This document shows positions 1 to 64,000 of a stretch of 64,000 nucleotides of DNA, one piece after another. The position numbers were made by a program, and so were the translations under genes. This stretch comes from a virus, in the IMG/VR virus record IMGVR_UViG_3300035698_017497, positions 1 to 64,000 of that record; one strand, written 5' to 3'. The notes beneath the pieces are model-generated. The model saw only the letters and a list, made by a program, of their open reading frames with translations, ran no database searches and was not told the origin of the DNA. Within the stretch, counting starts at the first letter, position 1. Each line of letters opens with the position of its first letter.

Positions 1-113
1 ACTTTTGTTTCGCAATAGCCCATTTCGCTGGCTCTTTCTAAATAAAGAACTGCGAGAGTTTCCATGTCTTTTATGACTTTGTTGACTTCTTCATACAATT
101 TTTCCTTTTCCAT
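1..113 (-). CDS. Partial hypothetical protein (5' end only)
   Basis: Only the first 37 residues are visible; the gene runs off the left edge. The ATG follows a strong GGAGGT ribosome binding site. The visible part is helical and charged (starts MEKEKLYEEVNK). It lies directly downstream of a 31-codon ORF on the same strand and probably shares its transcript. No function is recognised. Confidence 0.6.
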   Translation of the reverse strand, partial: MEKEKLYEEVNKVIKDMETLAVLYLERASEMGYCETK

Positions 114-115
114 CT

Positions 116-211
116 CTATACCTCCGGTTCAATGATTGTTTTACTGCAAAATGGACACTGGCTCATCCCTGAACTAGTGGGAGCTCCTCCACCCACAACG
201 TTGTATGTCAT
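116..211 (-). CDS. 31-aa peptide with one CxxC pair
   Basis: A very short ORF with a Gly-rich start and a C-terminal CPFC motif, ending 3 nt before the next start codon. The CPFC pair resembles half a zinc ribbon. The ribosome site (GAGG) lies very close to the ATG; an internal ATG (MSQCPFC) is the alternative start. Support is tight spacing and a same-strand neighbour only. Function unknown. Confidence 0.35.
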   Translation of the reverse strand: MTYNVVGGGAPTSSGMSQCPFCSKTIIEPEV

Positions 212-313
212 CCTCTATTTCTCTCTACTAATTTATTAATTATTAGTACCTGTTAATTATCAATGGGTTACATTTATATTCTGCTTATGCAGGCAGTTTG
301 GTACTAATCCTCT

Positions 314-448
314 TTATGGGCTACCGGTGACGTCACAAGGACATGAAACTGGTACTGAGTTTATATCTTCAATATCAAAGCACCTGCAAGCTGGTTGCTC
401 GTATGGTTTGAGCTTCTGGTCTTTATAGCACTCTATTGGGCTTGTCAT
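314..448 (-). CDS. 44-aa Cys-rich small protein
   Basis: An uninterrupted 44-codon ORF with five cysteines, including CRC near the middle and CPC near the end, suggesting metal binding or disulfides. The ATG is preceded by AGGGG about 7 nt upstream. It sits in a run of same-strand small genes. No family is recognised; the residue pattern looks like a real protein, but the size keeps confidence moderate. Confidence 0.45.
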   Translation of the reverse strand: MTSPIECYKDQKLKPYEQPACRCFDIEDINSVPVSCPCDVTGSP

Positions 449-560
449 CCTCTAACCCCTTTCTGGTTTGACTACTTTTGTAGGCAACGATAACACCCAT
501 CTTTCAAGTGACAACAAGTTTCCCATTCTCCTTTTGTTTATTTATTTGAATGCCAAAACT

Positions 561-860
561 TCAACTCTTCAATATACTGTTATAAGGCTTGTCGGTGTGG
601 TAATCACAATAGTCGTCAGTTGTTTTAGTTGGTAATTCAACTCCACATAATATTGAACCAGCATGAGCTAAATGTACCATATTCTTCTTACCTCTTTCGA
701 GGGCCTTTATAAGATTGTCAACATCCTTCCAATCTATGAAGACGTGTTCGGTTCCGCCCTCGCATATATCTACCCCGCTATTGTCCACGAGCACGTAGCT
801 ATCTTCCTGGAAGAAGATTTTTGTAGCTGATTTTGCTTGTCTTACATCTAGAATTGCCAT
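561..860 (-). CDS. Hypothetical protein, 99 aa
   Basis: Small mixed alpha/beta-looking protein. I chose the ATG at 860 (MAILDVRQAK) over an in-frame GTG three codons upstream because GGTGGAAGGA is correctly placed for it. Two cysteines and several histidines are present but no clear metal motif. It is one of a series of small minus-strand accessory genes. Function unknown. Confidence 0.65.
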   Translation of the reverse strand: MAILDVRQAKSATKIFFQEDSYVLVDNSGVDICEGGTEHVFIDWKDVDNLIKALERGKKNMVHLAHAGSILCGVELPTKTTDDYCDYHTDKPYNSILKS

Positions 861-936
861 TCCTTCCACCTTTCATATGGTTTATTTTGGTAACGAAATC
901 TGCTTCGTTACCAAAACATTATTTGACCTACATATG

Positions 937-1107
937 TTAACAATATTCCTCCAGTTCATTTTTAATAATTTTCTTATCATTCTGTCTCCGACGCTTTCTT
1001 CGGTCTTCTTTAATCTCTTCGGTGGTGACGTAGTGAGCCATATTAGAATGGCCCACTTTCCCACCTTGCCCTTGCTGAGATTTTACAATCTGAGCATAGG
1101 GTATCAT
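937..1107 (-). CDS. 56-aa basic hypothetical protein
   Basis: A 56-codon ORF with a Gly/Gln-rich first third and a highly charged helical second half (EEIKEDRRKRRRQNDKK). An AGGTG-like ribosome site precedes the ATG. The basic helix could bind nucleic acid, but no family is recognised. Its composition is more protein-like than that of the overlapping ORFs in other frames. Confidence 0.5.
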   Translation of the reverse strand: MIPYAQIVKSQQGQGGKVGHSNMAHYVTTEEIKEDRRKRRRQNDKKIIKNELEEYC

Positions 1108-1157
1108 CACTAACACCTGTGTATCTCGATATATTCTTTTTATGCTTCATTATACTT

Positions 1158-1445
1158 TTATCGATCCATTCTATTTTTTGATTTATAGCCTGAGTCTTCA
1201 GACCAGTTGCCAAGCGTCCAGCTATATGGTCTGCTTATTTTACAGCTATCGAAGGATGTAATAAACTCACACCCGTGGCATAAGCATACTTTATTGTAAA
1301 AGTTTTCATTCCTGCGTTTTCTGCAAACTCTCTGTAAACTCTCAGCTGAGTTCATCCTATTTCTTGCGGGCATAGACTTTTTAAGTAAGTCTTGCCCCTC
1401 ATCGTGAGAATCTTTAAATCTATTAGTTGAATTGCACGCAATCAT
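1158..1445 (-). CDS. Hypothetical protein with Arg/Cys-rich centre, 95 aa
   Basis: The start at 1445 (MIACNSTNRF) is chosen because AGGAGA lies just upstream; longer in-frame starts lack a ribosome site. The centre is rich in Arg/Lys and carries CLCHGC, which could bind a metal as in small phage HNH or zinc proteins, but the full HNH motif is missing. Function unknown. Confidence 0.5.
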   Translation of the reverse strand: MIACNSTNRFKDSHDEGQDLLKKSMPARNRMNSAESLQRVCRKRRNENFYNKVCLCHGCEFITSFDSCKISRPYSWTLGNWSEDSGYKSKNRMDR

Positions 1446-1572
1446 ATGTTCTCCTGCCTCTAACTTTATTCCCATGTTAATCAATTCCATTCTATTCAAT
1501 ATTATCCAGTAATGGCTTATCATTATTTCTAGCCTTAGCCTTAAACTGATTTAAGAGATAATTTGTAAATAC

Positions 1573-1833
1573 TTATCTTTTCTTTTTCTTCACAGAACCA
1601 AATCTTCGGTTCTGTCTTCCTGTCCAAGTTATCTTGTCGAAGTTCTTAGCTCTATATTCGGCTATTTTTATCCAAGCTTCCTCGGTGATATAATCAGGAA
1701 TCTCTCTACTTGAATATAGAATAGCTTCCTTATAAAGCTTTACTTCTCCAATTTCCCTCCCGGTTTTGGTCAGACTTATGATAGCCTTTATGTTTCCGGG
1801 GGTTATCGTGTATATGCTTCTTTTTTTAGCCAA
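1573..1833 (-). CDS. Hypothetical basic protein, 86 aa
   Basis: The start is a TTG at 1833, supported by AGGAGG about 8 nt upstream. The protein begins with a basic patch, has a helical middle and ends in a Lys/Arg-rich tail (RQNRRFGSVKKKKR). This is typical of a small nucleic-acid-associated protein, but no family is recognised. Confidence 0.6.
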   Translation of the reverse strand: MAKKRSIYTITPGNIKAIISLTKTGREIGEVKLYKEAILYSSREIPDYITEEAWIKIAEYRAKNFDKITWTGRQNRRFGSVKKKKR

Positions 1834-1900
1834 TACGGCACCTCCTGTTAGTTGTTATTACTGCAACATTAACCAATATAAATAATTTTCTCCTGTAAAC

Positions 1901-2209
1901 CTATTCAGAATAAAGTTTCGGTTGCTTTGAAATAAACCTATCGCCATCTTCAAGATTGCGAGTAGACCTGATGCACTTGCCACATTCATCCCCATCATTC
2001 CAGCACAATGGGGTCCTGTTACAGTCTGGCGGCATGTTGAAGGTCTGATCGATCCATGTCTTGAAATCGATATTCCCTTCAGGCTAGTGTTCTTCGTCCC
2101 ACCCCTTTTCCATCTGCCCCTGCTTAAGAGCTTCAAATATTTTCTCAGCATAGGGCTCGTCAACATTGATCACAAAATATTTACGATCGCTTTTCATTTG
2201 CTTGGACAT
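1901..2209 (-). pseudogene. Small hypothetical gene interrupted by an in-frame amber codon
   Basis: An AGGAGA site and ATG at 2209 start a 41-codon ORF that stops at TAG (2084-2086). The same frame continues for 60 sense codons to a second TAG (1901-1903). Both halves look like one protein: a charged helical N-terminus, then a Cys/Asp-rich part with CNRTPLCWNDGDECGKC. Other genes here use TAG as a true stop, so general recoding is unlikely. It may be a pseudogene, a sequencing error, or local readthrough. The downstream half has four cysteines that could form a zinc site. Confidence 0.5.
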
Positions 2210-2221
2210 GTCATTCTCCTA

Positions 2222-2347
2222 TTATAATTCATCAGGTGAAAGTGGTGTAGACGCATCAAGTATAGCGTCTATATTTTTATGTACTGTAAATAAACTGTGA
2301 GACAGTGGCAGCTCCTTATGTATCTTAGCCTGGACAAATTCAAACAT
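2222..2347 (-). CDS. 41-aa hypothetical peptide
   Basis: A 41-codon ORF starting 11 nt after the stop of the upstream gene, so probably translationally coupled; its ribosome site is weak. The sequence is mixed hydrophobic and charged with a Ser/Pro-rich end. No family is recognised. Confidence 0.45.
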   Translation of the reverse strand: MFEFVQAKIHKELPLSHSLFTVHKNIDAILDASTPLSPDEL

Positions 2348-2358
2348 GGTGTTCTCGC

Positions 2359-2685
2359 TTACCAGTATGTAAGATCGGCCATATGAATATTAGCCTCCAT
2401 GTGATTATTTACATCAAGAGCTAAGTCGTTCTCTTCCATTATCCTGCGATCAATATTTACTCTTTCGACATCGATGGCGCGGTTAGCAGGTTCCGGAGAC
2501 CCTACCCAGTCAATTTGGTTCCAATCCTGTCTGAGTCCAGCGAGATCTAGAGGCTCTACAAGTCCAGTATGGCCTGCATTAAGCTGCGTTATCGTATAGT
2601 CGCTCATGCGAAGATGCACACCACGAAACACACTTGAATCAGTGCAATTTCTTAACTCGGCTATGTAGGGTATAGCAGCTCGCAT
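2359..2685 (-). CDS. Hypothetical protein, 108 aa (possibly the second half of a frameshifted gene)
   Basis: A protein-like ORF with an Asp/Glu-rich second half. It overlaps the end of the upstream gene (2661-2861) by 25 nt in a different frame, and its ATG has only a weak ribosome site. The reading frame is open for four codons before the ATG, so a one-base slip near 2690 would fuse the two ORFs into one protein of about 165 residues. Function unknown either way. Confidence 0.5.
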   Translation of the reverse strand: MRAAIPYIAELRNCTDSSVFRGVHLRMSDYTITQLNAGHTGLVEPLDLAGLRQDWNQIDWVGSPEPANRAIDVERVNIDRRIMEENDLALDVNNHMEANIHMADLTYW

Positions 2686-2861
2686 AAACTCTGGTCTCTA
2701 CGGCCAGTATTGTACAGAGCTATGACTCTAAGGTAATTTGCAGCGTTAGCGCCACGATGCTTAAAGTTAACTTTTTCATCCTTAAGAAGTCTGATTATCT
2801 CCGACCACATTTCACGGTGTAATTTCAGCGCCTCTGCTTTTAATAGTCTTTTTTTAGCCAT
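2661..2861 (-). CDS. Small helical protein, 66 aa
   Basis: Begins with a basic helix (MAKKRLLKAEALKLHREMW) and continues as a helix-rich protein. The LHREMW-type segment resembles short phage proteins of unknown role, as far as I recall. The C-terminus overlaps the next ORF out of frame, so the last dozen residues may be artefactual if the locus is frameshifted. Confidence 0.5.
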   Translation of the reverse strand: MAKKRLLKAEALKLHREMWSEIIRLLKDEKVNFKHRGANAANYLRVIALYNTGRRDQSLCELLYPT

Positions 2862-2916
2862 TCATACCTTCTTTCCAGGTTGGTGAATAAGGGCAGATCT
2901 CTCTACCCTTATCAGG

Positions 2917-3265
2917 TTATCTTACAGTTCTGTTAGTCGTTAGAAACTTATTGTTATCAAACACATACACCCCCGGAAGCCTCATACTATTACGCATTGT
3001 CCTACCGAGAACGCTATACGTATTCATATTACCATTCACGTTATTACTATGAACGATATTATACTGAGGCTTAGTAGACACCGGACCCATATCAAATGCT
3101 TTCATGATATCTTCATATAAGGTTGTTGCAGTACCCCCATGATGCTCCATACCCGGCATCTTTTTTGTATGATTCTTCGTAACTGTACGAAGCAAAAAGT
3201 CCGTCAACTTCACTGGCGTATGGTGCACAACATAATAGCACCAAGATAAAAATTAGATGTTTCAT
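2917..3265 (-). pseudogene. Exported small protein split by an apparent frameshift
   Basis: An ATG at 3265 with a GAAAGG site starts a 50-codon ORF with a clear signal-peptide-like N-terminus (basic residue, then LIFILVLLCC, then APYAS) and a Tyr/Gly/Ser-rich region; it stops at 3113. Protein-like coding continues in the +1 frame to 2917 (TLYEDIMKAF onward). Read together this is one secreted protein of about 115 residues with a frameshift near 3115-3130. The residues before the first Cys are not a canonical lipobox. An overlapping Rz/Rz1-like gene pair was considered but is not supported by motifs. Confidence 0.45.
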
Positions 3266-3304
3266 AGTAGAAACCTTTCGTTAGAAAAAAAATAGTTTAA
3301 TTAT

Positions 3305-3333
3305 ATCACTATTATTATTCCACAAATGATTCA
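3305..3333 (-). promoter_or_regulatory. Minus-strand promoter-like motif, copy 1
   Basis: On the minus strand this reads TGAATCATTTGTGGAATA followed by ATAATAGTGATA. It closely matches copy 2 near 9.2 kb and shares the ATAATAATAGTG core with copies near 17.5, 49.7 and 56.2 kb. It lies 40 nt upstream of the exported-protein gene starting at 3265. Promoter function is inferred from position and recurrence. Confidence 0.5.
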
Positions 3334-3334
3334 T

Positions 3335-3877
3335 TTATAATTGTTTTTGTGGGAATCTTTGGTAGAATTCTCTTACTATCCTATCAAGATCTACCGGATG
3401 ATAATTCTCATCCTCCATAGATATAAGGTATTGACGATTATCAAAATCGCAATCAATGTGCCTATTTCTATTATTGTGAAGATGCCCATGGATATTAAGG
3501 GTATGTCTGCTGCTGACTACCGGCTTGTGTGTAAAGATAATTCTATGACCATGCTTATCCATTACCATCTCGTCGGCGCAGAAATCAAAGCCATGCTCGA
3601 TGTACCAAAAGTGTGATTTACTAAGGTCGTGGTTCCCGCGAATTAGCCAGACTGTAGCTCCACAACAAGCCTCCATAAACTGGTCAGTCCAGTAAGTTGC
3701 TCTGTTCCAGACGAGATCTCCGAGATGTATTACGATATCGCAAGGCCTAATGCATTGAGTCATAGCCGCCAGAATTTGAGTCTCGAACGTTTTAGGCCTG
3801 AAACCTCTTTCTATTAATCTATCGTACCCGAGGTGAGTGTCGGCCACTATCCATATTTTCCTTCTGTCAACACCCAT
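3335..3877 (-). CDS. Calcineurin-like metallophosphoesterase
   Basis: A compact 180-aa metallophosphoesterase. All five metal motifs are visible: D13-T-H15 (ADTHLGY), G53-D54 (HLGDLV), G81-N82-H83-D (RGNHD), H117 and H130-G-H132. The length matches small single-domain phage and bacterial enzymes that hydrolyse phosphodiesters with a dinuclear metal site. The substrate is not determined; small family members act on 2',3'- or 3',5'-cyclic nucleotides or nucleic-acid ends. The start has GGAG upstream. It is first in a minus-strand run just after a terminator. Confidence 0.9.
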   Translation of the reverse strand: MGVDRRKIWIVADTHLGYDRLIERGFRPKTFETQILAAMTQCIRPCDIVIHLGDLVWNRATYWTDQFMEACCGATVWLIRGNHDLSKSHFWYIEHGFDFCADEMVMDKHGHRIIFTHKPVVSSRHTLNIHGHLHNNRNRHIDCDFDNRQYLISMEDENYHPVDLDRIVREFYQRFPQKQL

Positions 3878-3892
3878 TTTAACTCCTTAGTT

Positions 3893-3922
3893 AAAAAAAA
3901 AGGGCACGTAAGCGCCCCTTTA
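3893..3922 (-). terminator. Rho-independent terminator
   Basis: On the minus strand GGGGCGC and GTGCCC arms flank a short loop and are followed by a run of at least eight T. It closes the small-gene operon ending at 3925 and sits just upstream of the metallophosphoesterase start. Confidence 0.75.
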
Positions 3923-3924
3923 AA

Positions 3925-4077
3925 TTATTCCCCCATCAACAACCATATCAATACGCTTGTAACTGCTCCGCCAAAATATACAAAGTTAAGGTTTATATTT
4001 TCCGGGTGCGCATTGGTGACAAAAGTCATAAAGATTAATATTCCAATTGTTGATATTGCAGCTCCTATCGAATTCAT
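3925..4077 (-). CDS. Small two-helix membrane protein, 50 aa
   Basis: Two hydrophobic segments (about residues 4-20 and 31-47) separated by a short polar loop. The ATG at 4077 is chosen because AAAAGG lies about 9 nt upstream; a longer in-frame start would overlap the previous gene more. Last gene of its operon, followed by a terminator. Possible roles include lysis or superinfection exclusion, but there is no direct evidence. Confidence 0.6.
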   Translation of the reverse strand: MNSIGAAISTIGILIFMTFVTNAHPENINLNFVYFGGAVTSVLIWLLMGE

Positions 4078-4103
4078 TGTTTTTGCCTTTTTGTTTGAGT
4101 CCG

Positions 4104-4406
4104 TTATTTCCCCCCATCCATACCATAACAATCAGAGAGCAGATCAATGCCTTCTTGATCCTTAACTATATCAGCCTCATCTCTCCTTATTATAGAGCAA
4201 TCTTCAATCTCTTTTCCGAAAAGGCTTGGGTAATTTGCAAACTTGAAATCATTTACTATCTCTTCAAGCATTATAGCATTGCTTCCATACCCAATAAGCT
4301 TTAATGCTCTCTTACATGCTTCCATCCTATCGCCATCGTTCTCGGCAATACAGATACTGTTTACTAATCCTATGAGTATCCTATTGTCACAATATTCTCT
4401 TTTCAT
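4104..4406 (-). CDS. Hypothetical protein, 100 aa
   Basis: Helix-rich, acidic C-terminal half, five cysteines without a clear metal pattern. Its ATG overlaps the end of the upstream gene by 4 nt (ATGA-type overlap), so the two are probably co-translated. Function unknown. Confidence 0.7.
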   Translation of the reverse strand: MKREYCDNRILIGLVNSICIAENDGDRMEACKRALKLIGYGSNAIMLEEIVNDFKFANYPSLFGKEIEDCSIIRRDEADIVKDQEGIDLLSDCYGMDGGK

Positions 4407-4633
4407 GTTTCCTCTTTTGAGATTAGTCTACACGCTACTAGCGAGACCCATGATATCATAAATACTACCATGGCCATCGCTGTGATGTTGAGCAAAATAC
4501 CTATAGTCTCAACGCCTTCTACTGATGAAGCTCCGGGAGTATGGTCTGCTCCAACTAAAAACGCCATACCAATGGCGACTGCTATAGCTGATCCATTTTC
4601 CATAAATTTAAGAACCTGCATTATCTTCTTCAT
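4403..4633 (-). CDS. Small membrane protein, 76 aa
   Basis: A short basic N-terminal helix, then two hydrophobic segments rich in Ala/Gly/Val/Ile (roughly residues 13-30 and 46-68). The ATG at 4633 (MKKIMQVLKF) is preceded by GGAGAAAA, so longer in-frame starts are rejected. It overlaps both neighbours slightly. Inner-membrane location is likely; function unknown. Confidence 0.7.
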   Translation of the reverse strand: MKKIMQVLKFMENGSAIAVAIGMAFLVGADHTPGASSVEGVETIGILLNITAMAMVVFMISWVSLVACRLISKEET

Positions 4634-4817
4634 TTTTCTCCTTTCCAATGAGTGCCGGCCCAAGCTTGTCATCCGCTTGGGACAGCATATTTTCTCTTAC
4701 CATCATATCATTCATAAGCGTACCAACAGTTCTAAGAGTCATAGACTGTGGATCTGGTTGGCACCATCTGAACTTTTGCTCATTGAAGAACGATGTCCAC
4801 ATTCTTTCGTAGTTCAT
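4608..4817 (-). CDS. Hypothetical protein, 69 aa
   Basis: Polar, Met-rich small protein with an aromatic N-terminal third and an acidic C-terminal tail. It overlaps the upstream zinc-ribbon gene by 4 nt and the downstream membrane gene by 26 nt, which suggests one tightly packed operon. No family is recognised. Confidence 0.6.
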   Translation of the reverse strand: MNYERMWTSFFNEQKFRWCQPDPQSMTLRTVGTLMNDMMVRENMLSQADDKLGPALIGKEKNEEDNAGS

Positions 4818-5119
4818 GATATCTCAGTTTCCGACATTGCCATCGAATCCCTATACTTAACAGTAAGCCTTTCGAGTTCGAACTTAGCCTTGTTGATAAT
4901 TATTCTTGAGTTGTACAGCCCGCCTATTCTACCATTGTTGCAAATGGCATTGTCTAAAATGCCTAGAGCTGAGATAATATTGAGAAGCTGAACAGTATCC
5001 TTAGATACTACAAAGTGCTCCTTTGAACAGGTGCAGTTACATGCTCCACATACACGATCCTCGCCTTTCGGGAAGATGGAAATTTCACTCTTACAGCTCG
5101 GACATTCCAATATAGACAT
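4814..5119 (-). CDS. Zinc-ribbon protein, 101 aa
   Basis: The N-terminus carries CPSC and, about 14 residues later, CGACNC followed by another Cys, giving a four-cysteine zinc ribbon in the first 30 residues. The rest is helical and ends in a charged segment, suggesting an adaptor or nucleic-acid-binding role. The ATG at 5119 follows GGGAGA; the longer in-frame start lacks a ribosome site. Partner unknown. Confidence 0.7.
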   Translation of the reverse strand: MSILECPSCKSEISIFPKGEDRVCGACNCTCSKEHFVVSKDTVQLLNIISALGILDNAICNNGRIGGLYNSRIIINKAKFELERLTVKYRDSMAMSETEIS

Positions 5120-5135
5120 AGCGTCTCCCTTTATA

Positions 5136-5336
5136 TTATTTAAGTCTCTCGGTGAGTGTAGCAACTTCTGCCTTGGCAAGTTCTAGCGATCTGTCGATGT
5201 TGTTCTTGTCCCACTTATTGCCTCTAACTGTTCCAATGTTTTTTTCGTCTAGTGAAGCAAGTGCAGTTTCGTACTCTGTAACGTTTTGCTGTCTGCGTAC
5301 TAATGTTCTTTCAAGTCTGTCTCTTTCAATTGACAT
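5136..5336 (-). CDS. Small coiled-coil protein, 66 aa
   Basis: Almost entirely helical with heptad-like spacing of Leu/Ile/Ala in both halves, separated by a Gly-containing turn, so probably a helical hairpin. An AAAGGTG site precedes the ATG at 5336. Operon with the zinc-ribbon gene. Function unknown. Confidence 0.65.
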   Translation of the reverse strand: MSIERDRLERTLVRRQQNVTEYETALASLDEKNIGTVRGNKWDKNNIDRSLELAKAEVATLTERLK

Positions 5337-5357
5337 CTTTAACACCTTTAATTTGAG

Positions 5358-5714
5358 TTATCCTATAAAACCATATACTGCTACTATATTACCATATTTA
5401 TCTCTTATGGAATTGTGCGTGTCTGGAGCAACGCAATCTGTTCTGCCAAGTATCTTTGCTACTTCGTGAGTAATGCATGAAACTACATAAACAACATTAT
5501 CCTCAGGATCCGGCAAGTCCTTTAAATATGGCTTACTGGCTCTTGTCACTACTGGTATTCCATTGATATTGCCCTTAGGATTATCCTCTGGAACTGACCT
5601 TGCAGAGCCCATCGACGGAAGATTGATAGTTTTATCACCTACCAAGATCCTTACAACGTGAGGTGTGTAGTTGAGAAGCTTTACTGGCTTTTTTACTTCT
5701 TCTTTTTTATGCAT
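5358..5714 (-). CDS. Conserved phage hypothetical protein (LNYTPHxV family), 118 aa
   Basis: The pattern LLNYTPHVVRI, then a Pro/Ser-rich strand, then NGIPVVTR, YVVSCITHEVA and GRTDCVAPD matches, from memory, a family of about 100-aa proteins common in phages and some bacteria. The length fits. No enzymatic role is established that I know of. It is the second gene of the operon ending at 3925. Confidence 0.75.
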   Translation of the reverse strand: MHKKEEVKKPVKLLNYTPHVVRILVGDKTINLPSMGSARSVPEDNPKGNINGIPVVTRASKPYLKDLPDPEDNVVYVVSCITHEVAKILGRTDCVAPDTHNSIRDKYGNIVAVYGFIG

Positions 5715-5821
5715 TTGGGTTTACCTTTTTTTGATTCATACTTTTTCGTCCCGCTACTTGTGGGCATACGTCCCCATCCTGCAGTACGAGTTGTTATGAA
5801 TTTCAATAGTTTAGTTATCAC
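5693..5821 (-). CDS. 42-aa basic peptide
   Basis: GTG start with AAGGA 7 nt upstream. The peptide is Lys/Arg/Thr-rich and ends in a lysine run. It overlaps the next gene by 22 nt out of frame. Function unknown; the coding call rests on the ribosome site and composition. Confidence 0.4.
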   Translation of the reverse strand: MITKLLKFITTRTAGWGRMPTSSGTKKYESKKGKPKCIKKKK

Positions 5822-6012
5822 TTTGATTCCTTTCAATTATAAGTAAAAATGGTTTACCGGGAACCCCCGGCAAAAGGGATTTTTGTAAAATTATCATCAT
5901 GCTGTTTTCTGCACAATAATTAGTGTTAGTATTCGCTACAGGCGACGAATTCTCCATTACACTTTACCCTTTCCGTTGAGAGTGGAGTTTAGATAAATAT
6001 TGTTGTTGTAAG

Positions 6013-6047
6013 ACTAGAGTAACAGTCAGTATTTCCGTCACTCTAGT
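6013..6047. repeat. Inverted repeat in an intergenic leader
   Basis: ACTAGAGT (6013-6020) and ACTCTAGT (6040-6047) form a perfect 8-bp stem around a 19-nt loop. No T-run follows on either strand, so it looks more like an operator or structured leader than a terminator. It lies between the genes starting at 5821 and ending at 6082. A second small hairpin (CCGGG/CCCGG) lies near 5857-5870. Confidence 0.35.
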
Positions 6048-6081
6048 TGTAATCATTAAGCAATTTTAAGCAATTTTAAAT

Positions 6082-6573
6082 CTATTTTTTGTTATTCTTT
6101 TTTTTGTCTTCAAGATCCTCGAAGTACTTAGACATGTCGACGCCGGTCTTTTTCATGAGATCGGCCATGTTGTTTTTGGCAACACGTCTGTCGATTTTTG
6201 GGTTGGCATAGTTAGGTCCAAAGAACTGAGGATTCTTAACCAGGTGCCATAGTCCAGCATCGGAAATCGATCTGACTATTTTCTTGATGACATCGACCGA
6301 TCGTACAAGTCTAGTCTCGATATGTCCAGGGAAGATATAGCTTGAGAACATACTCTCGAATACTGCTTTAGGAGGAGATATTTTAAGTCCACCACCTACG
6401 ATTTCAATGTCGAATGAGTAGAACTTATCAACTTTACCACCGGATCCTTTTCCGTTGGTTCCTCGGACTGTGAATAAGTCTTTGCTAACATGTGCCACAT
6501 GGTACTTGCGGCCTGACTTCGCTCTACACCCTGTCAAACCCATGATTCCATCTTCAACTTTTTGTCTGTTCAC
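6082..6573 (-). CDS. Hypothetical protein, 163 aa
   Basis: GTG start at 6573 with AAAAGGGG upstream. The first half is beta-rich and Gly-rich; the second half is helical and ends in an Asp/Glu/Lys-rich tail. No recognised domain. The next gene upstream starts after a 35-nt gap, so the pair may be one transcription unit. Confidence 0.75.
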   Translation of the reverse strand: MNRQKVEDGIMGLTGCRAKSGRKYHVAHVSKDLFTVRGTNGKGSGGKVDKFYSFDIEIVGGGLKISPPKAVFESMFSSYIFPGHIETRLVRSVDVIKKIVRSISDAGLWHLVKNPQFFGPNYANPKIDRRVAKNNMADLMKKTGVDMSKYFEDLEDKKKNNKK

Positions 6574-6607
6574 TGCGGTACCCCTTTTCTGAAAAGTTAA
6601 TAATTAA

Positions 6608-7579
6608 TTATTTAGTACTACGTACTTCTATTGTCCCATTATTGTACTCACACATCTGCAGCTCAAAACCTTTTTTGTTAAATGCATCAATAAAACCCTG
6701 CAGGAGGTCTGCTCCACTCATCTTCTCCAACTGCTTTCTATCGAATGCCATTAAGCTTTCGTAGAACTGGCACGTTACAATATTTGAAATTACGGGATTA
6801 CTAGCTACTACTGCTACTGGCTTTGATACTTTAGCTATACACTCCTTAGTGGTTTTGGTAAATCTCGAGAAGTCGCTTGTGCTCACATTTATTCCGGTTA
6901 GTGACATGAACTTTTTGCGCGTTATTGTTATACCATTTATTATTAGCGATGATAATATTGTTCTCCATTCCTGACTTGGAGAGAATTGCACGTATCTGCT
7001 TGATGGATTAAGCGATACGCCAATCTTTTTAGCTATTTTAACTGAGCAACCGTGTAGATATGATGAACTAGTGTAGAGTTTACTTTTACTATCAAATAAT
7101 TTTTTAACAACATCCTGAGATGGTGTTCGTCTAAATGTTGATATAAAATCCTCTAATATAAATTCTTCTGATTTGCTTAATTTGTTAATATGATGTACTC
7201 GTTTTATTAATTGTACATCATTTTTCTTCTCAAATTTAACAGCTAGATAGGTAGAACGGTTATATTCACTTTTACTAGCATCTCTTTTCAAAAGATTACT
7301 AAGCTCTTTGGTACTAGGTACTGCTTTATTATTTTCAAAAAAAATGTTAAGGTTTGCGATATCCGTATCGCTTAAGCTTGATTTTTGGGCATTTTTTTCA
7401 AGTTTTATTCCATTCTCACTAGCTATTTTGCACACCAGCTTCTCTATCGTAGTTCGGTGAGAAGTTTTTCCAACAAATTTAGATTTAAATTCAGCCAATC
7501 TTGGATATTTCTTATACTTAATCACGAAATCACTTAACCATTTGTGTTGCGCTTTCGTGATGACCGTTCGCTTTCCCAT
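6608..7579 (-). CDS. Four-repeat helix-turn-helix-like protein, 323 aa
   Basis: A strong AGGAGG site precedes the ATG. Residues 8-60, 70-124, 135-190 and 200-251 are four degenerate copies of one unit of about 55 residues: a hydrophobic helix (pattern like LxxFIxxYKKxP), a Pro then a second helix, a Ser/Thr-rich turn, and a third helix ending in a short hydrophobic strand. Three-helix repeats like this resemble winged or homeodomain-like DNA-binding modules and are rich in Lys/Arg, so sequence-specific DNA binding is plausible but inferred. The C-terminal 70 residues form a separate domain. Confidence 0.7.
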   Translation of the reverse strand: MGKRTVITKAQHKWLSDFVIKYKKYPRLAEFKSKFVGKTSHRTTIEKLVCKIASENGIKLEKNAQKSSLSDTDIANLNIFFENNKAVPSTKELSNLLKRDASKSEYNRSTYLAVKFEKKNDVQLIKRVHHINKLSKSEEFILEDFISTFRRTPSQDVVKKLFDSKSKLYTSSSYLHGCSVKIAKKIGVSLNPSSRYVQFSPSQEWRTILSSLIINGITITRKKFMSLTGINVSTSDFSRFTKTTKECIAKVSKPVAVVASNPVISNIVTCQFYESLMAFDRKQLEKMSGADLLQGFIDAFNKKGFELQMCEYNNGTIEVRSTK

Positions 7580-7591
7580 AAAACCTCCTTA

Positions 7592-7631
7592 TTAAAAAAT
7601 TAAAGCGCTGACCATATTTCAGATCAGCGCT
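7592..7631 (-). terminator. Rho-independent terminator
   Basis: AGCGCTGA (7604-7611) and TCAGCGCT (7624-7631) form a perfect 8-bp stem followed on the minus strand by TTTAATTTTTT. It follows the stop of the 458-aa gene and precedes the four-repeat gene. Confidence 0.75.
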
Positions 7632-7638
7632 GTTCAGC

Positions 7639-9015
7639 TTACATCCAGTAAGCTCTGTATTTTATAGGGGTCAGCTTATTAATATTTGGAATCGGATCCA
7701 TAAGCATTCCCACTACTACGCCGAATGTGCGCACGTCGTTTATTTTAACAAAAACAACAAAGCCATCATTCTTGAAGCCAGTCAAAGTCTCGACTTCCCC
7801 ACTGGAAATATCGAAGTAGCTTACAGCGTTGTGCTTGCATGTCGACTTGACTTCGAAGGCCATCTTGCAACCTTCTCGATTTACTTCTACATCGTACCCA
7901 GCCATAGGGCGGTCAATGCTTATATGCTCAACACTGTCGCCCTTTTTGCAATAGCTTTTTTTTAGATACTGCTCCACTCCGCATTCGCCGAACCCACCTG
8001 TATAAGAATTAAAGTCATCCTTGTACAGGGACATAAGTTTGCTGTTAAGCGTACATGGCTTAGGCTGTAAAGCATCCTTGATTGGTGCGATAATTCTATC
8101 ATGACTCTTATTAAGATTGAGTAGAGTAAATCTAGAATATGGCTCATCGATAACAGGTATGTAATTATGATTACCCTTAAAGGCTTTTTTGAGCTTGTTG
8201 GAGTATTCATACTCACCGAAGTTAGCTATGTGACGACTTTCGATATTGTAATCCTGATTGTCGGAAGATGCTGTTCCAATACAGTTATCGTCTGCCGGAT
8301 CTTCTTTCAAGCTGGTTATTACGATCTCGCCAGGAACACCGTCTATGCATCCGCTGAGCTCTTCCATATGAACACGCCCGGATAGTTCGATGGAGTAATC
8401 ATGGAGCCTACGCACATCCATATTGGTACTTCTAACTTTCCATTCTGTTTCAAGAAAACTACCGCCGTCGACTTTTATGCCGGCAGTATTGATCTTCTTC
8501 CTTCCAGAGAGTAGGGTATCGATAAGGGCTACGGTCTGGCGTATTAGTCTAACATTTTCGAGATGATCTGGGATCTTATAGCCGTCATTCTCAAACTCAA
8601 CGATAGCATCGCAAAGTGCGTTATACGAGTCTCTGAGCCCAACTATTCCTTTTTCGATTCTTACATCTCTAGCCTTTTTGATTACTTTCACTGGAGACAT
8701 AATGATGCCATCGTACACATCGCTGTCCAATGCGTACTTTAAATCTTTCCAGAACATCTCACTATCAAGAGTCGTACGCATTTCTGCTGCAAAGTTTTTT
8801 GCGGCTCTACTTAAGGCTATGAGCATATGGTTAACTTTAACCTCATGCTTGTACTCATTTTCCTTTTTCTTGAGGAGCTTACTTGCTTCCTCAGACGTTC
8901 CTTTGCCTCTCTCAAATCCTCTCTCGAGTGATGGTACTACTGAAAAATCAGTAGTGTCATGCATTTTTCTCATACCGGCTCTGGTAAACCTGTATACTTT
9001 TTTTGCTGTTTTCAC
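7639..9015 (-). CDS. Large hypothetical protein with a C-terminal PD-(D/E)XK-like nuclease domain, 458 aa
   Basis: GTG start with AAGGAAGG upstream. The first 200 residues are helical and charged. Near the C-terminus, GYDVEV (D375) is followed by AFEVKS (E388, K390), the D-x(n)-E-x-K pattern of PD-(D/E)XK nucleases; the arrangement, with a preceding helix (VEQYLKKSY) and a following beta segment, resembles the DUF3883-type restriction-like fold. This suggests a DNA- or RNA-cutting protein, perhaps acting on host or competitor DNA. The rest is unrecognised. Confident as a gene, moderate on the nuclease call. Confidence 0.7.
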   Translation of the reverse strand: MKTAKKVYRFTRAGMRKMHDTTDFSVVPSLERGFERGKGTSEEASKLLKKKENEYKHEVKVNHMLIALSRAAKNFAAEMRTTLDSEMFWKDLKYALDSDVYDGIIMSPVKVIKKARDVRIEKGIVGLRDSYNALCDAIVEFENDGYKIPDHLENVRLIRQTVALIDTLLSGRKKINTAGIKVDGGSFLETEWKVRSTNMDVRRLHDYSIELSGRVHMEELSGCIDGVPGEIVITSLKEDPADDNCIGTASSDNQDYNIESRHIANFGEYEYSNKLKKAFKGNHNYIPVIDEPYSRFTLLNLNKSHDRIIAPIKDALQPKPCTLNSKLMSLYKDDFNSYTGGFGECGVEQYLKKSYCKKGDSVEHISIDRPMAGYDVEVNREGCKMAFEVKSTCKHNAVSYFDISSGEVETLTGFKNDGFVVFVKINDVRTFGVVVGMLMDPIPNINKLTPIKYRAYWM

Positions 9016-9051
9016 TGTGCTTCCTTCCTTTTGGGTTAAAAAACAATTATA

Positions 9052-9144
9052 TTAACTATCAGATCCACCGTACAAGTGATTGTACAGCGCAGCCAATACA
9101 GATACTGCTAAAAGTCCAACAATTATAAAGGCGATCTTTAACAT
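9052..9144 (-). CDS. 30-aa single-span membrane peptide
   Basis: AAGGAG lies 7-8 nt before the ATG. The peptide is one hydrophobic helix (IAFIIVGLLAVSVLAALY) with a short polar tail. It opens the minus-strand operon that continues into the 458-aa gene. Tiny membrane peptides of this kind are common in phage early regions; role unknown. Confidence 0.6.
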   Translation of the reverse strand: MLKIAFIIVGLLAVSVLAALYNHLYGGSDS

Positions 9145-9184
9145 GAACGACTCCTTTCTTTCTTTAAAAATGTTTAAACCTCTA

Positions 9185-9213
9185 CCATTATTAGTATTCC
9201 ATGAATGATTCAA
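9185..9213 (-). promoter_or_regulatory. Minus-strand promoter-like motif, copy 2
   Basis: On the minus strand this reads TGAATCATTCATGGAATA then CTAATAATGGTA, matching copy 1 near 3.3 kb at about 20 positions. It lies 41 nt upstream of the small membrane peptide and overlaps the divergent plus-strand start codon at 9201, so the two directions may interfere. Confidence 0.45.
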
Positions 9214-10550
9214 TAATAACAGCAATTCCGATTCCTCACCTATGTGAAGCCACTATAATAGCACATGCTGTGGAGCATAACACTTGGGACGTTCTTGTAT
9301 TGCAATCACCGCTAGGTCAATTCGAAGGACCGCTAAGGGCTGGGTTATTACATTCTGGGGAGGCTGAAAATTATAAAGTTGGAGATTTTGTGAAGGTGCT
9401 GATCTACTTCACATTTAATCCGGAAGAAGGTAAGTACGAAGGAGAAGTTGCAAGCGAAGACGTTAACATAATGGGTAAGTACGATGTGCCGCCTCTTTGT
9501 GGGGTAACCATGAAAGAGGTTTATGAGGATGAGATTAAATACCTCCACCCTAAATCTCAAACCGGGCTTATCACTACTGATTTTGGAAGAGTCATCTTGA
9601 AGAGTTACGGAATATCAACAACATTGAACCCGTTTGGAAATGGCACTAATAGATACTCCAATATTTCCGTTGCTCAAAACTTTCATAGAATAATTGGACA
9701 AAACCCACCAGCATATTTGGCAAGAGAACATTTCGGACTGTTTTCCGGAAAAGACCAAGATGACATTGCTATGAATTCAATGCCTGATGAACAGTATCTT
9801 GTTTATAGGCGTTTTGTGACGCAGACTAAGAATCCAGACAACTGGGTGTCTACATGCGAGGGATCATACGCTCCATTCCTGGGCGCTAACAATGATACCG
9901 AAGTCGTAGAGCAGTACAAAGATGCTGTATTCGCTAAAATAATCAACACAGATATGATACGAGCTACTATGCTCGTTGGTGAACCTGGAGCAGATTACCT
10001 AACTCTCAGGATAGACAAGGTTATACTTGGCGAAAAAACAATACCGGTAACCAACGGTATGACTCCTGGAGTCGTTGGTAATCTTTTTAAGATATCAATA
10101 TCAGAAGATGGTGATTTAGTTATTAGAGGTGGCGGAAAGGGTATTCCAGGGGCAAATATTAATGCATTTGCTATCGAAGCTACTAAAGATGGCGAGGTAA
10201 AGGTGCAGGCTAAGGGCAACATAACCCTGACTCATGGCGATGCTGACGAAGTGCTAAACTCAATAGTGATGGATCCTAAAAAAGGAATAGACATAACTGC
10301 CAAGAACGGATTCAGAGTAAATGATGTTCCATTGGTTAATCAGAATTTCCTCGACTGGATGGATCAGAATCAAACAAATTTATGTCAAGTTACTTCTCCT
10401 GGTGGCCCGGCCCCCATTCACCCTGCAGCTCTCCCGACATTTGTAAAAGGTGTTAAGTCGCCTATGACTGCTAAGGGATTCACCACAGATGACAAAGGTG
10501 CTCCTGGGACTGGGATAATTGCAGACGTAGATATATTCGTAACAACTTAA
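9201..10550 (+). CDS. Probable baseplate spike / gp5-VgrG-like protein, 449 aa
   Basis: The N-terminal 100 residues look like a small beta-barrel (OB-like) domain. Residues about 310-385 contain regularly spaced short strands (VKVQAKGNITL, IVMDPKKGIDITAKNGFRV) typical of beta-prism or spike segments in VgrG, gpV and gp5. The C-terminus is Gly/Pro/Thr-rich. This suggests the central spike that pierces the host envelope. No lysozyme domain is present. No ribosome site is visible before the ATG. Followed by a small protein pair that could sit at the tip. Confidence 0.55.
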   Translation: MNDSIITAIPIPHLCEATIIAHAVEHNTWDVLVLQSPLGQFEGPLRAGLLHSGEAENYKVGDFVKVLIYFTFNPEEGKYEGEVASEDVNIMGKYDVPPLCGVTMKEVYEDEIKYLHPKSQTGLITTDFGRVILKSYGISTTLNPFGNGTNRYSNISVAQNFHRIIGQNPPAYLAREHFGLFSGKDQDDIAMNSMPDEQYLVYRRFVTQTKNPDNWVSTCEGSYAPFLGANNDTEVVEQYKDAVFAKIINTDMIRATMLVGEPGADYLTLRIDKVILGEKTIPVTNGMTPGVVGNLFKISISEDGDLVIRGGGKGIPGANINAFAIEATKDGEVKVQAKGNITLTHGDADEVLNSIVMDPKKGIDITAKNGFRVNDVPLVNQNFLDWMDQNQTNLCQVTSPGGPAPIHPAALPTFVKGVKSPMTAKGFTTDDKGAPGTGIIADVDIFVTT

Positions 10551-10560
10551 AGGGGGATAT

Positions 10561-10836
10561 ATGCCCATCATCAAAAGAACAGTGTCGCCCTTAGGATTAT
10601 CAATCCAGAGTGGCATTAAGAGTTTTATATCCGCAAACGCTAAGTCGATGGAAAACGACGCTACTGTTGAAGATGGAGCTGACGCATTGGGACATGCGAT
10701 AGCTTACGGTATAGCCAAAGGATTGGCTAGCACCTCGATGCAAGCAGCTTTCACAGCTGGCATATGTGCACCTGCAGGGGGACCAGTTGGGAGCTTAATC
10801 TTTAATGCACTAAAACCTCAGGCTACAGAAGCTTAA
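10561..10836 (+). CDS. Small virion-like protein, paralogue A, 91 aa
   Basis: Shares an ordered pattern with the 103-aa protein at 11702: a polar N-terminus, HAIAYGIA, an Ala-rich helix ending in a GI motif, a Pro/Gly stretch, then a C-terminal LIFNALKPQ-like end. The 10-nt gap from the spike gene and GGGGG upstream suggest co-translation. It could cap or attach to the spike, but PAAR motifs are absent. Function inferred from position only. Confidence 0.7.
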   Translation: MPIIKRTVSPLGLSIQSGIKSFISANAKSMENDATVEDGADALGHAIAYGIAKGLASTSMQAAFTAGICAPAGGPVGSLIFNALKPQATEA

Positions 10837-10863
10837 TGTTTAAAATATAGCCATGCCATATAT

Positions 10864-10872
10864 TATTTTATA
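10864..10872 (+). promoter_or_regulatory. TATTTTATA box, copy a
   Basis: One of eight TATTTTATA-like boxes found upstream of plus-strand virion genes. This one is about 60 nt before the membrane-anchored coiled-coil gene. Proposed late-promoter element, by recurrence only. Confidence 0.3.
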
Positions 10873-10933
10873 TTAAAATGTAATATTTCATTTAATTCTT
10901 ATTAGATTGGGCGTCAACTTGAGCTTATATAAA

Positions 10934-11689
10934 ATGCTAATAGTAGTTATAGAAAAAGGCGAATGGTGGCATTTTGTCATATTCGTATCAATAATAGCAA
11001 CCGCACTTACTTGGAAACTAACATGGAATAAGCTTAAAAAATTCATCACTAAGGCCAGCAAAAGAGCCGACGAGTGCGCACATTGCATCGCGTCCATGGA
11101 AGCTGAGCGTGAGATTTGTCGCAATAACTGGGATCAAGAAAAGAGATCTCTACTACCAAGACAGATGACTGCAGCAGAGCATATATTTGAAGGATTTAAG
11201 CTGTCAATGTTGGAATGGTATGAAAAGTATATGGATGTATATATTGAAAAAAATAATATAGAACATGATGTCGATAAGGCTGAAAAAGACTTCATGCATT
11301 ATGAGGAAATTTTAGAGACAGCGTTGGAGAGAACTCTTAGTGAGGCTAGGCGGTCCATTAAAGAAAATGGATTTTTAGCCATGGACAAATCCAGGATGTG
11401 CGAGTATGTAGACGGCAAGTCAAAAGATTATTACCGAGTCATTACCGAGCATATAAGATCAAGATACAAGCCTAAATTCATCATACCACTATCAGACATA
11501 ATAGATAATTTCGATAAAAGAGATCTTAAGTTAAAGGCTGAAGACTTGTATAAAGAATGTACATTGAGAGCTAAGGAAGCAGATATTAAGCTTGGAGAGA
11601 TATCGGACAGGTATCAAAAGCATATCCGTAATATAGTTAGCATGTCGACATCAGCCACAGACATGTTTAGGACAATTAAAGGGAAGTAG
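10934..11689 (+). CDS. Membrane-anchored coiled-coil protein, 251 aa
   Basis: One hydrophobic N-terminal segment (WHFVIFVSIIATALTW) followed by about 200 residues of charged, largely helical sequence. I chose the ATG at 10934; an in-frame TTG at 10907 is possible, and neither has a clear ribosome site. It sits between two paralogous small genes. An inner-membrane spanin-like or chaperone role is imaginable, but no family is recognised. Confidence 0.65.
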   Translation: MLIVVIEKGEWWHFVIFVSIIATALTWKLTWNKLKKFITKASKRADECAHCIASMEAEREICRNNWDQEKRSLLPRQMTAAEHIFEGFKLSMLEWYEKYMDVYIEKNNIEHDVDKAEKDFMHYEEILETALERTLSEARRSIKENGFLAMDKSRMCEYVDGKSKDYYRVITEHIRSRYKPKFIIPLSDIIDNFDKRDLKLKAEDLYKECTLRAKEADIKLGEISDRYQKHIRNIVSMSTSATDMFRTIKGK

Positions 11690-11701
11690 ACTTAAAATAA
11701 T

Positions 11702-12013
11702 ATGCCTCAGGTTAAATTTTCAACATCAGTCCTTGGAGCTCGCATCGCTCCTAAAATAGCGCAATTTCTAAAGACTAACGCTCAATTCATTGCATCTGCC
11801 ACTAGTGATAGTCCTGACGATGCTGCAGAGGCCATATCTCATGCTATAGCATATGGTATAGCAATCGCTTTAAGCGGTCCAGAGCTTCAAGCTGCACTTA
11901 CGGTTGGAATAGCTCCTCCGCCAGTTCCGCCGGTAGTGACTACCGTTGGATTGCCTACAATGGGCAGCCTAATGTATCAAGCGTTAAAGCCTCAAGTTAC
12001 AGAAGCTGGTTAA
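11702..12013 (+). CDS. Small virion-like protein, paralogue B, 103 aa
   Basis: Paralogue of the 91-aa protein at 10561: both contain HAIAYGIA, an Ala-rich helix followed by GI, a Pro-rich linker and an end resembling YQALKPQVTEA. Here the Pro/Val linker is longer. The duplication on both sides of a membrane coiled-coil gene suggests a shared structural role, probably in the baseplate or spike. Confidence 0.7.
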   Translation: MPQVKFSTSVLGARIAPKIAQFLKTNAQFIASATSDSPDDAAEAISHAIAYGIAIALSGPELQAALTVGIAPPPVPPVVTTVGLPTMGSLMYQALKPQVTEAG

Positions 12014-12041
12014 TTGTTTTGACTCTGACTCGCCTTTGATT

Positions 12042-12051
12042 TATTTTTATA
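12042..12051 (+). promoter_or_regulatory. TATTTTTATA box, copy b
   Basis: Followed by ATACTATAGTAGTAATC, a tail also seen after the copy near 56.26 kb. It lies 55 nt upstream of the 654-aa gene. Proposed late-promoter element. Confidence 0.35.
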
Positions 12052-12105
12052 ATACTATAGTAGTAATCTATTGTTAATTTTCTATATCAAGATCAAGGAA
12101 TCACT

Positions 12106-14070
12106 ATGGAAACTCTGAAGAATGCCGTTCTTAGCACAAGGCCAGAATTCGAGAAATTCGCATCTTACAAATTACCACAAGATTCATCTTCGTGGCAGGA
12201 AGAGATTATTAAGAAATTTACAGAAGAGTTTCCGAATCTTCCTGACGATATCCATGCCGATATCATCGTTGACGATGTTGACGACTCAAATGGATACGCA
12301 AAAGGATCTGTAGTACTATGGTCTGACCCTAATGTTAAAATCAATTTTCCAGTTATCGTAAAGAAGCTTCAGCTTTCTCCATTCGATGTATTTGTTAAAT
12401 TAACTGATGACAAGTATGAGTATTCTCATGCTACTATGACAAATATCTCTCGTGCCCTTGCCACAAACACTATCGGAGTTCCTGTGTCAGGCATTAGCGG
12501 GCGTCCTAAAGAATTAAAATCTCCAGGAGGAATCCCGGCTAAGAACGCTATTGTGTTAAGCGAGAGCCGCGTCTCTAAGGTTGCTCATTCGACTGTTCCG
12601 GCAGAAGAATTTGTCAAATTAGGAGAGCGTGTCTATAAAGACAAAGAGCTATTTAATACTTTTAAAGATAGCTCCAACGACACTGTTAATCATTTCATCG
12701 AGGGTGGTGTTAATAGCTTGAAGACACAACCAGCAGAAGTATCAGAGATGATTCCTATAAAAATGCACAACATGATTAAAACTGTTAACGCAGTACCTGT
12801 CATAGATTCCCAGATGATTCCTGCCGATTCACTTGTACCTGTCACAAATGGAGCTCTAGAGCTTAGATATATAAAGATGCCAACAGTTGAAGATCTTGTT
12901 GCTGCCGGCAAGGTTACTGACGAGCAATACAATGGCTATCCTATTAATGGTATCGTTGCTATTGAGGATACTGATGGTAGATATCCAAGTGTTAGGTTCT
13001 TTTCTGAATGTGGCACCAAATTTTTTAGCGGATCAGACAACGGCATTTATGGGACTCCTATTGCTGGGAATGATATTTCTTCAGACCTTATCATAAAAAA
13101 ACTTGCTGAAAAAATTCAGTCTGTAATAATTGAGGGTTATCGTAAACAGATGCGTGACGTGTACGCAATCTACAAAGACTCCGAGGGTGTTATTAAGTAC
13201 AAAACTATTCACGGCAGCTTTAAGCCTGCTACTATCAATGGGAACCTTGGGTTCACTTCACTTGACAAGCTCGTTATTTTTGGAGACGTTCAGAAAGTTG
13301 TGGTGGCTGCACAGTCTAAGGATCCTGTGATTAGTTTGCTGGCTAAAGGTAGAGACATTTATGTTATCCCTAAAAATTCAGCAGTACTCACTTCCAATAT
13401 GTTTGATCGTATGTCATATGACGATGTTGTTAGGCCAGGAGTCAATATACGTGACAAGTTTGCCAAGAGATATGACGGGAAAAGAGCAGTCGTCAATATC
13501 AACAAAGATCTTGGCACAGTATCTATCGAAATGAAAAAGTATGATGACCGACCATTCATAACAAAGGTCGCCGGGCTTAATCAGGACAACTTAACCTTTA
13601 AGCAGGCAAGTACAGTGCTAAGACTTATGGGTATGGAGAAGGATGCTGCTTACAGTACTCTTCAGGATGCCATCAAGATCGGCAGTGTGTCAATATATGG
13701 ATTGGATAACGACTATGTTAATCCAGACGTTTTTGCTGAGCGTGAAAAGGTAGCCTCGATCTTGGGGATACTCGAGAAGATAGCTGATGAGACCAAAGTC
13801 GATCTCGTTAAAGAGGCCAGCGTTATTAAGGATCCAGAAGCTGTTGACGCTATCCTTTCTATTAATTTTATCAATAAAGACAACATCCTTGAGTTTATTG
13901 ACGAGATCAGTAAGCTTGATGAAGTAAGCAGCTCGATGGCAAAGCTACTTACTATAATAAGAATGGGCCTCTCAGACGTCGAGGAAGAAGCTGTAAAAAA
14001 GATTATGGAAAATTTAACCATGGTCATAACACAGCTCAAGAAAGTTCGTGCTATAATGAATCAAGCATAG
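12106..14070 (+). CDS. Large virion-associated protein of unknown role, 654 aa
   Basis: No recognised domain. A long mixed alpha/beta protein with a helical C-terminal third. It contains copies of the head-module motif (REKVAS, LEKIAD, VKEAS, TKVAG), which suggests that it enters the virion with the head proteins. An AAGGAATC site precedes the ATG. Considered as the portal, but it lacks a portal-like organisation and lies far upstream of the terminase. A good terminator follows. Confidence 0.6.
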   Translation: METLKNAVLSTRPEFEKFASYKLPQDSSSWQEEIIKKFTEEFPNLPDDIHADIIVDDVDDSNGYAKGSVVLWSDPNVKINFPVIVKKLQLSPFDVFVKLTDDKYEYSHATMTNISRALATNTIGVPVSGISGRPKELKSPGGIPAKNAIVLSESRVSKVAHSTVPAEEFVKLGERVYKDKELFNTFKDSSNDTVNHFIEGGVNSLKTQPAEVSEMIPIKMHNMIKTVNAVPVIDSQMIPADSLVPVTNGALELRYIKMPTVEDLVAAGKVTDEQYNGYPINGIVAIEDTDGRYPSVRFFSECGTKFFSGSDNGIYGTPIAGNDISSDLIIKKLAEKIQSVIIEGYRKQMRDVYAIYKDSEGVIKYKTIHGSFKPATINGNLGFTSLDKLVIFGDVQKVVVAAQSKDPVISLLAKGRDIYVIPKNSAVLTSNMFDRMSYDDVVRPGVNIRDKFAKRYDGKRAVVNINKDLGTVSIEMKKYDDRPFITKVAGLNQDNLTFKQASTVLRLMGMEKDAAYSTLQDAIKIGSVSIYGLDNDYVNPDVFAEREKVASILGILEKIADETKVDLVKEASVIKDPEAVDAILSINFINKDNILEFIDEISKLDEVSSSMAKLLTIIRMGLSDVEEEAVKKIMENLTMVITQLKKVRAIMNQA

Positions 14071-14090
14071 GCACATCCCATCATAGCTAA

Positions 14091-14123
14091 AAAAAAGGAG
14101 AGTTACTACACTCTCCTTTTTTT
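14091..14123 (+). terminator. Rho-independent terminator
   Basis: GGAGAGT (14097-14103) and ACTCTCC (14110-14116) form a 7-bp stem, flanked by an A-run on the left and seven or more T on the right. It closes the 9.2-14.1 kb plus operon, and its A-run would also serve transcripts coming from the minus side. Confidence 0.85.
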
Positions 14124-14237
14124 ATAAAAAAATTGTTCAAGCGGCTAATTCAGAGAGATCCCGGACGTGAATCGGAATTACTGAATATTGTATTATGGAA
14201 CAGCTATGCTAAACACTACAGCGAAACGCTATAGTCC

Positions 14238-14268
14238 ACAGTATTATCGGGGCATCATGCAATACTGT
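14238..14268. repeat. Inverted repeat in the 14.1-14.3 kb gap
   Basis: ACAGTATT (14238-14245) pairs with AATACTGT (14261-14268). The 225-nt gap between the terminator and the small membrane gene has no ORF that I can support. Because it ends the operon containing a retron-like RT, I note it as a possible structured RNA, but there is no direct evidence. Confidence 0.3.
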
Positions 14269-14296
14269 AGAGGTGCCCGCTTGGTAGCCCTATTCA

Positions 14297-14464
14297 TTAA
14301 AGATGCGACCGCTCTTCTTTTAAGTACTGAGTAGCACCTCGGCACAAATTACAAAGAGCAATCGTAACAGATTCAACGCATTGGAATGCAAGAGCAAGAG
14401 TTGTATAAGATACAATCCTGGCTAGTGCGACCAATGTCCGAAACCCATTTGACGGTTTAGACAT
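14297..14464 (-). CDS. Small membrane-like protein, 55 aa
   Basis: GAGGTG lies just before the ATG. The middle is hydrophobic (LVALARIVSYTTLALAFQ) with three cysteines in the second half and a charged end. It is the last gene of the RT / RNase H operon. In some retrons a small membrane protein is the toxic effector; that link here is only suggestive. Confidence 0.55.
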   Translation of the reverse strand: MSKPSNGFRTLVALARIVSYTTLALAFQCVESVTIALCNLCRGATQYLKEERSHL

Positions 14465-14498
14465 AGTCACCTCTAAATGGAAAAATGTTAATAGTATG

Positions 14499-14945
14499 TC
14501 ACACTTTCGATTTTGCGGCAGCTAGAGCAAGATCATCGGCTAATTCATTAAATGTATTGCCAACATGCCCTCTCTCCCATATCACCGAAAGCACCGGTAG
14601 TGCAGGTAACATACTGTAGATCTCTTTCCAGATATCTTTATTCTGAATAGGTTTACCATTACGCCTACGCCAGCCATTTTTTTTCCACGATTCGAGCCAA
14701 GCGGCATAACCGTTGACTACGTATTGTGAATCCGTATAAACAACTGCTTCAACGTATTGGTCCTTGATTATTTTTAAACATTCCAAAAAGGCTATTAGTT
14801 CAGCCTTATCGCTTGTCGTGTCTGATAACTTGCACGACCTCTGCAATACGACTTTGCCATCCTCTACTCCGACAATACCAAAGCCGCCGGGAGTTATTTT
14901 GCTTTTAGAGTTTCCAAGACATGATCCGTCTGTGTGGAATTCCAT
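14499..14945 (-). CDS. rnhA: Ribonuclease HI
   Basis: Cleaves the RNA strand of RNA-DNA hybrids. The catalytic set is visible: D6 (TDGSC), E49 (KAELIAF), D72 (YTDSQYV), with H127 in GHVGN and D137-D138 (LADDLA). At 148 aa it is a full-length single-domain enzyme, and the basic loop (WKKNGWRRRNGKPI) is the usual handle. Its ATG lies 1 nt after the stop of the reverse transcriptase, so the two are translationally coupled. This suggests joint action on a hybrid made by the RT, although RNase H could also remove primers in phage replication. Confidence 0.95.
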   Translation of the reverse strand: MEFHTDGSCLGNSKSKITPGGFGIVGVEDGKVVLQRSCKLSDTTSDKAELIAFLECLKIIKDQYVEAVVYTDSQYVVNGYAAWLESWKKNGWRRRNGKPIQNKDIWKEIYSMLPALPVLSVIWERGHVGNTFNELADDLALAAAKSKV

Positions 14946-14946
14946 A

Positions 14947-16080
14947 TTACAAGCTCAATTCTGGGAGACTGACCCCGTTTGCTTTATCAACCTTTTCGAA
15001 GTTTGCTTTCTGAAATTTCATTAACTGGTCCATATACTTCTGCCCTATTGGACGGTTGAGCATCATGAAGTATGCCACTTCGCCCCTTAGTGTCATGAGG
15101 TCGCCGAGAGTAGTCTCAGTAGCATGCTTTACGGTTGCATGATGGACCTTAGCCCTGATCAGTGATCGTTTCTCAAGCTTAAGGTTAGGTCTCTTATTTA
15201 TAACAACATTGCACGCACTCATACGGCTCTTGTTTGTAATAAAATAAGTCTTCTCATCATTAAGTTTAAGCTTAAACAGCTTAAGCGTTGATGGCACAAC
15301 TTTCATAACTTTATCACCAAGAAATGAACTTGACTTACTCTGGTGAGAGAACGCCATATCGTCAGCATATCTCGTGTATTTAATACCATACTCCTCAAGC
15401 CTGCGACCTACAATTATATCAAACTTCCTAAGAACAATATTGGCTATGAACGGAGATGTAGCGAAACCCTGAGGAGTCTTATTCTTATACGTTACAAGAT
15501 TTGTAATAAGATTCACTAAGGATACATAATCTTCATCTGTCTGTCCAGAGAACCATTTTAACTCATCACACACACGTGGAAATTCACCCTCAAGATTCCG
15601 GTATATCGAGGGGCAACATATACTACTTTTCATGTCGAGTACTTTTGTGCAGTGCTTGCACAGCGAGTACGATCCAAAGAGGATATTCTTTACATGATCC
15701 TTGGTGATGTTATCAAAGAAGTTCTTAATATCGAGATGCCCAAAAGATCTGGCTCCAACATGTTGCCATGCATTTGTGTGGACTCCGCGCTTTCTCACGA
15801 ATCCATGGGCATATTTGGATGGTTTATATTTTGAAAATACATTAGCCACAAGTTGTTTATGGATTGTTTTCAGATTGTCATTGGGTGCAACAATCTTTCT
15901 CATCTTCCCCTCTTTGCGCTTAGGTATCTCGAATTCATTTACGTAGTTACGCATATTCTGGGACACGGCTATGGTGTTAATAATGACATCCTGGAGAGTT
16001 TCGTTACTTGCACCGTCAATGTCTCCATTAAAAAACTCAGCCACTGTGTTGTTATAATTTGTTAGTATATTTAACTCCAT
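14947..16080 (-). CDS. Retron-like reverse transcriptase, 377 aa
   Basis: RNA-directed DNA polymerase. Visible motifs: LDIKNFFDNI (first catalytic Asp D117), PQGFATSPFIAN (203-214), YTRYADDMAFS (catalytic YADD 238-241). NAWQH at 103-107 matches the NAxxH element of retron RTs, and the TSP and YTRYADD forms also point to retron-type rather than group II or DGR enzymes. A Cys-rich insert (CKHC 141-144, CC 155-156) lies between the first Asp and the PQG motif and may bind zinc. A clear VTG motif is missing (ACNVVIN instead). The ATG at 16080 has GAAAGG upstream. No msr/msd was found. Confidence 0.9.
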   Translation of the reverse strand: MELNILTNYNNTVAEFFNGDIDGASNETLQDVIINTIAVSQNMRNYVNEFEIPKRKEGKMRKIVAPNDNLKTIHKQLVANVFSKYKPSKYAHGFVRKRGVHTNAWQHVGARSFGHLDIKNFFDNITKDHVKNILFGSYSLCKHCTKVLDMKSSICCPSIYRNLEGEFPRVCDELKWFSGQTDEDYVSLVNLITNLVTYKNKTPQGFATSPFIANIVLRKFDIIVGRRLEEYGIKYTRYADDMAFSHQSKSSSFLGDKVMKVVPSTLKLFKLKLNDEKTYFITNKSRMSACNVVINKRPNLKLEKRSLIRAKVHHATVKHATETTLGDLMTLRGEVAYFMMLNRPIGQKYMDQLMKFQKANFEKVDKANGVSLPELSL

Positions 16081-16240
16081 TACTTGCAACCTTTCCCTTG
16101 ATAGTGAAACACATATCATTAAAATTTATATTCAGCTCTTTAAGAGATCGCAGCATTCCTTCTTTGCTATTAACTGCTCTAGCTTTTGCCCTTGTACTTT
16201 TAAGTATTATTCGGTCAGTTAAACTTATGGCTTTCTTCAT
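16052..16240 (-). CDS. 62-aa protein preceding the reverse transcriptase
   Basis: Basic, helical small protein with GGAG upstream of the ATG; its end overlaps the RT start by about 29 nt. It occupies the place where a retron msr/msd would normally lie, and the sequence reads as coding. Function unknown; it could be an RT accessory protein. Confidence 0.6.
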   Translation of the reverse strand: MKKAISLTDRIILKSTRAKARAVNSKEGMLRSLKELNINFNDMCFTIKGKVASNGVKYTNKL

Positions 16241-16254
16241 AACGGCTCCAGAAG

Positions 16255-16285
16255 TAAAAAAAAGTCGCCCCGATTGAGGCGACTG
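16255..16285 (-). terminator. Rho-independent terminator
   Basis: On the minus strand GTCGCC and GGGCGAC arms enclose a short loop, followed by eight T. It ends the DHH gene transcript just before the 62-aa / RT / RNase H cluster, so the cluster depends on readthrough or its own promoter. Confidence 0.8.
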
Positions 16286-16302
16286 AAATGTACTGCGGAA
16301 GG

Positions 16303-17445
16303 CTAACCTTCAGCGTGTTCGGGCTTAGCCTCTTTCTCTGCAATGTTGCTCACTATTTTTTCACGAGCTTCATCTTTGCTTATTGAGGCTTCTTTAACCA
16401 ATTCATCGGCGCCAAGCTCTACTGGATCAGCATTGTGATCGACTCCAAACTTTTCCATATAACCACTTTCTCCACCAGACAGGTGGGTTGTTAAATATTC
16501 AATCAACGAATCTATCTTGTCAGAATGTAAGACTCCTCCGCAAACATTTTTATGGCCACCGCCATTAACATCGTCAGATGAATTTATCAGCTTCCCGAGA
16601 TCGATAAAGTTCTTATGTCTACACCATGGATTATGAGATAGCGACAAGCGAAACATTCCTCCACGGCCATACATCTTCTCGATTCTGCAAATGTATTTCG
16701 ATCCATTAACATTTGGATTTTCATTCATCACATAGTTCTCGGAATAACGTGGGAATTTTCTTTGGGCCGATATCACTACACATAAGTCTCCGAAAAGCGT
16801 AAGGCTTCCGCTGATGCCTTCAGCCTTCTTCCTCATGGCATGTACAGCATCGTCGCGCACTCCAGACATCAATATGCCTGTATTAATATTACCACCTTTT
16901 ATAAAATTGGCGACAGCCATGACGAGTGAGCAGCATAGATAGTTGAGCTCTGATTCACTGGTTGTAGCCTCCATAGCTGCATACATTTTGTTGAATGCAG
17001 TTCCGTTTGTGAATACATAATCAGGACTATTAAACCCAGCCTGATCATAGAGGTTTGCTACAGCCACAAGCATATCTACTTCATCAATTTTATTGTTAAC
17101 GCTGTAATGCTCAGCCACTAATTTTGCTGCTGAGGGGCTTTTTTTGTCGTGTAGAAAGGTTAACTCTTTTTTGCGAGCCCGGCTGCAAGCATTATCAAGA
17201 GTAGCTCTGTTTGTGAAATGATGGTCGAACCAGACATCTGCGTATTGCGAGTATGCAAAATCCAGTATCACTACTTTAGATCCATCGCTTGTCTTTGCCC
17301 TTTTTGCGATCTTGTCCACATCTTTGCGCTGATGGGATGACACTGGTATCAGCTGGATGACTTCGTTTTTTGAGGCATAAATTCCAGCAGATATGATACC
17401 GTCCATATCGTTGTGGAATATAACACGAGATAAAGTTTCCGACAT
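16303..17445 (-). CDS. DHH-family phosphoesterase, 380 aa
   Basis: The N-terminal HNDMDG (H11, D13, D15), D62 in ILDF, DHH at 74-76 and a C-terminal GGGHKNVCGG (DHHA1-type) define the DHH/DHHA1 superfamily. Members hydrolyse phosphodiester bonds in short oligonucleotides or cyclic dinucleotides with Mn2+, as in NrnA, GdpP and RecJ. The size is closest to NrnA-like enzymes, so oligonucleotide turnover or cyclic-dinucleotide cleavage (a possible anti-defence role) are both plausible. The C-terminal 60 residues are an acidic extension containing VKEAS. GGAGGAG precedes the start. Confidence 0.9.
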   Translation of the reverse strand: MSETLSRVIFHNDMDGIISAGIYASKNEVIQLIPVSSHQRKDVDKIAKRAKTSDGSKVVILDFAYSQYADVWFDHHFTNRATLDNACSRARKKELTFLHDKKSPSAAKLVAEHYSVNNKIDEVDMLVAVANLYDQAGFNSPDYVFTNGTAFNKMYAAMEATTSESELNYLCCSLVMAVANFIKGGNINTGILMSGVRDDAVHAMRKKAEGISGSLTLFGDLCVVISAQRKFPRYSENYVMNENPNVNGSKYICRIEKMYGRGGMFRLSLSHNPWCRHKNFIDLGKLINSSDDVNGGGHKNVCGGVLHSDKIDSLIEYLTTHLSGGESGYMEKFGVDHNADPVELGADELVKEASISKDEAREKIVSNIAEKEAKPEHAEG

Positions 17446-17480
17446 AACTCCTCCATAGGTTAAAAAAAAAGATAAATACG

Positions 17481-17499
17481 TTCACTATTATTATGTCAC
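17481..17499 (-). promoter_or_regulatory. Minus-strand promoter-like motif, copy 3
   Basis: On the minus strand: GTGACATAATAATAGTGAA. It shares the ATAATAATAGTG core with the other copies and lies about 36 nt upstream of the DHH gene start. Probably drives the DHH and RT genes. Confidence 0.5.
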
Positions 17500-17524
17500 A
17501 AAAAAGGAGGAAATAACAGGGGGG

Positions 17525-17562
17525 TAAAAAAAAGAGGAGTAGGTTGCCGACTCCTACTCCTC
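17525..17562 (-). terminator. Rho-independent terminator
   Basis: GAGGAGTAGG and CCTACTCCTC form a perfect 10-bp stem around a 9-nt loop with a long T-run on the minus strand. It separates the Gly/Ala-rich gene pair (17.6-18.4 kb) from the DHH operon. Confidence 0.9.
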
Positions 17563-17620
17563 ACACTGCACACGGAAGATGCTGGATGGTAGAAAGGTAG
17601 AACCACCCAGCTGCAGTTAC

Positions 17621-18070
17621 TTAATAATTATATAATGAGTCATCTGATTTGCCGGCGCTTGAATTTAGAGCTCCGTAAGCTCCAGCACCGATAGCTCCTG
17701 AAGCTCCAACAAGTCCAAAGGCTTTGGCTGAGCGAACTATGTTTTTACGCCTTTTGGCTTTCTCAGCAGCTCTCTTGGCTGTAAGTCCAGGAGTAGGGTC
17801 CACAGTAGTCTTTGAAAATTCTACTGTAGGCGATGGGGTCGAGGGGTTTGCTTTTTTATTCATCCTTTTAAATTTAAAAGCTTCATCAACATTTTCAGTA
17901 ACATTTTCAGTAGCAGACTTTGCGCCTTTTGATTTTACAACATTTTTAACTGCAGATATTTTTCTAGTACTCATAGGCATATTTCTAGCAATAGTGGAAG
18001 ATTTCTTTGCAAATGCTTTGCCTAAAAAATTAGTGACTTGACCGAACCCAAACTTTGCCGTCTTTTCCAT
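17621..18070 (-). CDS. Basic protein with a C-terminal Gly/Ala helix, 149 aa
   Basis: Starts with MEKTAKF, the recurring head-module motif, then a long Lys/Ser-rich basic region, and ends with a Gly/Ala helix (AFGLVGASGAIGAGAYGAL). The design resembles the small proteins at 22.9-24.3 kb. It is probably packaged in the virion; role unknown. Confidence 0.6.
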   Translation of the reverse strand: MEKTAKFGFGQVTNFLGKAFAKKSSTIARNMPMSTRKISAVKNVVKSKGAKSATENVTENVDEAFKFKRMNKKANPSTPSPTVEFSKTTVDPTPGLTAKRAAEKAKRRKNIVRSAKAFGLVGASGAIGAGAYGALNSSAGKSDDSLYNY

Positions 18071-18099
18071 GGATAAATTCCTTACAGTTATTGATGCTT

Positions 18100-18441
18100 T
18101 TATTTAGATGCTTTACTTTGGGACTGCATTGATCTAATGCGATTAATAATATCTTCCTGGCCTCTTGAATAGGCAATGTGAGATGCTGCGATAGCCTTAC
18201 GCTGTCCAATAGCACTTGCCCGTGAGACGATGAGCTGATTTTCTTTTTTGTTGAAATCATTAAAGGCTCCAACCAACCTCTTATTCTCAGATGCGCCTAT
18301 CATTCTGCCAGTTCCATACCCTGCAGCTCCAGTAGCCACTCCTCCGGCAGCCCCAAGTGCTAGTCTCTTAAGAATATCTTTCCCAATTCTTGGCAATGCT
18401 GCAATTTTGACATGTCCAGTCTCTTCTTTTGGAGATAGCAT
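18100..18441 (-). CDS. Small protein with a glycine-zipper helix, 113 aa
   Basis: The ATG at 18441 (MLSPKEETGH) follows AGAGGA. HVKIAAL near the N-terminus is a variant of the head-module motif. A Gly/Ala zipper follows (LALGAAGGVATGAAGYGTG), and the C-terminal half is charged and helical. A predicted membrane or oligomerisation helix is visible; function unknown. Confidence 0.6.
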   Translation of the reverse strand: MLSPKEETGHVKIAALPRIGKDILKRLALGAAGGVATGAAGYGTGRMIGASENKRLVGAFNDFNKKENQLIVSRASAIGQRKAIAASHIAYSRGQEDIINRIRSMQSQSKASK

Positions 18442-18487
18442 ATTAATCCTCTTTGTTAACTGTTTAGTATAAGTCATTTGTTTTCAC

Positions 18488-18516
18488 ACTATAGCGAATA
18501 CCGATATATTTGACAA
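18488..18516 (-). promoter_or_regulatory. Sigma70-type promoter (minus)
   Basis: On the minus strand TTGTCA (18516-18511) is followed after exactly 17 nt by TATAGT (18493-18488). It drives the Gly/Ala-rich gene pair starting at 18441. Its -35 box overlaps the -35 box of the divergent promoter. Confidence 0.75.
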
Positions 18517-18538
18517 CGGTATATGCACTTAGTATAAT
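18510..18538 (+). promoter_or_regulatory. Consensus sigma70-type promoter (plus)
   Basis: Perfect TTGACA (18510-18515), 17-nt spacer, perfect TATAAT (18533-18538). It would start transcription near 18545, 30 nt before the terminase small-subunit-like gene. It shares 5 nt with the opposite -35 box. Confidence 0.85.
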
Positions 18539-18575
18539 ATACTATATGGATGACCGGTAAACAAAGGCACTAATT

Positions 18576-19628
18576 ATGGACAACATACCATGCTTGAGGT
18601 TTATAATATCCCTGTTGTTGAGGGGCAATCAACCTGAGCACATACACAAAAAGACTAAAGAGTTCGGATACTACATTACGGCGCCAGAGATAGAGGAGAT
18701 CTTTTCTGAGCTGATGAAGTCAGCATCTCCATCGATACTTGAGTTCTTGAGCAATGGAGACGTAATAGATTTAAACGACGAGAAGCTTAAGGAATACGCT
18801 GATCATCTAGGAGTATTTGAGTACTTGGAATTTATTAATTACAAAAAGTCACTCAGCACAGACAATCCATTAGCTAAAAAAAAGTACTACAAATGGTTTG
18901 ATGATATTCATTGGATACATAAATATAAAGACATAACATCATTAGTGAACATATTTATGTTTAATGATGAGTCGATAGATGAGATATCTGATGTTATAAG
19001 CTTTAAATATCGTAAGAAAGTATCTCCAGATGCTCTAAGGCTTCATAAGCGTATATTCTGGGATACCGAACATTTAGATGCTAAGGCCGCAATTCAGAGG
19101 TGCTTATCGTTCCGCAATAACACCACGATAATAAAGTCTATGGCTAACGGGGAACAGGATATATCAATATTCGAGACTGGACATAAGATGGATGGGATGG
19201 ATCGTGAGATTACATTTCATTCTATCGAGTATATAAAATGGAAAATCGGATATCGTAAGTTTCAGGCCCCGACTCCTAAGGATTTTCTTGAAGAGGTGAA
19301 GACTGACAGCTACTTCAAATACTATGAAGCTTTAAACATGGATGATAGTACATCTATGACCAAAACATCCGGCGTCGGAATTGAGGGTGGTAGCATAGAT
19401 ATGACAGTAGTTAATATGCGTAATGTAGAAGATCAGCGCGCAAAATTATCTAAGCATTGGTTTGATATGTATGTTAAGGCTATGAAATCTATGCCTGACG
19501 AGGGCGAGACTGAAGAGTCATTCTTCGATAAGCTTGATCAGTATGAGATTAAATTTGAAGAAGAGAAGATTGCTAATGCTCACGAAGTTAAGGGTCTATT
19601 GAGCGACGTGAAAGAAGATATTAAATAA
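18576..19628 (+). CDS. Putative terminase small subunit, 350 aa
   Basis: Lies one nucleotide upstream of the large terminase, the normal place of the small subunit that recognises the genome end and regulates packaging. The protein is helical, with an N-terminal region that could hold a helix-turn-helix (about residues 20-50) and a charged C-terminal tail. At 350 aa it is longer than most small subunits and I do not recognise the family, so the call is by position. Confidence 0.5.
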   Translation: MDNIPCLRFIISLLLRGNQPEHIHKKTKEFGYYITAPEIEEIFSELMKSASPSILEFLSNGDVIDLNDEKLKEYADHLGVFEYLEFINYKKSLSTDNPLAKKKYYKWFDDIHWIHKYKDITSLVNIFMFNDESIDEISDVISFKYRKKVSPDALRLHKRIFWDTEHLDAKAAIQRCLSFRNNTTIIKSMANGEQDISIFETGHKMDGMDREITFHSIEYIKWKIGYRKFQAPTPKDFLEEVKTDSYFKYYEALNMDDSTSMTKTSGVGIEGGSIDMTVVNMRNVEDQRAKLSKHWFDMYVKAMKSMPDEGETEESFFDKLDQYEIKFEEEKIANAHEVKGLLSDVKEDIK

Positions 19629-19629
19629 T

Positions 19630-21318
19630 ATGCCGATCAAGGCCACCGATTTTGCTCAGTCTGTATTTAGTGTAAATGGACATCCGCTTACTCTTCCGTA
19701 CGGAAGTATGAAGCATATATATCCTATCTATAATAGACCATCAAAAGCTAAGGTGTTCAAATTTGGTCGACAGACTCACAAGTCTACAACTATGGGATTC
19801 TTGCTATCGTTACCAATACTAAAATATAAAAGTTTTCATTCTTTGTACGTAGCGCCAACAGGTGGGCAGGTTTCAGTATTCTCAAGTGATAAGCTTAAGG
19901 GAGCATTATGTGATTCTGATGTAGTCACGAAGCATTATCGTGATGCCAGGATGATGGACAATGTAACATATAAAGAGTTGTCCAATGGCAGTAAGATATA
20001 TCTCAGATCAGCATACCACACTGCCGATGCCACACGTGGAATATCTGCCGACATGGTCGGGTTTGACGAGGTGCAGGATTTAGTGGCAGACCATATACCG
20101 GTTATCGAGCAATGTATGTCTCACAGCCTTCCTAAGTGGAGTCTGATGCATGATCGCGACTCTAGAATTCCTATGCATATCTTTAACTCAAAGATATATG
20201 CTGGGACTCCAAAGACTATGGAGAATACTCTTGAAAAGTATTGGAACGTGTCGTCTCAGAATGAATGGATTATAAAATGCGAGCATTGCAATAAATACAA
20301 CTTCCTTAACGAAAATAATATTGGTGCAGTTTGCCTTATTTGCAATAAATGCGGGAAGCCTATCTTCTATAGGAATGGGCAATGGATATCAATGCGATCC
20401 GAGAAGGTTGTTGCTGATGGATATAGAATGCCTCAGATTGCCGTGGATTGGGTTAATAATCCTAAGCATCCAGAGATATGGAAGACAAATGTTATCGATA
20501 CACAGTCCACTTATTCTATTGAAAAGTATCATAATGAGATACTCGCTTTGCCATATGCTAACGCTAGAAACCCATTAAACGAACACGATCTTCGCGGGGT
20601 GTGCAAGACTTACGAAATGTTTAATGAGGATGGCACCAGCAAGACCGGCAAAAAATATCAATTCCCGATGATTACAGCCGGCGTAGATTGGGGCAAAGGC
20701 GACACAATGTCTGGAGCATCATACTCTGTGTTGACCATAATAGCTCTTGTTAATGGTAGGCCTCAAGTTCTTTTAATGAAGAAGTATAAAGGTAGAATGA
20801 GCGAGCCTATTATACAAATAGAGGACATGCTAAAGATTATAACGTCTTTTAATTGCCAATTTGTGATAGCCGATATGGGTGATGGTCGCACATCTAACGC
20901 TATCATGGTAGATAAGCTTGGTGCTGGAAAATTTGCTGAACTGTATGAGCATGGAACACTTGGGACAAAGTTAAAGTGGAATGCTGTTTCTGGATATTAT
21001 ATAATCAACCGTACTCAGGTAATGACAGATCTCTTTATGGAGATATGCAGAGGGCAAGTAGAATTCTTTAGATGGCAAGATTTCAAAGAAGAGTTCTTGT
21101 CTGATTTTACCGGTATTTATGGCGAGTATAGTGAGCAGACCAGAATGACTAAGTATGACCACACGGTTCCTGATGATGCGTTCCATAGTTACATGTTTGC
21201 CAGGATAGCTCTTGGAATTAAGATGGGCGAGTACAATAAATATTTAGCTGCTAGTACTGAGAATACTCTATTGCCAGCAAATAGATCAGCAGGCGGAGCT
21301 TCTCCGCATTACGTGTAA
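19630..21318 (+). CDS. terL: Terminase large subunit, 562 aa
   Basis: Packaging motor ATPase and nuclease. A Walker A variant GRQTHKST lies at 46-53, Walker B MVGFDE at 142-147, and the nuclease domain begins at AGVDWGKGD, with further acidic motifs (VIADMGDG; PDDAFHS near the end). A four-Cys zinc knuckle (CEHC...CLICNKC) lies between the ATPase and nuclease halves. The length is typical. It overlaps the previous gene's stop region closely, so the two are co-translated. Confidence 0.92.
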   Translation: MPIKATDFAQSVFSVNGHPLTLPYGSMKHIYPIYNRPSKAKVFKFGRQTHKSTTMGFLLSLPILKYKSFHSLYVAPTGGQVSVFSSDKLKGALCDSDVVTKHYRDARMMDNVTYKELSNGSKIYLRSAYHTADATRGISADMVGFDEVQDLVADHIPVIEQCMSHSLPKWSLMHDRDSRIPMHIFNSKIYAGTPKTMENTLEKYWNVSSQNEWIIKCEHCNKYNFLNENNIGAVCLICNKCGKPIFYRNGQWISMRSEKVVADGYRMPQIAVDWVNNPKHPEIWKTNVIDTQSTYSIEKYHNEILALPYANARNPLNEHDLRGVCKTYEMFNEDGTSKTGKKYQFPMITAGVDWGKGDTMSGASYSVLTIIALVNGRPQVLLMKKYKGRMSEPIIQIEDMLKIITSFNCQFVIADMGDGRTSNAIMVDKLGAGKFAELYEHGTLGTKLKWNAVSGYYIINRTQVMTDLFMEICRGQVEFFRWQDFKEEFLSDFTGIYGEYSEQTRMTKYDHTVPDDAFHSYMFARIALGIKMGEYNKYLAASTENTLLPANRSAGGASPHYV

Positions 21319-21344
21319 TGATATATATTATAGATGGAGGAATT

Positions 21345-21557
21345 ATGAAATTAAAATTTACAAAGATAGCAGAATCATTATTTGATTCAAGGAAGCCTTA
21401 CCCGCCAGTAGTGTTGGAGCAAAAGGTTGAAATTGAACAGAATAAAGCTTCTACAAAGGAAAAGTCCGGAGTAGGTGCTAACGCTACCCCGGTTGCAAGA
21501 CGTAATTACAATGTAGCTAAAAAATCTGGCGTAGCACAGATTAATGCTAGAGCTTAA
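21345..21557 (+). CDS. Small basic protein, 70 aa
   Basis: The ATG at 21345 follows GGAGGA; the longer in-frame start lacks a site. Its N-terminus contains TKIAESLF, a variant of the head motif, and the C-terminus is Lys/Ala/Asn-rich and probably disordered. Its stop codon overlaps the convergent gene's stop. Likely a minor head protein. Confidence 0.6.
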   Translation: MKLKFTKIAESLFDSRKPYPPVVLEQKVEIEQNKASTKEKSGVGANATPVARRNYNVAKKSGVAQINARA

Positions 21558-21952
21558 TTTACTGGAATCTTATCAGGGTTGATAGACATCTCTCTGTTTC
21601 CATCCAGTGTTATTATATTATTCCCGGCCGACTCGTCCTTATGTCTAGCATCTGCAAACTGAAGAATTTCCTGAACAGTCTGGTCAAATAAAGATTCATA
21701 CCATTCTATTGACTGTTGATGTTCAGATAGCTCGGCACTTCTAAACGTATGTATGAGGCCACGCTTCGTTTCCACTATAGCCGCGTATTCCATTCTTCCA
21801 GTATTGCCAGTATACACCAGCGCATCCTCAAACATTCTGGCTACTGAATGTTTAAAGAGTGTAGTTACAATCTCCTTAGGCTCGACTTTTGCATCTGGAT
21901 CAAGCACAGCGATCTTGATAACTTTTGAGAGGTTGTCGACACTATCACTCAT
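21554..21952 (-). CDS. Hypothetical protein, 132 aa
   Basis: A lone minus-strand gene inside the plus-strand head module. AAAGGAAC precedes the start. Mixed alpha/beta, acidic; residues 55-75 (AAIVETKRGLIHTFRS) look like a beta hairpin. Insertion of a single reversed gene suggests an independently acquired cargo gene. Function unknown. Confidence 0.7.
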   Translation of the reverse strand: MSDSVDNLSKVIKIAVLDPDAKVEPKEIVTTLFKHSVARMFEDALVYTGNTGRMEYAAIVETKRGLIHTFRSAELSEHQQSIEWYESLFDQTVQEILQFADARHKDESAGNNIITLDGNREMSINPDKIPVN

Positions 21953-21994
21953 AACAAGTTCCTTTCTTATAATAAAAGAATTACTTCCGTTGTG

Positions 21995-22022
21995 TTACAA
22001 TATATAATTATGTATATTGTAA
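21995..22022. promoter_or_regulatory. AT-rich inverted repeat between divergent genes
   Basis: TTACAATATA (21995-22004) and TATATTGTAA (22013-22022) form a perfect 10-bp palindrome with an 8-nt spacer in the region between the reversed 132-aa gene and the 22099 gene. Position and symmetry suggest an operator for a dimeric repressor. Confidence 0.4.
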
Positions 22023-22057
22023 TACAATATGTATTTGCGATTAATATTGGCAAGTTC

Positions 22058-22066
22058 TATTTTATA
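22058..22066 (+). promoter_or_regulatory. TATTTTATA box, copy c
   Basis: Lies 33 nt upstream of the ATG at 22099, with an AAGGTG ribosome site between. Same box as upstream of several other virion genes. Confidence 0.35.
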
Positions 22067-22098
22067 TGTTAGTTTACTTTTACTTAAGGTGAATACAT

Positions 22099-22944
22099 AT
22101 GTTAGGTGGTATTGAAAAAAATATTCGCGAACTAGCCTACAACACTGCTAAGGAGCACCTCACGTCCGGACAGGACATGAATGAGTACATCTATAATTTG
22201 TATGTTGCAGGTGACAAGATAGAAAATAACGAAATCCTTAAGAGAGTATGTGAGCTGGCTAATAACAATGTTTATATTGCGCTGTTTAAAAATCCTAAAA
22301 CTGATAGATCAAATATTACCTTTACCCTAGCGGACGCAAAGGGGATTATAGAAAAAATGAATAACAAAACAGTCTCTCCATCAAAAACAGTTGACTTCGA
22401 TTACATATCGGCACCTGTCAAGAAGCTAAATGTCAAGGTTGCCAGTTTTGAAATCGAAAAGACTGCCTCTGAGTTCGACGCTAGCTTGAAGAAAATTGCA
22501 ACAGTTCACAAGCTTGAACGTGGAATGAGTTGCTTAGTAAATATGGTAAGTGGGCTTGAGTGTGTCAAGACAGCTTCAGAGAATCGCATGTACGACATAA
22601 TAGGCCGTCTATCGGAGATAGGTGCAGGAATTACAAGCAACCGAGAATCTCTTGGCGATATGACTAAGATTGCTATGAAATCCGTAAAAGATAATTATGG
22701 CAAAGAAGGTGTGGAGAAGATTGCTAAGGTTTGCGATTATGTAATGCGTGAAGTTAAAGCTAGAGGGTTTAATATCTCTACAGATATCACTAAACTATCT
22801 TCTAGTAATATCGATGTGGATGGAGAGCTGTATAAGCTTTCTAATGAATTCAATCTCGAGACTGAAAAGATTGCTGCATGCAAAAAGATAATTACCGGAG
22901 CAGGCTGCCGCATTGAACTTATCAAAAAAGCTACTAGATCATAA
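22099..22944 (+). CDS. Helical head-module protein, 281 aa
   Basis: Almost entirely alpha-helical. It carries at least four copies of the recurring motif (IEKTASE, VKTASE, EKIAKV, TEKIAA). The position between terminase and maturation protease is where portal and core proteins usually lie, but it is too small and lacks portal features. An internal core or ejected protein is plausible. Its stop overlaps the next start (TAATG). Confidence 0.65.
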   Translation: MLGGIEKNIRELAYNTAKEHLTSGQDMNEYIYNLYVAGDKIENNEILKRVCELANNNVYIALFKNPKTDRSNITFTLADAKGIIEKMNNKTVSPSKTVDFDYISAPVKKLNVKVASFEIEKTASEFDASLKKIATVHKLERGMSCLVNMVSGLECVKTASENRMYDIIGRLSEIGAGITSNRESLGDMTKIAMKSVKDNYGKEGVEKIAKVCDYVMREVKARGFNISTDITKLSSSNIDVDGELYKLSNEFNLETEKIAACKKIITGAGCRIELIKKATRS

Positions 22945-23255
22945 TGTCATCAACAGCTATACTAGTAGGATTTAAGCGTGGAGCAAGAAGGTTTGGATCA
23001 AATGTGGCTAGATTAAGAAGCTCAAGAAGACTTGGACAGGCTGCAAAAGGTGTAGCTGGACTTGGTGTTGCTGGGACTGGAATTGCCGCATATTCAGGAA
23101 TAAGTTCACGTGGAAAAGTTAAGCCTGGAAGCTATCGCGAACATCTCAGGAACAATGTATTGGCAGGCAAAATTCAGCTTAATGAATTAAGTCCAAAAGA
23201 TCTTAGAAGCGTTCGTAGCACTAAAATTTTTAAAAAGATTACAAAAAATGGATAA
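22944..23255 (+). CDS. Small basic Gly/Ala-helix protein, 103 aa
   Basis: Basic N-terminus followed by a Gly/Ala-rich hydrophobic helix (VAGLGVAGTGIAAYSG) and a charged tail. One of five similar small proteins near the terminase/protease block. TAATG overlap with the previous gene. Probably virion-associated; function unknown. Confidence 0.6.
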   Translation: MSSTAILVGFKRGARRFGSNVARLRSSRRLGQAAKGVAGLGVAGTGIAAYSGISSRGKVKPGSYREHLRNNVLAGKIQLNELSPKDLRSVRSTKIFKKITKNG

Positions 23256-23484
23256 CATAAATTTAAAAGCATTTAAGAGAAGTTTAGAAAAAACAGCGTA
23301 TATCTCACAGGCTATAATGGCTTTTGATGCCTTGTCAACATTTGGCGAATCATCAAAGAAGTATAAAGGATTATCAAGCAGTACACTTAAAAGAAATCCT
23401 GCAGCCATTGCTATGAATAAAAAGAAATTTTTTAATAGAAACCTTGGGCGTAGTGGCTATGCTGCTACCAGATCATTCTTTTAG
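23248..23484 (+). CDS. Small head-module protein, 78 aa
   Basis: Contains LEKTAYIS near the N-terminus (the recurring motif) and a basic, Ser/Lys-rich C-terminal half. Overlaps the upstream gene by 8 nt. Function unknown. Confidence 0.55.
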   Translation: MDNINLKAFKRSLEKTAYISQAIMAFDALSTFGESSKKYKGLSSSTLKRNPAAIAMNKKKFFNRNLGRSGYAATRSFF

Positions 23485-23494
23485 GAGACGGCAA

Positions 23495-23986
23495 ATGGCT
23501 AAGTCATCAATTTTAAAAGCAGTAAAACTAAAAGCTCTTTCATCTTCTCTTGGAAAAGCTCTTAGAACAAAACAGAGTAGAGCTGCAGCAAACAAAGCTA
23601 CAAAGGCTGCTATTAAAGGCGCAACTCCATACATACTTGGGGCCGGATTTGTAGGATCGGCAGTTACCGAAAGTATCATTCAGCCTCTTGCTACGAAAGC
23701 CAATCTAATGACTTCTCGTAATAATTTAAAGAAGTACAATCCGGCATTAGCAAATGTAGACGATACCGTAATAGATAACTATTTTGGTGTCATCAAAACA
23801 TACTCCCCAAATACTGCTAAAAATCCAATTGTAGCTGGAGCTCTCATCAACAAAATGATTGAGTTTGGCGGAGTAGATCACAACCTGGTCAAGGATATGG
23901 TTAGCATTGAGAAAAATGTAGCTACCGAGAGAACTACTCGTGGAGCAGCTGCAAGTAATATTGGTAAATTAATCGACTTTGGATAA
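23495..23986 (+). CDS. Basic protein with a central hydrophobic helix, 163 aa
   Basis: The ATG at 23495 follows TAGGAGAC. A Lys/Ser/Ala-rich basic N-terminus resembles a packaged DNA-binding tail; then comes a hydrophobic segment (ATPYILGAGFVGSAVTES) and a helical C-terminus. The layout is similar to its neighbours. Probably an internal virion protein. Confidence 0.6.
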   Translation: MAKSSILKAVKLKALSSSLGKALRTKQSRAAANKATKAAIKGATPYILGAGFVGSAVTESIIQPLATKANLMTSRNNLKKYNPALANVDDTVIDNYFGVIKTYSPNTAKNPIVAGALINKMIEFGGVDHNLVKDMVSIEKNVATERTTRGAAASNIGKLIDFG

Positions 23987-23997
23987 GGTTATATATA

Positions 23998-24339
23998 ATG
24001 GAAAAGATCGCTACTATTAGCCCAAGAGTAAAATGGCTTGCTAGAAAAGCTATAGATTCTGCCAAGGGGCTACGTGGCCCCGGTAAGTCTATTCTTTTAT
24101 TTGGCGCTGGAGCTGCCACATATAAGGCTGCAGTTAAACTTAACGATACCGCCAACAATACTATCGGAGCCAGGCATCTTTTTGCTGAGTCACGCAAGAA
24201 GGGTCAGTTTAATAGCCAGATAAAACTATTGAAACAAATAGCCGAAAATGGCAAGGCGGCAAATGCTGAAGTGAAGATAGATCCTAACTTCCATTTCATA
24301 CCTGTAAAGAACATGCTCAAACGCGAACCGATAGCTTAA
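23998..24339 (+). CDS. Small Gly/Ala-helix protein, 113 aa
   Basis: Begins MEKIATIS (recurring motif), has a Gly/Ala hydrophobic stretch (ILLFGAGAATYKAAV) and a basic C-terminal half. It sits directly before the maturation protease. Likely a minor head protein that is processed or ejected. Confidence 0.6.
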   Translation: MEKIATISPRVKWLARKAIDSAKGLRGPGKSILLFGAGAATYKAAVKLNDTANNTIGARHLFAESRKKGQFNSQIKLLKQIAENGKAANAEVKIDPNFHFIPVKNMLKREPIA

Positions 24340-24351
24340 GGGAATAAGATT

Positions 24352-27300
24352 ATGGTTAAGTATGTAGAATTTATGCGCTACGATGATCATGGTGAGCACA
24401 TCACTCCTGTTAATGACATGGAAAAGCTTGAGAAGACTGCTTCCAGAAAATATTCAGATACCATACTCAAATTCGTGTCAAATCTCAAGAAGCGTGATGA
24501 TAAATACTATGTAGTTATCAACGCCATGGGCGCTGAAGAGTTTTGGGGCGCTAATAATAATGGCGATGAGTTTCCTCAATCAGAACTTGACCATGTTGCA
24601 CTTCAGAGTGACGCTGGGACAGATAATGATTATGGCCACAAGACCTTCGAGTATTATGCTAAGTTTTACAAGCATCACGTTAATAAGAACCCGCTCAATT
24701 CCTTTGGAGATGTACTGCTATCCTATTGGAATCCGGAGAATAAGCGCGTTGAACTTGTAGTCGCTATTGATCGGTTCAAAGCTAAAGATATAGTAAAGCA
24801 ACTCGAATCAGCCGAAGATGTAAGTGTCTCAATGGGATGCTTTACTGATCCTAACTTTCCGGTACTAACTCGCAATGGTTACATTTCAATATCAGAGGTC
24901 AAGGTTGGCGATGAAGTCTTTACTCATAAAAAGCAATGGAAGAAAGTTACTGAACTTCACAGAAGAAAGTATACTGGGGATGTCCATAATATAAAATTTA
25001 GAGGACTAGCACTCCCGGTCGAAGTTACAGCAGACCATCCATTCATGGTTAAGATTTTCGAATCAGAAAGTAAAGACAAGGATAGGGCTTTTACTAACGA
25101 TGACGATTTTAACAAAGTTGAATTTGATTGGGCTCATGCTAACCATATAGAGAAATGGGACCACGTTGAATACATACCATGTGAATACGAAAATAATAAA
25201 TACGCATCTATAGGAGACGCCAGGCTTGCTAAAATTATGGGTTACTATCTAGCCGAGGGATCCTTCACTTATAATAATAAAAAGCCTGCAGTTGTTCAAT
25301 TGACATGTCATATAGATGACGAAATGGTAAGAATTGCTCCAAAAGTTATAGGTGAAATGTTTCCAGATGTAATGTGTAGTGTCGTCCCGCACCCAAACTC
25401 GAAATGTAGCGTTGTTGTAAATTTCTTTTCAACAAAGCTCGCATGTTTTTTGAAAAACTTTATTAAATCTGGGAGCAAGAGTAAGGTCATACCACCAGAA
25501 ATCTTTGTATCATCTAAAGATGTAAAATTATCTTTCCTTGGAGCATGGTTGAGTGGCGACGGATTCTGTGATAAAAAAGGTGTTCACTGGTCAACTGCCA
25601 GTCTAAACCTAGTACTGCAAGGGCGCGACTTATTGATGAGCTGTGGAATACCGTCGTCTATATATAAGAATATCCATAAAGCTGGCAGCGGGTTTAGCAA
25701 TACTGACACTACAGAGTATGTATTAAACATATCTCACATGGATGCTGAGCCTCTAGTAGAACACTCTGAGATGAAGCTGTCTAAATTGTCAGAAATAATA
25801 TCTGAAAGAGTAAAGGCTGGTAACTCCGCTATAAAGATAAATTCTGATAGTACTTATTCGTACAGCGTTAAATCTGTCGAAGTTAGAAGTGTCGAAGACG
25901 TAGTAGTGTATAACTTTGAAGTTGATAGTGATGAGTCGTATATAGCTGGAGGGCTAGTTAGTCATAACTGTCGTGTTAAGTACGATGTTTGCAAGATCTG
26001 CGGCAATAAGGCACGTAAAAAGTCTGAGTACTGCAAGCATATAAAAAATCATCTTAGGCAGATAATAGACAAAGATTTAGCAAGGCAATGGTCGAAAGAG
26101 CTTGGGAAAACTATTCTCCCTGGAACTAGAGTTACGATGATTAATATCAGGCCACGCTTTTTTGATATATCATATGTATACATTCCTGCTGATAAAATAG
26201 GATTTGTCTTGGGCAAAGTTGCGCATGAAGGAGATATTACAATGTCTGTTGATGTTGCAGATGCGTTATGTGTAACTGATAGCGATGTAGAGAAAGTTGC
26301 TGTGTTACTTAAGAAGAGCGAGATAGACAAAAGAATAACACCTTCTCCATCATCGCCAGAAGGTAAGATGTTTTCAGCTGATAGATTGATTAAATTAAAG
26401 AAAATTATAGACGAGGAAGCCGATAAGCAAGTTGAGAGCGAAGACGATATTCCTAAAGAGATTCTTAATCTGATTGCTAAGACTAGAGGCGAATCAGGAG
26501 CTATTGGAACATTGGATACGCTTGGGGTAGCTATTCGACCAAAGGAGCTGCAGAGAATAGTTCTTGTCTCAAGAGGCAATGAGGCGCTGGCTGATGACTT
26601 AGAACGTAGAGGTATCTTCTTTGATAATGTGGATTACCCAGAAAACTTTGCTCCATCGATTCCTAGTATGAATTTCGACAACAGTCTAATGTCAATACTT
26701 TCAAGAGTTGTTCCAGGTAGAAGCTCTCTTCCTCCTTTTATGACTCCAGAGCGTAGATCTCAGATTGTTATTATAAAGACTGCAGCTCAGGCTAAAACCG
26801 AATACGATACATCCGATGCTTTGGTTGCGAAAAGATCGCTACCCATACTTGCAGCAATAGCCGCTATATATATGGGGCTAAGATCTAAAGCTGGAGACAA
26901 GTCTATAGGAAATATGATGATAGATGCAGCGTCTAATCCTGCGACTGCTGCGCTAATAGGCGGAGGTGTTCTTTACAGTGCAGCTAAACATAATGCTAAA
27001 AATAAATTACCAGACGAGTTCTTTGTGCCTGCATCGGTATATGAACATGCATTCCAGGGAACTGAGTTTTCTGGCCATGTGAAGCAGGCCTCAATGTCAT
27101 CGTCTATTAAAAGAATACTTGGCAGTGAAGGTTTTAAGACTGGACTTAGAGCCACTAAGGGCGCAACAATAGCCTCAGTGGTAGCATTTCCGCTAGCTCA
27201 TCTCATCTCATCTTATAATAGAAGTAGCATTATACAGAAGGGTAAACCTGCAGGAGTACTGGCACATTCTGTTGATCCTGTAAAAACCCCAATATCTATA

Positions 27301-27369
27301 GCTGCTCTGGCTGGTGTTGGTGCAGCTTTATTAGGCAAACGTAAACCTCGAAAAATATTGCGCTTCTAA
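24352..27369 (+). CDS. Probable head maturation protease with an intein, 1005 aa (628 aa after splicing)
   Basis: The N-terminal extein (1-162) contains EFWGANNNGDEF, a His-rich helix (H108-H109) and VSVSMG just before the intein; the C-terminal extein starts C-R-V-K-Y-D-V-C-K-I-C with a four-Cys/His knuckle. This pattern is, from memory, that of phage head maturation proteases placed before scaffold and capsid genes. S160 in SMGC and one of H108/H109 are candidate catalytic residues. The C-terminal 300 residues include hydrophobic Gly/Ala segments. Motif copies include LEKTASRK at residues 26-33. The protease call rests on gene order and motif recall. Confidence 0.65.
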   Translation: MVKYVEFMRYDDHGEHITPVNDMEKLEKTASRKYSDTILKFVSNLKKRDDKYYVVINAMGAEEFWGANNNGDEFPQSELDHVALQSDAGTDNDYGHKTFEYYAKFYKHHVNKNPLNSFGDVLLSYWNPENKRVELVVAIDRFKAKDIVKQLESAEDVSVSMGCFTDPNFPVLTRNGYISISEVKVGDEVFTHKKQWKKVTELHRRKYTGDVHNIKFRGLALPVEVTADHPFMVKIFESESKDKDRAFTNDDDFNKVEFDWAHANHIEKWDHVEYIPCEYENNKYASIGDARLAKIMGYYLAEGSFTYNNKKPAVVQLTCHIDDEMVRIAPKVIGEMFPDVMCSVVPHPNSKCSVVVNFFSTKLACFLKNFIKSGSKSKVIPPEIFVSSKDVKLSFLGAWLSGDGFCDKKGVHWSTASLNLVLQGRDLLMSCGIPSSIYKNIHKAGSGFSNTDTTEYVLNISHMDAEPLVEHSEMKLSKLSEIISERVKAGNSAIKINSDSTYSYSVKSVEVRSVEDVVVYNFEVDSDESYIAGGLVSHNCRVKYDVCKICGNKARKKSEYCKHIKNHLRQIIDKDLARQWSKELGKTILPGTRVTMINIRPRFFDISYVYIPADKIGFVLGKVAHEGDITMSVDVADALCVTDSDVEKVAVLLKKSEIDKRITPSPSSPEGKMFSADRLIKLKKIIDEEADKQVESEDDIPKEILNLIAKTRGESGAIGTLDTLGVAIRPKELQRIVLVSRGNEALADDLERRGIFFDNVDYPENFAPSIPSMNFDNSLMSILSRVVPGRSSLPPFMTPERRSQIVIIKTAAQAKTEYDTSDALVAKRSLPILAAIAAIYMGLRSKAGDKSIGNMMIDAASNPATAALIGGGVLYSAAKHNAKNKLPDEFFVPASVYEHAFQGTEFSGHVKQASMSSSIKRILGSEGFKTGLRATKGATIASVVAFPLAHLISSYNRSSIIQKGKPAGVLAHSVDPVKTPISIAALAGVGAALLGKRKPRKILRF
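24838..25968 (+). other. Intein with LAGLIDADG homing endonuclease (in frame)
   Basis: Residues 163-539 of the host ORF. It starts at Cys163 with a block A-like VLTRNGYISISEVKVGDEV, has TADHPF (block B), two dodecapeptide motifs near residues 300 (LAEGS) and 400 (LSGDG), and ends with the block F/G sequence NFEVDSDESYIAGGLVSHN, with the +1 residue Cys540. All splice-junction residues (C1, His-Asn, C+1) are present, so splicing should be active, and the endonuclease looks intact. Confidence 0.95.
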
Positions 27370-27445
27370 TATGCAATAGTTATTTTAATAATTATAAGTT
27401 TGTAAATTTAAATTTTACCGTTTCACTATTTTTAAGGAGATAGAT

Positions 27446-28279
27446 ATGAGTTCTTTCGACAACCACCTTGAAGCTGTAATTGCTGGCAATGAAAAAACTG
27501 CTAGCGTTAATAGCGTTGTTGGTGACGACCTGCTTGCAAAACTCGCTGCCGAAGTACTTGGCTACGATCAAGAGGGTGCTGCTGCAAATGGTCAGGCTGC
27601 ACAACTCCCAAAAGCTGAAAATCATGTAAGCGAAATAGAGGCTGGATCCGCAAACCCCACTGTTGGCGCAAGCGCTGAGATGACATCTGCTATGGATGCT
27701 GTTGTTACTCCGGCTATCGCTGTTGCCGGTGCTGATATTGCTGCTATAGAAGCTGGCGAAGCTCCTGCTGCAGTTGTTGATTCTGGTGATGCTGCCACAA
27801 TTGGAACAGGAATACCTTCCGACGCTAAGCTCAAAAAAGAAATGGGCCTTGCTGCTGATCAGATCAAAGAAGCTCACCTTATTGGTGATGTAATTGCACA
27901 GAGTTTTTCAGAATCTCTTGAGAAACAGGCTTCAGACGAAGCTTATTCAGATTCTCTCGAGCTTCTTAAAGAAGCTGGACTTCTTGATAGCTATGTTATC
28001 CAAGACGAAGGTGTTGAGAAAGTTGCTTCCGAGCAGGTATCTGGACTTGAGAAAATCGCAGAAATGAAGGAGCTTAGTCATCAAGATATTATCAACGCTG
28101 CTTCTGAGTATGTTGATTATGTCAAAACTGCTTCAGAGATTGAAGTTGAAGCTCGCGAAGATGCACGTGCTGATGCTGCTCAGTCTTATGCAGACGATGC
28201 TATTGTTAAAGAAGCTTCACAGAAACCTGAAGTTGTAGAAGCTGTTAAAGTTCTTAAAGCAAACGGAATCATATCTTAA
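27446..28279 (+). CDS. Scaffold-like acidic head protein, 277 aa
   Basis: AAGGAG before the ATG. Rich in Ala, Glu, Asp and Val, probably low-complexity plus helical, located between maturation protease and capsid genes, where the scaffold belongs. It contains five or six motif copies (NEKTAS, EKQASD, VEKVASE, LEKIAE, VKTASE, VKEAS), consistent with a protein degraded by the protease during maturation. Scaffold assignment is inferred. Confidence 0.65.
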   Translation: MSSFDNHLEAVIAGNEKTASVNSVVGDDLLAKLAAEVLGYDQEGAAANGQAAQLPKAENHVSEIEAGSANPTVGASAEMTSAMDAVVTPAIAVAGADIAAIEAGEAPAAVVDSGDAATIGTGIPSDAKLKKEMGLAADQIKEAHLIGDVIAQSFSESLEKQASDEAYSDSLELLKEAGLLDSYVIQDEGVEKVASEQVSGLEKIAEMKELSHQDIINAASEYVDYVKTASEIEVEAREDARADAAQSYADDAIVKEASQKPEVVEAVKVLKANGIIS

Positions 28280-28280
28280 T

Positions 28281-28724
28281 ATGAGCCGCTTGAATCTTAA
28301 CAAGCTGATAAGTGAGTTGACTAACGGTCAGTGTGAGAAAATTGCTTCTCATACTGATCAGTCATCCAAGAATGTTTTGGATGCGTTGGAGAAGACGGCT
28401 TCGTCTAACAATCCCGCATTCAGCGAAATATCAAAAATTGCTTCAGTTCTCATTCGTCAACTTGTTTCAAAGAATGAGATGATGGAGAAGAGCGCTGATG
28501 TTAAAGAGTTGCTCGACGACATGATTTCCAGCGGTCTAGTTGGAGATAGTGATGTTGAAAAAAAAGCATCTGAATTATTAAACAAGAGCCATGACGAATT
28601 GGCTATAATCCGTGAGGCTATAAAACTAGCTTCAGGAAATAGGTCCGGGGAAAGTATCTTTGAAGATACCTCAAGCGGCCAAGAGTTTTCTTCTGAACGC
28701 GGCATGTTCAATTCAATAATGTAA
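28281..28724 (+). CDS. Helical head protein with many EKxA motifs, 147 aa
   Basis: Starts one nucleotide after the scaffold stop. In 147 residues it has CEKIAS, LEKTASS, SKIAS, MEKSAD and VEKKASE, the highest motif density in the window. Helical and charged. Perhaps a second core/scaffold component. Confidence 0.65.
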   Translation: MSRLNLNKLISELTNGQCEKIASHTDQSSKNVLDALEKTASSNNPAFSEISKIASVLIRQLVSKNEMMEKSADVKELLDDMISSGLVGDSDVEKKASELLNKSHDELAIIREAIKLASGNRSGESIFEDTSSGQEFSSERGMFNSIM

Positions 28725-28760
28725 ATATTTTTTTAACTATTTAAGAAAGAGGACAACCTT

Positions 28761-29222
28761 ATGTTAGATATTAGAACTCCTTATACCAAGCTTTTCCGTA
28801 GATCTTACCCAACAGCTTTCGATATTTCCGGACTCGTTACTGGACAGTGGGTCAAAGTTGTTGCAGGTATCGCAGCAGTTATCGAGACTGGTGATGATGT
28901 TGCAGCTATGCAGCTTAAAATGGTAATTTCCAAAGTAAGTGACAATTCATATGAAGGTCATGACACTACTCCAGCTGGAACCATAACAGTTATCGATGAT
29001 TTCGGTGCAGAGTATCTTACTGATACTGACGGAGCTCTCGCAGCTGTTGCTGAAGGCGACTGGCTTACAGTTGGATCGACTGAAAACGTTGATCTTGGAA
29101 TCCTTAGAAAAGCCCTTACCACTGAGCAGGTTGTTGCTCGTTGCGTTAAGAGCTCGACCGCTGGAAAAGAGATTCAGATTGTTTCTCCTTTCGTTTACTA
29201 CATTGTAGTACCTATAACATAA
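28761..29222 (+). CDS. Probable capsid decoration protein, 153 aa
   Basis: Beta-rich, Val/Thr/Gly-rich protein immediately before the major capsid gene, the usual place for head decoration or stabilising proteins. AGAGGAC precedes the ATG. No specific family is recognised; the call rests on position, size and composition. Confidence 0.5.
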   Translation: MLDIRTPYTKLFRRSYPTAFDISGLVTGQWVKVVAGIAAVIETGDDVAAMQLKMVISKVSDNSYEGHDTTPAGTITVIDDFGAEYLTDTDGALAAVAEGDWLTVGSTENVDLGILRKALTTEQVVARCVKSSTAGKEIQIVSPFVYYIVVPIT

Positions 29223-29250
29223 TAGCAATATCTTGCGGTACATATTTATT

Positions 29251-29278
29251 AAGGGCGATTTTCGGATCGCCCTTTTTT
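29251..29278 (+). terminator. Rho-independent terminator
   Basis: AAGGGCGAT and ATCGCCCTT arms with a TTTTCGG-type loop and a T-run. It separates the decoration gene from the capsid gene, which has its own leader. Confidence 0.85.
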
Positions 29279-29326
29279 ATTTGCAGTACAATGTAACATA
29301 AATTATATTTATAAGTAGTTAATTTG

Positions 29327-29341
29327 CCGGCGTGGTGCCGG
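29327..29341 (+). promoter_or_regulatory. Hairpin in the major capsid leader
   Basis: CCGGC (29327-29331) and GCCGG (29337-29341) form a GC-rich stem in an otherwise AT-rich leader, 38 nt before the capsid ATG and downstream of an AT-rich promoter-like stretch. A 5' hairpin of this kind could stabilise the highly expressed mRNA. Confidence 0.4.
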
Positions 29342-29379
29342 ATTCTTGCTTTCAATAAATTTCTAAAGGGGATTTAATT

Positions 29380-30405
29380 ATGCCTATCAGCGATCTTTCG
29401 ATCATTGAACACAATCAGAAATTTGTCGATATGCTTGAGAAGAATGCATCCGATGTTCGTGAAGCAGGACGTAATTTCCTGAAAACCGAACTTCAGGAGA
29501 GTGCGTTTTCGCGTGCTGTCATTCCTCAGGAGCCTATCACAGTTACTGATTGTAACACAAATATCAATGACGATTCACTTTATGTGATTCGTGACATTGA
29601 GCCTGATGCAGAAGCTGTAAGTGTTGATAATGTTGGTGAACCTGACGGTAAATACGTCAATGGATCACGTTACATTATTCCAATCGTTAACTTTGCCACA
29701 AAACGCCAGCAGATCACAGTTGAAGATCTTCGTGCATATCGTTACAAAGTTACAAAACGTATCGAAGATAAGACAGTCCCTGTCCTTGAAGAACTCGAAG
29801 ACAGATTGTTCCTTCGCCTTGCTGGAGCTGCTGTAACTACCAATACTCTTGGATCTACAGCTAAAAAAGCTCTTCTTGGAACCAACACTACCGGTGCTGA
29901 TGGCCTCTACCTTCACGAAAAAGATTTCGTGAAACTGAAAAACACTCTCGCTTCCGGTATTTCCGGTGCAGACACTAAGAGAAAAGAAGTTGGATGTCTT
30001 CTGATGACTCAGGAAACATACAACACTGCAGTTTCTCTTCCTGGTGCTGGAGATGATTTCGGTAAAGACAGAGTTCTTAATGGCGTTACTTCTGATATCC
30101 TTTACGGGAACAAGATTGTAACAACTATTAAGAGCAACATCCTTCCACAGGGACATGTCTGGGCTTTCACTACTCCTGATTTCCTTGGTCACAACTTTGC
30201 TCTCGGAGAACCTTCTTTTGAAATTAAGAAAGAGTTCAATCTTATCGAGTGGCAGGCACGTGAATCAATCGGTCTTGGAATCGGTAATGCACTCTCAGTT
30301 GCCCTGTTGACTCTTGTCGATTCTGCTACTGCCATCGCTACTGATGGTACAGTTGCATCTGCTGTTTCAGCTTACTACGCAGCTTTACGTCTGGCTACTT
30401 CGTAA
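29380..30405 (+). CDS. Major capsid protein, HK97-like, 341 aa
   Basis: Position after scaffold and decoration genes, its own terminator-bounded unit and a strong AAGGGG ribosome site support the major capsid call. The order of an N-terminal helical arm (with LEKNASDVREAG, probably cleaved), an extended E-loop-like region, and P- and A-domain strands is HK97-like. The gene uses frequent codons more than its neighbours, as expected for the most abundant protein. Confidence 0.85.
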   Translation: MPISDLSIIEHNQKFVDMLEKNASDVREAGRNFLKTELQESAFSRAVIPQEPITVTDCNTNINDDSLYVIRDIEPDAEAVSVDNVGEPDGKYVNGSRYIIPIVNFATKRQQITVEDLRAYRYKVTKRIEDKTVPVLEELEDRLFLRLAGAAVTTNTLGSTAKKALLGTNTTGADGLYLHEKDFVKLKNTLASGISGADTKRKEVGCLLMTQETYNTAVSLPGAGDDFGKDRVLNGVTSDILYGNKIVTTIKSNILPQGHVWAFTTPDFLGHNFALGEPSFEIKKEFNLIEWQARESIGLGIGNALSVALLTLVDSATAIATDGTVASAVSAYYAALRLATS

Positions 30406-30432
30406 GTCTAATATCAGTATATATACAAATTA

Positions 30433-30463
30433 AGGCCAGTTCTTTTTAGAGCTGGTCTTTTTT
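30433..30463 (+). terminator. Rho-independent terminator
   Basis: GGCCAGTTCT pairs with AGAGCTGGTC around a short T-rich loop, followed by seven T. It isolates the capsid gene transcript. Confidence 0.85.
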
Positions 30464-30510
30464 TATATCATTATAGCACTATCATACTTGTAGAATCTGT
30501 AGGATTATAT

Positions 30511-30520
30511 TATTTTTATA
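30511..30520 (+). promoter_or_regulatory. TATTTTTATA box, copy g
   Basis: 36 nt upstream of the ATG at 30556, followed by CTATATC. It restarts transcription after the capsid terminator. Confidence 0.35.
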
Positions 30521-30555
30521 CTATATCATTTTTTATTAAACGAAAGGGTTTAAGT

Positions 30556-31038
30556 ATGCTGTACACGAACAACACGAAAAAGGCAGTGCCGGTGTCAAAA
30601 CATCGCATGACTATCAAGTTATCACCAGGGAAGACTGTCAATCTTTCTCCAACAGACATAAGTAACTGTGGATCAAGCTTGCTTTTCCTAACTCAGGAAG
30701 GTTTGGATGAGAAAATTATTCCAGTTAAAGAGCGAATTGAGAAGATTAATATCGACGAAGACATTCAGCCTGACGCTCCTGAATCAGAAGAGATTTCAAT
30801 GGTTGAAGAAGAGCCTGCTGAACCCGATGCTGATGAAAATCAAGATCAAGAAAAAGAAGAAGAGTCTGAGGAAGTTGTCTCGGATCCAAGCAATGAAAAA
30901 GTAGACTCTGAAGAAGTAGACTCTGATGAAGAAGTCTATGATAAAGACGTCTCTGATGAAGAAGTCTATGATAAAGACGTTTCTGATGAAGAAGTCTCTG
31001 ATGAAGACAAAGATAGTGACGACCTAAACGAGGAGTAA
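30556..31038 (+). CDS. Head protein with a long acidic repeat tail, paralogue 1, 160 aa
   Basis: The N-terminal 55 residues form a small beta domain (KLSPGKTVNLSP). The rest is a very acidic, repetitive tail with tandem DEEVYDKDVS units. The next gene has the same design and a related N-terminal domain, so the pair arose by duplication. Possibly head-surface or neck proteins with a disordered acidic arm. Confidence 0.65.
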   Translation: MLYTNNTKKAVPVSKHRMTIKLSPGKTVNLSPTDISNCGSSLLFLTQEGLDEKIIPVKERIEKINIDEDIQPDAPESEEISMVEEEPAEPDADENQDQEKEEESEEVVSDPSNEKVDSEEVDSDEEVYDKDVSDEEVYDKDVSDEEVSDEDKDSDDLNEE

Positions 31039-31040
31039 TC

Positions 31041-31427
31041 TTGTTAGTAGACAATACAACTGACAGGGCTTTTACCTGTACGCTAAAACCTGGCGTGCAG
31101 GTAACTTTTAACCCTGGAACTCATGAGTATTCAAAAGATCAAGTTAGCGATATTGTGTCTAGGGCTAAATTTCTGCACATAATAGATGGTCGCGGAATTA
31201 TCGATGCTGATTTTGAGGTCGAACCTGCCGTAACTACTAATAATTCAGAAGTTAGCAGTGAAGATCCTACTGAATATATCGATATGAATGATGTTATAGA
31301 ATCCAAATCAAACGATACTGAATTGAACAATCTTGAGATAGACTTAGATACTTCAAATGATAAAGACTCAGAAGAAGTTGACAAAGAAGATGACAGTAAT
31401 GACTCAAGCGAAGAGGCTGAGGAATAA
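31041..31427 (+). CDS. Head protein with an acidic tail, paralogue 2, 128 aa
   Basis: TTG start at 31041, supported by GAGGAG upstream. The N-terminal domain (LKPGVQVTFNPGTHEYSKDQVSDI) aligns by pattern with the preceding protein; the C-terminal half is Asp/Glu/Ser-rich. Two nucleotides separate the genes. Confidence 0.6.
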   Translation: MLVDNTTDRAFTCTLKPGVQVTFNPGTHEYSKDQVSDIVSRAKFLHIIDGRGIIDADFEVEPAVTTNNSEVSSEDPTEYIDMNDVIESKSNDTELNNLEIDLDTSNDKDSEEVDKEDDSNDSSEEAEE

Positions 31428-31904
31428 ATGACGATCTCTGAATATACTACCCTGTTAAGGAATTATCTAAAAGATCACGCCGGACTTAATCGTCTGCTTG
31501 AATTTAAAGAAGAGAATACCGATTCTGAAATACAGATGTATATCCAACTTGCTATTGGTACGCTTAATTTTATACCTCCACACATTGCAACATGGACCGT
31601 GGACACTTTTCCGTTTCCAGCCCTCTTGATTAACCAGGCTACCATAGAGGCTCTTACGTCTAATGGTATAGTAAATTCACGTAACGAACTTCAGTATAAT
31701 AATGGAGGAGTTACAGTTAAAATTCCTAATGGAGATAAATACCTTTCTCAATTACAGTATTTATTTCGTAAGAATTCAGAAATGATCGGGATGTATAAAA
31801 CATATAAAGTTAATATAAATATGAATAACGCATATGGAGATATAGCGTCTCCGTATAGTTATTTAGAACAAGACCCATTTTATGGTGGTTCTTACTTAGT
31901 ATAG
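31428..31904 (+). CDS. Probable head-tail connector protein, 158 aa
   Basis: ATG immediately after the previous stop. The helical N-terminus (YTTLLRNYLKDH) and the beta-containing middle, together with position after the capsid block, fit a head-completion/connector protein. No strong signature, so the call is mainly positional. Confidence 0.45.
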   Translation: MTISEYTTLLRNYLKDHAGLNRLLEFKEENTDSEIQMYIQLAIGTLNFIPPHIATWTVDTFPFPALLINQATIEALTSNGIVNSRNELQYNNGGVTVKIPNGDKYLSQLQYLFRKNSEMIGMYKTYKVNINMNNAYGDIASPYSYLEQDPFYGGSYLV

Positions 31905-31913
31905 GAGAGTGGC

Positions 31914-32585
31914 ATGTTTTCAGAAAAAGAATTTAGTATTTTGTCTAAAATTGATACCTTAGCTCAAGTAAAGCTTGCTGAAGAGGCTGGGCAGTTTGAC
32001 GAATCTCCAGATGCTATCGAGGGCGAGCAGGATGTCGTTGAGTCAGATGCAGAGGGAGACACTGTTGGTGCAAATATGGCCAAGAAAAAGCCTGATATAG
32101 CTGCCAAGCCTAAAGAGGAACCTGAAGAGGTTCCAGTAGAACAAGCTCCAGAGCTTTCTGCAGAACAACGTGCCGCACAGGTAGGCGTCCAAGCGGCTCA
32201 GGAATTTATCGGGATGGATATGATGAACGCTGCTATGAAAGGTGTTCCTGGAGCCACCGATGTTATAGCCCGCGTCGCTGGAGAGATAGCTGGAAAAGTT
32301 ACTGAAGCTACTCTTAAAAGCGCTAAAGCTGACGAATTTCTTGCACCACAAGGTGAAGAGGCTGGCACTGGAGAAGAAGATACGTCACTGAATACAGATG
32401 AAGACAATCAACCATCTGAAGAAAAACCAGTGGAAGGTGAAGAAGAGTCAACTCCTGAAGACGCAGTAGCAGATCAGGTTGTACCAGACAAGGCCAGTAA
32501 CGAGTCTCCACAAAAGGAGAAGTATCCTAAAAAGACCCCTAATGGTATCAGCAAAATGGCTAAACTTCAGTATTTGCTTAGCTAA
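31914..32585 (+). CDS. Acidic helical virion protein, 223 aa
   Basis: GGAGAG before the ATG. Two acidic low-complexity regions (about residues 25-80 and 150-205) flank a central Ala-rich helical segment (QVGVQAAQEFIGMDMMNAAMK). Contains VKLAEEAG near the start and SKMAKLQ at the end. Function unknown. Confidence 0.6.
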   Translation: MFSEKEFSILSKIDTLAQVKLAEEAGQFDESPDAIEGEQDVVESDAEGDTVGANMAKKKPDIAAKPKEEPEEVPVEQAPELSAEQRAAQVGVQAAQEFIGMDMMNAAMKGVPGATDVIARVAGEIAGKVTEATLKSAKADEFLAPQGEEAGTGEEDTSLNTDEDNQPSEEKPVEGEEESTPEDAVADQVVPDKASNESPQKEKYPKKTPNGISKMAKLQYLLS

Positions 32586-32610
32586 CCCCGCTTTCTTTAA
32601 TTATACAATT

Positions 32611-32648
32611 AAGCCTACCGTCACCAAATGGTCGGTGGGCTTTTTTTT
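32611..32648 (+). terminator. Rho-independent terminator
   Basis: AGCCTACCG and CGGTGGGCT arms flanked by eight T. It ends the head block and lies directly before the helicase start, inside an apparent upstream extension of that ORF, so the helicase starts at 32659. Confidence 0.85.
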
Positions 32649-32658
32649 AGGAATATTC

Positions 32659-34065
32659 ATGAAAAAAATTGCCGCTACGCTTAAAAAGAATATTACGCTA
32701 GGTGAGCATCAGCAGAGAGTTGTTGACAAGCTTAAAAAGACTGATAGCTTACTTCTGTATCATAATCTTGGGTCCGGGAAGACACTGTCTTCTATGGCTG
32801 GAGCGTCTGGTGAGATATCTGTTATCACACCTGCAAGCTTAAGGATGAATTATAGTCAGGAATTAAGTAAATTTTTAAAAGATGTAAAAGGCTTCGATAT
32901 TAAATCGTACGAACAAGCCAATAAATTGCCTATAGCCGGTGATACACTTGTTGTGGATGAGGTCCACAGAATAGGTAACCAGCAATCCAAAAGAAGCAAA
33001 AGAATTAGATCGCTCAGTAAAGGATACGGAAAACGCATAGCACTTTCTGGGAGTCCTATCCTTAACCATCCTCACGAACTTGCTCCTATAATTAAGCTAC
33101 TTAATCCTGACGACGAAACAGTACCTTTAGCGCGTGGAGATTTCAATAAGAAATTTTTAGTAAAAAAGACTCCTCTATTAAATGCCTTATCCGAAGCTAT
33201 TTTCGGGATTGGAATTGGACCAGGCCAAGTTACTAAGGTTAAAAACGAAGAGGTATTAAAAAAAGCTCTCAAGGGTCGAGTTGACTACCACAACAATGTG
33301 GACCCATTAACATATCCCGAAGTAATCGAAAAAGATGTGGTCGTAGATTTGAGCAAAGAACATACAGATATGTATCACTGCATAGTTAACGAAGTGAGCC
33401 CTCTTATAGCTAGAAAAGTTAGGATGAATGTAACACTCAATTCGGAAGAGCTTAAAAAAGCTAAAGCATATATGAATTCTGCAAGACAGGCCTCAAATAC
33501 TACTGCGAAGTTTGGTAAAAATGTACCGTCTAATAAGCTTATAAGGATAGCCGAAGACGCCGCAAGTATGAAGAAAGATGATAAGAATTTTAAAGGCGTA
33601 GTCTATTCAAACTATCTACAGTCTGGCGTAGACGAGCTCGATAAAGAGTTTAAAACAAGAGGGCTAAAGTATACACAGTATACTGGTAAGATGAATGAAA
33701 AACAAAAGGCTGAAGCCATTTCAGAATACAATAAGGGTAAGGTTGACGGTCTTATAGTAACTTCCGCTGGGACTGAGGGATTAAATCTCAAAGGCACTAA
33801 GCTAATGCAAATCACAGAACCCCACTGGAACCAATCAAAAATAAATCAAGTAATAGGTAGAGGTGTTCGCTTTGGATCGCACCTACATCTTCCAGAAGCA
33901 GAGCGAAAAGTCCTTGTTAATCATTACCTTGGTCAGCCAAAACGCAGATGGTATAATTTAAAAAAACCAACGGGAGCTGATGAGTATTTAAAAAGCTTAA
34001 GTAAGAAGAAGCAAGAGGTTATCGATAAATTCCTTAAAATTTTGCAAGAAGAAGGCTCTGAATAA
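32659..34065 (+). CDS. SF2 (SNF2-like) helicase/ATPase, 468 aa
   Basis: Walker A LGSGKT at about 37-42, DEVH at 100-103, SGSP (motif III) at 130-133, and C-terminal motifs VYSNY, TSAGTEGLNL (motif V) and QVIGRGVRFG (motif VI). This is a complete two-lobed superfamily 2 core with SNF2 traits and no extra domain. The ATG follows TAGGAA. Location inside the virion block is unusual: it could be packaged or serve in late DNA remodelling or packaging. It begins MKKIAATL, near the recurring motif. The stop overlaps the next start. Confidence 0.85.
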   Translation: MKKIAATLKKNITLGEHQQRVVDKLKKTDSLLLYHNLGSGKTLSSMAGASGEISVITPASLRMNYSQELSKFLKDVKGFDIKSYEQANKLPIAGDTLVVDEVHRIGNQQSKRSKRIRSLSKGYGKRIALSGSPILNHPHELAPIIKLLNPDDETVPLARGDFNKKFLVKKTPLLNALSEAIFGIGIGPGQVTKVKNEEVLKKALKGRVDYHNNVDPLTYPEVIEKDVVVDLSKEHTDMYHCIVNEVSPLIARKVRMNVTLNSEELKKAKAYMNSARQASNTTAKFGKNVPSNKLIRIAEDAASMKKDDKNFKGVVYSNYLQSGVDELDKEFKTRGLKYTQYTGKMNEKQKAEAISEYNKGKVDGLIVTSAGTEGLNLKGTKLMQITEPHWNQSKINQVIGRGVRFGSHLHLPEAERKVLVNHYLGQPKRRWYNLKKPTGADEYLKSLSKKKQEVIDKFLKILQEEGSE

Positions 34066-36389
34066 TGCTTATTCAAAATATAGATATAGATCGTACCTAT
34101 CAAAATACATCCATTGTAAATGCTGACATTGTACTCGAGGGGATAGAGGTTGTATCCAGTTACAAGTATAAGATTTATGTTAGTTATGATACTGTATCTG
34201 ATTTTAGAGCCCTTGGTGAAGTTGACGGGTCCACATTAAGCTCAACAGATCCAGTGATTGCATACGAAGATATCTTCAGAGAATATAATCCTAACAGGGT
34301 TAGATATTATAAAATAGAAGGTATTTTAAAAACTGTAAATGTTATTGAATATACTTCGCCAATGGGATTCATAGGATCTGCAACTGACGGTATCCACGAT
34401 ACTATCGCCTACGCTGAAGGACTCCTTAATCAACATTATATCGGAACTCCATGTTTATTAATGCGTAGAGTCGAGCATGAGGTTGGTAGAAGATGTCCAG
34501 ATTGCTGGGATCGTGAAACAAAACAAATTACAAAAAGTCATTGTGCTACATGTTATGGAACATCATTTGTCGGCGGGTACTATCCTCCTATAGAGGTACA
34601 GGTTGCTATAGATGCTGAGCCTAAGTCTTCGATGGTCGAAGATGCTGGTGCGAATGTTTATGATAAAAAAAGGGCAAGAGTCTCAAGAGCTCCAATTGTA
34701 AGGCCTAAAGATTTAATTATAGATAGAGATACCGGTCAGAGATATATGGTTGTTGAGATGGTTGAAACGACCAAGCTCCCACAGATATCAAATTATACTC
34801 GTCAGTATTCTGATGAGAACGGTATAATGAGTCAGATATTCTTCCTAAAAGAATTAGAGTCATCTGATATAAGGTACGAGATTGACCCTGACCTTGTTAC
34901 AAGTGCAGGTGGAGTTACCCCATATCACTTCTTAATTGGATCCAGTAATATTGGCACCCCAACACCCACTGGATATAAATTTGTAATACCTTCCGGAACA
35001 CAGCATACAATTACAGTTACTTTAGATGGAAATACTACGTCAATCCCGGGAACCGGAACATTAATACCTGACGGGTATGATAGATTGTTTGAGTTCACTG
35101 CTGATGCCGGATATATCATATCTAAAGTCGAGATCGATGGAGTAGATTTAGGCGCAATAGAAAGCTACCTATTCGAGGCCGTCACTGAGAATCACACCAT
35201 AGAGCTTTTCGCTGAGTCTGCCGAGGTATTTGACATAACGGCAACCTCTGATGTACATGGGGCCATAGCACCATCTGGAGTCTCTGAGGTAACCTACGGA
35301 AACGATCTGGAATATCTATTTAGCACAGATGTTGGATATAAAGTTGACGACATTGTTGTCGATGCCGTATCTCAAGGAGTGCTTGGTAGCTACACTTTTG
35401 AAAATGTTATTGCAGACCATACGATCCACCTTGGAATTTCTGCAATTGTAGGATACACAATAGTGAGTTCTAAAAATGATGGTGGCAATATTACACCTTT
35501 GGGTAACGTGGCTGCACTGGAAAATGATAATGTCACATTTGACATAGTTCCAAATGCTGGATATGTGATCTCAGACGTTCTTGTCGATCTAGTATCTCAA
35601 GGAACTCCGAGTCAATACATATTTTATGGGATTAGTGCTGACCATACAATCGAGGTTGTTTTTTCAGCAATACCAGTCCATGTGATTATTGCTACAGATG
35701 ATCACCATTCCACCTTTTCTCCTGCGGGAATAGTTCACGTCACTGACGGTGACGATCAAGCCTTCTCAGCTATCGGTAGTACTGGGTATGAGATTGCAGA
35801 GCTGATTGTGGATAGCGTATCTCAAGGCAAAATAACTAACTATACATTCCTAAATGTTACCGAGGATCATACGATAGAGGTTACAAGTGAAGTTGGTGGA
35901 TCTGGTAATGGTGAGTTTATTTATCAGACACTAATAGTTACCTCGAATGGACAAACTGAATTTACGCTCTCAGACACCCCTTTAGACCTTGATGAAGTAT
36001 CTATGATTGTTTCTGACGGCGGAGTCGAGTTGGCTAATGGTATAGATTTTTCCGTTCTGGGGACTACGGTAACATACCTTCTCGGAACACCAGCTTTTGC
36101 AATAGGTGAAAAAGTAATCTTTAAGTATTTTACATCTGTAATAGAAGATGGTGAAGGCGACTTTTTTTACCAGACTGAAGTTGTAGCATCTGACGCTCAG
36201 GCAACATTTACTCTTGATCAGGCGCCTCTTAATGATAATGAGGTTGCGATGGTTGTATCTGATGGTGGAGTAGAGCTAGTTAACGGTGTTGACTTTTCTG
36301 TATCGAGCACTACTGTAACATATTTACTTGGTTCTCCTGCATTCTTAACAGGGGAAAAAATAATATTTAAGTATTACGTAGCGCCATAA
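34065..36389 (+). CDS. Virion protein with zinc knuckle, InlB-like repeats and C-terminal repeats, 774 aa
   Basis: The N-terminal 290 residues hold a four-Cys motif (CPDC...CATC, about residues 145-170) seen in some neck/tail proteins. Then four to five copies of a 70-residue unit follow (pattern: ITATxDxHGxIxPSG...GYKVDDIVVDxVSQG...YTFENVxADHTI), resembling divergent InlB B-repeats used in adhesins. The last 160 residues are two copies of a 75-residue unit (FIYQT...SDGGVELANGxDFSV...FKYF). Probably a fibre or adhesin attached near the neck or baseplate. TAATG overlap with the helicase. Confidence 0.65.
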   Translation: MLIQNIDIDRTYQNTSIVNADIVLEGIEVVSSYKYKIYVSYDTVSDFRALGEVDGSTLSSTDPVIAYEDIFREYNPNRVRYYKIEGILKTVNVIEYTSPMGFIGSATDGIHDTIAYAEGLLNQHYIGTPCLLMRRVEHEVGRRCPDCWDRETKQITKSHCATCYGTSFVGGYYPPIEVQVAIDAEPKSSMVEDAGANVYDKKRARVSRAPIVRPKDLIIDRDTGQRYMVVEMVETTKLPQISNYTRQYSDENGIMSQIFFLKELESSDIRYEIDPDLVTSAGGVTPYHFLIGSSNIGTPTPTGYKFVIPSGTQHTITVTLDGNTTSIPGTGTLIPDGYDRLFEFTADAGYIISKVEIDGVDLGAIESYLFEAVTENHTIELFAESAEVFDITATSDVHGAIAPSGVSEVTYGNDLEYLFSTDVGYKVDDIVVDAVSQGVLGSYTFENVIADHTIHLGISAIVGYTIVSSKNDGGNITPLGNVAALENDNVTFDIVPNAGYVISDVLVDLVSQGTPSQYIFYGISADHTIEVVFSAIPVHVIIATDDHHSTFSPAGIVHVTDGDDQAFSAIGSTGYEIAELIVDSVSQGKITNYTFLNVTEDHTIEVTSEVGGSGNGEFIYQTLIVTSNGQTEFTLSDTPLDLDEVSMIVSDGGVELANGIDFSVLGTTVTYLLGTPAFAIGEKVIFKYFTSVIEDGEGDFFYQTEVVASDAQATFTLDQAPLNDNEVAMVVSDGGVELVNGVDFSVSSTTVTYLLGSPAFLTGEKIIFKYYVAP

Positions 36390-36394
36390 TAATG

Positions 36395-36403
36395 TATTTT
36401 ATA
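36395..36403 (+). promoter_or_regulatory. TATTTTATA box, copy h
   Basis: 33 nt before the ATG at 36436, with AGGGAAG between. Followed by TATAATGCC. Confidence 0.35.
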
Positions 36404-36435
36404 TATAATGCCATTAAGATAAGGGAAGATGGATT

Positions 36436-36966
36436 ATGCCTAAAATTTTAGGAAAATGGATAGCTGATAACGCAGTTACTAATGATAAATCAGCCGATAT
36501 GGATACCAGCCATATTAAAATGAGAAATACAGCTGGTGTAGGCGACCCTGAAGATCTTAAAATTTCTGAGCTTACAGAGGAGACAATTCCAGCTATTGGC
36601 GATTGGATTCTTGGTGAAACGGCAGAAGGCGTTTTAGTTAAATACGACGTTGGGGATTTGCCCAGCATATCTAAAGTCCCGGTCGCTGTCCCTGCATCTC
36701 AGACAATAGTAGTAAGTTCTGTCGCAATTGAGAGAAAAAGTGTTAAGTGGATTTTAACCGTGGAGGACTCAACCAATTCATTAATTAACGTAAGAGAGCT
36801 GCTGTTCGTCAACAATGCGAGCCCAGATACATTAACTTATGGTGTGGTTGGGGATACTATCGACTTCACAGTACAGGTTACAGTTGGCGCGGCTATCGAG
36901 TTGAAAATTACAAACAATACAATCGTAGAATTATCGGCATCGTTTGCGATAATCACGTGTTTATAA
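36436..36966 (+). CDS. Tail-fibre-module protein, 176 aa
   Basis: Its N-terminal half (NTAGVGDPEDLKISELTEE and GDWILGETAEG) is almost the same as residues 150-210 of the 317-aa protein at 38591. The C-terminal half is a beta-rich domain. The protein looks like a separate module of a fibre system. Confidence 0.6.
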   Translation: MPKILGKWIADNAVTNDKSADMDTSHIKMRNTAGVGDPEDLKISELTEETIPAIGDWILGETAEGVLVKYDVGDLPSISKVPVAVPASQTIVVSSVAIERKSVKWILTVEDSTNSLINVRELLFVNNASPDTLTYGVVGDTIDFTVQVTVGAAIELKITNNTIVELSASFAIITCL

Positions 36967-36984
36967 ACTATAAAGGAAAATATT

Positions 36985-38520
36985 ATGGCTGCTAAATTTA
37001 GGACAGAGGAAGGCTTTTCCATTGCTGGTGCAGTGGAACAACTACAAGGGTCGGTAGACCCATCAGCCGCTAGTGGAATAGTGGCATCGGTAGGATCACT
37101 TTATCAGAGAACGGATGGAACCCTTTGGAGAAAGTCTGGAGCTGGTGATACAGCTTGGACAAAGCTTGGAGATGATGGTGCCACGTCGTCTGAGGATACT
37201 TTTCAGAACACGTTTACCGGCAAAACTGGTACTGGTTCTGAAAATCCAACATACGCCTCAGCTACAGTCGTAACGCAATCCGGCGATCTTGAAGCTGCCA
37301 TTGGAGAACTTGACGCAAAGCTTGGTCCAATTGAAGCAAGTGCTGATGTTACAGATGCTACAAATGTTGCCGCTGCTGGAGCCGTCATGGAGAGCGACGC
37401 AACTGTAGCCGCAATGGGTTTTGTTATTGACGAAGATGACATGACGTCAGACTCAGATACTAAAATTCCAACACAGCAATCAGTTAAAGCCTACGTCGAT
37501 GCTGTGGCAGCATCCGAGATGGCGTATAAGGGTGGGTACAATGCGTCCACTAATACGCCAGATCTTGACACTTCGCCGTCTGGTATTTCAATTGGTGACA
37601 TGTATACTGTCACTGTTGCTGGTACATTTTTCGCAACAGCTCTTGAAGCTGGCGATGTACTTATTGCTGAACAGACTAATCCGACTCTTGAAAGCCATTG
37701 GACAATTGTGCAAGCAGACATGAATGCTGCATCAATAAAATCTGCTTATGAGTCAAATGCTGACACTAATGCATTTACAGATGCTGCTTCATCAAAATTG
37801 AGTGGAATTGAAGCGAGTGCCGACGTTACAGATGCTGCAAATGTAAACTCTGCTGGCGCAGTGATGGAAGCTGATTATAATGCTAATACAATTCTAGCAG
37901 CAACTTCAGACGATACTCCCGCCGCACTAACAATACCTGAACAGACTATTGTAGGTCGTATTACTTCTGGAGCTATCGACGCTCTTACCGCAACCGAAGT
38001 GCGTACACTTATCAATGTTGAAGACGGTGCTGATGTTACTGATGCAACAAATGTAGATTCTGCTGGCGCTACCATGAACACTGATACGGACGTTTCGGCT
38101 AACTCCTGGGTTTTGGACGAGGATGCTTTAACTTCTAATTCTAATACCAAGGTTCCTACTCAACAATCTGTTAAAGCTTATGTTGATACTGAACTTGCAG
38201 AAGCTTACACTAAAGTAACAGGTACAGTTCTCGTATCGACTACTACTGATGTCGATGTGATACCTACTGCGAATATTATCGGTGTTGAGTGGGAAATATG
38301 TCTATACGAGACATCTACTCCGGCTAATATGTATTCATGTAAAGTTTTTGCCCATACTGATGGCACTTCAGTTGATAATGCTGAGTACGCTGTGCTTGAA
38401 CTTGGGACACCTCCTACGGTTGTGGTTACTGTAGCTATCGACGCTGCTAATCTTGATCTAAGAATTAATTCAAGTGTAGCTTCCACCTATAGGATTAATA
38501 GAAGAGAAATTAGAGCTTAA
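36985..38520 (+). CDS. Tail fibre protein with repeats, 511 aa
   Basis: The N-terminal 60 residues (FRTEEGFSIAGAVEQLQG...GSLYQRTDGTLWRK) match the start of the 38591 protein. It contains repeated units ASADVTDATNVxxAGAVM and DSDTKIPTQQSVKAYVD, a motif common in phage tail fibres. The C-terminus is beta-rich. Probably trimeric and host-recognising. Confidence 0.75.
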   Translation: MAAKFRTEEGFSIAGAVEQLQGSVDPSAASGIVASVGSLYQRTDGTLWRKSGAGDTAWTKLGDDGATSSEDTFQNTFTGKTGTGSENPTYASATVVTQSGDLEAAIGELDAKLGPIEASADVTDATNVAAAGAVMESDATVAAMGFVIDEDDMTSDSDTKIPTQQSVKAYVDAVAASEMAYKGGYNASTNTPDLDTSPSGISIGDMYTVTVAGTFFATALEAGDVLIAEQTNPTLESHWTIVQADMNAASIKSAYESNADTNAFTDAASSKLSGIEASADVTDAANVNSAGAVMEADYNANTILAATSDDTPAALTIPEQTIVGRITSGAIDALTATEVRTLINVEDGADVTDATNVDSAGATMNTDTDVSANSWVLDEDALTSNSNTKVPTQQSVKAYVDTELAEAYTKVTGTVLVSTTTDVDVIPTANIIGVEWEICLYETSTPANMYSCKVFAHTDGTSVDNAEYAVLELGTPPTVVVTVAIDAANLDLRINSSVASTYRINRREIRA

Positions 38521-38529
38521 GTAATATAA

Positions 38530-38559
38530 AGCCCTGGGGGACATTCCTCAGGGCTAACT
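38530..38559 (+). terminator. Hairpin terminator, weak T-run
   Basis: AGCCCTGGGG and CCTCAGGGCT form a 10-bp stem (one G-T) around ACATT, followed by AACTTTTG. Separates the 511-aa and 317-aa fibre genes. Confidence 0.6.
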
Positions 38560-38590
38560 TTTGTGGGATAGTGAACCAAAAGGATAGAAA

Positions 38591-39544
38591 ATGGCTATAT
38601 CAAAAGCTTTTAGAGTAAAGGATGGCTTCTCGATACAGGACGAGGTCTATATAATATATGGAACCTCGACCCCGGTAGCAGGAGTCGTGGCTGACACTGG
38701 GTCTTTATACATGATGAAGACAGGTGGCGGTGTAGGTACTCTTTTTGTCAAGTATGGCAGTGCGAATACTGACTGGGTACAACTTTATGATAAAGTTTCT
38801 AATTTTTCAGCATCTATAGCCCCTACAGTCAATGACGATATCACAAATGATTATCAGCCTGGATCTTTATGGGCTGATACTACTGCTGACAAAGCATACA
38901 TATGCCTTGATAACACAGACGGCGCAGCTGTATGGAACGAAATGGCAAACGCTACTCATACTGGTGAAGTTACTGGAAGTACGGAATTGACAATAGCGAA
39001 TGACGCTGTTACAAATGCCAAGGCTGCCAATATGGCTACCGATACAATCAAGATGCGTAACACGGCTGGAACAGGTGATCCTGAAGACGTGAAGGTATCA
39101 ACGTTAACAGAGGAGCCAGCACCCACAACAGGTGATTGGATCCTTGGTGAGACTGCCGAGGGTGACCTTGTCAAGTATGATGTTGGTGATTTACCTTATA
39201 TTGCAAAACCAACACTGACCAAGACAATAGTTATAGAGACTCCAGCGCTCAATGATAAAATACCAGTATTTAGAACTGATGTAGCTATCACAATTGTCGA
39301 AGTCATAGGTGCAAATAATGAAGCTTCAAAAGATCTTGACCTTGAATTAAGACATTCAACATCGTTAACAACGGCAGGAACCTCAGTAGGTACGGTGGCA
39401 ACCCTTGCCTCAGTAACTGGTACAGCATTTACTCTCGGTGGGGATACTACTATCCCTGCAAATAGCTGGTTGATACTTGATGTAGACGAGGCTACAACAG
39501 CTCCGGCTATGGTTGTTGTTGATATTAGATATACTGAAGATTAA
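38591..39544 (+). CDS. Mosaic tail fibre protein, 317 aa
   Basis: Residues 1-65 (FRVKDGFSIQDEV...GSLYMMK) match the start of the 511-aa fibre; about 150-210 match the 176-aa protein at 36436 nearly word for word; the C-terminal domain (about 215-317) is a separate beta-rich module. A composite of its two neighbours, consistent with recombination among fibre genes. Confidence 0.65.
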   Translation: MAISKAFRVKDGFSIQDEVYIIYGTSTPVAGVVADTGSLYMMKTGGGVGTLFVKYGSANTDWVQLYDKVSNFSASIAPTVNDDITNDYQPGSLWADTTADKAYICLDNTDGAAVWNEMANATHTGEVTGSTELTIANDAVTNAKAANMATDTIKMRNTAGTGDPEDVKVSTLTEEPAPTTGDWILGETAEGDLVKYDVGDLPYIAKPTLTKTIVIETPALNDKIPVFRTDVAITIVEVIGANNEASKDLDLELRHSTSLTTAGTSVGTVATLASVTGTAFTLGGDTTIPANSWLILDVDEATTAPAMVVVDIRYTED

Positions 39545-39565
39545 ATTTAAAACTAGGGAGATATT

Positions 39566-39868
39566 ATGGCTGCAGCAGCGGTAGGAACAAAGAGAGTCTT
39601 GATACCAGGTACTAGGGTTCCTAACAAAATTATTCTTGACTCAAATGAATTACATACTGGCAAAGGTGAGCTGATAGTCAAGAGTGTTGTTGCTATTGAT
39701 AATGGTGATAATACATATTAATATGTAGAGATTGAGGATGGCGCAGACTCGATATCAAAAATAGATCTTGCAAAGCTTCATAGCAAAACGTTTAACGGTA
39801 TACTGTTTGCAGATCTTCTCATTGCGCATAGCAAGATATGTGATCAGTTATGGGCCGAAACACTTTAA
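39566..39868 (+). pseudogene. Small tail-region protein interrupted by TAA, with a further frameshift
   Basis: GGGAG precedes the ATG. 51 codons (beta-rich, KRVLIPGTRVPNKII) end at TAA 39719-39721, but protein-like coding continues in frame for 48 codons (YVEIEDGADSISKIDLAKLH) to 39868. A further stretch in another frame (KKSYTKESNKQEIPKS, to 39950) also looks like its continuation. Two lesions in 385 nt suggest a decayed gene or sequence errors. The intact product would be a small assembly protein of about 125 residues. Confidence 0.45.
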
Positions 39869-39939
39869 GAAGAGTTATACAAAGGAATCGAATAAACAGG
39901 AGATTCCGAAGAGTAAGATCAGTATACAAAAGGAGCAGT

Positions 39940-40200
39940 ATGAAATATAATGTATCAAGGCAAGAATATATCAACGGAAGCTTGGTAGCTATTTCGATTG
40001 GGTATCTGACGACTAGCACTGATGTTATTAATTTTAATAACGCACACGTTGCCGCGTTTGATGACTGGTTGGCAGTGAATAGGCACCTTTTAGATGCTAC
40101 TGCTACAATAGATAATAGAACGTATATAGCTATTGGTGAGCATGATGAAGGATTAGGATTACCAGAAATTACCGACTTTGCAAATCCGGAAGGCTTATAG
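39940..40200 (+). CDS. Hypothetical protein, 86 aa
   Basis: The ATG at 39940 (MKYNVSRQEY) is chosen because AAGGAG lies 5 nt upstream; the in-frame extension to 39850 overlaps the broken gene. Small mixed alpha/beta protein with no recognised family. It ends TAGTAATG, directly joined to the next gene. Confidence 0.6.
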   Translation: MKYNVSRQEYINGSLVAISIGYLTTSTDVINFNNAHVAAFDDWLAVNRHLLDATATIDNRTYIAIGEHDEGLGLPEITDFANPEGL

Positions 40201-40202
40201 TA

Positions 40203-40775
40203 ATGGCTACCCAAGATGTTACTGGTGATTATTTTAAGCTCCACTTAGTCAACACCATTGATCAAGGTTACGCTAAAAATGGCAACTTTGGCGTGGGTTG
40301 GTATCGTAGGCATACTGCGAACTATTATACGAAGGAGATTTTGCTTGCGATAGACGTATCGGCTATTGCTTCAGGGTCAACGGTTACCGATGTAGCATTC
40401 AGCTGGGATATTCAATCCAACAGCCTTGGTTACAACGCTATGACAGCGGAGGTTCAAGAACAGGATAAAGGCAACTGGACTGACACTGGTACTACTCCAA
40501 AATATAGTACATTCTCAGCCACGTCATGGCCAACCGCATTGGCGACAATGGGCGGCTTGACCTTAACTTCCTCTGGAACCCAGACTTTTACATCGAATAC
40601 AGGACTAGAAGCATTGTTTCAAGATTTCGTCGACGGGGTGAAGACCGACCACGACGGAATAATATTAGCGATGAACACTAACACCACAGCATGGTGGCTG
40701 GATGTAAACAATCTCCAGGTAATTGTTACATATGATCCACCAGCAGGCGGTAGAAGAATTTTTATAACAGGGTAA
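40203..40775 (+). CDS. Adhesin-like beta-rich virion protein, 190 aa
   Basis: Starts a few nt after the preceding stop. Aromatic/Thr/Ser-rich beta sandwich with paired Trp motifs (GNWTDTGTT, TTAWWLDVNNLQVIVTY) that resemble DNRLRE/CBM-like carbohydrate-binding modules. Probably binds host-surface glycans; the call is by pattern only. Confidence 0.5.
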   Translation: MATQDVTGDYFKLHLVNTIDQGYAKNGNFGVGWYRRHTANYYTKEILLAIDVSAIASGSTVTDVAFSWDIQSNSLGYNAMTAEVQEQDKGNWTDTGTTPKYSTFSATSWPTALATMGGLTLTSSGTQTFTSNTGLEALFQDFVDGVKTDHDGIILAMNTNTTAWWLDVNNLQVIVTYDPPAGGRRIFITG

Positions 40776-40784
40776 GGATTTATT

Positions 40785-41477
40785 ATGCAAAAATTATTTA
40801 GAATATTAATCAACATGCTATCTTCTCTCTTGTCAGAGAATAAAGCTCCATCCCTGAAATCTTTGCCCGAAGTTGAGAAGAAACTTAAAATTACAAAAGA
40901 TGAAAGACTATTCGATACAACTAAGAAATTCGAGAATGTTGTATTGACAACCGATAGATATATATTTAAGAAAGCTCTAAAGAAAGTTTTAGAGTATGAA
41001 GGTGGATATTCTAACCATCCAAAAGACCCTGGTGGGCCGACCAACAAAGGCATTACCCAAGCTGTGTATGATAAATACCAGAGCAAAAAGGGTAAGCCCG
41101 TGCAGAGTGTTGAACTTATCAAGGATATCGAAATTGAAGAAATTTATAAACATAAGTATTGGCTTTTTGGCGAATGCGATGAGATGCCTGATCCGATTGC
41201 TTGCACTCATTTTGACGCGTGTGTTAATTCAGGTATCAGACAAGCTAGCAAGTTTATTCAAAGAGCAATTGATGTAAAAGATGATGGTAAAATCGGACCA
41301 ATTACCATGAAGGCTATTAAGGACGCTGACGATCCAAGGAATATTGCCAATATAGCAATTGATCACCGTGAGATATTTTTTAAGAGACTGGTAAGTAAGA
41401 AATCATCTTATAGTGTATTCCTTAAGGGGTGGCTTAACAGAACAAAAAAATTAAGAATATGGATTAACACTTTGTAA
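40785..41477 (+). CDS. Muramidase (GH108-like lysozyme), 230 aa
   Basis: Cleaves peptidoglycan glycan strands. The core LEYEGGYSNHPKDPGGPTNKGIT (residues about 69-91, catalytic Glu E72) and later ACTHFDACVNSG fit the GH108 family. A C-terminal PG-binding-like segment (DDGKIGPITMKAI) follows. An N-terminal extension of about 60 residues is unusual and could be a signal-anchor or virion-attachment arm (LFRILINMLSSLL). It lies in the tail-fibre block, so virion-associated wall digestion and endolysin are both possible. Confidence 0.9.
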   Translation: MQKLFRILINMLSSLLSENKAPSLKSLPEVEKKLKITKDERLFDTTKKFENVVLTTDRYIFKKALKKVLEYEGGYSNHPKDPGGPTNKGITQAVYDKYQSKKGKPVQSVELIKDIEIEEIYKHKYWLFGECDEMPDPIACTHFDACVNSGIRQASKFIQRAIDVKDDGKIGPITMKAIKDADDPRNIANIAIDHREIFFKRLVSKKSSYSVFLKGWLNRTKKLRIWINTL

Positions 41478-41512
41478 TAAAGTATTTTTCTATAAATTAG
41501 ATTGGAAAAATT

Positions 41513-42430
41513 ATGACCGTTATCGAGAATTTCCCGTTATACTTTGAAGGCTCTCAGCTTCCAGACGCTTATTGGTTGAATATGGACGCTGGTTCTACCG
41601 GTGAGGATGTTCGACTTTACGAGAACGTGGAGCTTACAGATGAGCTTGAAAAAGATCTTGTCTACATAGATGTCGACAATGAGCTCATCGAAGCATACGC
41701 ATCTATCACGCTCGACACAGAAGAAGATAAAGACTTCTTTGCCGTTGGTGGTGGAGATGGAGTTCCAAATAGCGATATATGGGCAGCAAGGGAACACACA
41801 TACGTTTGTCCATTCCGGGATAGCGTAAGTGATCGTACTATTGAGGCGAACACTCCAACTGTTAACGGAACAGCGCAGTATGGAACCGGTATAATAGGTA
41901 AAGCTTTTGATTTTAATGGATCGTCAAATCTTAAATTCGATACCAGTGAAATATTTGGAGACGCCGGCTTTACTGCGAGTTTGTGGTTTAACGCCGGGGC
42001 TGGAGCCATGGGCACAGACAGAACTCTCTTGATAAATACCGATCTAGCAGACGTACAGATAAGAGTACTTATATCTGACAATGATCAAATGAAAATACAG
42101 CTTAAAAATTCTAATGGCGACGAGTATGAGGCCGAGGCTTACAGCATTTCCGCCGGAGAATGGTATCACGTGGCCATAGTCTATAACAATCTGGATCGGG
42201 TTATACTGTTTGTCGATGGCGTACAACGCACTTACATCGATATCGACCCTGCATTCGGCTACCAAGCTCAAGCCTCTACATATATAGGCTCCGAGGATGA
42301 TGTTAGTCAGCCTTTTACAGGCTTAATAGATGAGGCTAGGATACTCAAAACGCAGCTTGACGCTGATTATTTATACACAGAGTACCAAAATAAGAAACAA
42401 TATACAAGCTTCTATAGTTTAGTTAGCTAA
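41513..42430 (+). CDS. LamG/concanavalin-like adhesin, 305 aa
   Basis: Residues 120-290 contain AFDFNGSSNLKF, FTASLWFNAG, WYHVAIVYNNLDRVILFVDGV and FTGLIDEARI, the standard LamG3-type (concanavalin) strand pattern. The first 110 residues are acidic. Probably a glycan-binding tail protein. Confidence 0.8.
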   Translation: MTVIENFPLYFEGSQLPDAYWLNMDAGSTGEDVRLYENVELTDELEKDLVYIDVDNELIEAYASITLDTEEDKDFFAVGGGDGVPNSDIWAAREHTYVCPFRDSVSDRTIEANTPTVNGTAQYGTGIIGKAFDFNGSSNLKFDTSEIFGDAGFTASLWFNAGAGAMGTDRTLLINTDLADVQIRVLISDNDQMKIQLKNSNGDEYEAEAYSISAGEWYHVAIVYNNLDRVILFVDGVQRTYIDIDPAFGYQAQASTYIGSEDDVSQPFTGLIDEARILKTQLDADYLYTEYQNKKQYTSFYSLVS

Positions 42431-42460
42431 GAAGATGTTGATATAGAATTTAGCTGAATG

Positions 42461-42469
42461 TATTTTATA
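42461..42469 (+). promoter_or_regulatory. TATTTTATA box, copy i
   Basis: Ends only 2 nt before the ATG at 42472, much closer than the other copies (32-62 nt), so the start region of this gene deserves a check. The following gene has no visible ribosome site. Confidence 0.3.
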
Positions 42470-42471
42470 GT

Positions 42472-43398
42472 ATGAGTAATAGCCTATCAAATTTTCCGGA
42501 AACCGATATTGTAAAGGTTCTGATTAGTTTTACTCAGTGGCTATTCTCTAAATCCGAACTCTGCCCTACTGATTATAAGTGGGATGCAGACGAACGACGT
42601 TCTTTGATAAGAATCAGCAAACCGTTTGCTATAGATGATGTAAAAGCTCTTAGTAATCCGTACATAACGATCTCTAGAGGCCCAATTCAAAGTGAGAATC
42701 TGGCTCTTGACAATTTAGTATCTGCAAACGCAAACGTGTTTGAGGAAGCTAAAAGATCGGACTTAATGCTCGGATCTATCTACATAACAGCTGGAGCATC
42801 TGCTGCTGACGAGGCCTCAAATCTTGCTGCTTTTACTATGCATGCAATACACTCGTACCGAAATCAGTTGAGCGCCAGGGTAAGTTATCTTCATGAACTT
42901 AAGAAGAACATGATACATCCTGAGAAGCCAAGAGGAAATGAGACTGATTCAAATGTACATGTATGGGAGGTAGTTGCAACACTCGATGTCCACTTAAAGT
43001 TTAGCTGGATGGAGATGGCTGCAGAAGACTCTATCACATGGAGCACAATGGAGATTATGAATAAGGGTGACGAGATTCATGACAGCGCCACCGGGCAAGT
43101 TTTTAAAAACAGTGGGATCTTAAAAGATTTAGAAGCTGATTTTGGAACTCTCGAAGCGAACGATCCTCAGCTATCACTGGCTGATATCGAAGCTGCAAGA
43201 TACTTCGTCCTTATTGATAACCAGCCATACATCGTGACAAACATTGTTAATAGCAATATGTTAAGATTAGGTGTATCAAATGAACGTGGCGAAATAGTTA
43301 CTTTTAATTTTAGCGAAGAAGCAGAAAATGTTGAATATACTGTTAACTGGAATAAGCCATTTGTAAGAACGGTCATTCCAAACAGACAGTCATCCTAA
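42472..43398 (+). CDS. Probable tail completion / neck protein, 308 aa
   Basis: Placed immediately before the sheath gene, where many myoviruses encode a tail completion or neck protein. Helical N-terminus, then mixed beta, with Asp/Glu-rich loops. No domain signature. The ATG is at the end of an AT-rich box without a ribosome site; a downstream start is possible. Confidence 0.5.
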   Translation: MSNSLSNFPETDIVKVLISFTQWLFSKSELCPTDYKWDADERRSLIRISKPFAIDDVKALSNPYITISRGPIQSENLALDNLVSANANVFEEAKRSDLMLGSIYITAGASAADEASNLAAFTMHAIHSYRNQLSARVSYLHELKKNMIHPEKPRGNETDSNVHVWEVVATLDVHLKFSWMEMAAEDSITWSTMEIMNKGDEIHDSATGQVFKNSGILKDLEADFGTLEANDPQLSLADIEAARYFVLIDNQPYIVTNIVNSNMLRLGVSNERGEIVTFNFSEEAENVEYTVNWNKPFVRTVIPNRQSS

Positions 43399-43416
43399 GA
43401 ATAAGGAGAATACTTT

Positions 43417-45939
43417 ATGAGTTATCAGGGCCCAAATGTGTCGATAAAACAGAGGTTTCAGGCTAGTCCTCCTGGCATTGCTATTGATAAGCTTCCACCA
43501 GTGGCAGTCGGTACAGCTTATGACGTGTATAGAAATGAGCTTTTGGGTTTAACCCCTGGGCTTATTGATCGTACACTGGCATGGGTTGGAAGTAATTCTG
43601 TGGTCTACGATCGCAGTGTTGCCGGAGACCGTGCATACGATTTCTATCCACCTAAAGTTTATGCGAATACAGTTCAGTATGGTCTCGTTGAGATTACTGA
43701 CGATGTCGTATTAAGTTCTGTGGGTGCAGCTGTAGAAGATGAAGACAAATATATCGTTCCTAAAACAACTGTTGCTGACGGTGATAGTAGTGCTAAAATG
43801 CCTTACTACCAGCGTTCAAGTATAACGGTTGTTATGAGTGCGGCTATTGGGCTTGATAAAGTTCAAATCACCGGAGCTGACCTTTCAAGCTATGACCTTG
43901 TACGTGGACAGAAAGTATTTGTTTACTACTCAGCAGCATGGCATGAAGTTGGAACAGTTCAATATGTTAGTCAGAGCGGTACACTCATTAAATTGATTAT
44001 GGCTCATACTGCAGCCATAGCAGCTGGAACAGGCATATGCGTTGGAGCAGCTAGCGTTGCAACAATAGACACTGCCAACACTATTTATGATAGTTCAGTA
44101 GATTTCAAGGCACTTGGCGTACGTGCTGGACAGATTGTAGAATTTTCCAGCCAGTCTATTAGCGGCTCTGTTGCTGCAAGGAAAAAAGCTACTATAACTT
44201 CGGTTGTAGATGCGAACACAATCCTTGTTAATACTGTTACTGATTCAGATCGCCATTTCCATGATGATCTTTACAAGGTAGAGACTTTTTCCAACTCTAT
44301 TGGATCAACAATAAATATCTACGGATATGAGATAAAAGCGTTCATCGGATATTCTCAGAACCTAATGCTTAAAGCTGCTAATACCGCTGCAGGCCAGAAG
44401 GTTAGTGCAGTAGGAACTACTTCTTTTACAGTTCCTAAGCTTGCAGGCTACTCGGCTCTTCTTGAGGCTGGATGCTTTGTGGCATCTAACGGTGTAGCAA
44501 ATGCAGCTTCAGCAGACAATGAGCTTACAGGAGCTACTCTATACACTGTAAGTAGTGTGGTTGACAATGGAACTACTCTGACTATCAATGTTACCGAAGA
44601 TCTCAGTGGAGATTTTAGTGATGACGATTATCTTAATGCTTGGAAACCTAAAATCACAAATCAGATTACTTCTGATTTTAGAGCTGTAAGAGCAGAAGAA
44701 CAGGGAACTCTTTATCGCATTGGATCTTCAGAAGATATTACTACTTACTTCTCAAGAGACGACGAGATAGATATATACAATGAACTTGCCTACATGCTTC
44801 TCATTGAGTTCTCACTTTCTGGCGGAAATGCTTGCTACGGTATTAATGTTGACGGAGCATCGTCTAACCTTGCGTCAGAATACAGCGCAGCCCTCGAAGA
44901 GCTTAAGATTAAAGACGTTTATACTCACGTCTTTGGCTCTACCGATGGTGGAGTTAATGCTCTTGCCGGATCTTACTGTGACGCAGAATCTGATCCGTAC
45001 GAAGCACATGAGCGCGTAGCTATTCTCTGCTACGACCAGGACGAGATATTTAAAATTGGTGAAGATACAATATCGTCAGTAACGGCCGGGATTGTAACTA
45101 CAAATGGTGTAGTGGATCTTATAGATAGTGGAGTTACTATTGGAGATGTCGTTACGTTAACGGACTCTTCTGGAGATGTAATTTCTACTGGTCTTGTTAC
45201 AGCAACTCCTTCTGCAGCAAACGTTGTTGCCACAGATCTCGGAACAGTATCTACGGCAGCAGGTGTTATTTTTAGCAACGGCGGGAAAGTTGCTCAGGCA
45301 GAATCTATTCGCGATATATCTTACGGTAATCGTAGAATTAAAGTAATATGGCCAGGATGGTTTCAGGCTGACTTTGGCGGAGATACTTATGCAGCACTAC
45401 CTCCTTACTATATTGCAGCAGCAATAGCAGGATGGGATAGCTTAAACATTCCAAGCCAGTCATTTACCAATCTTAATCTTGCTATACCTGGACTCTCAAA
45501 TATCAAGCTTGGGACAAGCTCTTACTTTAAAAAGAGTGAATTGGACACTATTGCAGGCGGCGGTGTTGACATTCTTATACAAGATGGAGACAGCTCGCAG
45601 ACTATCTATTCAAGACATTCTCTCACATCTAATATGGATGCGATTGAGTATAGAGAATGGTCTATCACTAAGCAGGTTGACGTTTCTGCCAAGACGCTAC
45701 GTAAAGCTTTTGCGCCTTATGTTGGAAAGTATAACATAGGAACAAGCCTGTTCAATCTCCTGAAACAGATTGGTGATATTGGTTCTCGTAAGCTGGGAAC
45801 AGATTATATAGTCTCAAAATGTGAAATTATATCTATCACGAGAGATGCTCTGATCAAAGATAAAATCAACTTTGTAATCAACATAACAGTATTTGTTGCA
45901 GGAAACTATTACGATGTTACTTTAAACGTGAAATCATAA
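43417..45939 (+). CDS. Tail sheath protein, 840 aa
   Basis: The contractile sheath subunit. The C-terminal third has RRIKVIWPGW, ALPPYYIAAAIAGW and a terminal interlocking domain (DYIVSKCEIISITRDALIKDKI...VFVAGNYYDVTLNV), as in sheath families. The N-terminal part holds several Ig-like insertions, making it longer than most. GGAG precedes the ATG. Confidence 0.9.
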   Translation: MSYQGPNVSIKQRFQASPPGIAIDKLPPVAVGTAYDVYRNELLGLTPGLIDRTLAWVGSNSVVYDRSVAGDRAYDFYPPKVYANTVQYGLVEITDDVVLSSVGAAVEDEDKYIVPKTTVADGDSSAKMPYYQRSSITVVMSAAIGLDKVQITGADLSSYDLVRGQKVFVYYSAAWHEVGTVQYVSQSGTLIKLIMAHTAAIAAGTGICVGAASVATIDTANTIYDSSVDFKALGVRAGQIVEFSSQSISGSVAARKKATITSVVDANTILVNTVTDSDRHFHDDLYKVETFSNSIGSTINIYGYEIKAFIGYSQNLMLKAANTAAGQKVSAVGTTSFTVPKLAGYSALLEAGCFVASNGVANAASADNELTGATLYTVSSVVDNGTTLTINVTEDLSGDFSDDDYLNAWKPKITNQITSDFRAVRAEEQGTLYRIGSSEDITTYFSRDDEIDIYNELAYMLLIEFSLSGGNACYGINVDGASSNLASEYSAALEELKIKDVYTHVFGSTDGGVNALAGSYCDAESDPYEAHERVAILCYDQDEIFKIGEDTISSVTAGIVTTNGVVDLIDSGVTIGDVVTLTDSSGDVISTGLVTATPSAANVVATDLGTVSTAAGVIFSNGGKVAQAESIRDISYGNRRIKVIWPGWFQADFGGDTYAALPPYYIAAAIAGWDSLNIPSQSFTNLNLAIPGLSNIKLGTSSYFKKSELDTIAGGGVDILIQDGDSSQTIYSRHSLTSNMDAIEYREWSITKQVDVSAKTLRKAFAPYVGKYNIGTSLFNLLKQIGDIGSRKLGTDYIVSKCEIISITRDALIKDKINFVINITVFVAGNYYDVTLNVKS

Positions 45940-45953
45940 ATTGGAGGTAAATA

Positions 45954-46661
45954 GTGGCTGAAGAGATTGTTATTAATGGCGACCTTGGCAAGTGGGAACC
46001 AGAGTCAGAGCATGTATCAAGAGCAGTTACATCTGAGGACGGGATCATATCAGTTGACCAGAGTCGCGTCGATTTTATAGAGGCTGGCACAGTATTGATA
46101 TGTGCTGGTCCTGCTAGACTTGGCGAGATGGAGGATGACAAGTCAGCAAATATATTACCAATCGGACTAGTAGAGCAGGCGTCTGTTAATCAGAGCAAAC
46201 CATTGCAGCGCGTGTTTGAGATTGGATCCAAACTTAGCTACATCATACCTGGACGTACAATTGGGTCTATATCAATTGCTCGCGTAATGTTTGATGGACC
46301 ATCACTCCTGAGGATGCTTGCAGCTGGAGAATTTACGCAAGAAACTGATCAGTCTGAAGCCGCATCTAATGAGATTATATACAAGACTCATGATGGTAAG
46401 AAGGTTAATGCTCAGAACTCAAGTTCTGGAAACATTGATTTAAACCTGGCTTCTAAGATTTTCGATTTACCTTTCGGTCTCTGCATGTATTTTAGAGACC
46501 AAAAGAACGAAGATGTCAGTATGGTATACTTCGAGGATTGCCGTATATCAACTCACAATTTCGGAATCGCAAGTCAGAGTACTATCATAGCAGAGTCTGT
46601 TTCAATTGAATTCGTAAGAATAGTTCCAGTAGAGCCTGTTAATCCAGCAGTGTCTGCTTAA
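45954..46661 (+). CDS. Tail tube protein, 235 aa
   Basis: Directly after the sheath, as in all contractile phages. GTG start, with GGAGG upstream. Beta-rich with EDCRISTHNFGIASQSTIIAESVSIEFVRI near the end, the typical closing strands of gp19-like tubes. The size is slightly larger than T4 gp19. Confidence 0.85.
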   Translation: MAEEIVINGDLGKWEPESEHVSRAVTSEDGIISVDQSRVDFIEAGTVLICAGPARLGEMEDDKSANILPIGLVEQASVNQSKPLQRVFEIGSKLSYIIPGRTIGSISIARVMFDGPSLLRMLAAGEFTQETDQSEAASNEIIYKTHDGKKVNAQNSSSGNIDLNLASKIFDLPFGLCMYFRDQKNEDVSMVYFEDCRISTHNFGIASQSTIIAESVSIEFVRIVPVEPVNPAVSA

Positions 46662-46686
46662 TACATTAGCATAATAGCTAAAAAAA

Positions 46687-46719
46687 AGAGGATGGCTTTT
46701 ATTAGTCATCCTCTTTTTA
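46687..46719 (+). terminator. Rho-independent terminator
   Basis: AGAGGATG (plus an A-run) and CATCCTCT arms around TATTAG-type loop, followed by five T. Ends the sheath/tube transcript. Confidence 0.85.
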
Positions 46720-46967
46720 TATTTTAGCTTAACATTATCAATACAAATAGACTGAAAGTATACTTTAATGTATATTTTCAAACCGTGCGAAACCCTAACA
46801 ATGTACTGTCATTTCTAAATCTTGGAAAGTTGCTTAACCCTCTGTTGACATATGAGATACGCACATCTCTATGTATCAATATCTTATAGAGATGCGCTGT
46901 AATATATTTGTAGCAAAAAATGCAACTTTTTGGCTACTGGAAATTAAGAAAAACATACCACTTTTTC
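46720..46967. other. Non-coding gap with three hairpins
   Basis: No ORF that I can support. Visible hairpins: 46861-46897 (12-position stem, one mismatch), 46910-46937 (GTAGC-AAAAA with TTTTT-GCTAC) and 46945-46970 (TAAGAAAAA with TTTTTCTTA). The last lies right after the stop of the minus-strand resolvase and may be its terminator. Confidence 0.5.
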
Positions 46968-47450
46968 TTAAAAGTCTATATCATTTGTGATATCTTTGAG
47001 CAATTGCTTATCTACATCGACAAGATCATCACAGTCGTCTTCTATCTCAGGTATTGAGTTTACTATAATCGCAACGTCAGCACCTCCCATACCTCTTCTT
47101 AGGCATCCTCTTGATGACATCGAGGGAACCACTTGCCACGAATCATCTTTAAGTATTTTAAAATCTACAAGTAAGTCCATTATACTCTCAACTTTATTAG
47201 ACACATCTGCCTGCCTATTGTCTGGAAAGAATATTGTGATATCGATATGTTCTATAATTTCAAACTTTCTACCACTAAGATGCGACAGAACTTCTCCCAA
47301 CTGCTTTAATGATTCGGTGTGCCACGATCTAAACAGGTCGCTTGATCTAACCTTAACCTTAGTCTTCCCGCCGCCACCCTTCTCGAGAGTTACAGACTTG
47401 CTATTTTTTTTACTTGGAACTCTCCCGTATAATGAAAATGAGTATATCAT
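46968..47450 (-). CDS. RusA-like Holliday-junction resolvase, 160 aa
   Basis: The first 17 residues (YSFSLYGRVPSKKNSK) and FPDNRQADVSNKVESIMDLL...ILKDDSW are the RusA signature: D82, K86 and D92 plus D102-D103 make the metal site. It cleaves four-way DNA junctions, likely used before packaging or in recombination-dependent replication. The ATG at 47450 follows GGAGG; the upstream in-frame start is not used. A terminator lies immediately upstream, so it needs its own promoter or readthrough. Confidence 0.85.
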   Translation of the reverse strand: MIYSFSLYGRVPSKKNSKSVTLEKGGGGKTKVKVRSSDLFRSWHTESLKQLGEVLSHLSGRKFEIIEHIDITIFFPDNRQADVSNKVESIMDLLVDFKILKDDSWQVVPSMSSRGCLRRGMGGADVAIIVNSIPEIEDDCDDLVDVDKQLLKDITNDIDF

Positions 47451-47467
47451 ATAGCCTCCAATAGTTA

Positions 47468-47500
47468 AAAAAAAGCGCAACCTAAATATAGATTGCGCCC
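47468..47500 (-). terminator. Rho-independent terminator at the end of the non-coding array
   Basis: GCGCAATC and GTTGCGC pair around an AT-rich loop; on the minus strand eight T follow. It would end a transcript coming from the right through the structured array. Confidence 0.8.
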
Positions 47501-47513
47501 AATTGTCTTACCC

Positions 47514-47588
47514 TCAAGTTACCCAGTCAGCCTTGTAAGCTATAATGCCAAGATCGTCAAGTTTCTTCCCAAACTCAGACTTTTCCAT
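47514..47588 (-). CDS. 24-aa peptide or gene remnant at the array end
   Basis: A natural-looking coding stretch (MEKSEFGKKLDDLGIIAYKADWVT). The same frame is open further upstream for about 18 codons (ARNAYRKFEAEDLF) back to a TAA, without a start codon. Either a tiny protein or the last fragment of a lost gene. It overlaps the first structured unit. Confidence 0.3.
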   Translation of the reverse strand: MEKSEFGKKLDDLGIIAYKADWVT

Positions 47589-47617
47589 TGTGAAAAGATC
47601 CTCAGCCTCAAATTTCC

Positions 47618-47779
47618 GATAAGCATTACGTGCACCCAGAGGAAGGACTTATCCCCGTGTCGGTTATTAGGATGTTGCGCCAGTACCTAAGGACTGTGTC
47701 GCAGTCAATATTTTAGCAGCAATATACGTATTCCGACTGGGGGAATAGTCCATTTCTGGGTGCACTGGAAGCGCTTATC
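47618..47779 (-). repeat. Array element, nested three-helix structure
   Basis: GATAAGC (47618-47624) pairs with GCTTATC (47773-47779); GTGCACCCAGA (47630-47640) pairs perfectly with TCTGGGTGCAC (47755-47765); GGACT...CCCC (47645-47656) pairs with GGGG...AGTCC (47740-47751). A triloop hairpin (CAACG, loop AAT, CGTTG) follows at 47800-47812. Confidence 0.55.
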
Positions 47780-47932
47780 AGTATCCTTATACTACTTACC
47801 AACGAATCGTTGACATAAAACCTGTGTTAGTATGCATTTTTCTGTATCCTTATTTTTTTTAAAATCACTATTAATTCGTCTCAGTACAGTGCGTGACTTC
47901 ATCATGCACGGCTGCAAGAATAGTAAAATATA

Positions 47933-47949
47933 AAAGCTGAATCAGCTTT
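47933..47949 (-). repeat. Triloop hairpin H2
   Basis: AAAGCTG and CAGCTTT arms with loop AAT, enclosed at longer range by AAAATCACTA / TAGTGATTTT, a 10-bp pairing across about 110 nt on the minus strand. Confidence 0.5.
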
Positions 47950-48100
47950 CAGTAATAATATTAGTGATTTTCATTTTGCATTTAGTTCTCAATTTTACGT
48001 TGTTCGCGCTCTTACGCGCACCGGGTCAGTCATATCTCCCGTCAGGTGATGTGGATCATCCGGCCAAGCGTAGAAGCTTCTCCGCTTGTATTACTTTGGC

Positions 48101-48117
48101 CTGAACGAATCGTTCAG
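48101..48117 (-). repeat. Triloop hairpin H3
   Basis: CTGAACG and CGTTCAG arms with loop AAT, flanked by a strongly paired region to its left (AAGCG / CGCTT). Confidence 0.5.
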
Positions 48118-48174
48118 TTCTAATTCTTTGAGGAACAATGCCGATTTTTTAAACTTAACTTTAAATTTTTAAAC

Positions 48175-48365
48175 TTATAATTAATTTGTTATTGCCCGGT
48201 CTGAGAAGTTGCACATACATAACGAGGACGTAAATAACCTTCAGGATGGCCTTTAGGCTAACATCCTGAGGGTTGATTGTAGTCTCGTGGCGTATGGTAA
48301 GCTATGAGGCCGGTGAATTCACCATGTAGATAAAGAGTAACTCTTTACCATTTAAATAATATTTA
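48175..48365 (-). repeat. Array unit U1
   Basis: Box 48175-48190; stem CAGGATG (48242-48248) with CATCCTG (48262-48268); perfect palindrome GGTGAATTCACC (48312-48323); triloop hairpin TAAAGAG / CTCTTTA, loop TAA (48331-48347). Confidence 0.55.
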
Positions 48366-48387
48366 TAAGTTATTTTAAGATTAACAC

Positions 48388-48620
48388 ATGATTAATTTGT
48401 TTACGAGTATGCCCGTACTATGTTTCCAGCGTTCCTGGGTGGCTGAATCGCACCCGTGACCAAGTGACTTAAGGACATTGGATTTTCAATCGTCCATTAT
48501 TTTATAGTCAAGTAGTGTCCGGGTGCGATCTGCTCCCAAGACGCAGGAACAATGTACTGGCGAATGTTTTCTTCTACGCAATACATACAAGAGAAGCTCT
48601 TGCATAAAACTGTTGTTCAT
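48388..48620 (-). repeat. Array unit U2
   Basis: Box 48388-48401. Stems: GTTCCTG (48431-48437) with CAGGAAC (48544-48550); ATCGCACCCG (48447-48456) with CGGGTGCGAT (48520-48529); GGACATTG (48473-48480) with CAATCGTCC (48487-48495). Triloop hairpin CAAGAG / CTCTTG, loop AAG (48588-48602). Confidence 0.6.
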
Positions 48621-48652
48621 GTATTATTGTTGTCTGAATTGTTATCTAAATT

Positions 48653-48857
48653 ATGATTTAGTTTGTCTACTCAGGTGATCCGCGTGTATTGCTGACCGCT
48701 AGAGTGTCATCATTCTGGCCATACGGCTAAAATGTAATTTATTTACATTAGTCGTGAGGACGATGATGAACGTTAGCGGCGAAGCAATACCTGGCGGATT
48801 ACCACTACTATTTTAAAGATCAATACAAAAGAATCTTTTGTATATAAAAGTATTCAT
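48653..48857 (-). repeat. Array unit U3
   Basis: Box 48653-48666. Five stacked helices: 48674-48683 with 48794-48803; GTATTGC (48686-48692) with GCAATAC (48784-48790); CCGCTA with TAGCGG; TCATCAT with ATGATGA; AATGTAA with TTACATT at the tip. Triloop hairpin, 9-bp stem, loop AAT (48823-48843); TATTCAT 48851-48857. Confidence 0.65.
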
Positions 48858-48873
48858 AATTTTTATTTTACTC

Positions 48874-49053
48874 ATGATTTATTTCGTTGTACGAAATGGA
48901 TTCCTGGTTTCGAACGTTCTATAGCTTGCGTAATTCATTCGTTAGCGAAGCGGTAGAATGGTTTCGCAAGGCGGTAGGCGAGCGAAACCAGGATGTAGTG
49001 CTTTCCGGTAAAAAGGACATATAAGAGAAGCTCTTATATATAATGTTATTCAT
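48874..49053 (-). repeat. Array unit U4
   Basis: Box 48874-48888. TCCTGGTTTCG (48902-48912) pairs with CGAAACCAGGA (48983-48993), 11 bp; inner TTGCG/CGCAA. Triloop hairpin ATATAAGAG / CTCTTATAT, loop AAG (49019-49039); TATTCAT 49047-49053. Confidence 0.6.
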
Positions 49054-49080
49054 GAGTCGCTTTGTCATTTTTTTAGACAT

Positions 49081-49239
49081 ATGATTATATCGTAATGATA
49101 GGCGGCAACTAAAACTAGCGGAAAGCTAAATTTAATATACTTGTTTATTAAGTTCAGCTTTGTTCTAGTTATAGTTGTCGACACTTGGATAAAGTTGGAT
49201 AGACAATAGAAGCTATTGTCTTTTTTTATTAATGTTCAT
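49081..49239 (-). repeat. Array unit U5
   Basis: Box 49081-49094. CGGCAACTA (49103-49111) pairs with TAGTTGTCG (49172-49180); AACTAG with CTAGTT; AAAGCT with AGCTTT. Triloop hairpin AGACAATAG / CTATTGTCT, loop AAG (49201-49221), followed by plus-strand T's. Confidence 0.6.
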
Positions 49240-49255
49240 ATGTTTTTTTGTTTTT

Positions 49256-49401
49256 ATGATTTATTTTGTTTTGGAATTATACCAGCGGGTCATTCTAAAA
49301 ATGGACTGTTTTACTGTCCTTTTAGCAATTTACCCGCTGGTTAAAAGCCTGTACTACAAAACACATATATAAGAGAAGCTCTTATATATAGGGGTATTCA
49401 T
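49256..49401 (-). repeat. Array unit U6
   Basis: Box 49256-49270. ACCAGCGGGT (49281-49290) pairs with ACCCGCTGGT (49332-49341); CTAAAA with TTTTAG; GGAC (49303-49306) with GTCC (49316-49319). Triloop hairpin, 11-bp stem, loop AAG (49365-49389); TATTCAT 49395-49401. Confidence 0.6.
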
Positions 49402-49426
49402 AAAAACTTTTGATTATTTTTTAATT

Positions 49427-49672
49427 ATGATTCAGTTTGTTTATGGACATATCATATCCTCAGGTTGTGAGGTACGCTGGTCCGGATCCCTGTAGTGTAT
49501 CTATCTACATATAGATTCAAGAAAGTTAGGATCATAACGCGTAGATTAAGCGCGTGATGATCCTCTTTCATGAAACGTAAGTGATCCGGAAGGAGCCTCC
49601 GACAACCCATATGAGATGCCTGCGTTAACTAAGCAACATATAAGAGAAACTCTTACATATAAAACTATTCAT
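49427..49672 (-). repeat. Array unit U7
   Basis: Box 49427-49441. TTGTGAGG (49465-49472) pairs with CCTC...ACAA (49596-49605); TCCGGATC (49481-49488) with GATCCGGA (49583-49590); GGATCAT and CGCG (49529-49541) with CGCG and ATGATCC (49551-49563). Triloop hairpin TAAGAG / CTCTTA, loop AAA (49641-49655); TATTCAT 49666-49672. Confidence 0.6.
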
Positions 49673-49738
49673 AATTATTTTCTATACATAAAAGATGGCG
49701 ATTGTATTTTAATCCAACCGCCATCGCTTAAATATCTA

Positions 49739-49756
49739 TTCACTATTATTATCTCT
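49739..49756 (-). promoter_or_regulatory. Minus-strand promoter-like motif, copy 4 (array promoter)
   Basis: GAGATAATAATAGTGAA on the minus strand, with the ATAATAATAGTG core, between NrdJ and the array and pointing into the array. A GATGGCG/CGCCATC hairpin starts about 10 nt downstream (49695-49727). Confidence 0.45.
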
Positions 49757-49781
49757 TTTTTTTACAATGAAATAACAACAA

Positions 49782-52433
49782 TCAACCGCATCCGCCTGTA
49801 GACTCCTCGCAGCTTGGGCAGTACTCGCATTTTCCAGTACGTATCAGCATGGTCCCACATGCTGGACACATATTCCCAGAATATGTAGTTCCAACCTTAT
49901 CATTAATAGGCTCTTTCTCAACCCTGGTACCATTGCTGTGTACAGGCTTATTGATTAGTCCCATTTCATAAAGCTTCTCCTCAGAGTATATCGTGTGAGC
50001 AATTTTCCTCACGACAAATGCAGGAAGGCTAGGTGCAGATCTGACATCCTCGTCATCAGTGAATCCCTGCGGATCAAATTTCATGAACGCAAAGTCATTG
50101 ATGAGCTTATCGATAGGAACTCCGTATTGAAGACAGTACGAAAACATTCTTGCAATAGTGTCAAGCAGTCCGCTAATGGTAGACCCAAACTTGTCAAGAG
50201 AGATCCATAGCTCGCATAGATCGCGCTTTCCGTTTTTATCCGGATCATAGTACCCTAAGTGTATCCAGCCCTTAACCCCATTAAGTTTGAAGGCAAGACG
50301 CTCAGTGTAACACTTCTTCGGAACATTACGCCTTTGTCCTCTTAGTAATGTTCCCGGGATTATACTTGACGCTTCTTCAACAAGTTTTTTAGTCTTCTCA
50401 TCAACCTTGTTTAGAACCTGAATACCCTTACATCCGTCACGGTAAACAGTGACTCCCTTCAGTCCACTTTCCCATGCAGAGATATACACTGTGGATATAT
50501 CTTCAACGGTAGCCTCGTTAGGCAAGTTGAATGTTTTCGATATAGCTCCACTGATATATTTCTGAGCAGATACAGTAACATTCATATGATCTTCCCACGA
50601 TAAACAATATTTCCCTACCGCAGTACGAAATAGATCAGCTGAATTTCCAGGCATTTTATCAAGAAAGTTATCAATGTCACGACCAAGTGAATACTGCTCG
50701 TCTCTTTCCCATCCAGCGTCTCTCAAAGCTTCTTGATATGTCTCTGGTATAAGATATTCGCCTCCACCGCCAACAAGTTTCTTGAAAGATATTGGCATAA
50801 AGTAAGGCTCAATACTTGGAGAGTCAGCACCCATTGCAAATGAGGTAGTGCCGGTAGGTGCTATCAATGTAACCTGGGCGTTTCTGTATCTTATACCTCT
50901 AGAATGTGTAAGAGTATCTTTCAGCTCATTGACAAAATCGATACACTCTTCGATATTGTACATTCCAATACCAAGGACTTCATCGTAGGCAATCTCGCAT
51001 GTCTCATTAAAATTAACAGAGTGAAACGTTATCTGCTTCTTAACTTCCTTTATGACACCTTTTGATAAATTAGTCCCAACTCTTTTTGCTAGAATCGAAC
51101 TCATATCATATGCAGAGAACGTTATAGTAGACATGATTATTTCTGTCAAAACACAGCTAGCAAGAGATCCGTAAGGCATTCCAAGCTTGATAAATACATT
51201 TGCAAGATTGGCTATCCCAAGACCAAGGCTTCTATACTTAGCAGCATTCTCACGAAATCTTGGGTCTGGGTAAGATGCATGATCGCAAATTAAATCCATT
51301 GCGATGGTCATAATCTTTGCATCGCTACTCAATAGCTGCACATTAATCTTTCCATCTTTAAGATACTTTGCCAGATTATGAGCTGCAAGGTTACAACTAA
51401 ACCATGGTGGAGCAGTATACTCGCCACATGGATTAGTGGATTCGATAATTAGCCCATCAGCCTTCATAGGATTGTGCATATTCATAGTATCTCTAAACTG
51501 TATTCCAGGATCCCCACACTCCCATGCAGCTTTAGCAATTTCTTTCATTAATGATTTTGCGTCATATGTATGGATTTTTTTTCCGAACCTGTCGTAAGTG
51601 TAGGTTTTTCCACCATCAACAACTGCGCCCATGAAATCGTCACCAACCATAACGCTATTATTAGCATTTTGAAATTGAAGTTTTGAGAAGACTCCAGTGT
51701 CCATATCATTGCTAAATCCAGACTTAAGAAGAGCTTTCCCTTTAAGCTCCTCTTCTACTTTACAAGTGATAAATCCAGCAGATCCATTTTTCTGAACTAA
51801 GATATCCGGATGCTCAACGTTAAGCGCACGTATAGCAGCAGCTCGCCTTGTTGTGCCTCCAGATTTAGTCGCGCTAGATACTCCATCGAATGCTCCGATA
51901 AATGGTATTGGACCAGAAGAGAATCCTCCACCTGACAACGTGTCGTAAGAAGACCGAAGCTTCATATTACATCCAGCTCCAGATCCACCCTTGTAAATCA
52001 TTCCCTCAATTTTCATATTGTCAAGTATTCCATCCATAGTATCTTCGATACCTAAAATGAAACATGCGCTACACTGAGGATCGTCAACCACACCCATATT
52101 AAATAGCACCGGGCTATTAAATTGAGCTCTCTGATTCACAAGTATCTCAGTTAGTGTGCGAGCGTATTCGTTTGCAGCTGATGGAGATGTGAAATATCCT
52201 TCGTGCTCTTTTCCCCAACCAGTAATAGTAGTCACGATTCTCTGAACTATACTCTTGAATGATGTTTCCCTTACTCCATTAACCTTTCTTAGGTATTTAT
52301 CAGCAACTATAGATATTGAAGTGTAATCCCACCCGGCTGGAAACTCTGCTACAAACTCTTCTCCCTGAACTTTTACATGGTATCCTCTCCATTCAATTGC
52401 AGAAAACACTTTAGTAAATATTTTTTCGTACAC
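49782..52433 (-). CDS. nrdJ: Class II (B12-dependent) ribonucleotide reductase, 883 aa
   Basis: Reduces ribonucleotides to deoxyribonucleotides using adenosylcobalamin, independent of oxygen. FNSPV (about 106-110), C121/C124 in PQCSAC, N334-P-C336-G-E338 (the radical/acid site) and a PTGTTSFAMGADSP phosphate loop are present. A C-terminal Cys-rich tail (CPACG...CEYCPSCE...CG) is the usual shuttle/zinc end. GTG start with GGAGG. Supplies dNTPs for phage replication, possibly in an anoxic host. Confidence 0.95.
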   Translation of the reverse strand: MYEKIFTKVFSAIEWRGYHVKVQGEEFVAEFPAGWDYTSISIVADKYLRKVNGVRETSFKSIVQRIVTTITGWGKEHEGYFTSPSAANEYARTLTEILVNQRAQFNSPVLFNMGVVDDPQCSACFILGIEDTMDGILDNMKIEGMIYKGGSGAGCNMKLRSSYDTLSGGGFSSGPIPFIGAFDGVSSATKSGGTTRRAAAIRALNVEHPDILVQKNGSAGFITCKVEEELKGKALLKSGFSNDMDTGVFSKLQFQNANNSVMVGDDFMGAVVDGGKTYTYDRFGKKIHTYDAKSLMKEIAKAAWECGDPGIQFRDTMNMHNPMKADGLIIESTNPCGEYTAPPWFSCNLAAHNLAKYLKDGKINVQLLSSDAKIMTIAMDLICDHASYPDPRFRENAAKYRSLGLGIANLANVFIKLGMPYGSLASCVLTEIIMSTITFSAYDMSSILAKRVGTNLSKGVIKEVKKQITFHSVNFNETCEIAYDEVLGIGMYNIEECIDFVNELKDTLTHSRGIRYRNAQVTLIAPTGTTSFAMGADSPSIEPYFMPISFKKLVGGGGEYLIPETYQEALRDAGWERDEQYSLGRDIDNFLDKMPGNSADLFRTAVGKYCLSWEDHMNVTVSAQKYISGAISKTFNLPNEATVEDISTVYISAWESGLKGVTVYRDGCKGIQVLNKVDEKTKKLVEEASSIIPGTLLRGQRRNVPKKCYTERLAFKLNGVKGWIHLGYYDPDKNGKRDLCELWISLDKFGSTISGLLDTIARMFSYCLQYGVPIDKLINDFAFMKFDPQGFTDDEDVRSAPSLPAFVVRKIAHTIYSEEKLYEMGLINKPVHSNGTRVEKEPINDKVGTTYSGNMCPACGTMLIRTGKCEYCPSCEESTGGCG

Positions 52434-52640
52434 TATAAAGCCTCCGTTTGGTTTTATTTAAAAAAGAAGTTAATTATTTTTTTTTCATCAGATTACTTAA
52501 TATTGTTATTGGGGCTTGCGCTGTAAGAAATGCTTCCGGATTCTCTTACAGTAGTAGCTGCTTACTTATAGCTTAAAAAGGAAGACGAAGCGTCTACCAT
52601 TATACTAACATATGTAGTATAGTTTATGTAATCTGTAAGA

Positions 52641-52868
52641 TCAATCTTGATTTTTGGATTGTTCTGAAGTATCTATTTTTGTGTCACTAAATTGTAGAAT
52701 TTTTTCATCTTTAATATATTCGAATAATGCTATAATGGTAATGTCAGCATCTTTACTATTAACATTCTCATCTTTCTTATTACTGCCAAATATCTTACTA
52801 AAATTATCACGATATTTACCAGATACATGAAGTGTTATATCTTGTCCCTTGCCAGCTTCACCTGCCAT
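52641..52868 (-). CDS. Small acidic hypothetical protein, 75 aa
   Basis: GGAGGT just before the ATG. Lys/Asp/Ser-rich, probably alpha/beta. It follows a large inverted-repeat terminator, so it has a separate transcript or relies on readthrough. Function unknown. The 207-nt gap down to NrdJ holds no gene that I can support. Confidence 0.6.
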   Translation of the reverse strand: MAGEAGKGQDITLHVSGKYRDNFSKIFGSNKKDENVNSKDADITIIALFEYIKDEKILQFSDTKIDTSEQSKNQD

Positions 52869-52886
52869 AATTACCTCCTAGTATAA

Positions 52887-52945
52887 AAAAACCCGAACGG
52901 GTATAATGCATCCGGCTATCCATCGAAACGCACCCGTTCGGGTAT
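52887..52945 (-). terminator. Large palindromic terminator
   Basis: ACCCGAACGGGT and ACCCGTTCGGGT are complementary 12-mers, about 26 nt apart and each itself nearly palindromic, followed by T7 on the minus strand. An unusually long perfect stem for a phage terminator. Confidence 0.75.
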
Positions 52946-52965
52946 ATATTTAAAGTTGAAGACAT

Positions 52966-53331
52966 CTATTCTTTAGATATTAATTTCTCAACTTTTTCCT
53001 GTAGCACTTCTATTAGCTCGGGTATTGTAAGGATAACAATTGGGTTTTCGGTTTTGATATAGACATTGTATTCCAGATTGAGAAGATTGTCTTTATCGAT
53101 AATGCCGATCTCAACTGTTCCGCTGGCGAATTCATCTTTAAGAATTTCTCTTAGAAGCGAATACAACTCATCGTCTTTAACCTTATCACTTGTAAAGTGC
53201 ACCTCTCCGGTTTCGACCTGATCTCTCCATACCTGTCTACCAATGACATCCTCAAGAGACACGCTATGGTATGTAATACCAGGTCTACGTAGAGCATGCG
53301 TAACTACCCGTTTTGCGTTATCCGTGTTCAA
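52966..53331 (-). CDS. Hypothetical protein, 121 aa
   Basis: Mixed alpha/beta with a regular helix at the end (IPELIEVLQEKVEKLISKE). GGAGG precedes the start. Operon with the two acidic genes upstream. No family is recognised. Confidence 0.65.
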   Translation of the reverse strand: MNTDNAKRVVTHALRRPGITYHSVSLEDVIGRQVWRDQVETGEVHFTSDKVKDDELYSLLREILKDEFASGTVEIGIIDKDNLLNLEYNVYIKTENPIVILTIPELIEVLQEKVEKLISKE

Positions 53332-53345
53332 TTCAATACCTCCAG

Positions 53346-53543
53346 TTAAAAGAATAATTCCGACAATTCATCATCAACACCAGACCCATAATAATAATCA
53401 TTAGGTTCTTCATCAAGCTCGCTGTCTATTTGCCCATTTCTGTTTCCTACATCGGCATCACAGAAAGAATCATATGCAGCATTCGAACTCGCTGATTCTA
53501 TAGATTCATCCTCGTTATATTGAGTATAGGTATCTAGTGCCAT
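53346..53543 (-). CDS. Acidic disordered protein, 65 aa
   Basis: Very acidic and Ser/Asn/Tyr-rich, ending DDELSELFF, which resembles the acidic C-terminal tips (D/E-rich plus aromatic) used by SSB-type proteins to recruit partners. That similarity is suggestive only. Confidence 0.55.
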   Translation of the reverse strand: MALDTYTQYNEDESIESASSNAAYDSFCDADVGNRNGQIDSELDEEPNDYYYGSGVDDELSELFF

Positions 53544-53546
53544 TTT

Positions 53547-54263
53547 TTATATCCATTCCCCATTACTATAAACGCACATTTCCTGTTCGCCAATAGCTAT
53601 TCCAGGTTTTCCTGAAACTATGGGACTTGTGATCCATTCACCATTCTCTGCCAACGCAAGGTAAGAATTGCCACTAAGACTAGCCTTCGCCAATTCAAGT
53701 GTTGGGAACGAGTGCTTAACTTTGAACTCTCTACCGTTCTTCGATATAGAGAATCCATACAGTTCATACTTAGACTTCGTAGACCCAGGGCGATATCCAT
53801 TTGATTTACCACCTGGCACTGATGGGTTTTGTTTTCTCTCACTCGACACTGGAACAGGAGGCACGACGCCGCCAGCAAAACTTTTATTGTCATCAACATC
53901 AGACACAGATACTTCTGAGACTTTTCTCTCGCCGACTATTACCGGTGACCCTATAGGTTTTACTACCTCTAGGCCAAATTCGTTTTTGGAATATTCTTCT
54001 TCTGCGATAACGTCTGAATTCTCAGCCTCTGCAGGTTCTAGTGACGGTGACTGATTAGAATTGTTACCATACTCAACAGCGTACTCAGGTAGCATACCTG
54101 ACGCTGTATTATCTTCACTAAGTTGAATATCATTATCTTCAGTCAAGTCTACTTCTGCGTAGCTTTCAAGTTCTGATGCGTGATCTATAGCCTCAGACAC
54201 ATCGACTATGTCGTCTGATACAGAGGCCACTACTTGGGTTTCTGGCTTTTTCAATTCAGGCAT
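53547..54263 (-). CDS. Acidic linker protein with a C-terminal domain, 238 aa
   Basis: The start at 54263 (MPELKKPE) follows ATGGAG. A long acidic disordered N-terminal region (about 1-130), a Pro/Ser linker, then a folded C-terminal part with two similar short units ending GEWI (VxGxPGIAIGEQEMCVYSNGEWI and ALAENGEWITSPI). Function unknown. Confidence 0.6.
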   Translation of the reverse strand: MPELKKPETQVVASVSDDIVDVSEAIDHASELESYAEVDLTEDNDIQLSEDNTASGMLPEYAVEYGNNSNQSPSLEPAEAENSDVIAEEEYSKNEFGLEVVKPIGSPVIVGERKVSEVSVSDVDDNKSFAGGVVPPVPVSSERKQNPSVPGGKSNGYRPGSTKSKYELYGFSISKNGREFKVKHSFPTLELAKASLSGNSYLALAENGEWITSPIVSGKPGIAIGEQEMCVYSNGEWI

Positions 54264-54348
54264 TATCATCTCCATATAGGTTTAAATTTTCCGTTGTAAA
54301 TAATATATCTAATTGTATTATGTGATACAATGTTTATGCAATTTTTTT

Positions 54349-54915
54349 TTAAATTACAAAATCGTACAATTCTCCATATTTAAATATAAATTCCTTGGCA
54401 GTGATCTCGTCATCGAAAATAACTACATTGTGATTGTCTAAAGTTTTCACATTACAACCGATGCCTTTATTATCTTTAGTCAGTATCATTGCTGCGTTTT
54501 TAACCATCCAATTATACGCTTCGCTATAAGCGTCATTTGAAGATGATTCTCTGAAATCAGATCTCGGGCTACATAAAAAGCTTACACTTCCGTCATCACC
54601 ATTAACGTCTGGATCGTTTTTTATATATTTACTAAGATCTATATCTTCAACTTCGGTGTGATTGATGGTACTGCCACAATCTTCATCGGTAGAAGATTCT
54701 CTAATAGCTATACCAGCATTGGCATGCATTACAGCTTCGCGAATCTTTTCTAAAACTACCAGCTTCTCCGAGCAATTTGGCATCAGCGGAAATACTGTTT
54801 TTGCAAATTCAAGCCCAGCATTCCTTATTTCAGAATACCGGTACACCTGGTCGCCAACTGGCGCATGGTATGAAAATATGTTCTTGATCTCGTCTTCATC
54901 GTATTCGTATTGCAT
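54349..54915 (-). CDS. Acb2/Tad1-family anti-defence protein with extra C-terminal domain, 188 aa
   Basis: Residues 10-72 (FSYHAPVGDQ, a helix, PNCSEKLVVLEKIREAVMHANAGIAI) match the helical-hairpin fold of Acb2 and Tad1 proteins, which sequester cyclic nucleotide signals used by CBASS and Thoeris defences. Usual Acb2 proteins are about 90-100 aa; here an extra 110 residues follow (Glu/Ser-rich linker, then helix and a strand-rich end). Whether it binds CBASS or Thoeris signals cannot be read from sequence. It lies among small acidic early-type genes. Confidence 0.8.
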   Translation of the reverse strand: MQYEYDEDEIKNIFSYHAPVGDQVYRYSEIRNAGLEFAKTVFPLMPNCSEKLVVLEKIREAVMHANAGIAIRESSTDEDCGSTINHTEVEDIDLSKYIKNDPDVNGDDGSVSFLCSPRSDFRESSSNDAYSEAYNWMVKNAAMILTKDNKGIGCNVKTLDNHNVVIFDDEITAKEFIFKYGELYDFVI

Positions 54916-54928
54916 AATTCTTCTCCTA

Positions 54929-55306
54929 TTATAGAATAGCGTTAATGTTGCCGGTGCTGAACGTTAATTTGTTTAATTCAATATTAATAGTTCTCTTTAT
55001 GCCTTCATCAAGTGATTTAGAGCATTCTTCCAAATGTATACATTCTGAATTTTCACATACCCATTCTTCACCTCTGAAACAGATATTATTTGATTCCGTT
55101 TTTTCCTGAAGACCACAATAATCTTTGAAATTATATGTGCATGTTTTACACGATCCTATCATTTTATCGGAACATATCTTGCACGGTAAATTGCAATAAT
55201 TTTTAATTATCCAATTATCAAGTACCAATCCGTACATCATACTTACAGTAAACACGTAAATAGTACATATCGACACTACCACAATTATGCCTGTAACTAT
55301 ACCCAT
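54929..55306 (-). CDS. Cys-rich membrane-anchored protein, 125 aa
   Basis: One N-terminal hydrophobic segment (TGIIVVVSICTIYVFTVSMMYG), then about nine cysteines in CxxC-like pairs (CKIC, CKTC), which would form a metal site or disulfides outside or inside the membrane. First gene of the operon that includes the Acb2/Tad1-like gene. Function unknown. Confidence 0.65.
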   Translation of the reverse strand: MGIVTGIIVVVSICTIYVFTVSMMYGLVLDNWIIKNYCNLPCKICSDKMIGSCKTCTYNFKDYCGLQEKTESNNICFRGEEWVCENSECIHLEECSKSLDEGIKRTINIELNKLTFSTGNINAIL

Positions 55307-55536
55307 ACCTTACTCCATTCTGATTATTCTGTAATTAATAAATAGCTATCTGCTTAATACATCACACAATTCTTTTTAAGAAAATCGATCATACTATTAA
55401 TCGCACGGTATGCTAGCGTGCCACCTACGTGTAGGTTATTATGCCTTTTCTCGATTTAATCTAGTTAATTTTTCATAATATAATCCTTGGTAGAAAATTT
55501 GAAATTGCGAACTTTACATAAAATATAGTTAATGCT

Positions 55537-55558
55537 TGCATTATTATTATTCCAGTTT
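55537..55558 (-). promoter_or_regulatory. Minus-strand promoter-like motif, copy 6 (weaker)
   Basis: On the minus strand TGGAATAATAATAATGCA, a variant lacking the AGTG end. It would feed the 55306 operon. Confidence 0.35.
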
Positions 55559-56003
55559 AAGCGGTTAAATAGCAAAAAATCTATTTAACATTACTTAACA
55601 TTTCTTAACGTGTTACTTTAAGTGACCTATGTATATCGTTTTACTGTATAGGCTTACAACTTTTTTATCTTCTATTTAAGCGCTTAAATTTAAAGTATCG
55701 GTTTAGGTGAGACACTCTACATCGTTATAAATCAAAGAGTTAATGCACATTTTCATGGCAACTAAAGCTACACTTTAACCGAACGCTAATACCGCCTTTG
55801 AGATCAACGACTTAACTCGTATGGCAAGGTTATTGCTAAAAACTTCATATATTCTTCTTTATTTATATAATATATAATATATATAAGTATATACTATTAC
55901 TATATATAGAGAGGTTGGTTGATGTTAGTGTGTTGCTCATTATTGTGTTTTACTGTGGACAAAATGCATGACTTTTACTTTTTGAGTTTGAAAAAATAAA
56001 AGT

Positions 56004-56031
56004 TAAAAAAAAGAGAAGGCTTTTTTCTTCT
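56004..56031 (-). terminator. Minus-strand terminator
   Basis: AGAAG arm on each side and eight A on the plus strand (T on the minus strand). With the promoter-like motif at 56177-56205 it would define a short transcript of about 170 nt. Confidence 0.55.
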
Positions 56032-56176
56032 ACAGTAAGGGGGCCCTGTTTTGGAGTGTTAACTTCCAAATGACCACACTCAAGTATGATAACACATTGA
56101 TTAAAAGAAAGTTACATGGAGCGAACTATAGTAAAGTGGTATATAGCTCCACTCTACTGCTGTAATATTGATATGG
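56032..56176 (-). ncRNA. Possible small RNA of about 150-170 nt
   Basis: Bounded by promoter-like motif copy 5 and a T-run terminator, with no ORF of note on the minus strand. Not matched to a known RNA. Confidence is low because both ends are predictions. Confidence 0.3.
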
Positions 56177-56205
56177 TTTAATCATATCACTATTATTATA
56201 TCATA
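56177..56205 (-). promoter_or_regulatory. Minus-strand promoter-like motif, copy 5
   Basis: On the minus strand ATAATAATAGTGATATGATT, identical to copy 1 over about 20 positions except one base. Confidence 0.5.
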
Positions 56206-56257
56206 AACTATACTGTAATAACATTAAATAAATTTGACATATAATATATGCCACGAT

Positions 56258-56266
56258 TATTTTATA
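56258..56266 (+). promoter_or_regulatory. TATTTTATA box, copy j, with an upstream TTGACA
   Basis: TTGACA lies 18 nt upstream of TATTTT, and the start codon is 32 nt downstream. The tail (GCCATAGTAATC) resembles copy b. Likely promoter of the tail chaperone. Confidence 0.4.
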
Positions 56267-56297
56267 GCCATAGTAATCATTTAAAGAAAGGGTCAGT

Positions 56298-57062
56298 ATG
56301 CCGATGTTCGAATTGGACGAGAGTATGGATGAGGTGAGTAAGGTTAAGGATATCAACACATCAAGAGAGAAGATTGATTTCGTGCCACCGTCACAAGGTG
56401 CACCAAGATCACCTATTAAAATAAAACCAAAAGGTCCAGTGTCTATTGAAGAACAGGAAGATTTAGCATCAAAAGTTAATAGCGCATTCCAGTCATCATC
56501 AAAGAGTGACACCGAAATGCTCATAGAAGATGTGCAGCTCACAGAGTTCGAGCAAAGCGTTGTAGAGCAGATTCTGTTCGAGGGTTACGCTGAGTATGAT
56601 ATTGACTTAGGATGGAAGGGACGTAAGGTAACGGCCGTCACAGTGACACCTGCAGACTTTGAGCTTGGTGAGCATATGATCAGAAAGTACCTTGAGTCTA
56701 AAAAGGACGAGTCAGGCGAGTATCAAGTATCCGAATCGCTACTATCTTCTAGGAGAAATATATATAATTTTGCATTGTCAATTGTCGGTCTTGATGGCAA
56801 AGACTTATCAGATGTGAGGGGCTATCAATTAAAAGTCCTCAAAGCAGCATTTAAAAAGGCTGAGACATTTCTGGATGATGGCGAAATTGAGAAGTACGAT
56901 AATATTATGAAGTCAATAGAAGCTGGAGTTAACTTTAGGTCAAGATACATTCGTCAAGAATGGAGTACTATACTCACAGATCTTATCACATTAAAAAAAG
57001 GTGAATTTGAAGACAGGGTGTACAATGCACTCAGAAGAGAGGGCGCCATCCCAAAATCCTAA
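56298..57062 (+). CDS. Tail assembly chaperone (short form), 254 aa
   Basis: AAAGGG precedes the ATG. Helical protein immediately upstream of the tape measure gene and ending in a slippery site, the layout of gpG-type chaperones. The zero-frame product ends two codons after CCCAAAA (57050-57056). The N-terminal 80 residues are acidic and disordered. It probably binds the tape measure during tail assembly. Confidence 0.75.
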   Translation: MPMFELDESMDEVSKVKDINTSREKIDFVPPSQGAPRSPIKIKPKGPVSIEEQEDLASKVNSAFQSSSKSDTEMLIEDVQLTEFEQSVVEQILFEGYAEYDIDLGWKGRKVTAVTVTPADFELGEHMIRKYLESKKDESGEYQVSESLLSSRRNIYNFALSIVGLDGKDLSDVRGYQLKVLKAAFKKAETFLDDGEIEKYDNIMKSIEAGVNFRSRYIRQEWSTILTDLITLKKGEFEDRVYNALRREGAIPKS

Positions 57063-57370
57063 CCCTGGCAGACAACATTGCTCGCATGGAGCTACTTGCC
57101 AGGGGTATTCAATATCCGTACAGATCGAATAAAGAGAGATTTGCAATTAATTCGATTAAAAGAGATTGGGGTATAAGATATACTTCGACCTTGTTGGGTA
57201 TTGCAGCTATATCAGATTCTTCAGCCGAAGAGCATCGTGAATCATTGATGGGTATGCTATATCCACAAATGGCACATCTTAAACATGATCGTGCTAAACG
57301 CTTTGAGAATATGTTTTCAAAACTAAGAGAAATGGGACCAATTACTATCAGACCATCAAAAGGCGTGTAG
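57050..57370 (+). CDS. Tail chaperone frameshift extension (-1 frame)
   Basis: After a -1 slip at CCCAAAA (57050-57056), translation continues in the -1 frame to 57370, adding about 104 residues (ILTLADNIARMELLARG onward). The fused product would be about 357 aa, matching the gpGT arrangement. An ATG at 57086 in this frame lacks a ribosome site, so independent initiation is less likely. Confidence 0.7.
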   Translation, partial: PKILTLADNIARMELLARGIQYPYRSNKERFAINSIKRDWGIRYTSTLLGIAAISDSSAEEHRESLMGMLYPQMAHLKHDRAKRFENMFSKLREMGPITIRPSKGV

Positions 57371-57388
57371 ATTAGCACGCCTTTAATT
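57362..57388 (+). terminator. Hairpin at the chaperone end
   Basis: GGCGTG and CACGCC arms straddle the stop codon; TTTAATTATATTTT follows. A modest terminator. Confidence 0.45.
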
Positions 57389-57389
57389 A

Positions 57390-57398
57390 TATTTTATA
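57390..57398 (+). promoter_or_regulatory. TATTTTATA box, copy k
   Basis: 43 nt before the tape measure ATG, followed by ATAATATAATGC. Confidence 0.35.
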
Positions 57399-57440
57399 TA
57401 TAGTACATAATATAATGCAACCTATACGGATTTAAAAAAT

Positions 57441-60400
57441 ATGCCAAATCCACAAAATAGAATGGCTGGTTACGGACCGATTTCTGGTAGACCTGAGAGT
57501 TCTGCTGGAGCTCAGTATTTTGGAAATAGTATTGTTGGCGATGGAGATATCTACTATGCAGACATGATGCATCAGCAGAAAATAAACCAGTATCACCAGC
57601 AAAAATTACAGTCAAGTAGAATGCCGGCACAGGTTCTTTCTAAGCTGGCTGGAGATCCATCATACTCATACAATACTCCTGGAGCGTATCAAAATTATCA
57701 GTACGCTGAGAAGACTAGGCTTCAGCAGTCTAGGTTAATTACTGGTGGCGCAATAGCTAAGACTGCTACAAGTTTAGCTACTTGGGGAGCTGCAGAAGCT
57801 GCTGTTTCAGCATCCAGTATTGGTGGAGCTGCTGGAATGTCTGCTGGTATTTTTTCTGCAGCAGGTGTAGCAGGGTTGGCTGCAACTACTGCGATTGCAT
57901 TGCCGGCAGCAGCAGCGTTAGGTTATGGCATAGACAAATCTGTAAAAAGCAGGATGAGATTACAGGCAATAAAAAGTGATACATTTTCATATAGGAACCA
58001 GATTGGACTGTTAAGATCATTATCAAAATATTCAGATGCTGCAGGCAGCGAGATTTACAATGAGATAGAGTCGTCAACTGGACGTGGCAAGGATTCGTTC
58101 TTTGGTAAAGAGGAGCAGGCTAGAATTTATAAAATGGCAACAGCTAGCGGAATGCTTACTGCAACAAAAAAAGGCTCAGTAGATTCTGGCACTATAAAGC
58201 AATATAGTAAGAACTTTAAAGACATGAAGGAAGCCACCGAGGAAATCGTTAAATTGATGGGTACTACGATTGAAGGCGGGATGTCTATTATAAATGAGAT
58301 GAAGAATTCTGGTTTTGGAAATATAAATCAGATAACTAATCAGGTTAGAGCCGCAAAGGCTATGGGTGATGTTACCGGTGTTGGCACTCAAAATATGCTT
58401 AACATAGCAGCCGCAGGAGCTCAAGCAACTCAAGGGACTCCATACTCATCGCAGCTAGGAGCCAATTCTTACATGTACTCTGCTACGCAAGCAGGCGTAA
58501 TGGCTAGATATGGAGATCAAGGACAGCAGCGCGCAGTTGCTAACGTAGGTGGGGTTGCAGCAGCTGGAGATATAATGGCTAGGGCACAAATGAATCTCAT
58601 GTCTTCTGATATGGGAACTAAGGTTATGTCAGCCATGATGAATTCCGAGGGTGGCATAGATCCAGAAAAAGCCAAAAGAGTTATGGACGGCAAGACAAGC
58701 GCGTACGATATAGTTGCAATGTCTAACAATACAGGTTATAGTATGGGCAGCAAGAAAGCTATGATAAATGAATTTAAGTCAGATTTTGCTAATAATATGG
58801 GTAAATATAATATTTCACCAGACCAGATTATGCAAAAATCTTTCGAGGCTTGGAGATCTCAGTACAGTTATGCTGGCGACAAAGAGGCTGCATATGCATT
58901 TGCTGAAAAATTCACCAACGGAGATCAGGCTGCGACGTCTCTTTTGTATAAGCAAATATACGGCAGTAAGGGCTATATGACTATGAATAGAGCCTCTAAG
59001 TTAGCAGAGGGCCAAGGCACTATACGGAATAGAAAAACTAAAAACGTGTTCTCGGCAGTATTTGATAAAACACTAAATGTTCCTTTAACAATAGCTGGGG
59101 GCGCATTAGTAACGGGAGCAGTCGGAGCACTTGATACATTTTCTGGTATGGGTAAAGATATTGGCAAAGGGTTCTTAAATTTAAATGATGCGGTTATAAG
59201 AGGATTTGGCGGAACTGTTGAGCGTACTAGCTTTGGAGACCCAAATTCTGCATTGAAAAGAATGTATAATGCTGATGGATTTGGTATGACTAATGAAGAA
59301 ATCGAGATTGCAAAAACTGGTGCTTCTGAAATGAGATCTCAATATATGAGTGAGAAGGCTTCTCTTAATACAAATAAGTCTAAGACTACCCGTGCGCACT
59401 TATTAAAGAGTATAGTAAATGGCGAAGTATACACTATGGTAAATGGAAGAAGATCTCAGAAGCTTTCAATAGAAGCTCTGGCTGAGTATAAAAATAGAGG
59501 AGATATATTAGCTGGAAATCTAAAAGAGCTTAGTAGGGGCGATACTGATCGAGCCATGACTGGAACTATATTCTCTTTACTGTCAAAGGGTGATGTTGAC
59601 ATTACTGGAAAAGAGACTTTTTCAGAAAAAGCAAGATATAATTTGATGAATATTGACGCTGCACTTGGTGGGATCGATGGAAAATCATCAGCAGCTTTGC
59701 AAAGATTCAAGCAGCAAGGATCAAAGACAAGATTTGACAACTATGCTGCAATTGGGTCTATTTTACAAGACAGGAATGCTGAGCTCCAAAAGACTAGTAT
59801 AGTTGTATCAAATTATACTGGGTGGCTTGTCGGGGCTGGGCTTAAAACCCAAAAACAGCAGTCTGATTTTTTTGCAAAAAAACAAGCTGGAGCATCAACA
59901 TCTGAGGCTTTAAGAAGCGCGCAAGGCAAAATGGGTATGTGGGACGCATTTAAGTATAAATATACAGGAGGATTAGGTTTATATGCAAAAGCAATAGACG
60001 CTGTAAGTGGAGTAGACGAAGTAAGAGAGTATAGATCTAACGTGATGGGTGTATCATCTTCAAGACTTATGTCTGAAGCGTCGTCATCGGTAGCCTCAAT
60101 GGAGCTAACCACTAATCAAGCTGGTGTCGAAATATCTAAAGATGCTAAAGCAAGCTATGAGTCAATTTTAACAAAGTCGTTTAAGCCTATAACATCCAAA
60201 GATGGCAGAGTTATAAAAACTGCTGATCAAGCAGCTGTTGACTTCTTCACAGGTGTAGAGTCTAAAAAGTATCTTAAGACAATAACTGGCGCAACTTCTG
60301 GCTGGCTAAATAAGAAGCTATTGAGCGTCAAGGGTGTCGAGTCGGCATTTACCACACTCAACAACATTCTTGAAAATAGCGCACCTGCCGCATTTAATAA

Positions 60401-60704
60401 AGCAAGTCTTCAGCTTAGGGCTTTAGATAATCTTATATTAAATAATAAGGGTGAGGTTACTGTAGGGGATAAGATATACTCTTATGATAATGGTAATCAC
60501 ACAATAAATTATCGGACTACTGATGAGAATGGCGAGCTTAGCAAAGGAACTAAAGCTAAGGCTGAAGATATACAGGCTGCACGAGATGCATTAGCTTCAA
60601 GAGTGAAGATGAATCAGCCTGACGAAAATACAAGGGATACCGGGATGACTACAAACCCTGCACCTCCGATAATGAATTATTGGAACAACAAGTGGGTGAT
60701 ATAA
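57441..60704 (+). CDS. Tape measure protein, 1087 aa
   Basis: Follows the frameshifted chaperone, the conserved position. Long and helical, with a hydrophobic Ala/Gly region (about residues 110-175) that could insert in the host membrane. At about 0.15 nm per residue (the usual helix rule) it would set a tail of roughly 160 nm, an estimate only. No lysozyme domain is visible. Confidence 0.85.
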   Translation: MPNPQNRMAGYGPISGRPESSAGAQYFGNSIVGDGDIYYADMMHQQKINQYHQQKLQSSRMPAQVLSKLAGDPSYSYNTPGAYQNYQYAEKTRLQQSRLITGGAIAKTATSLATWGAAEAAVSASSIGGAAGMSAGIFSAAGVAGLAATTAIALPAAAALGYGIDKSVKSRMRLQAIKSDTFSYRNQIGLLRSLSKYSDAAGSEIYNEIESSTGRGKDSFFGKEEQARIYKMATASGMLTATKKGSVDSGTIKQYSKNFKDMKEATEEIVKLMGTTIEGGMSIINEMKNSGFGNINQITNQVRAAKAMGDVTGVGTQNMLNIAAAGAQATQGTPYSSQLGANSYMYSATQAGVMARYGDQGQQRAVANVGGVAAAGDIMARAQMNLMSSDMGTKVMSAMMNSEGGIDPEKAKRVMDGKTSAYDIVAMSNNTGYSMGSKKAMINEFKSDFANNMGKYNISPDQIMQKSFEAWRSQYSYAGDKEAAYAFAEKFTNGDQAATSLLYKQIYGSKGYMTMNRASKLAEGQGTIRNRKTKNVFSAVFDKTLNVPLTIAGGALVTGAVGALDTFSGMGKDIGKGFLNLNDAVIRGFGGTVERTSFGDPNSALKRMYNADGFGMTNEEIEIAKTGASEMRSQYMSEKASLNTNKSKTTRAHLLKSIVNGEVYTMVNGRRSQKLSIEALAEYKNRGDILAGNLKELSRGDTDRAMTGTIFSLLSKGDVDITGKETFSEKARYNLMNIDAALGGIDGKSSAALQRFKQQGSKTRFDNYAAIGSILQDRNAELQKTSIVVSNYTGWLVGAGLKTQKQQSDFFAKKQAGASTSEALRSAQGKMGMWDAFKYKYTGGLGLYAKAIDAVSGVDEVREYRSNVMGVSSSRLMSEASSSVASMELTTNQAGVEISKDAKASYESILTKSFKPITSKDGRVIKTADQAAVDFFTGVESKKYLKTITGATSGWLNKKLLSVKGVESAFTTLNNILENSAPAAFNKASLQLRALDNLILNNKGEVTVGDKIYSYDNGNHTINYRTTDENGELSKGTKAKAEDIQAARDALASRVKMNQPDENTRDTGMTTNPAPPIMNYWNNKWVI

Positions 60705-60705
60705 T

Positions 60706-61605
60706 ATGGCTGGACAAGACGATGGAAACGTAGCGTTAAGACCATGGGGAACAGGCACGACAGAGCATGATTACGGGCTAGCATCTATTATATTGTTCCA
60801 GAGTCCGGATAAGGGCGAAGAGGGTGATGATAAGCAGGCCCAATCTGTTAAAAGTAACTCTAGTGAAGATACTGTAAAGCGTATACCTGGAGTAAAATCT
60901 ATGGTTAGTATTGGTGATGCGTCAAATGAGACCGGATCAATAAACAACTATAGTGCAAAAATACTTGAGGGTATTCCATTGCAGTCATTGCAAGACCAAG
61001 AAATTGCGATGCTTAGATTAGAGCAAAACGATGCTGGCGAAAAGAATTATTACGGAGTATTTAACAACTTCTCGCTTGTGGGCGTTCAGGAAGCATCCGA
61101 GGAAAGTATCAAACTTCATGTTAACTTTTCTGAGTTTTGGAATTTATTCTTCTTTGGAGAAAAGCCTAAGATATACCAGTTTAATGGTCACTTTCTAGAT
61201 AGTAAAGAGTTTCCATATTACCAAGAATTCATGACTGCTTATAAGAAATATTTAAGCGGACGTAAGTCTGTTGAAAATAAAATGGAGATGGTTATATCTT
61301 ATCAGGGCAAATTCATTTCTGGATATTTAATATCAGTAAGTGTAGCGTCAACTGCCAACACTGAATTCTTAAAGCAATTCTCATTTAGTGTGGTGGTTAA
61401 GGATGAGGGATGGTCTAGAAACAATTACTTTATGGCTAGAACAGCTGAGAATAAAATTAAATATTCTGTAGGAGTGATAAATACTCTTGATAATAGATAC
61501 AGATTTCCGCAGAGTGAATTTCAATCATCCAATAATAATATTTCTGGATCGAACAATTCGGCTATCAATTATAATCCAGCCACCCAAGATGAGGCATCTG
61601 TTTAA
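60706..61605 (+). CDS. Baseplate-type protein, 299 aa
   Basis: ATG one nucleotide after the tape measure stop. Beta-rich middle (FFFGEKPKIYQFNGHFLDSK; KMEMVISYQGKFISGYLISV), a pattern seen in tail hub or initiator proteins between tape measure and baseplate hub. Asn/Ser-rich end. Function inferred from position. Confidence 0.6.
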   Translation: MAGQDDGNVALRPWGTGTTEHDYGLASIILFQSPDKGEEGDDKQAQSVKSNSSEDTVKRIPGVKSMVSIGDASNETGSINNYSAKILEGIPLQSLQDQEIAMLRLEQNDAGEKNYYGVFNNFSLVGVQEASEESIKLHVNFSEFWNLFFFGEKPKIYQFNGHFLDSKEFPYYQEFMTAYKKYLSGRKSVENKMEMVISYQGKFISGYLISVSVASTANTEFLKQFSFSVVVKDEGWSRNNYFMARTAENKIKYSVGVINTLDNRYRFPQSEFQSSNNNISGSNNSAINYNPATQDEASV

Positions 61606-64000
61606 TGGCGCATAAAGCTTATAATTACCAATTCAAATTATTGCTCGAAGGTATAGAGATTCCATTTTACGGAGCGAATATAATAATGACTCCAAATGGT
61701 GCAGAGGCTACAATTAATCTTTATGAAACAAAATTGATATATGAGATAAAGCCTAAGACAGCTGTGCAGGTATGCTACAGAGACTGGATGCCATTTGGGG
61801 ATGATGCTAATAAGCAACAAAATTGGCGAATAATGTTTGATGGTAGTGTAAGTAAATTCTATAAAGTTGATCAGTCACATCAAGGCCGCGGGGTATCATT
61901 AGTCTGCAGGGACTTCAGGGCAGATATAAGGAAAACTCCAGCATCTATTGTGTATTCTGGAGGACAAGACTTTAGCGTTAACGAGACTAATGTAGCTGGC
62001 ATCAGCAGAACCTACTCAGTTAAGTATGGCTCCAGCGAACAGAACGCGACTCAAAGGCAATTTAAGGGCGATGCTCTGTCATCAATTTTGACTATACTTC
62101 AGAGGATAGCAGGAAATTCGGCAGGGCTAAACGATAAGCCGACATTATACAATTTGACTTCAATCAATTCAATGCTTAAGAAAATGATCAAAGAAGCTAC
62201 AGACGGTGGAACCCAGGCTCAGTTTGGTTTTTTCCTAGACGCTATGGCTAGAGGAGTATGGTTAGAAGCTACGAATGCGTCATCATTAGCTATCTATTTG
62301 AATAAGAGATTGAGGATGGATAAGCGTCTTCTGATTCCAAAGAACGAGGCTGGAACTCTTATATTTAATTCACAGCTTGGGTCTTTTGGCGAAGGTGGCG
62401 GTGCTCATATAGGTAGTATTATAATGGGACATTCAAGGTACTCAAGTGTAGAGGCTGTTATAATGAGGCTTGCCGCCTTATTTATGATGAGGCCATATGC
62501 ATGTAGTACTCCATCTTTAATAGACATATCTGCTGGGCGTAAGGATAATCGGACGCAGGTGATGGATGATCGTGTTTATAAATTTATGGTCACTGATCAT
62601 CCTGACGAATTTGGCGCACCATATATGATAAATCAAGGCATGATACTTCCACCTATGGAATTCACTGCACCTCCGAATTGCAATTTGATATTTCCATGTA
62701 TGACTACCAGAGTAGAGTGGAATCATGATTTTGATATGGATTACACAAGAGCTCACTACAGCGTTAATAACTTTTTTAATAATGGCGGGAGTAAAGCTTT
62801 TGGGTGCGAAACGTATTCTCTTCCAGCATCACTTAAAGAGAGTAAAGAAAAAGGAATGCTTCTAACTGAGGAAGAACGTTACAAAGGTGTGAATATGATG
62901 CAGGGGTCTCTTAGGAATGCTTTAATAAGAGATGACTCAATATCGGCATACCTTAGTACTACTAGTGATGTTAAAGCTTACAACACGGCGGTATCATTGG
63001 TAGCAGATCTTACTGCAGAGGTTGATGATCTAAAATCAAAAAAAGAAGGAAAATCTATTAAGATTTTAGCAACATTAACAAAAAAAATAAAGACAGTTGT
63101 CAGTAAGATGGAAAAGCAAAAGAAAGCTATAAAGATTGTTCAAGACGCTACCCAGAAAAAAGATGGCAGCGTTAAGAAGGTTGCTTTACATCATGCTATG
63201 GTGAAATTTTTTAATGCAAGGTATAGCGGGAGAGTATGTAATATAGAAATGACATTTAACCCATTTATAATGGCCGGCTTTCCTTCAGCCGTATTCTCAG
63301 GGGTCAATGTTCATGGCGAGGATGATTCTAAGAATATAATTGGAATGGTGCAGCAGGTGAAACATCTGATACAGATATCCCCAAATGGAGGTGAAGCGGT
63401 AACATCTGTAGTCTTGAACAACACAAGATTTGAAGATGAGCCAACTGACATGAACGATACCGGAGCCCCTCTATTTCTAAAAGCCACCAATAGAATTGAT
63501 GCCGAGATAGATCCTGAGACTGATGATTTGAGTGTTGGTTATTATACCCCCAATCCAAAGGGCGGATCTCAGTTTACTAAGAAAAATGAAGCTTTGTCAA
63601 AACTTAAAATCGACCCATACGACACATTCTCTTTAGACTCTACATATAATAAACCGTCTGAATATAAATACGTAAAAGATTTGGTATCGATATCCAAGGA
63701 AGATGCCGGCGCAGGGGTATCGAATAGAATATATCTTGACAAGACATACGAGCCAAACAGGGTATCGAAATTCTATAAAAATATATTGGGAATCCCAAAA
63801 AGCTTTATGCGTAATACATATTTTGGAGCTGATAAAAAGTCTCATACATATGCATATGATTCAATTCATGAGGGGCTTAGGAATATATCTGATAATAATA
63901 AAGACATGCTTAGTAATTATGAGAGTGCTATGAATTACATATATAGGAATGTAGTGTCTGTAAATAAATTCTTCGTAAATATCCTCGGCATGAGTAGAAA
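61605..64000 (+). CDS. Baseplate hub-like protein, truncated at window end (>798 aa)
   Basis: The ATG overlaps the previous stop (TAATG). The reading frame is open through the right edge. The first 120 residues (LLLEGIEIPFYGANIIMTPNGAEATI; FDGSVSKFYKVDQSHQGRGVSLVCRD) fit the tail-hub (gp27/gpD-like) N-terminal barrel. Residues about 465-530 are charged and coiled-coil-like. The role after the truncation is unknown. Confidence 0.65.
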   Translation, partial: MAHKAYNYQFKLLLEGIEIPFYGANIIMTPNGAEATINLYETKLIYEIKPKTAVQVCYRDWMPFGDDANKQQNWRIMFDGSVSKFYKVDQSHQGRGVSLVCRDFRADIRKTPASIVYSGGQDFSVNETNVAGISRTYSVKYGSSEQNATQRQFKGDALSSILTILQRIAGNSAGLNDKPTLYNLTSINSMLKKMIKEATDGGTQAQFGFFLDAMARGVWLEATNASSLAIYLNKRLRMDKRLLIPKNEAGTLIFNSQLGSFGEGGGAHIGSIIMGHSRYSSVEAVIMRLAALFMMRPYACSTPSLIDISAGRKDNRTQVMDDRVYKFMVTDHPDEFGAPYMINQGMILPPMEFTAPPNCNLIFPCMTTRVEWNHDFDMDYTRAHYSVNNFFNNGGSKAFGCETYSLPASLKESKEKGMLLTEEERYKGVNMMQGSLRNALIRDDSISAYLSTTSDVKAYNTAVSLVADLTAEVDDLKSKKEGKSIKILATLTKKIKTVVSKMEKQKKAIKIVQDATQKKDGSVKKVALHHAMVKFFNARYSGRVCNIEMTFNPFIMAGFPSAVFSGVNVHGEDDSKNIIGMVQQVKHLIQISPNGGEAVTSVVLNNTRFEDEPTDMNDTGAPLFLKATNRIDAEIDPETDDLSVGYYTPNPKGGSQFTKKNEALSKLKIDPYDTFSLDSTYNKPSEYKYVKDLVSISKEDAGAGVSNRIYLDKTYEPNRVSKFYKNILGIPKSFMRNTYFGADKKSHTYAYDSIHEGLRNISDNNKDMLSNYESAMNYIYRNVVSVNKFFVNILGMSR

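What the first reader, a model, noticed from the sequence alone, without database searches (positions are those of the whole stretch)
54349..54915. Acb2/Tad1-like anti-defence protein fused to a new C-terminal domain
The N-terminal 65 residues match the compact signal-sponge hairpin. The additional 110 residues are absent from the usual 90-100 aa versions and contain an acidic linker and a folded end. It may widen the ligand range, add an enzymatic step or attach the sponge to another partner.
Basis: partly seen in the sequence, partly recalled or inferred. Interest (0 to 1): 0.74.

Follow-up and report, generated by a model that had tools for sequence, protein, structure and literature searches.

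The report
Acb2-type hairpin with orphan C-terminal domain
A bacterial virus carries a gene for a small protein of a type that soaks up bacterial alarm molecules, here joined to an extra end piece that matches nothing known; the front half is a recognised kind, the end piece is a real but unexplained addition.

Summary
ORF 54349-54915 (-) encodes 188 aa. Residues 15-70 match Pfam PF24729 (Acb2/Tad1 hairpin) at 34.3 bits against a cut-off of 27, and AlphaFold gives the Acb2 topology there with pLDDT 92-96. Residues 75-125 are acidic (net -9). Residues 111-188 are predicted, with modest confidence, as a beta-alpha-beta-beta-alpha-beta domain that matches nothing in Pfam, PHROGs, NCBIfam, the PDB or 50,697 phage records.

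Among 151 distinct hairpin proteins collected here the median tail is 2 aa, so a 118-aa tail is exceptional. Tailed versions exist elsewhere (Myrna gp211, 165 aa), with unrelated tails. It is an accessory gene: absent from 29 related phage records searched.

The function is inferred. Of five T4 Acb2 residues that contact cGAMP, Y8 is kept and K23 is Arg; the other three are replaced, as in the whole compact clade, so the ligand cannot be named. Most likely it is a working signal sponge with a tethered second module of unknown role. "Wider ligand range" and "enzymatic step" are not supported for this protein.

Side finding: other phage contigs fuse the same hairpin to a RyR domain, in both orders. 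RyR phage proteins bind or degrade cADPR signals.

The parts
54349..54915 (-). ORF, 188 aa: Acb2/Tad1-type hairpin plus C-terminal extension (P0001)
   Evidence: coding score in frame over all three parts
54922..54927 (-). AGGAGA ribosome-binding-like site, 6 nt upstream of the ATG
   Evidence: sequence read directly
54706..54873 (-). residues 15-70: PF24729 Acb2/Tad1 hairpin domain; helices 23-44 and 49-74, short N-terminal helix 7-13
   Evidence: 34.3 bits, cut-off 27; AlphaFold pLDDT 92-96 over 21-70
54586..54693 (-). residues 75-110: linker, acidic, low confidence in the model (46-65), segment 80-88 below 50
54352..54585 (-). residues 111-188: orphan C-terminal domain, predicted beta-alpha-beta-beta-alpha-beta
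   Evidence: same element order, pLDDT 58-79 and 53; no family match
53547..54275 (-). next gene downstream, 242 aa, no family; its C-terminal part is conserved in the related phage G001 (34% over 128 columns), which lacks the hairpin gene
54929..55306 (-). gene just upstream, 125 aa, one N-terminal hydrophobic helix and a cysteine-rich remainder, no family match

Best explanation
The gene is an accessory counter-defence gene of a tailed phage. The N-terminal 74 residues form a compact Acb2-type helical hairpin that most likely assembles into an oligomer and soaks up a nucleotide signal made by a host defence system (CBASS, Thoeris or similar). The C-terminal 78 residues form a small separate alpha/beta domain on an acidic flexible linker; if the hairpin hexamerises as in T4 Acb2, it would be displayed in six copies around the sponge. 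Its most likely role is a second binding module, for a ligand or a partner protein, rather than an enzyme. Shown here: the hairpin family match, the Acb2-like order of helices (prediction), one continuous coding frame, absence from related phage records. Inferred: oligomerisation, ligand sequestration, a folded C-terminal domain, and its role.
For: PF24729 above its curated threshold; two PHROG matches. [quoted passage not shown] PMC10419184). Top structural matches in BFVD are named Acb2/Tad1 hairpin proteins. It keeps 18 of 20 columns that are at least 70% conserved in 150 relatives, including Y16 (T4 Y8), R31 (T4 K23), A61 and A65 (T4 hexamer residues A73 and A77; PMC10097602). Accessory behaviour: no hairpin in G001 at the syntenic place or in 29 related records, with positive controls found by the same search. 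Precedent for hairpin plus second signal domain: L107 and L248 fuse it to RyR in opposite orders.
Against: No ligand binding is shown. T4 ligand residues H11, R79 and F82 are P19, A67 and A70 here, although the whole compact clade shares this. V54 replaces an alanine that is 97% conserved and corresponds to T4 A66, a hexamer-interface residue. The C-terminal model is of modest confidence (58-79; 53 alone) and rests on a single sequence. No homologue of the C-terminal part exists, so its conservation cannot be tested.
Confidence: 0.6

Rival explanations
1. Plain hairpin sponge with a dispensable or fast-evolving C-terminal tail. The extension was acquired by stop-codon loss or recombination and adds nothing specific beyond solubility or stability.
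For: The tail has no relatives; other hairpin proteins carry unrelated tails of 30-90 aa, several of which look low-complexity (L036, L131, L146, L153); the linker is disordered-like.
Against: The last 78 residues keep the same predicted alpha/beta element order in two models and coding signal as strong as the hairpin's; their composition is not low-complexity.
Confidence: 0.25
2. The C-terminal domain is a second nucleotide-signal module, so that one protein blocks two defence systems, analogous to the hairpin-RyR fusions found here in other phages.
For: Hairpin fused to RyR in both orders and as neighbouring genes in independent contigs; RyR phage proteins bind or hydrolyse cADPR signals (PMC13232231).
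Against: The window's domain is not RyR and matches no sponge or nuclease family; fold matches are insignificant, best E=0.06.
Confidence: 0.15
3. The hairpin is not a sponge in this protein: the domain has been reused for another purpose, such as protein-protein interaction, with the C-terminal domain doing the work.
For: Three of five T4 cGAMP-contact residues are absent and an interface alanine is valine.
Against: It keeps all the clade-invariant positions F14, Y16, H17, P19, Y27, R31, N66, which argues for an unchanged hairpin function.
Confidence: 0.1

Closest known systems
Acb2 (T4 Vs.4, PDB 7UQ2; Pseudomonas phage p26, PDB 8H2J)
   Same: PF24729 hairpin, short N-terminal helix then two antiparallel helices; Y8 kept (Y16), K23 as R31, A73 and A77 kept
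   Different: Shorter inter-helix turn; H11, R79 and F82 not kept; 118 extra C-terminal residues
Compact 67-80 aa hairpin proteins of environmental phages (phrog_1454-like; Paenibacillus, Gordonia and IMG/VR phages)
   Same: About 34-53% identity over the hairpin; same clade-invariant residues F14, Y16, H17, P19, Y27, R31, N66
   Different: They end within a few residues of the hairpin (median tail 2 aa)
Myrnavirus hairpin proteins (Myrna gp211, Phabba, ScoobyDoobyDoo gp210; 142-165 aa; probably phrog_31113)
   Same: N-terminal compact hairpin with a long C-terminal extension
   Different: Tail sequences are unrelated to this one
Tad1 (PDB 7UAV, 8SMD)
   Same: Shares the hairpin domain family and the SRE...EEA-hMW-N motif region
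   Different: Tad1 has an N-terminal beta-sheet domain before the hairpin; here the extra domain is C-terminal
Hairpin-RyR fusions L107 and L248 (IMG/VR)
   Same: Same compact hairpin joined to a second domain
   Different: Second domain is RyR (PF02026), not the orphan domain seen here

Membership tests
PF24729 Acb2/Tad1 hairpin | Profile match above the curated gathering score | tested here: met
   34.3 bits against 27, residues 15-70
PF24729 Acb2/Tad1 hairpin | Two long antiparallel helices | tested here: met
   H23-44 and H49-74, pLDDT 92-96 over 21-70, prediction only; matches named Acb2/Tad1 hairpin models
Acb2 (T4 Vs.4 type, cGAMP sponge) | Domain order: short N-terminal helix, then hairpin, no N-terminal beta-sheet | tested here: met
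   H7-13, H23-44, H49-74; topology as described in PMC10419184
Acb2 (T4 Vs.4 type, cGAMP sponge) | cGAMP-contact residues Y8, H11, K23, R79, F82 (PMC10097602) | tested here: not met
   Y16, P19, R31, A67, A70: one identical, one conservative, three absent; the 150 relatives share this pattern. It is therefore not filed as a T4-type cGAMP sponge, only as a PF24729 member
Acb2 (T4 Vs.4 type, cGAMP sponge) | Hexamer-interface residues A66, A73, A77 | tested here: inconclusive
   V54, A61, A65: two of three kept; A66 is valine here, alanine in 97% of relatives
Acb2 (T4 Vs.4 type, cGAMP sponge) | Hexamer formation and ligand binding | not testable with these tools
   Needs purified protein
Tad1 | N-terminal beta-sheet domain preceding the hairpin | tested here: not met
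   Hairpin match begins at residue 15; no strands before it
RyDEP / RyR-domain counter-defence proteins | PF02026 match with H75/W78/H100/D117 pattern | tested here: not met
   No RyR in the window at any useful score (best E=0.69)

The most novel reading that the evidence does not exclude
The orphan C-terminal domain is a new class of nucleotide-signal binding or degrading module, making this a bivalent counter-defence protein that blocks two immune signals at once, built on the same principle as the hairpin-RyR fusions.
Probability: 0.13. Interest if true: 0.65.

Novelty: new variant of a known kind. Interest (0 to 1): 0.42.

Why it matters
Sponge proteins are known mostly as single small domains. 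Rare members joined to second domains would show that phages combine counter-defence modules in one protein and could reveal new signal-handling domains. Here the second domain is an orphan, so the immediate gain is a candidate for testing, not an established function. The hairpin-RyR fusions met on the way give the same idea a testable case with a partner of known biochemistry.

Tried and rejected
C-terminal relatives: tblastn against 50,697 phages (best E=4), peptide-pattern scans of IMG/VR, full-length-first alignment scans of IMG/VR and of GTDB genomes, six-frame phmmer over the loci fetched up to then, search of related phage records: nothing. Weak Pfam HVO_A0114 match to residues 138-182 (E=0.03-0.08, below cut-off) and PADLOC LmuA (E=0.02) rejected as chance. 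Fold matches of the C-terminal model (MupZ, chloromuconolactone isomerase, EF-G domains, RRM; best E=0.06) are insignificant and come from a low-confidence model; they say at most 'ferredoxin-like arrangement'. Tad1 membership rejected by domain order. RyR as identity of the C-terminal domain rejected. Apparent C-terminal similarity of L099, L125, L131, L146 rejected: those matches run past the stop codon or into unrelated tails. Stop-codon reassignment in this phage rejected: coding density does not rise clearly under TAG=Q or TGA=W.

Full report
What is there. The reported ORF exists on the minus strand at 54349-54915 and encodes 188 aa, with an AGGAGA ribosome-binding-like site just upstream of the ATG. 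The window is part of a 125,756-base virus record. It is a tailed phage: its proteins match terminase large subunit, DNA primase and DNA polymerase exonuclease subunit families and ribonucleotide reductase. Coding scores are equally good over residues 1-74, 75-125 and 126-188 in the one frame and poor in all others, so the whole ORF is one gene, not a hairpin followed by accidental read-through.

The N-terminal part. Pfam PF24729 (Acb2/Tad1 hairpin) matches residues 15-70 at 34.3 bits, above the curated 27, and two PHROG families agree. An AlphaFold model built with 42 relatives from IMG/VR and GTDB gives helices 7-13, 23-44 and 49-74, with pLDDT 92-96 over residues 21-70. This is the published Acb2 protomer topology (PMC10419184). 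The strongest BFVD matches are named Acb2/Tad1 hairpin proteins. The hairpin comes first and no beta-sheet domain precedes it, so the architecture is Acb2-like, not Tad1-like.

The pocket. In T4 Acb2 (Vs.4) cGAMP is held by Y8, H11, K23, R79 and F82, and the hexamer needs L29, A66, A73 and A77 (PMC10097602). Aligned with 150 relatives and T4, the window protein has Y16 for Y8, R31 for K23, A61 for A73 and A65 for A77. It has P19, A67 and A70 for H11, R79 and F82. The same three replacements are nearly universal in the compact clade (P 99%, A 97%, A 99%). The clade therefore has its own pocket, and T4's ligand cannot simply be transferred to it. The window protein departs from the clade at V54 (97% alanine, T4 A66, a hexamer-interface position) and, trivially, at V41. 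With 2 departures in 20 conserved columns it is an ordinary member: 67 of 150 relatives have as many or more.

The C-terminal part. Among 151 distinct hairpin proteins collected from viral contigs and GTDB genomes, the number of residues after the hairpin has a median of 2 and a 95th percentile of 12. The window protein has 118. Tails are known elsewhere: Mycobacterium phages Myrna (165 aa), ScoobyDoobyDoo (148) and Phabba (142), and Streptomyces phage KimJongPhill (134); BFVD also lists a 195-aa member from phage MalagasyRose. The tails read here are unrelated to the window's. Residues 75-125 are acidic (13 D/E, 4 K/R). Residues 111-188 are predicted as strand, helix, two strands, helix, strand, in the full model (pLDDT 58-79) and again alone (mean 53). 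Both predictions use essentially one sequence for this part, so they are not independent. Fold matches are insignificant in the PDB and BFVD (best E=0.06 and 0.09). No sequence relative was found in Pfam, PHROGs, NCBIfam, PDB, 50,697 phage records, IMG/VR or GTDB genomes.

Context. The gene lies in a run of small minus-strand genes between a ribonucleotide reductase gene and structural genes on the plus strand. In the related phage G001 (99,937 bases; the gene at 29380-30405, taken to be the major capsid protein, is 73% identical) the downstream 242-aa gene has a homologue, followed by genes of similar size, but no hairpin gene is present. A profile search of 29 related viral records finds none either, while the same search finds the gene in G000 and in three positive-control records. 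Many of these records are fragments, so absence is suggestive rather than proof. It behaves as an accessory gene, as expected for counter-defence.

How it most likely works. The hairpin most likely forms an oligomer that sequesters a nucleotide alarm signal, protecting the phage from CBASS, Thoeris or a similar system. The linker would let a small C-terminal domain hang from each protomer. A second binding role is the most likely use; nothing supports catalysis. Sequestration and oligomerisation are inferred from family membership; the C-terminal role is open.

Side finding on the same hairpin. One relative, L107, carries the hairpin followed by a RyR domain (PF24729 E=8e-14, PF02026 E=4e-11). 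Its histidine, tryptophan, histidine and aspartate are spaced +3, +25 and +42, exactly as RyDEP H75, W78, H100 and D117 (PMC13232231). A scan with this protein found L248, a single 193-aa ORF with the two domains in the opposite order, and L250 with the two as separate neighbouring genes. L034 also has them as neighbours. [quoted passage not shown] That paper does not mention Acb2, and no paper listed from the held library holds both RyR and Acb2 together with CBASS or Thoeris. Fusion in both orders plus neighbourhood suggests that the two act together. It does not identify the window's C-terminal domain, which is not RyR, but shows that this hairpin does join second signal-handling modules.

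Verdict. Observation confirmed; interpretation partly supported; a new variant of a known kind with an unexplained second domain.

Noticed in passing
L107:1349-2119 (+); L248:1456-2034 (+); L250:1456-1701 and 1993-2418; L034:2887-3210 and 3376-4026: Acb2/Tad1 hairpin fused to a RyR domain in both domain orders (L107, L248) and as neighbouring genes (L250, L034). L107 keeps the RyDEP H75/W78/H100/D117 spacing. Suggests phage proteins that target cyclic oligonucleotide and cADPR signals together.
   Followed up: partly
window 14947-16119 (-): Reverse transcriptase gene (PF00078 E=6e-21, 390 aa) next to an RNase H gene (14499-14945, PF00075 E=5e-29). No template/variable repeat pair was found, so it is not an obvious diversity-generating retroelement.
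   Followed up: partly
L004:135-878 (-), record position 103135-103878: 247-aa protein whose N-terminal glycine-rich motif (VAIIGVGAVGSHVALQLAQMG) looks ThiF/E1-like; matches phrog_15670, function unknown.
   Followed up: no
window 47700-49600, 55307-56297: Stretches without long ORFs in an otherwise gene-dense phage genome; no Rfam family matches anywhere in the window.
   Followed up: partly
window 24352-27369, 27446-28279, 29380-30405 and others: Several virion-region proteins of this phage share a short motif like EKTAS/EKNAS near the N terminus; it recurs across unrelated ORFs and could be a processing or packaging signal.
   Followed up: no
Paenibacillus and Brevibacillus phage records (e.g. 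MH460826, KT151955): Compact Acb2/Tad1 hairpin proteins are annotated as 'putative phosphomannomutase', which appears to be a mis-annotation.
   Followed up: no
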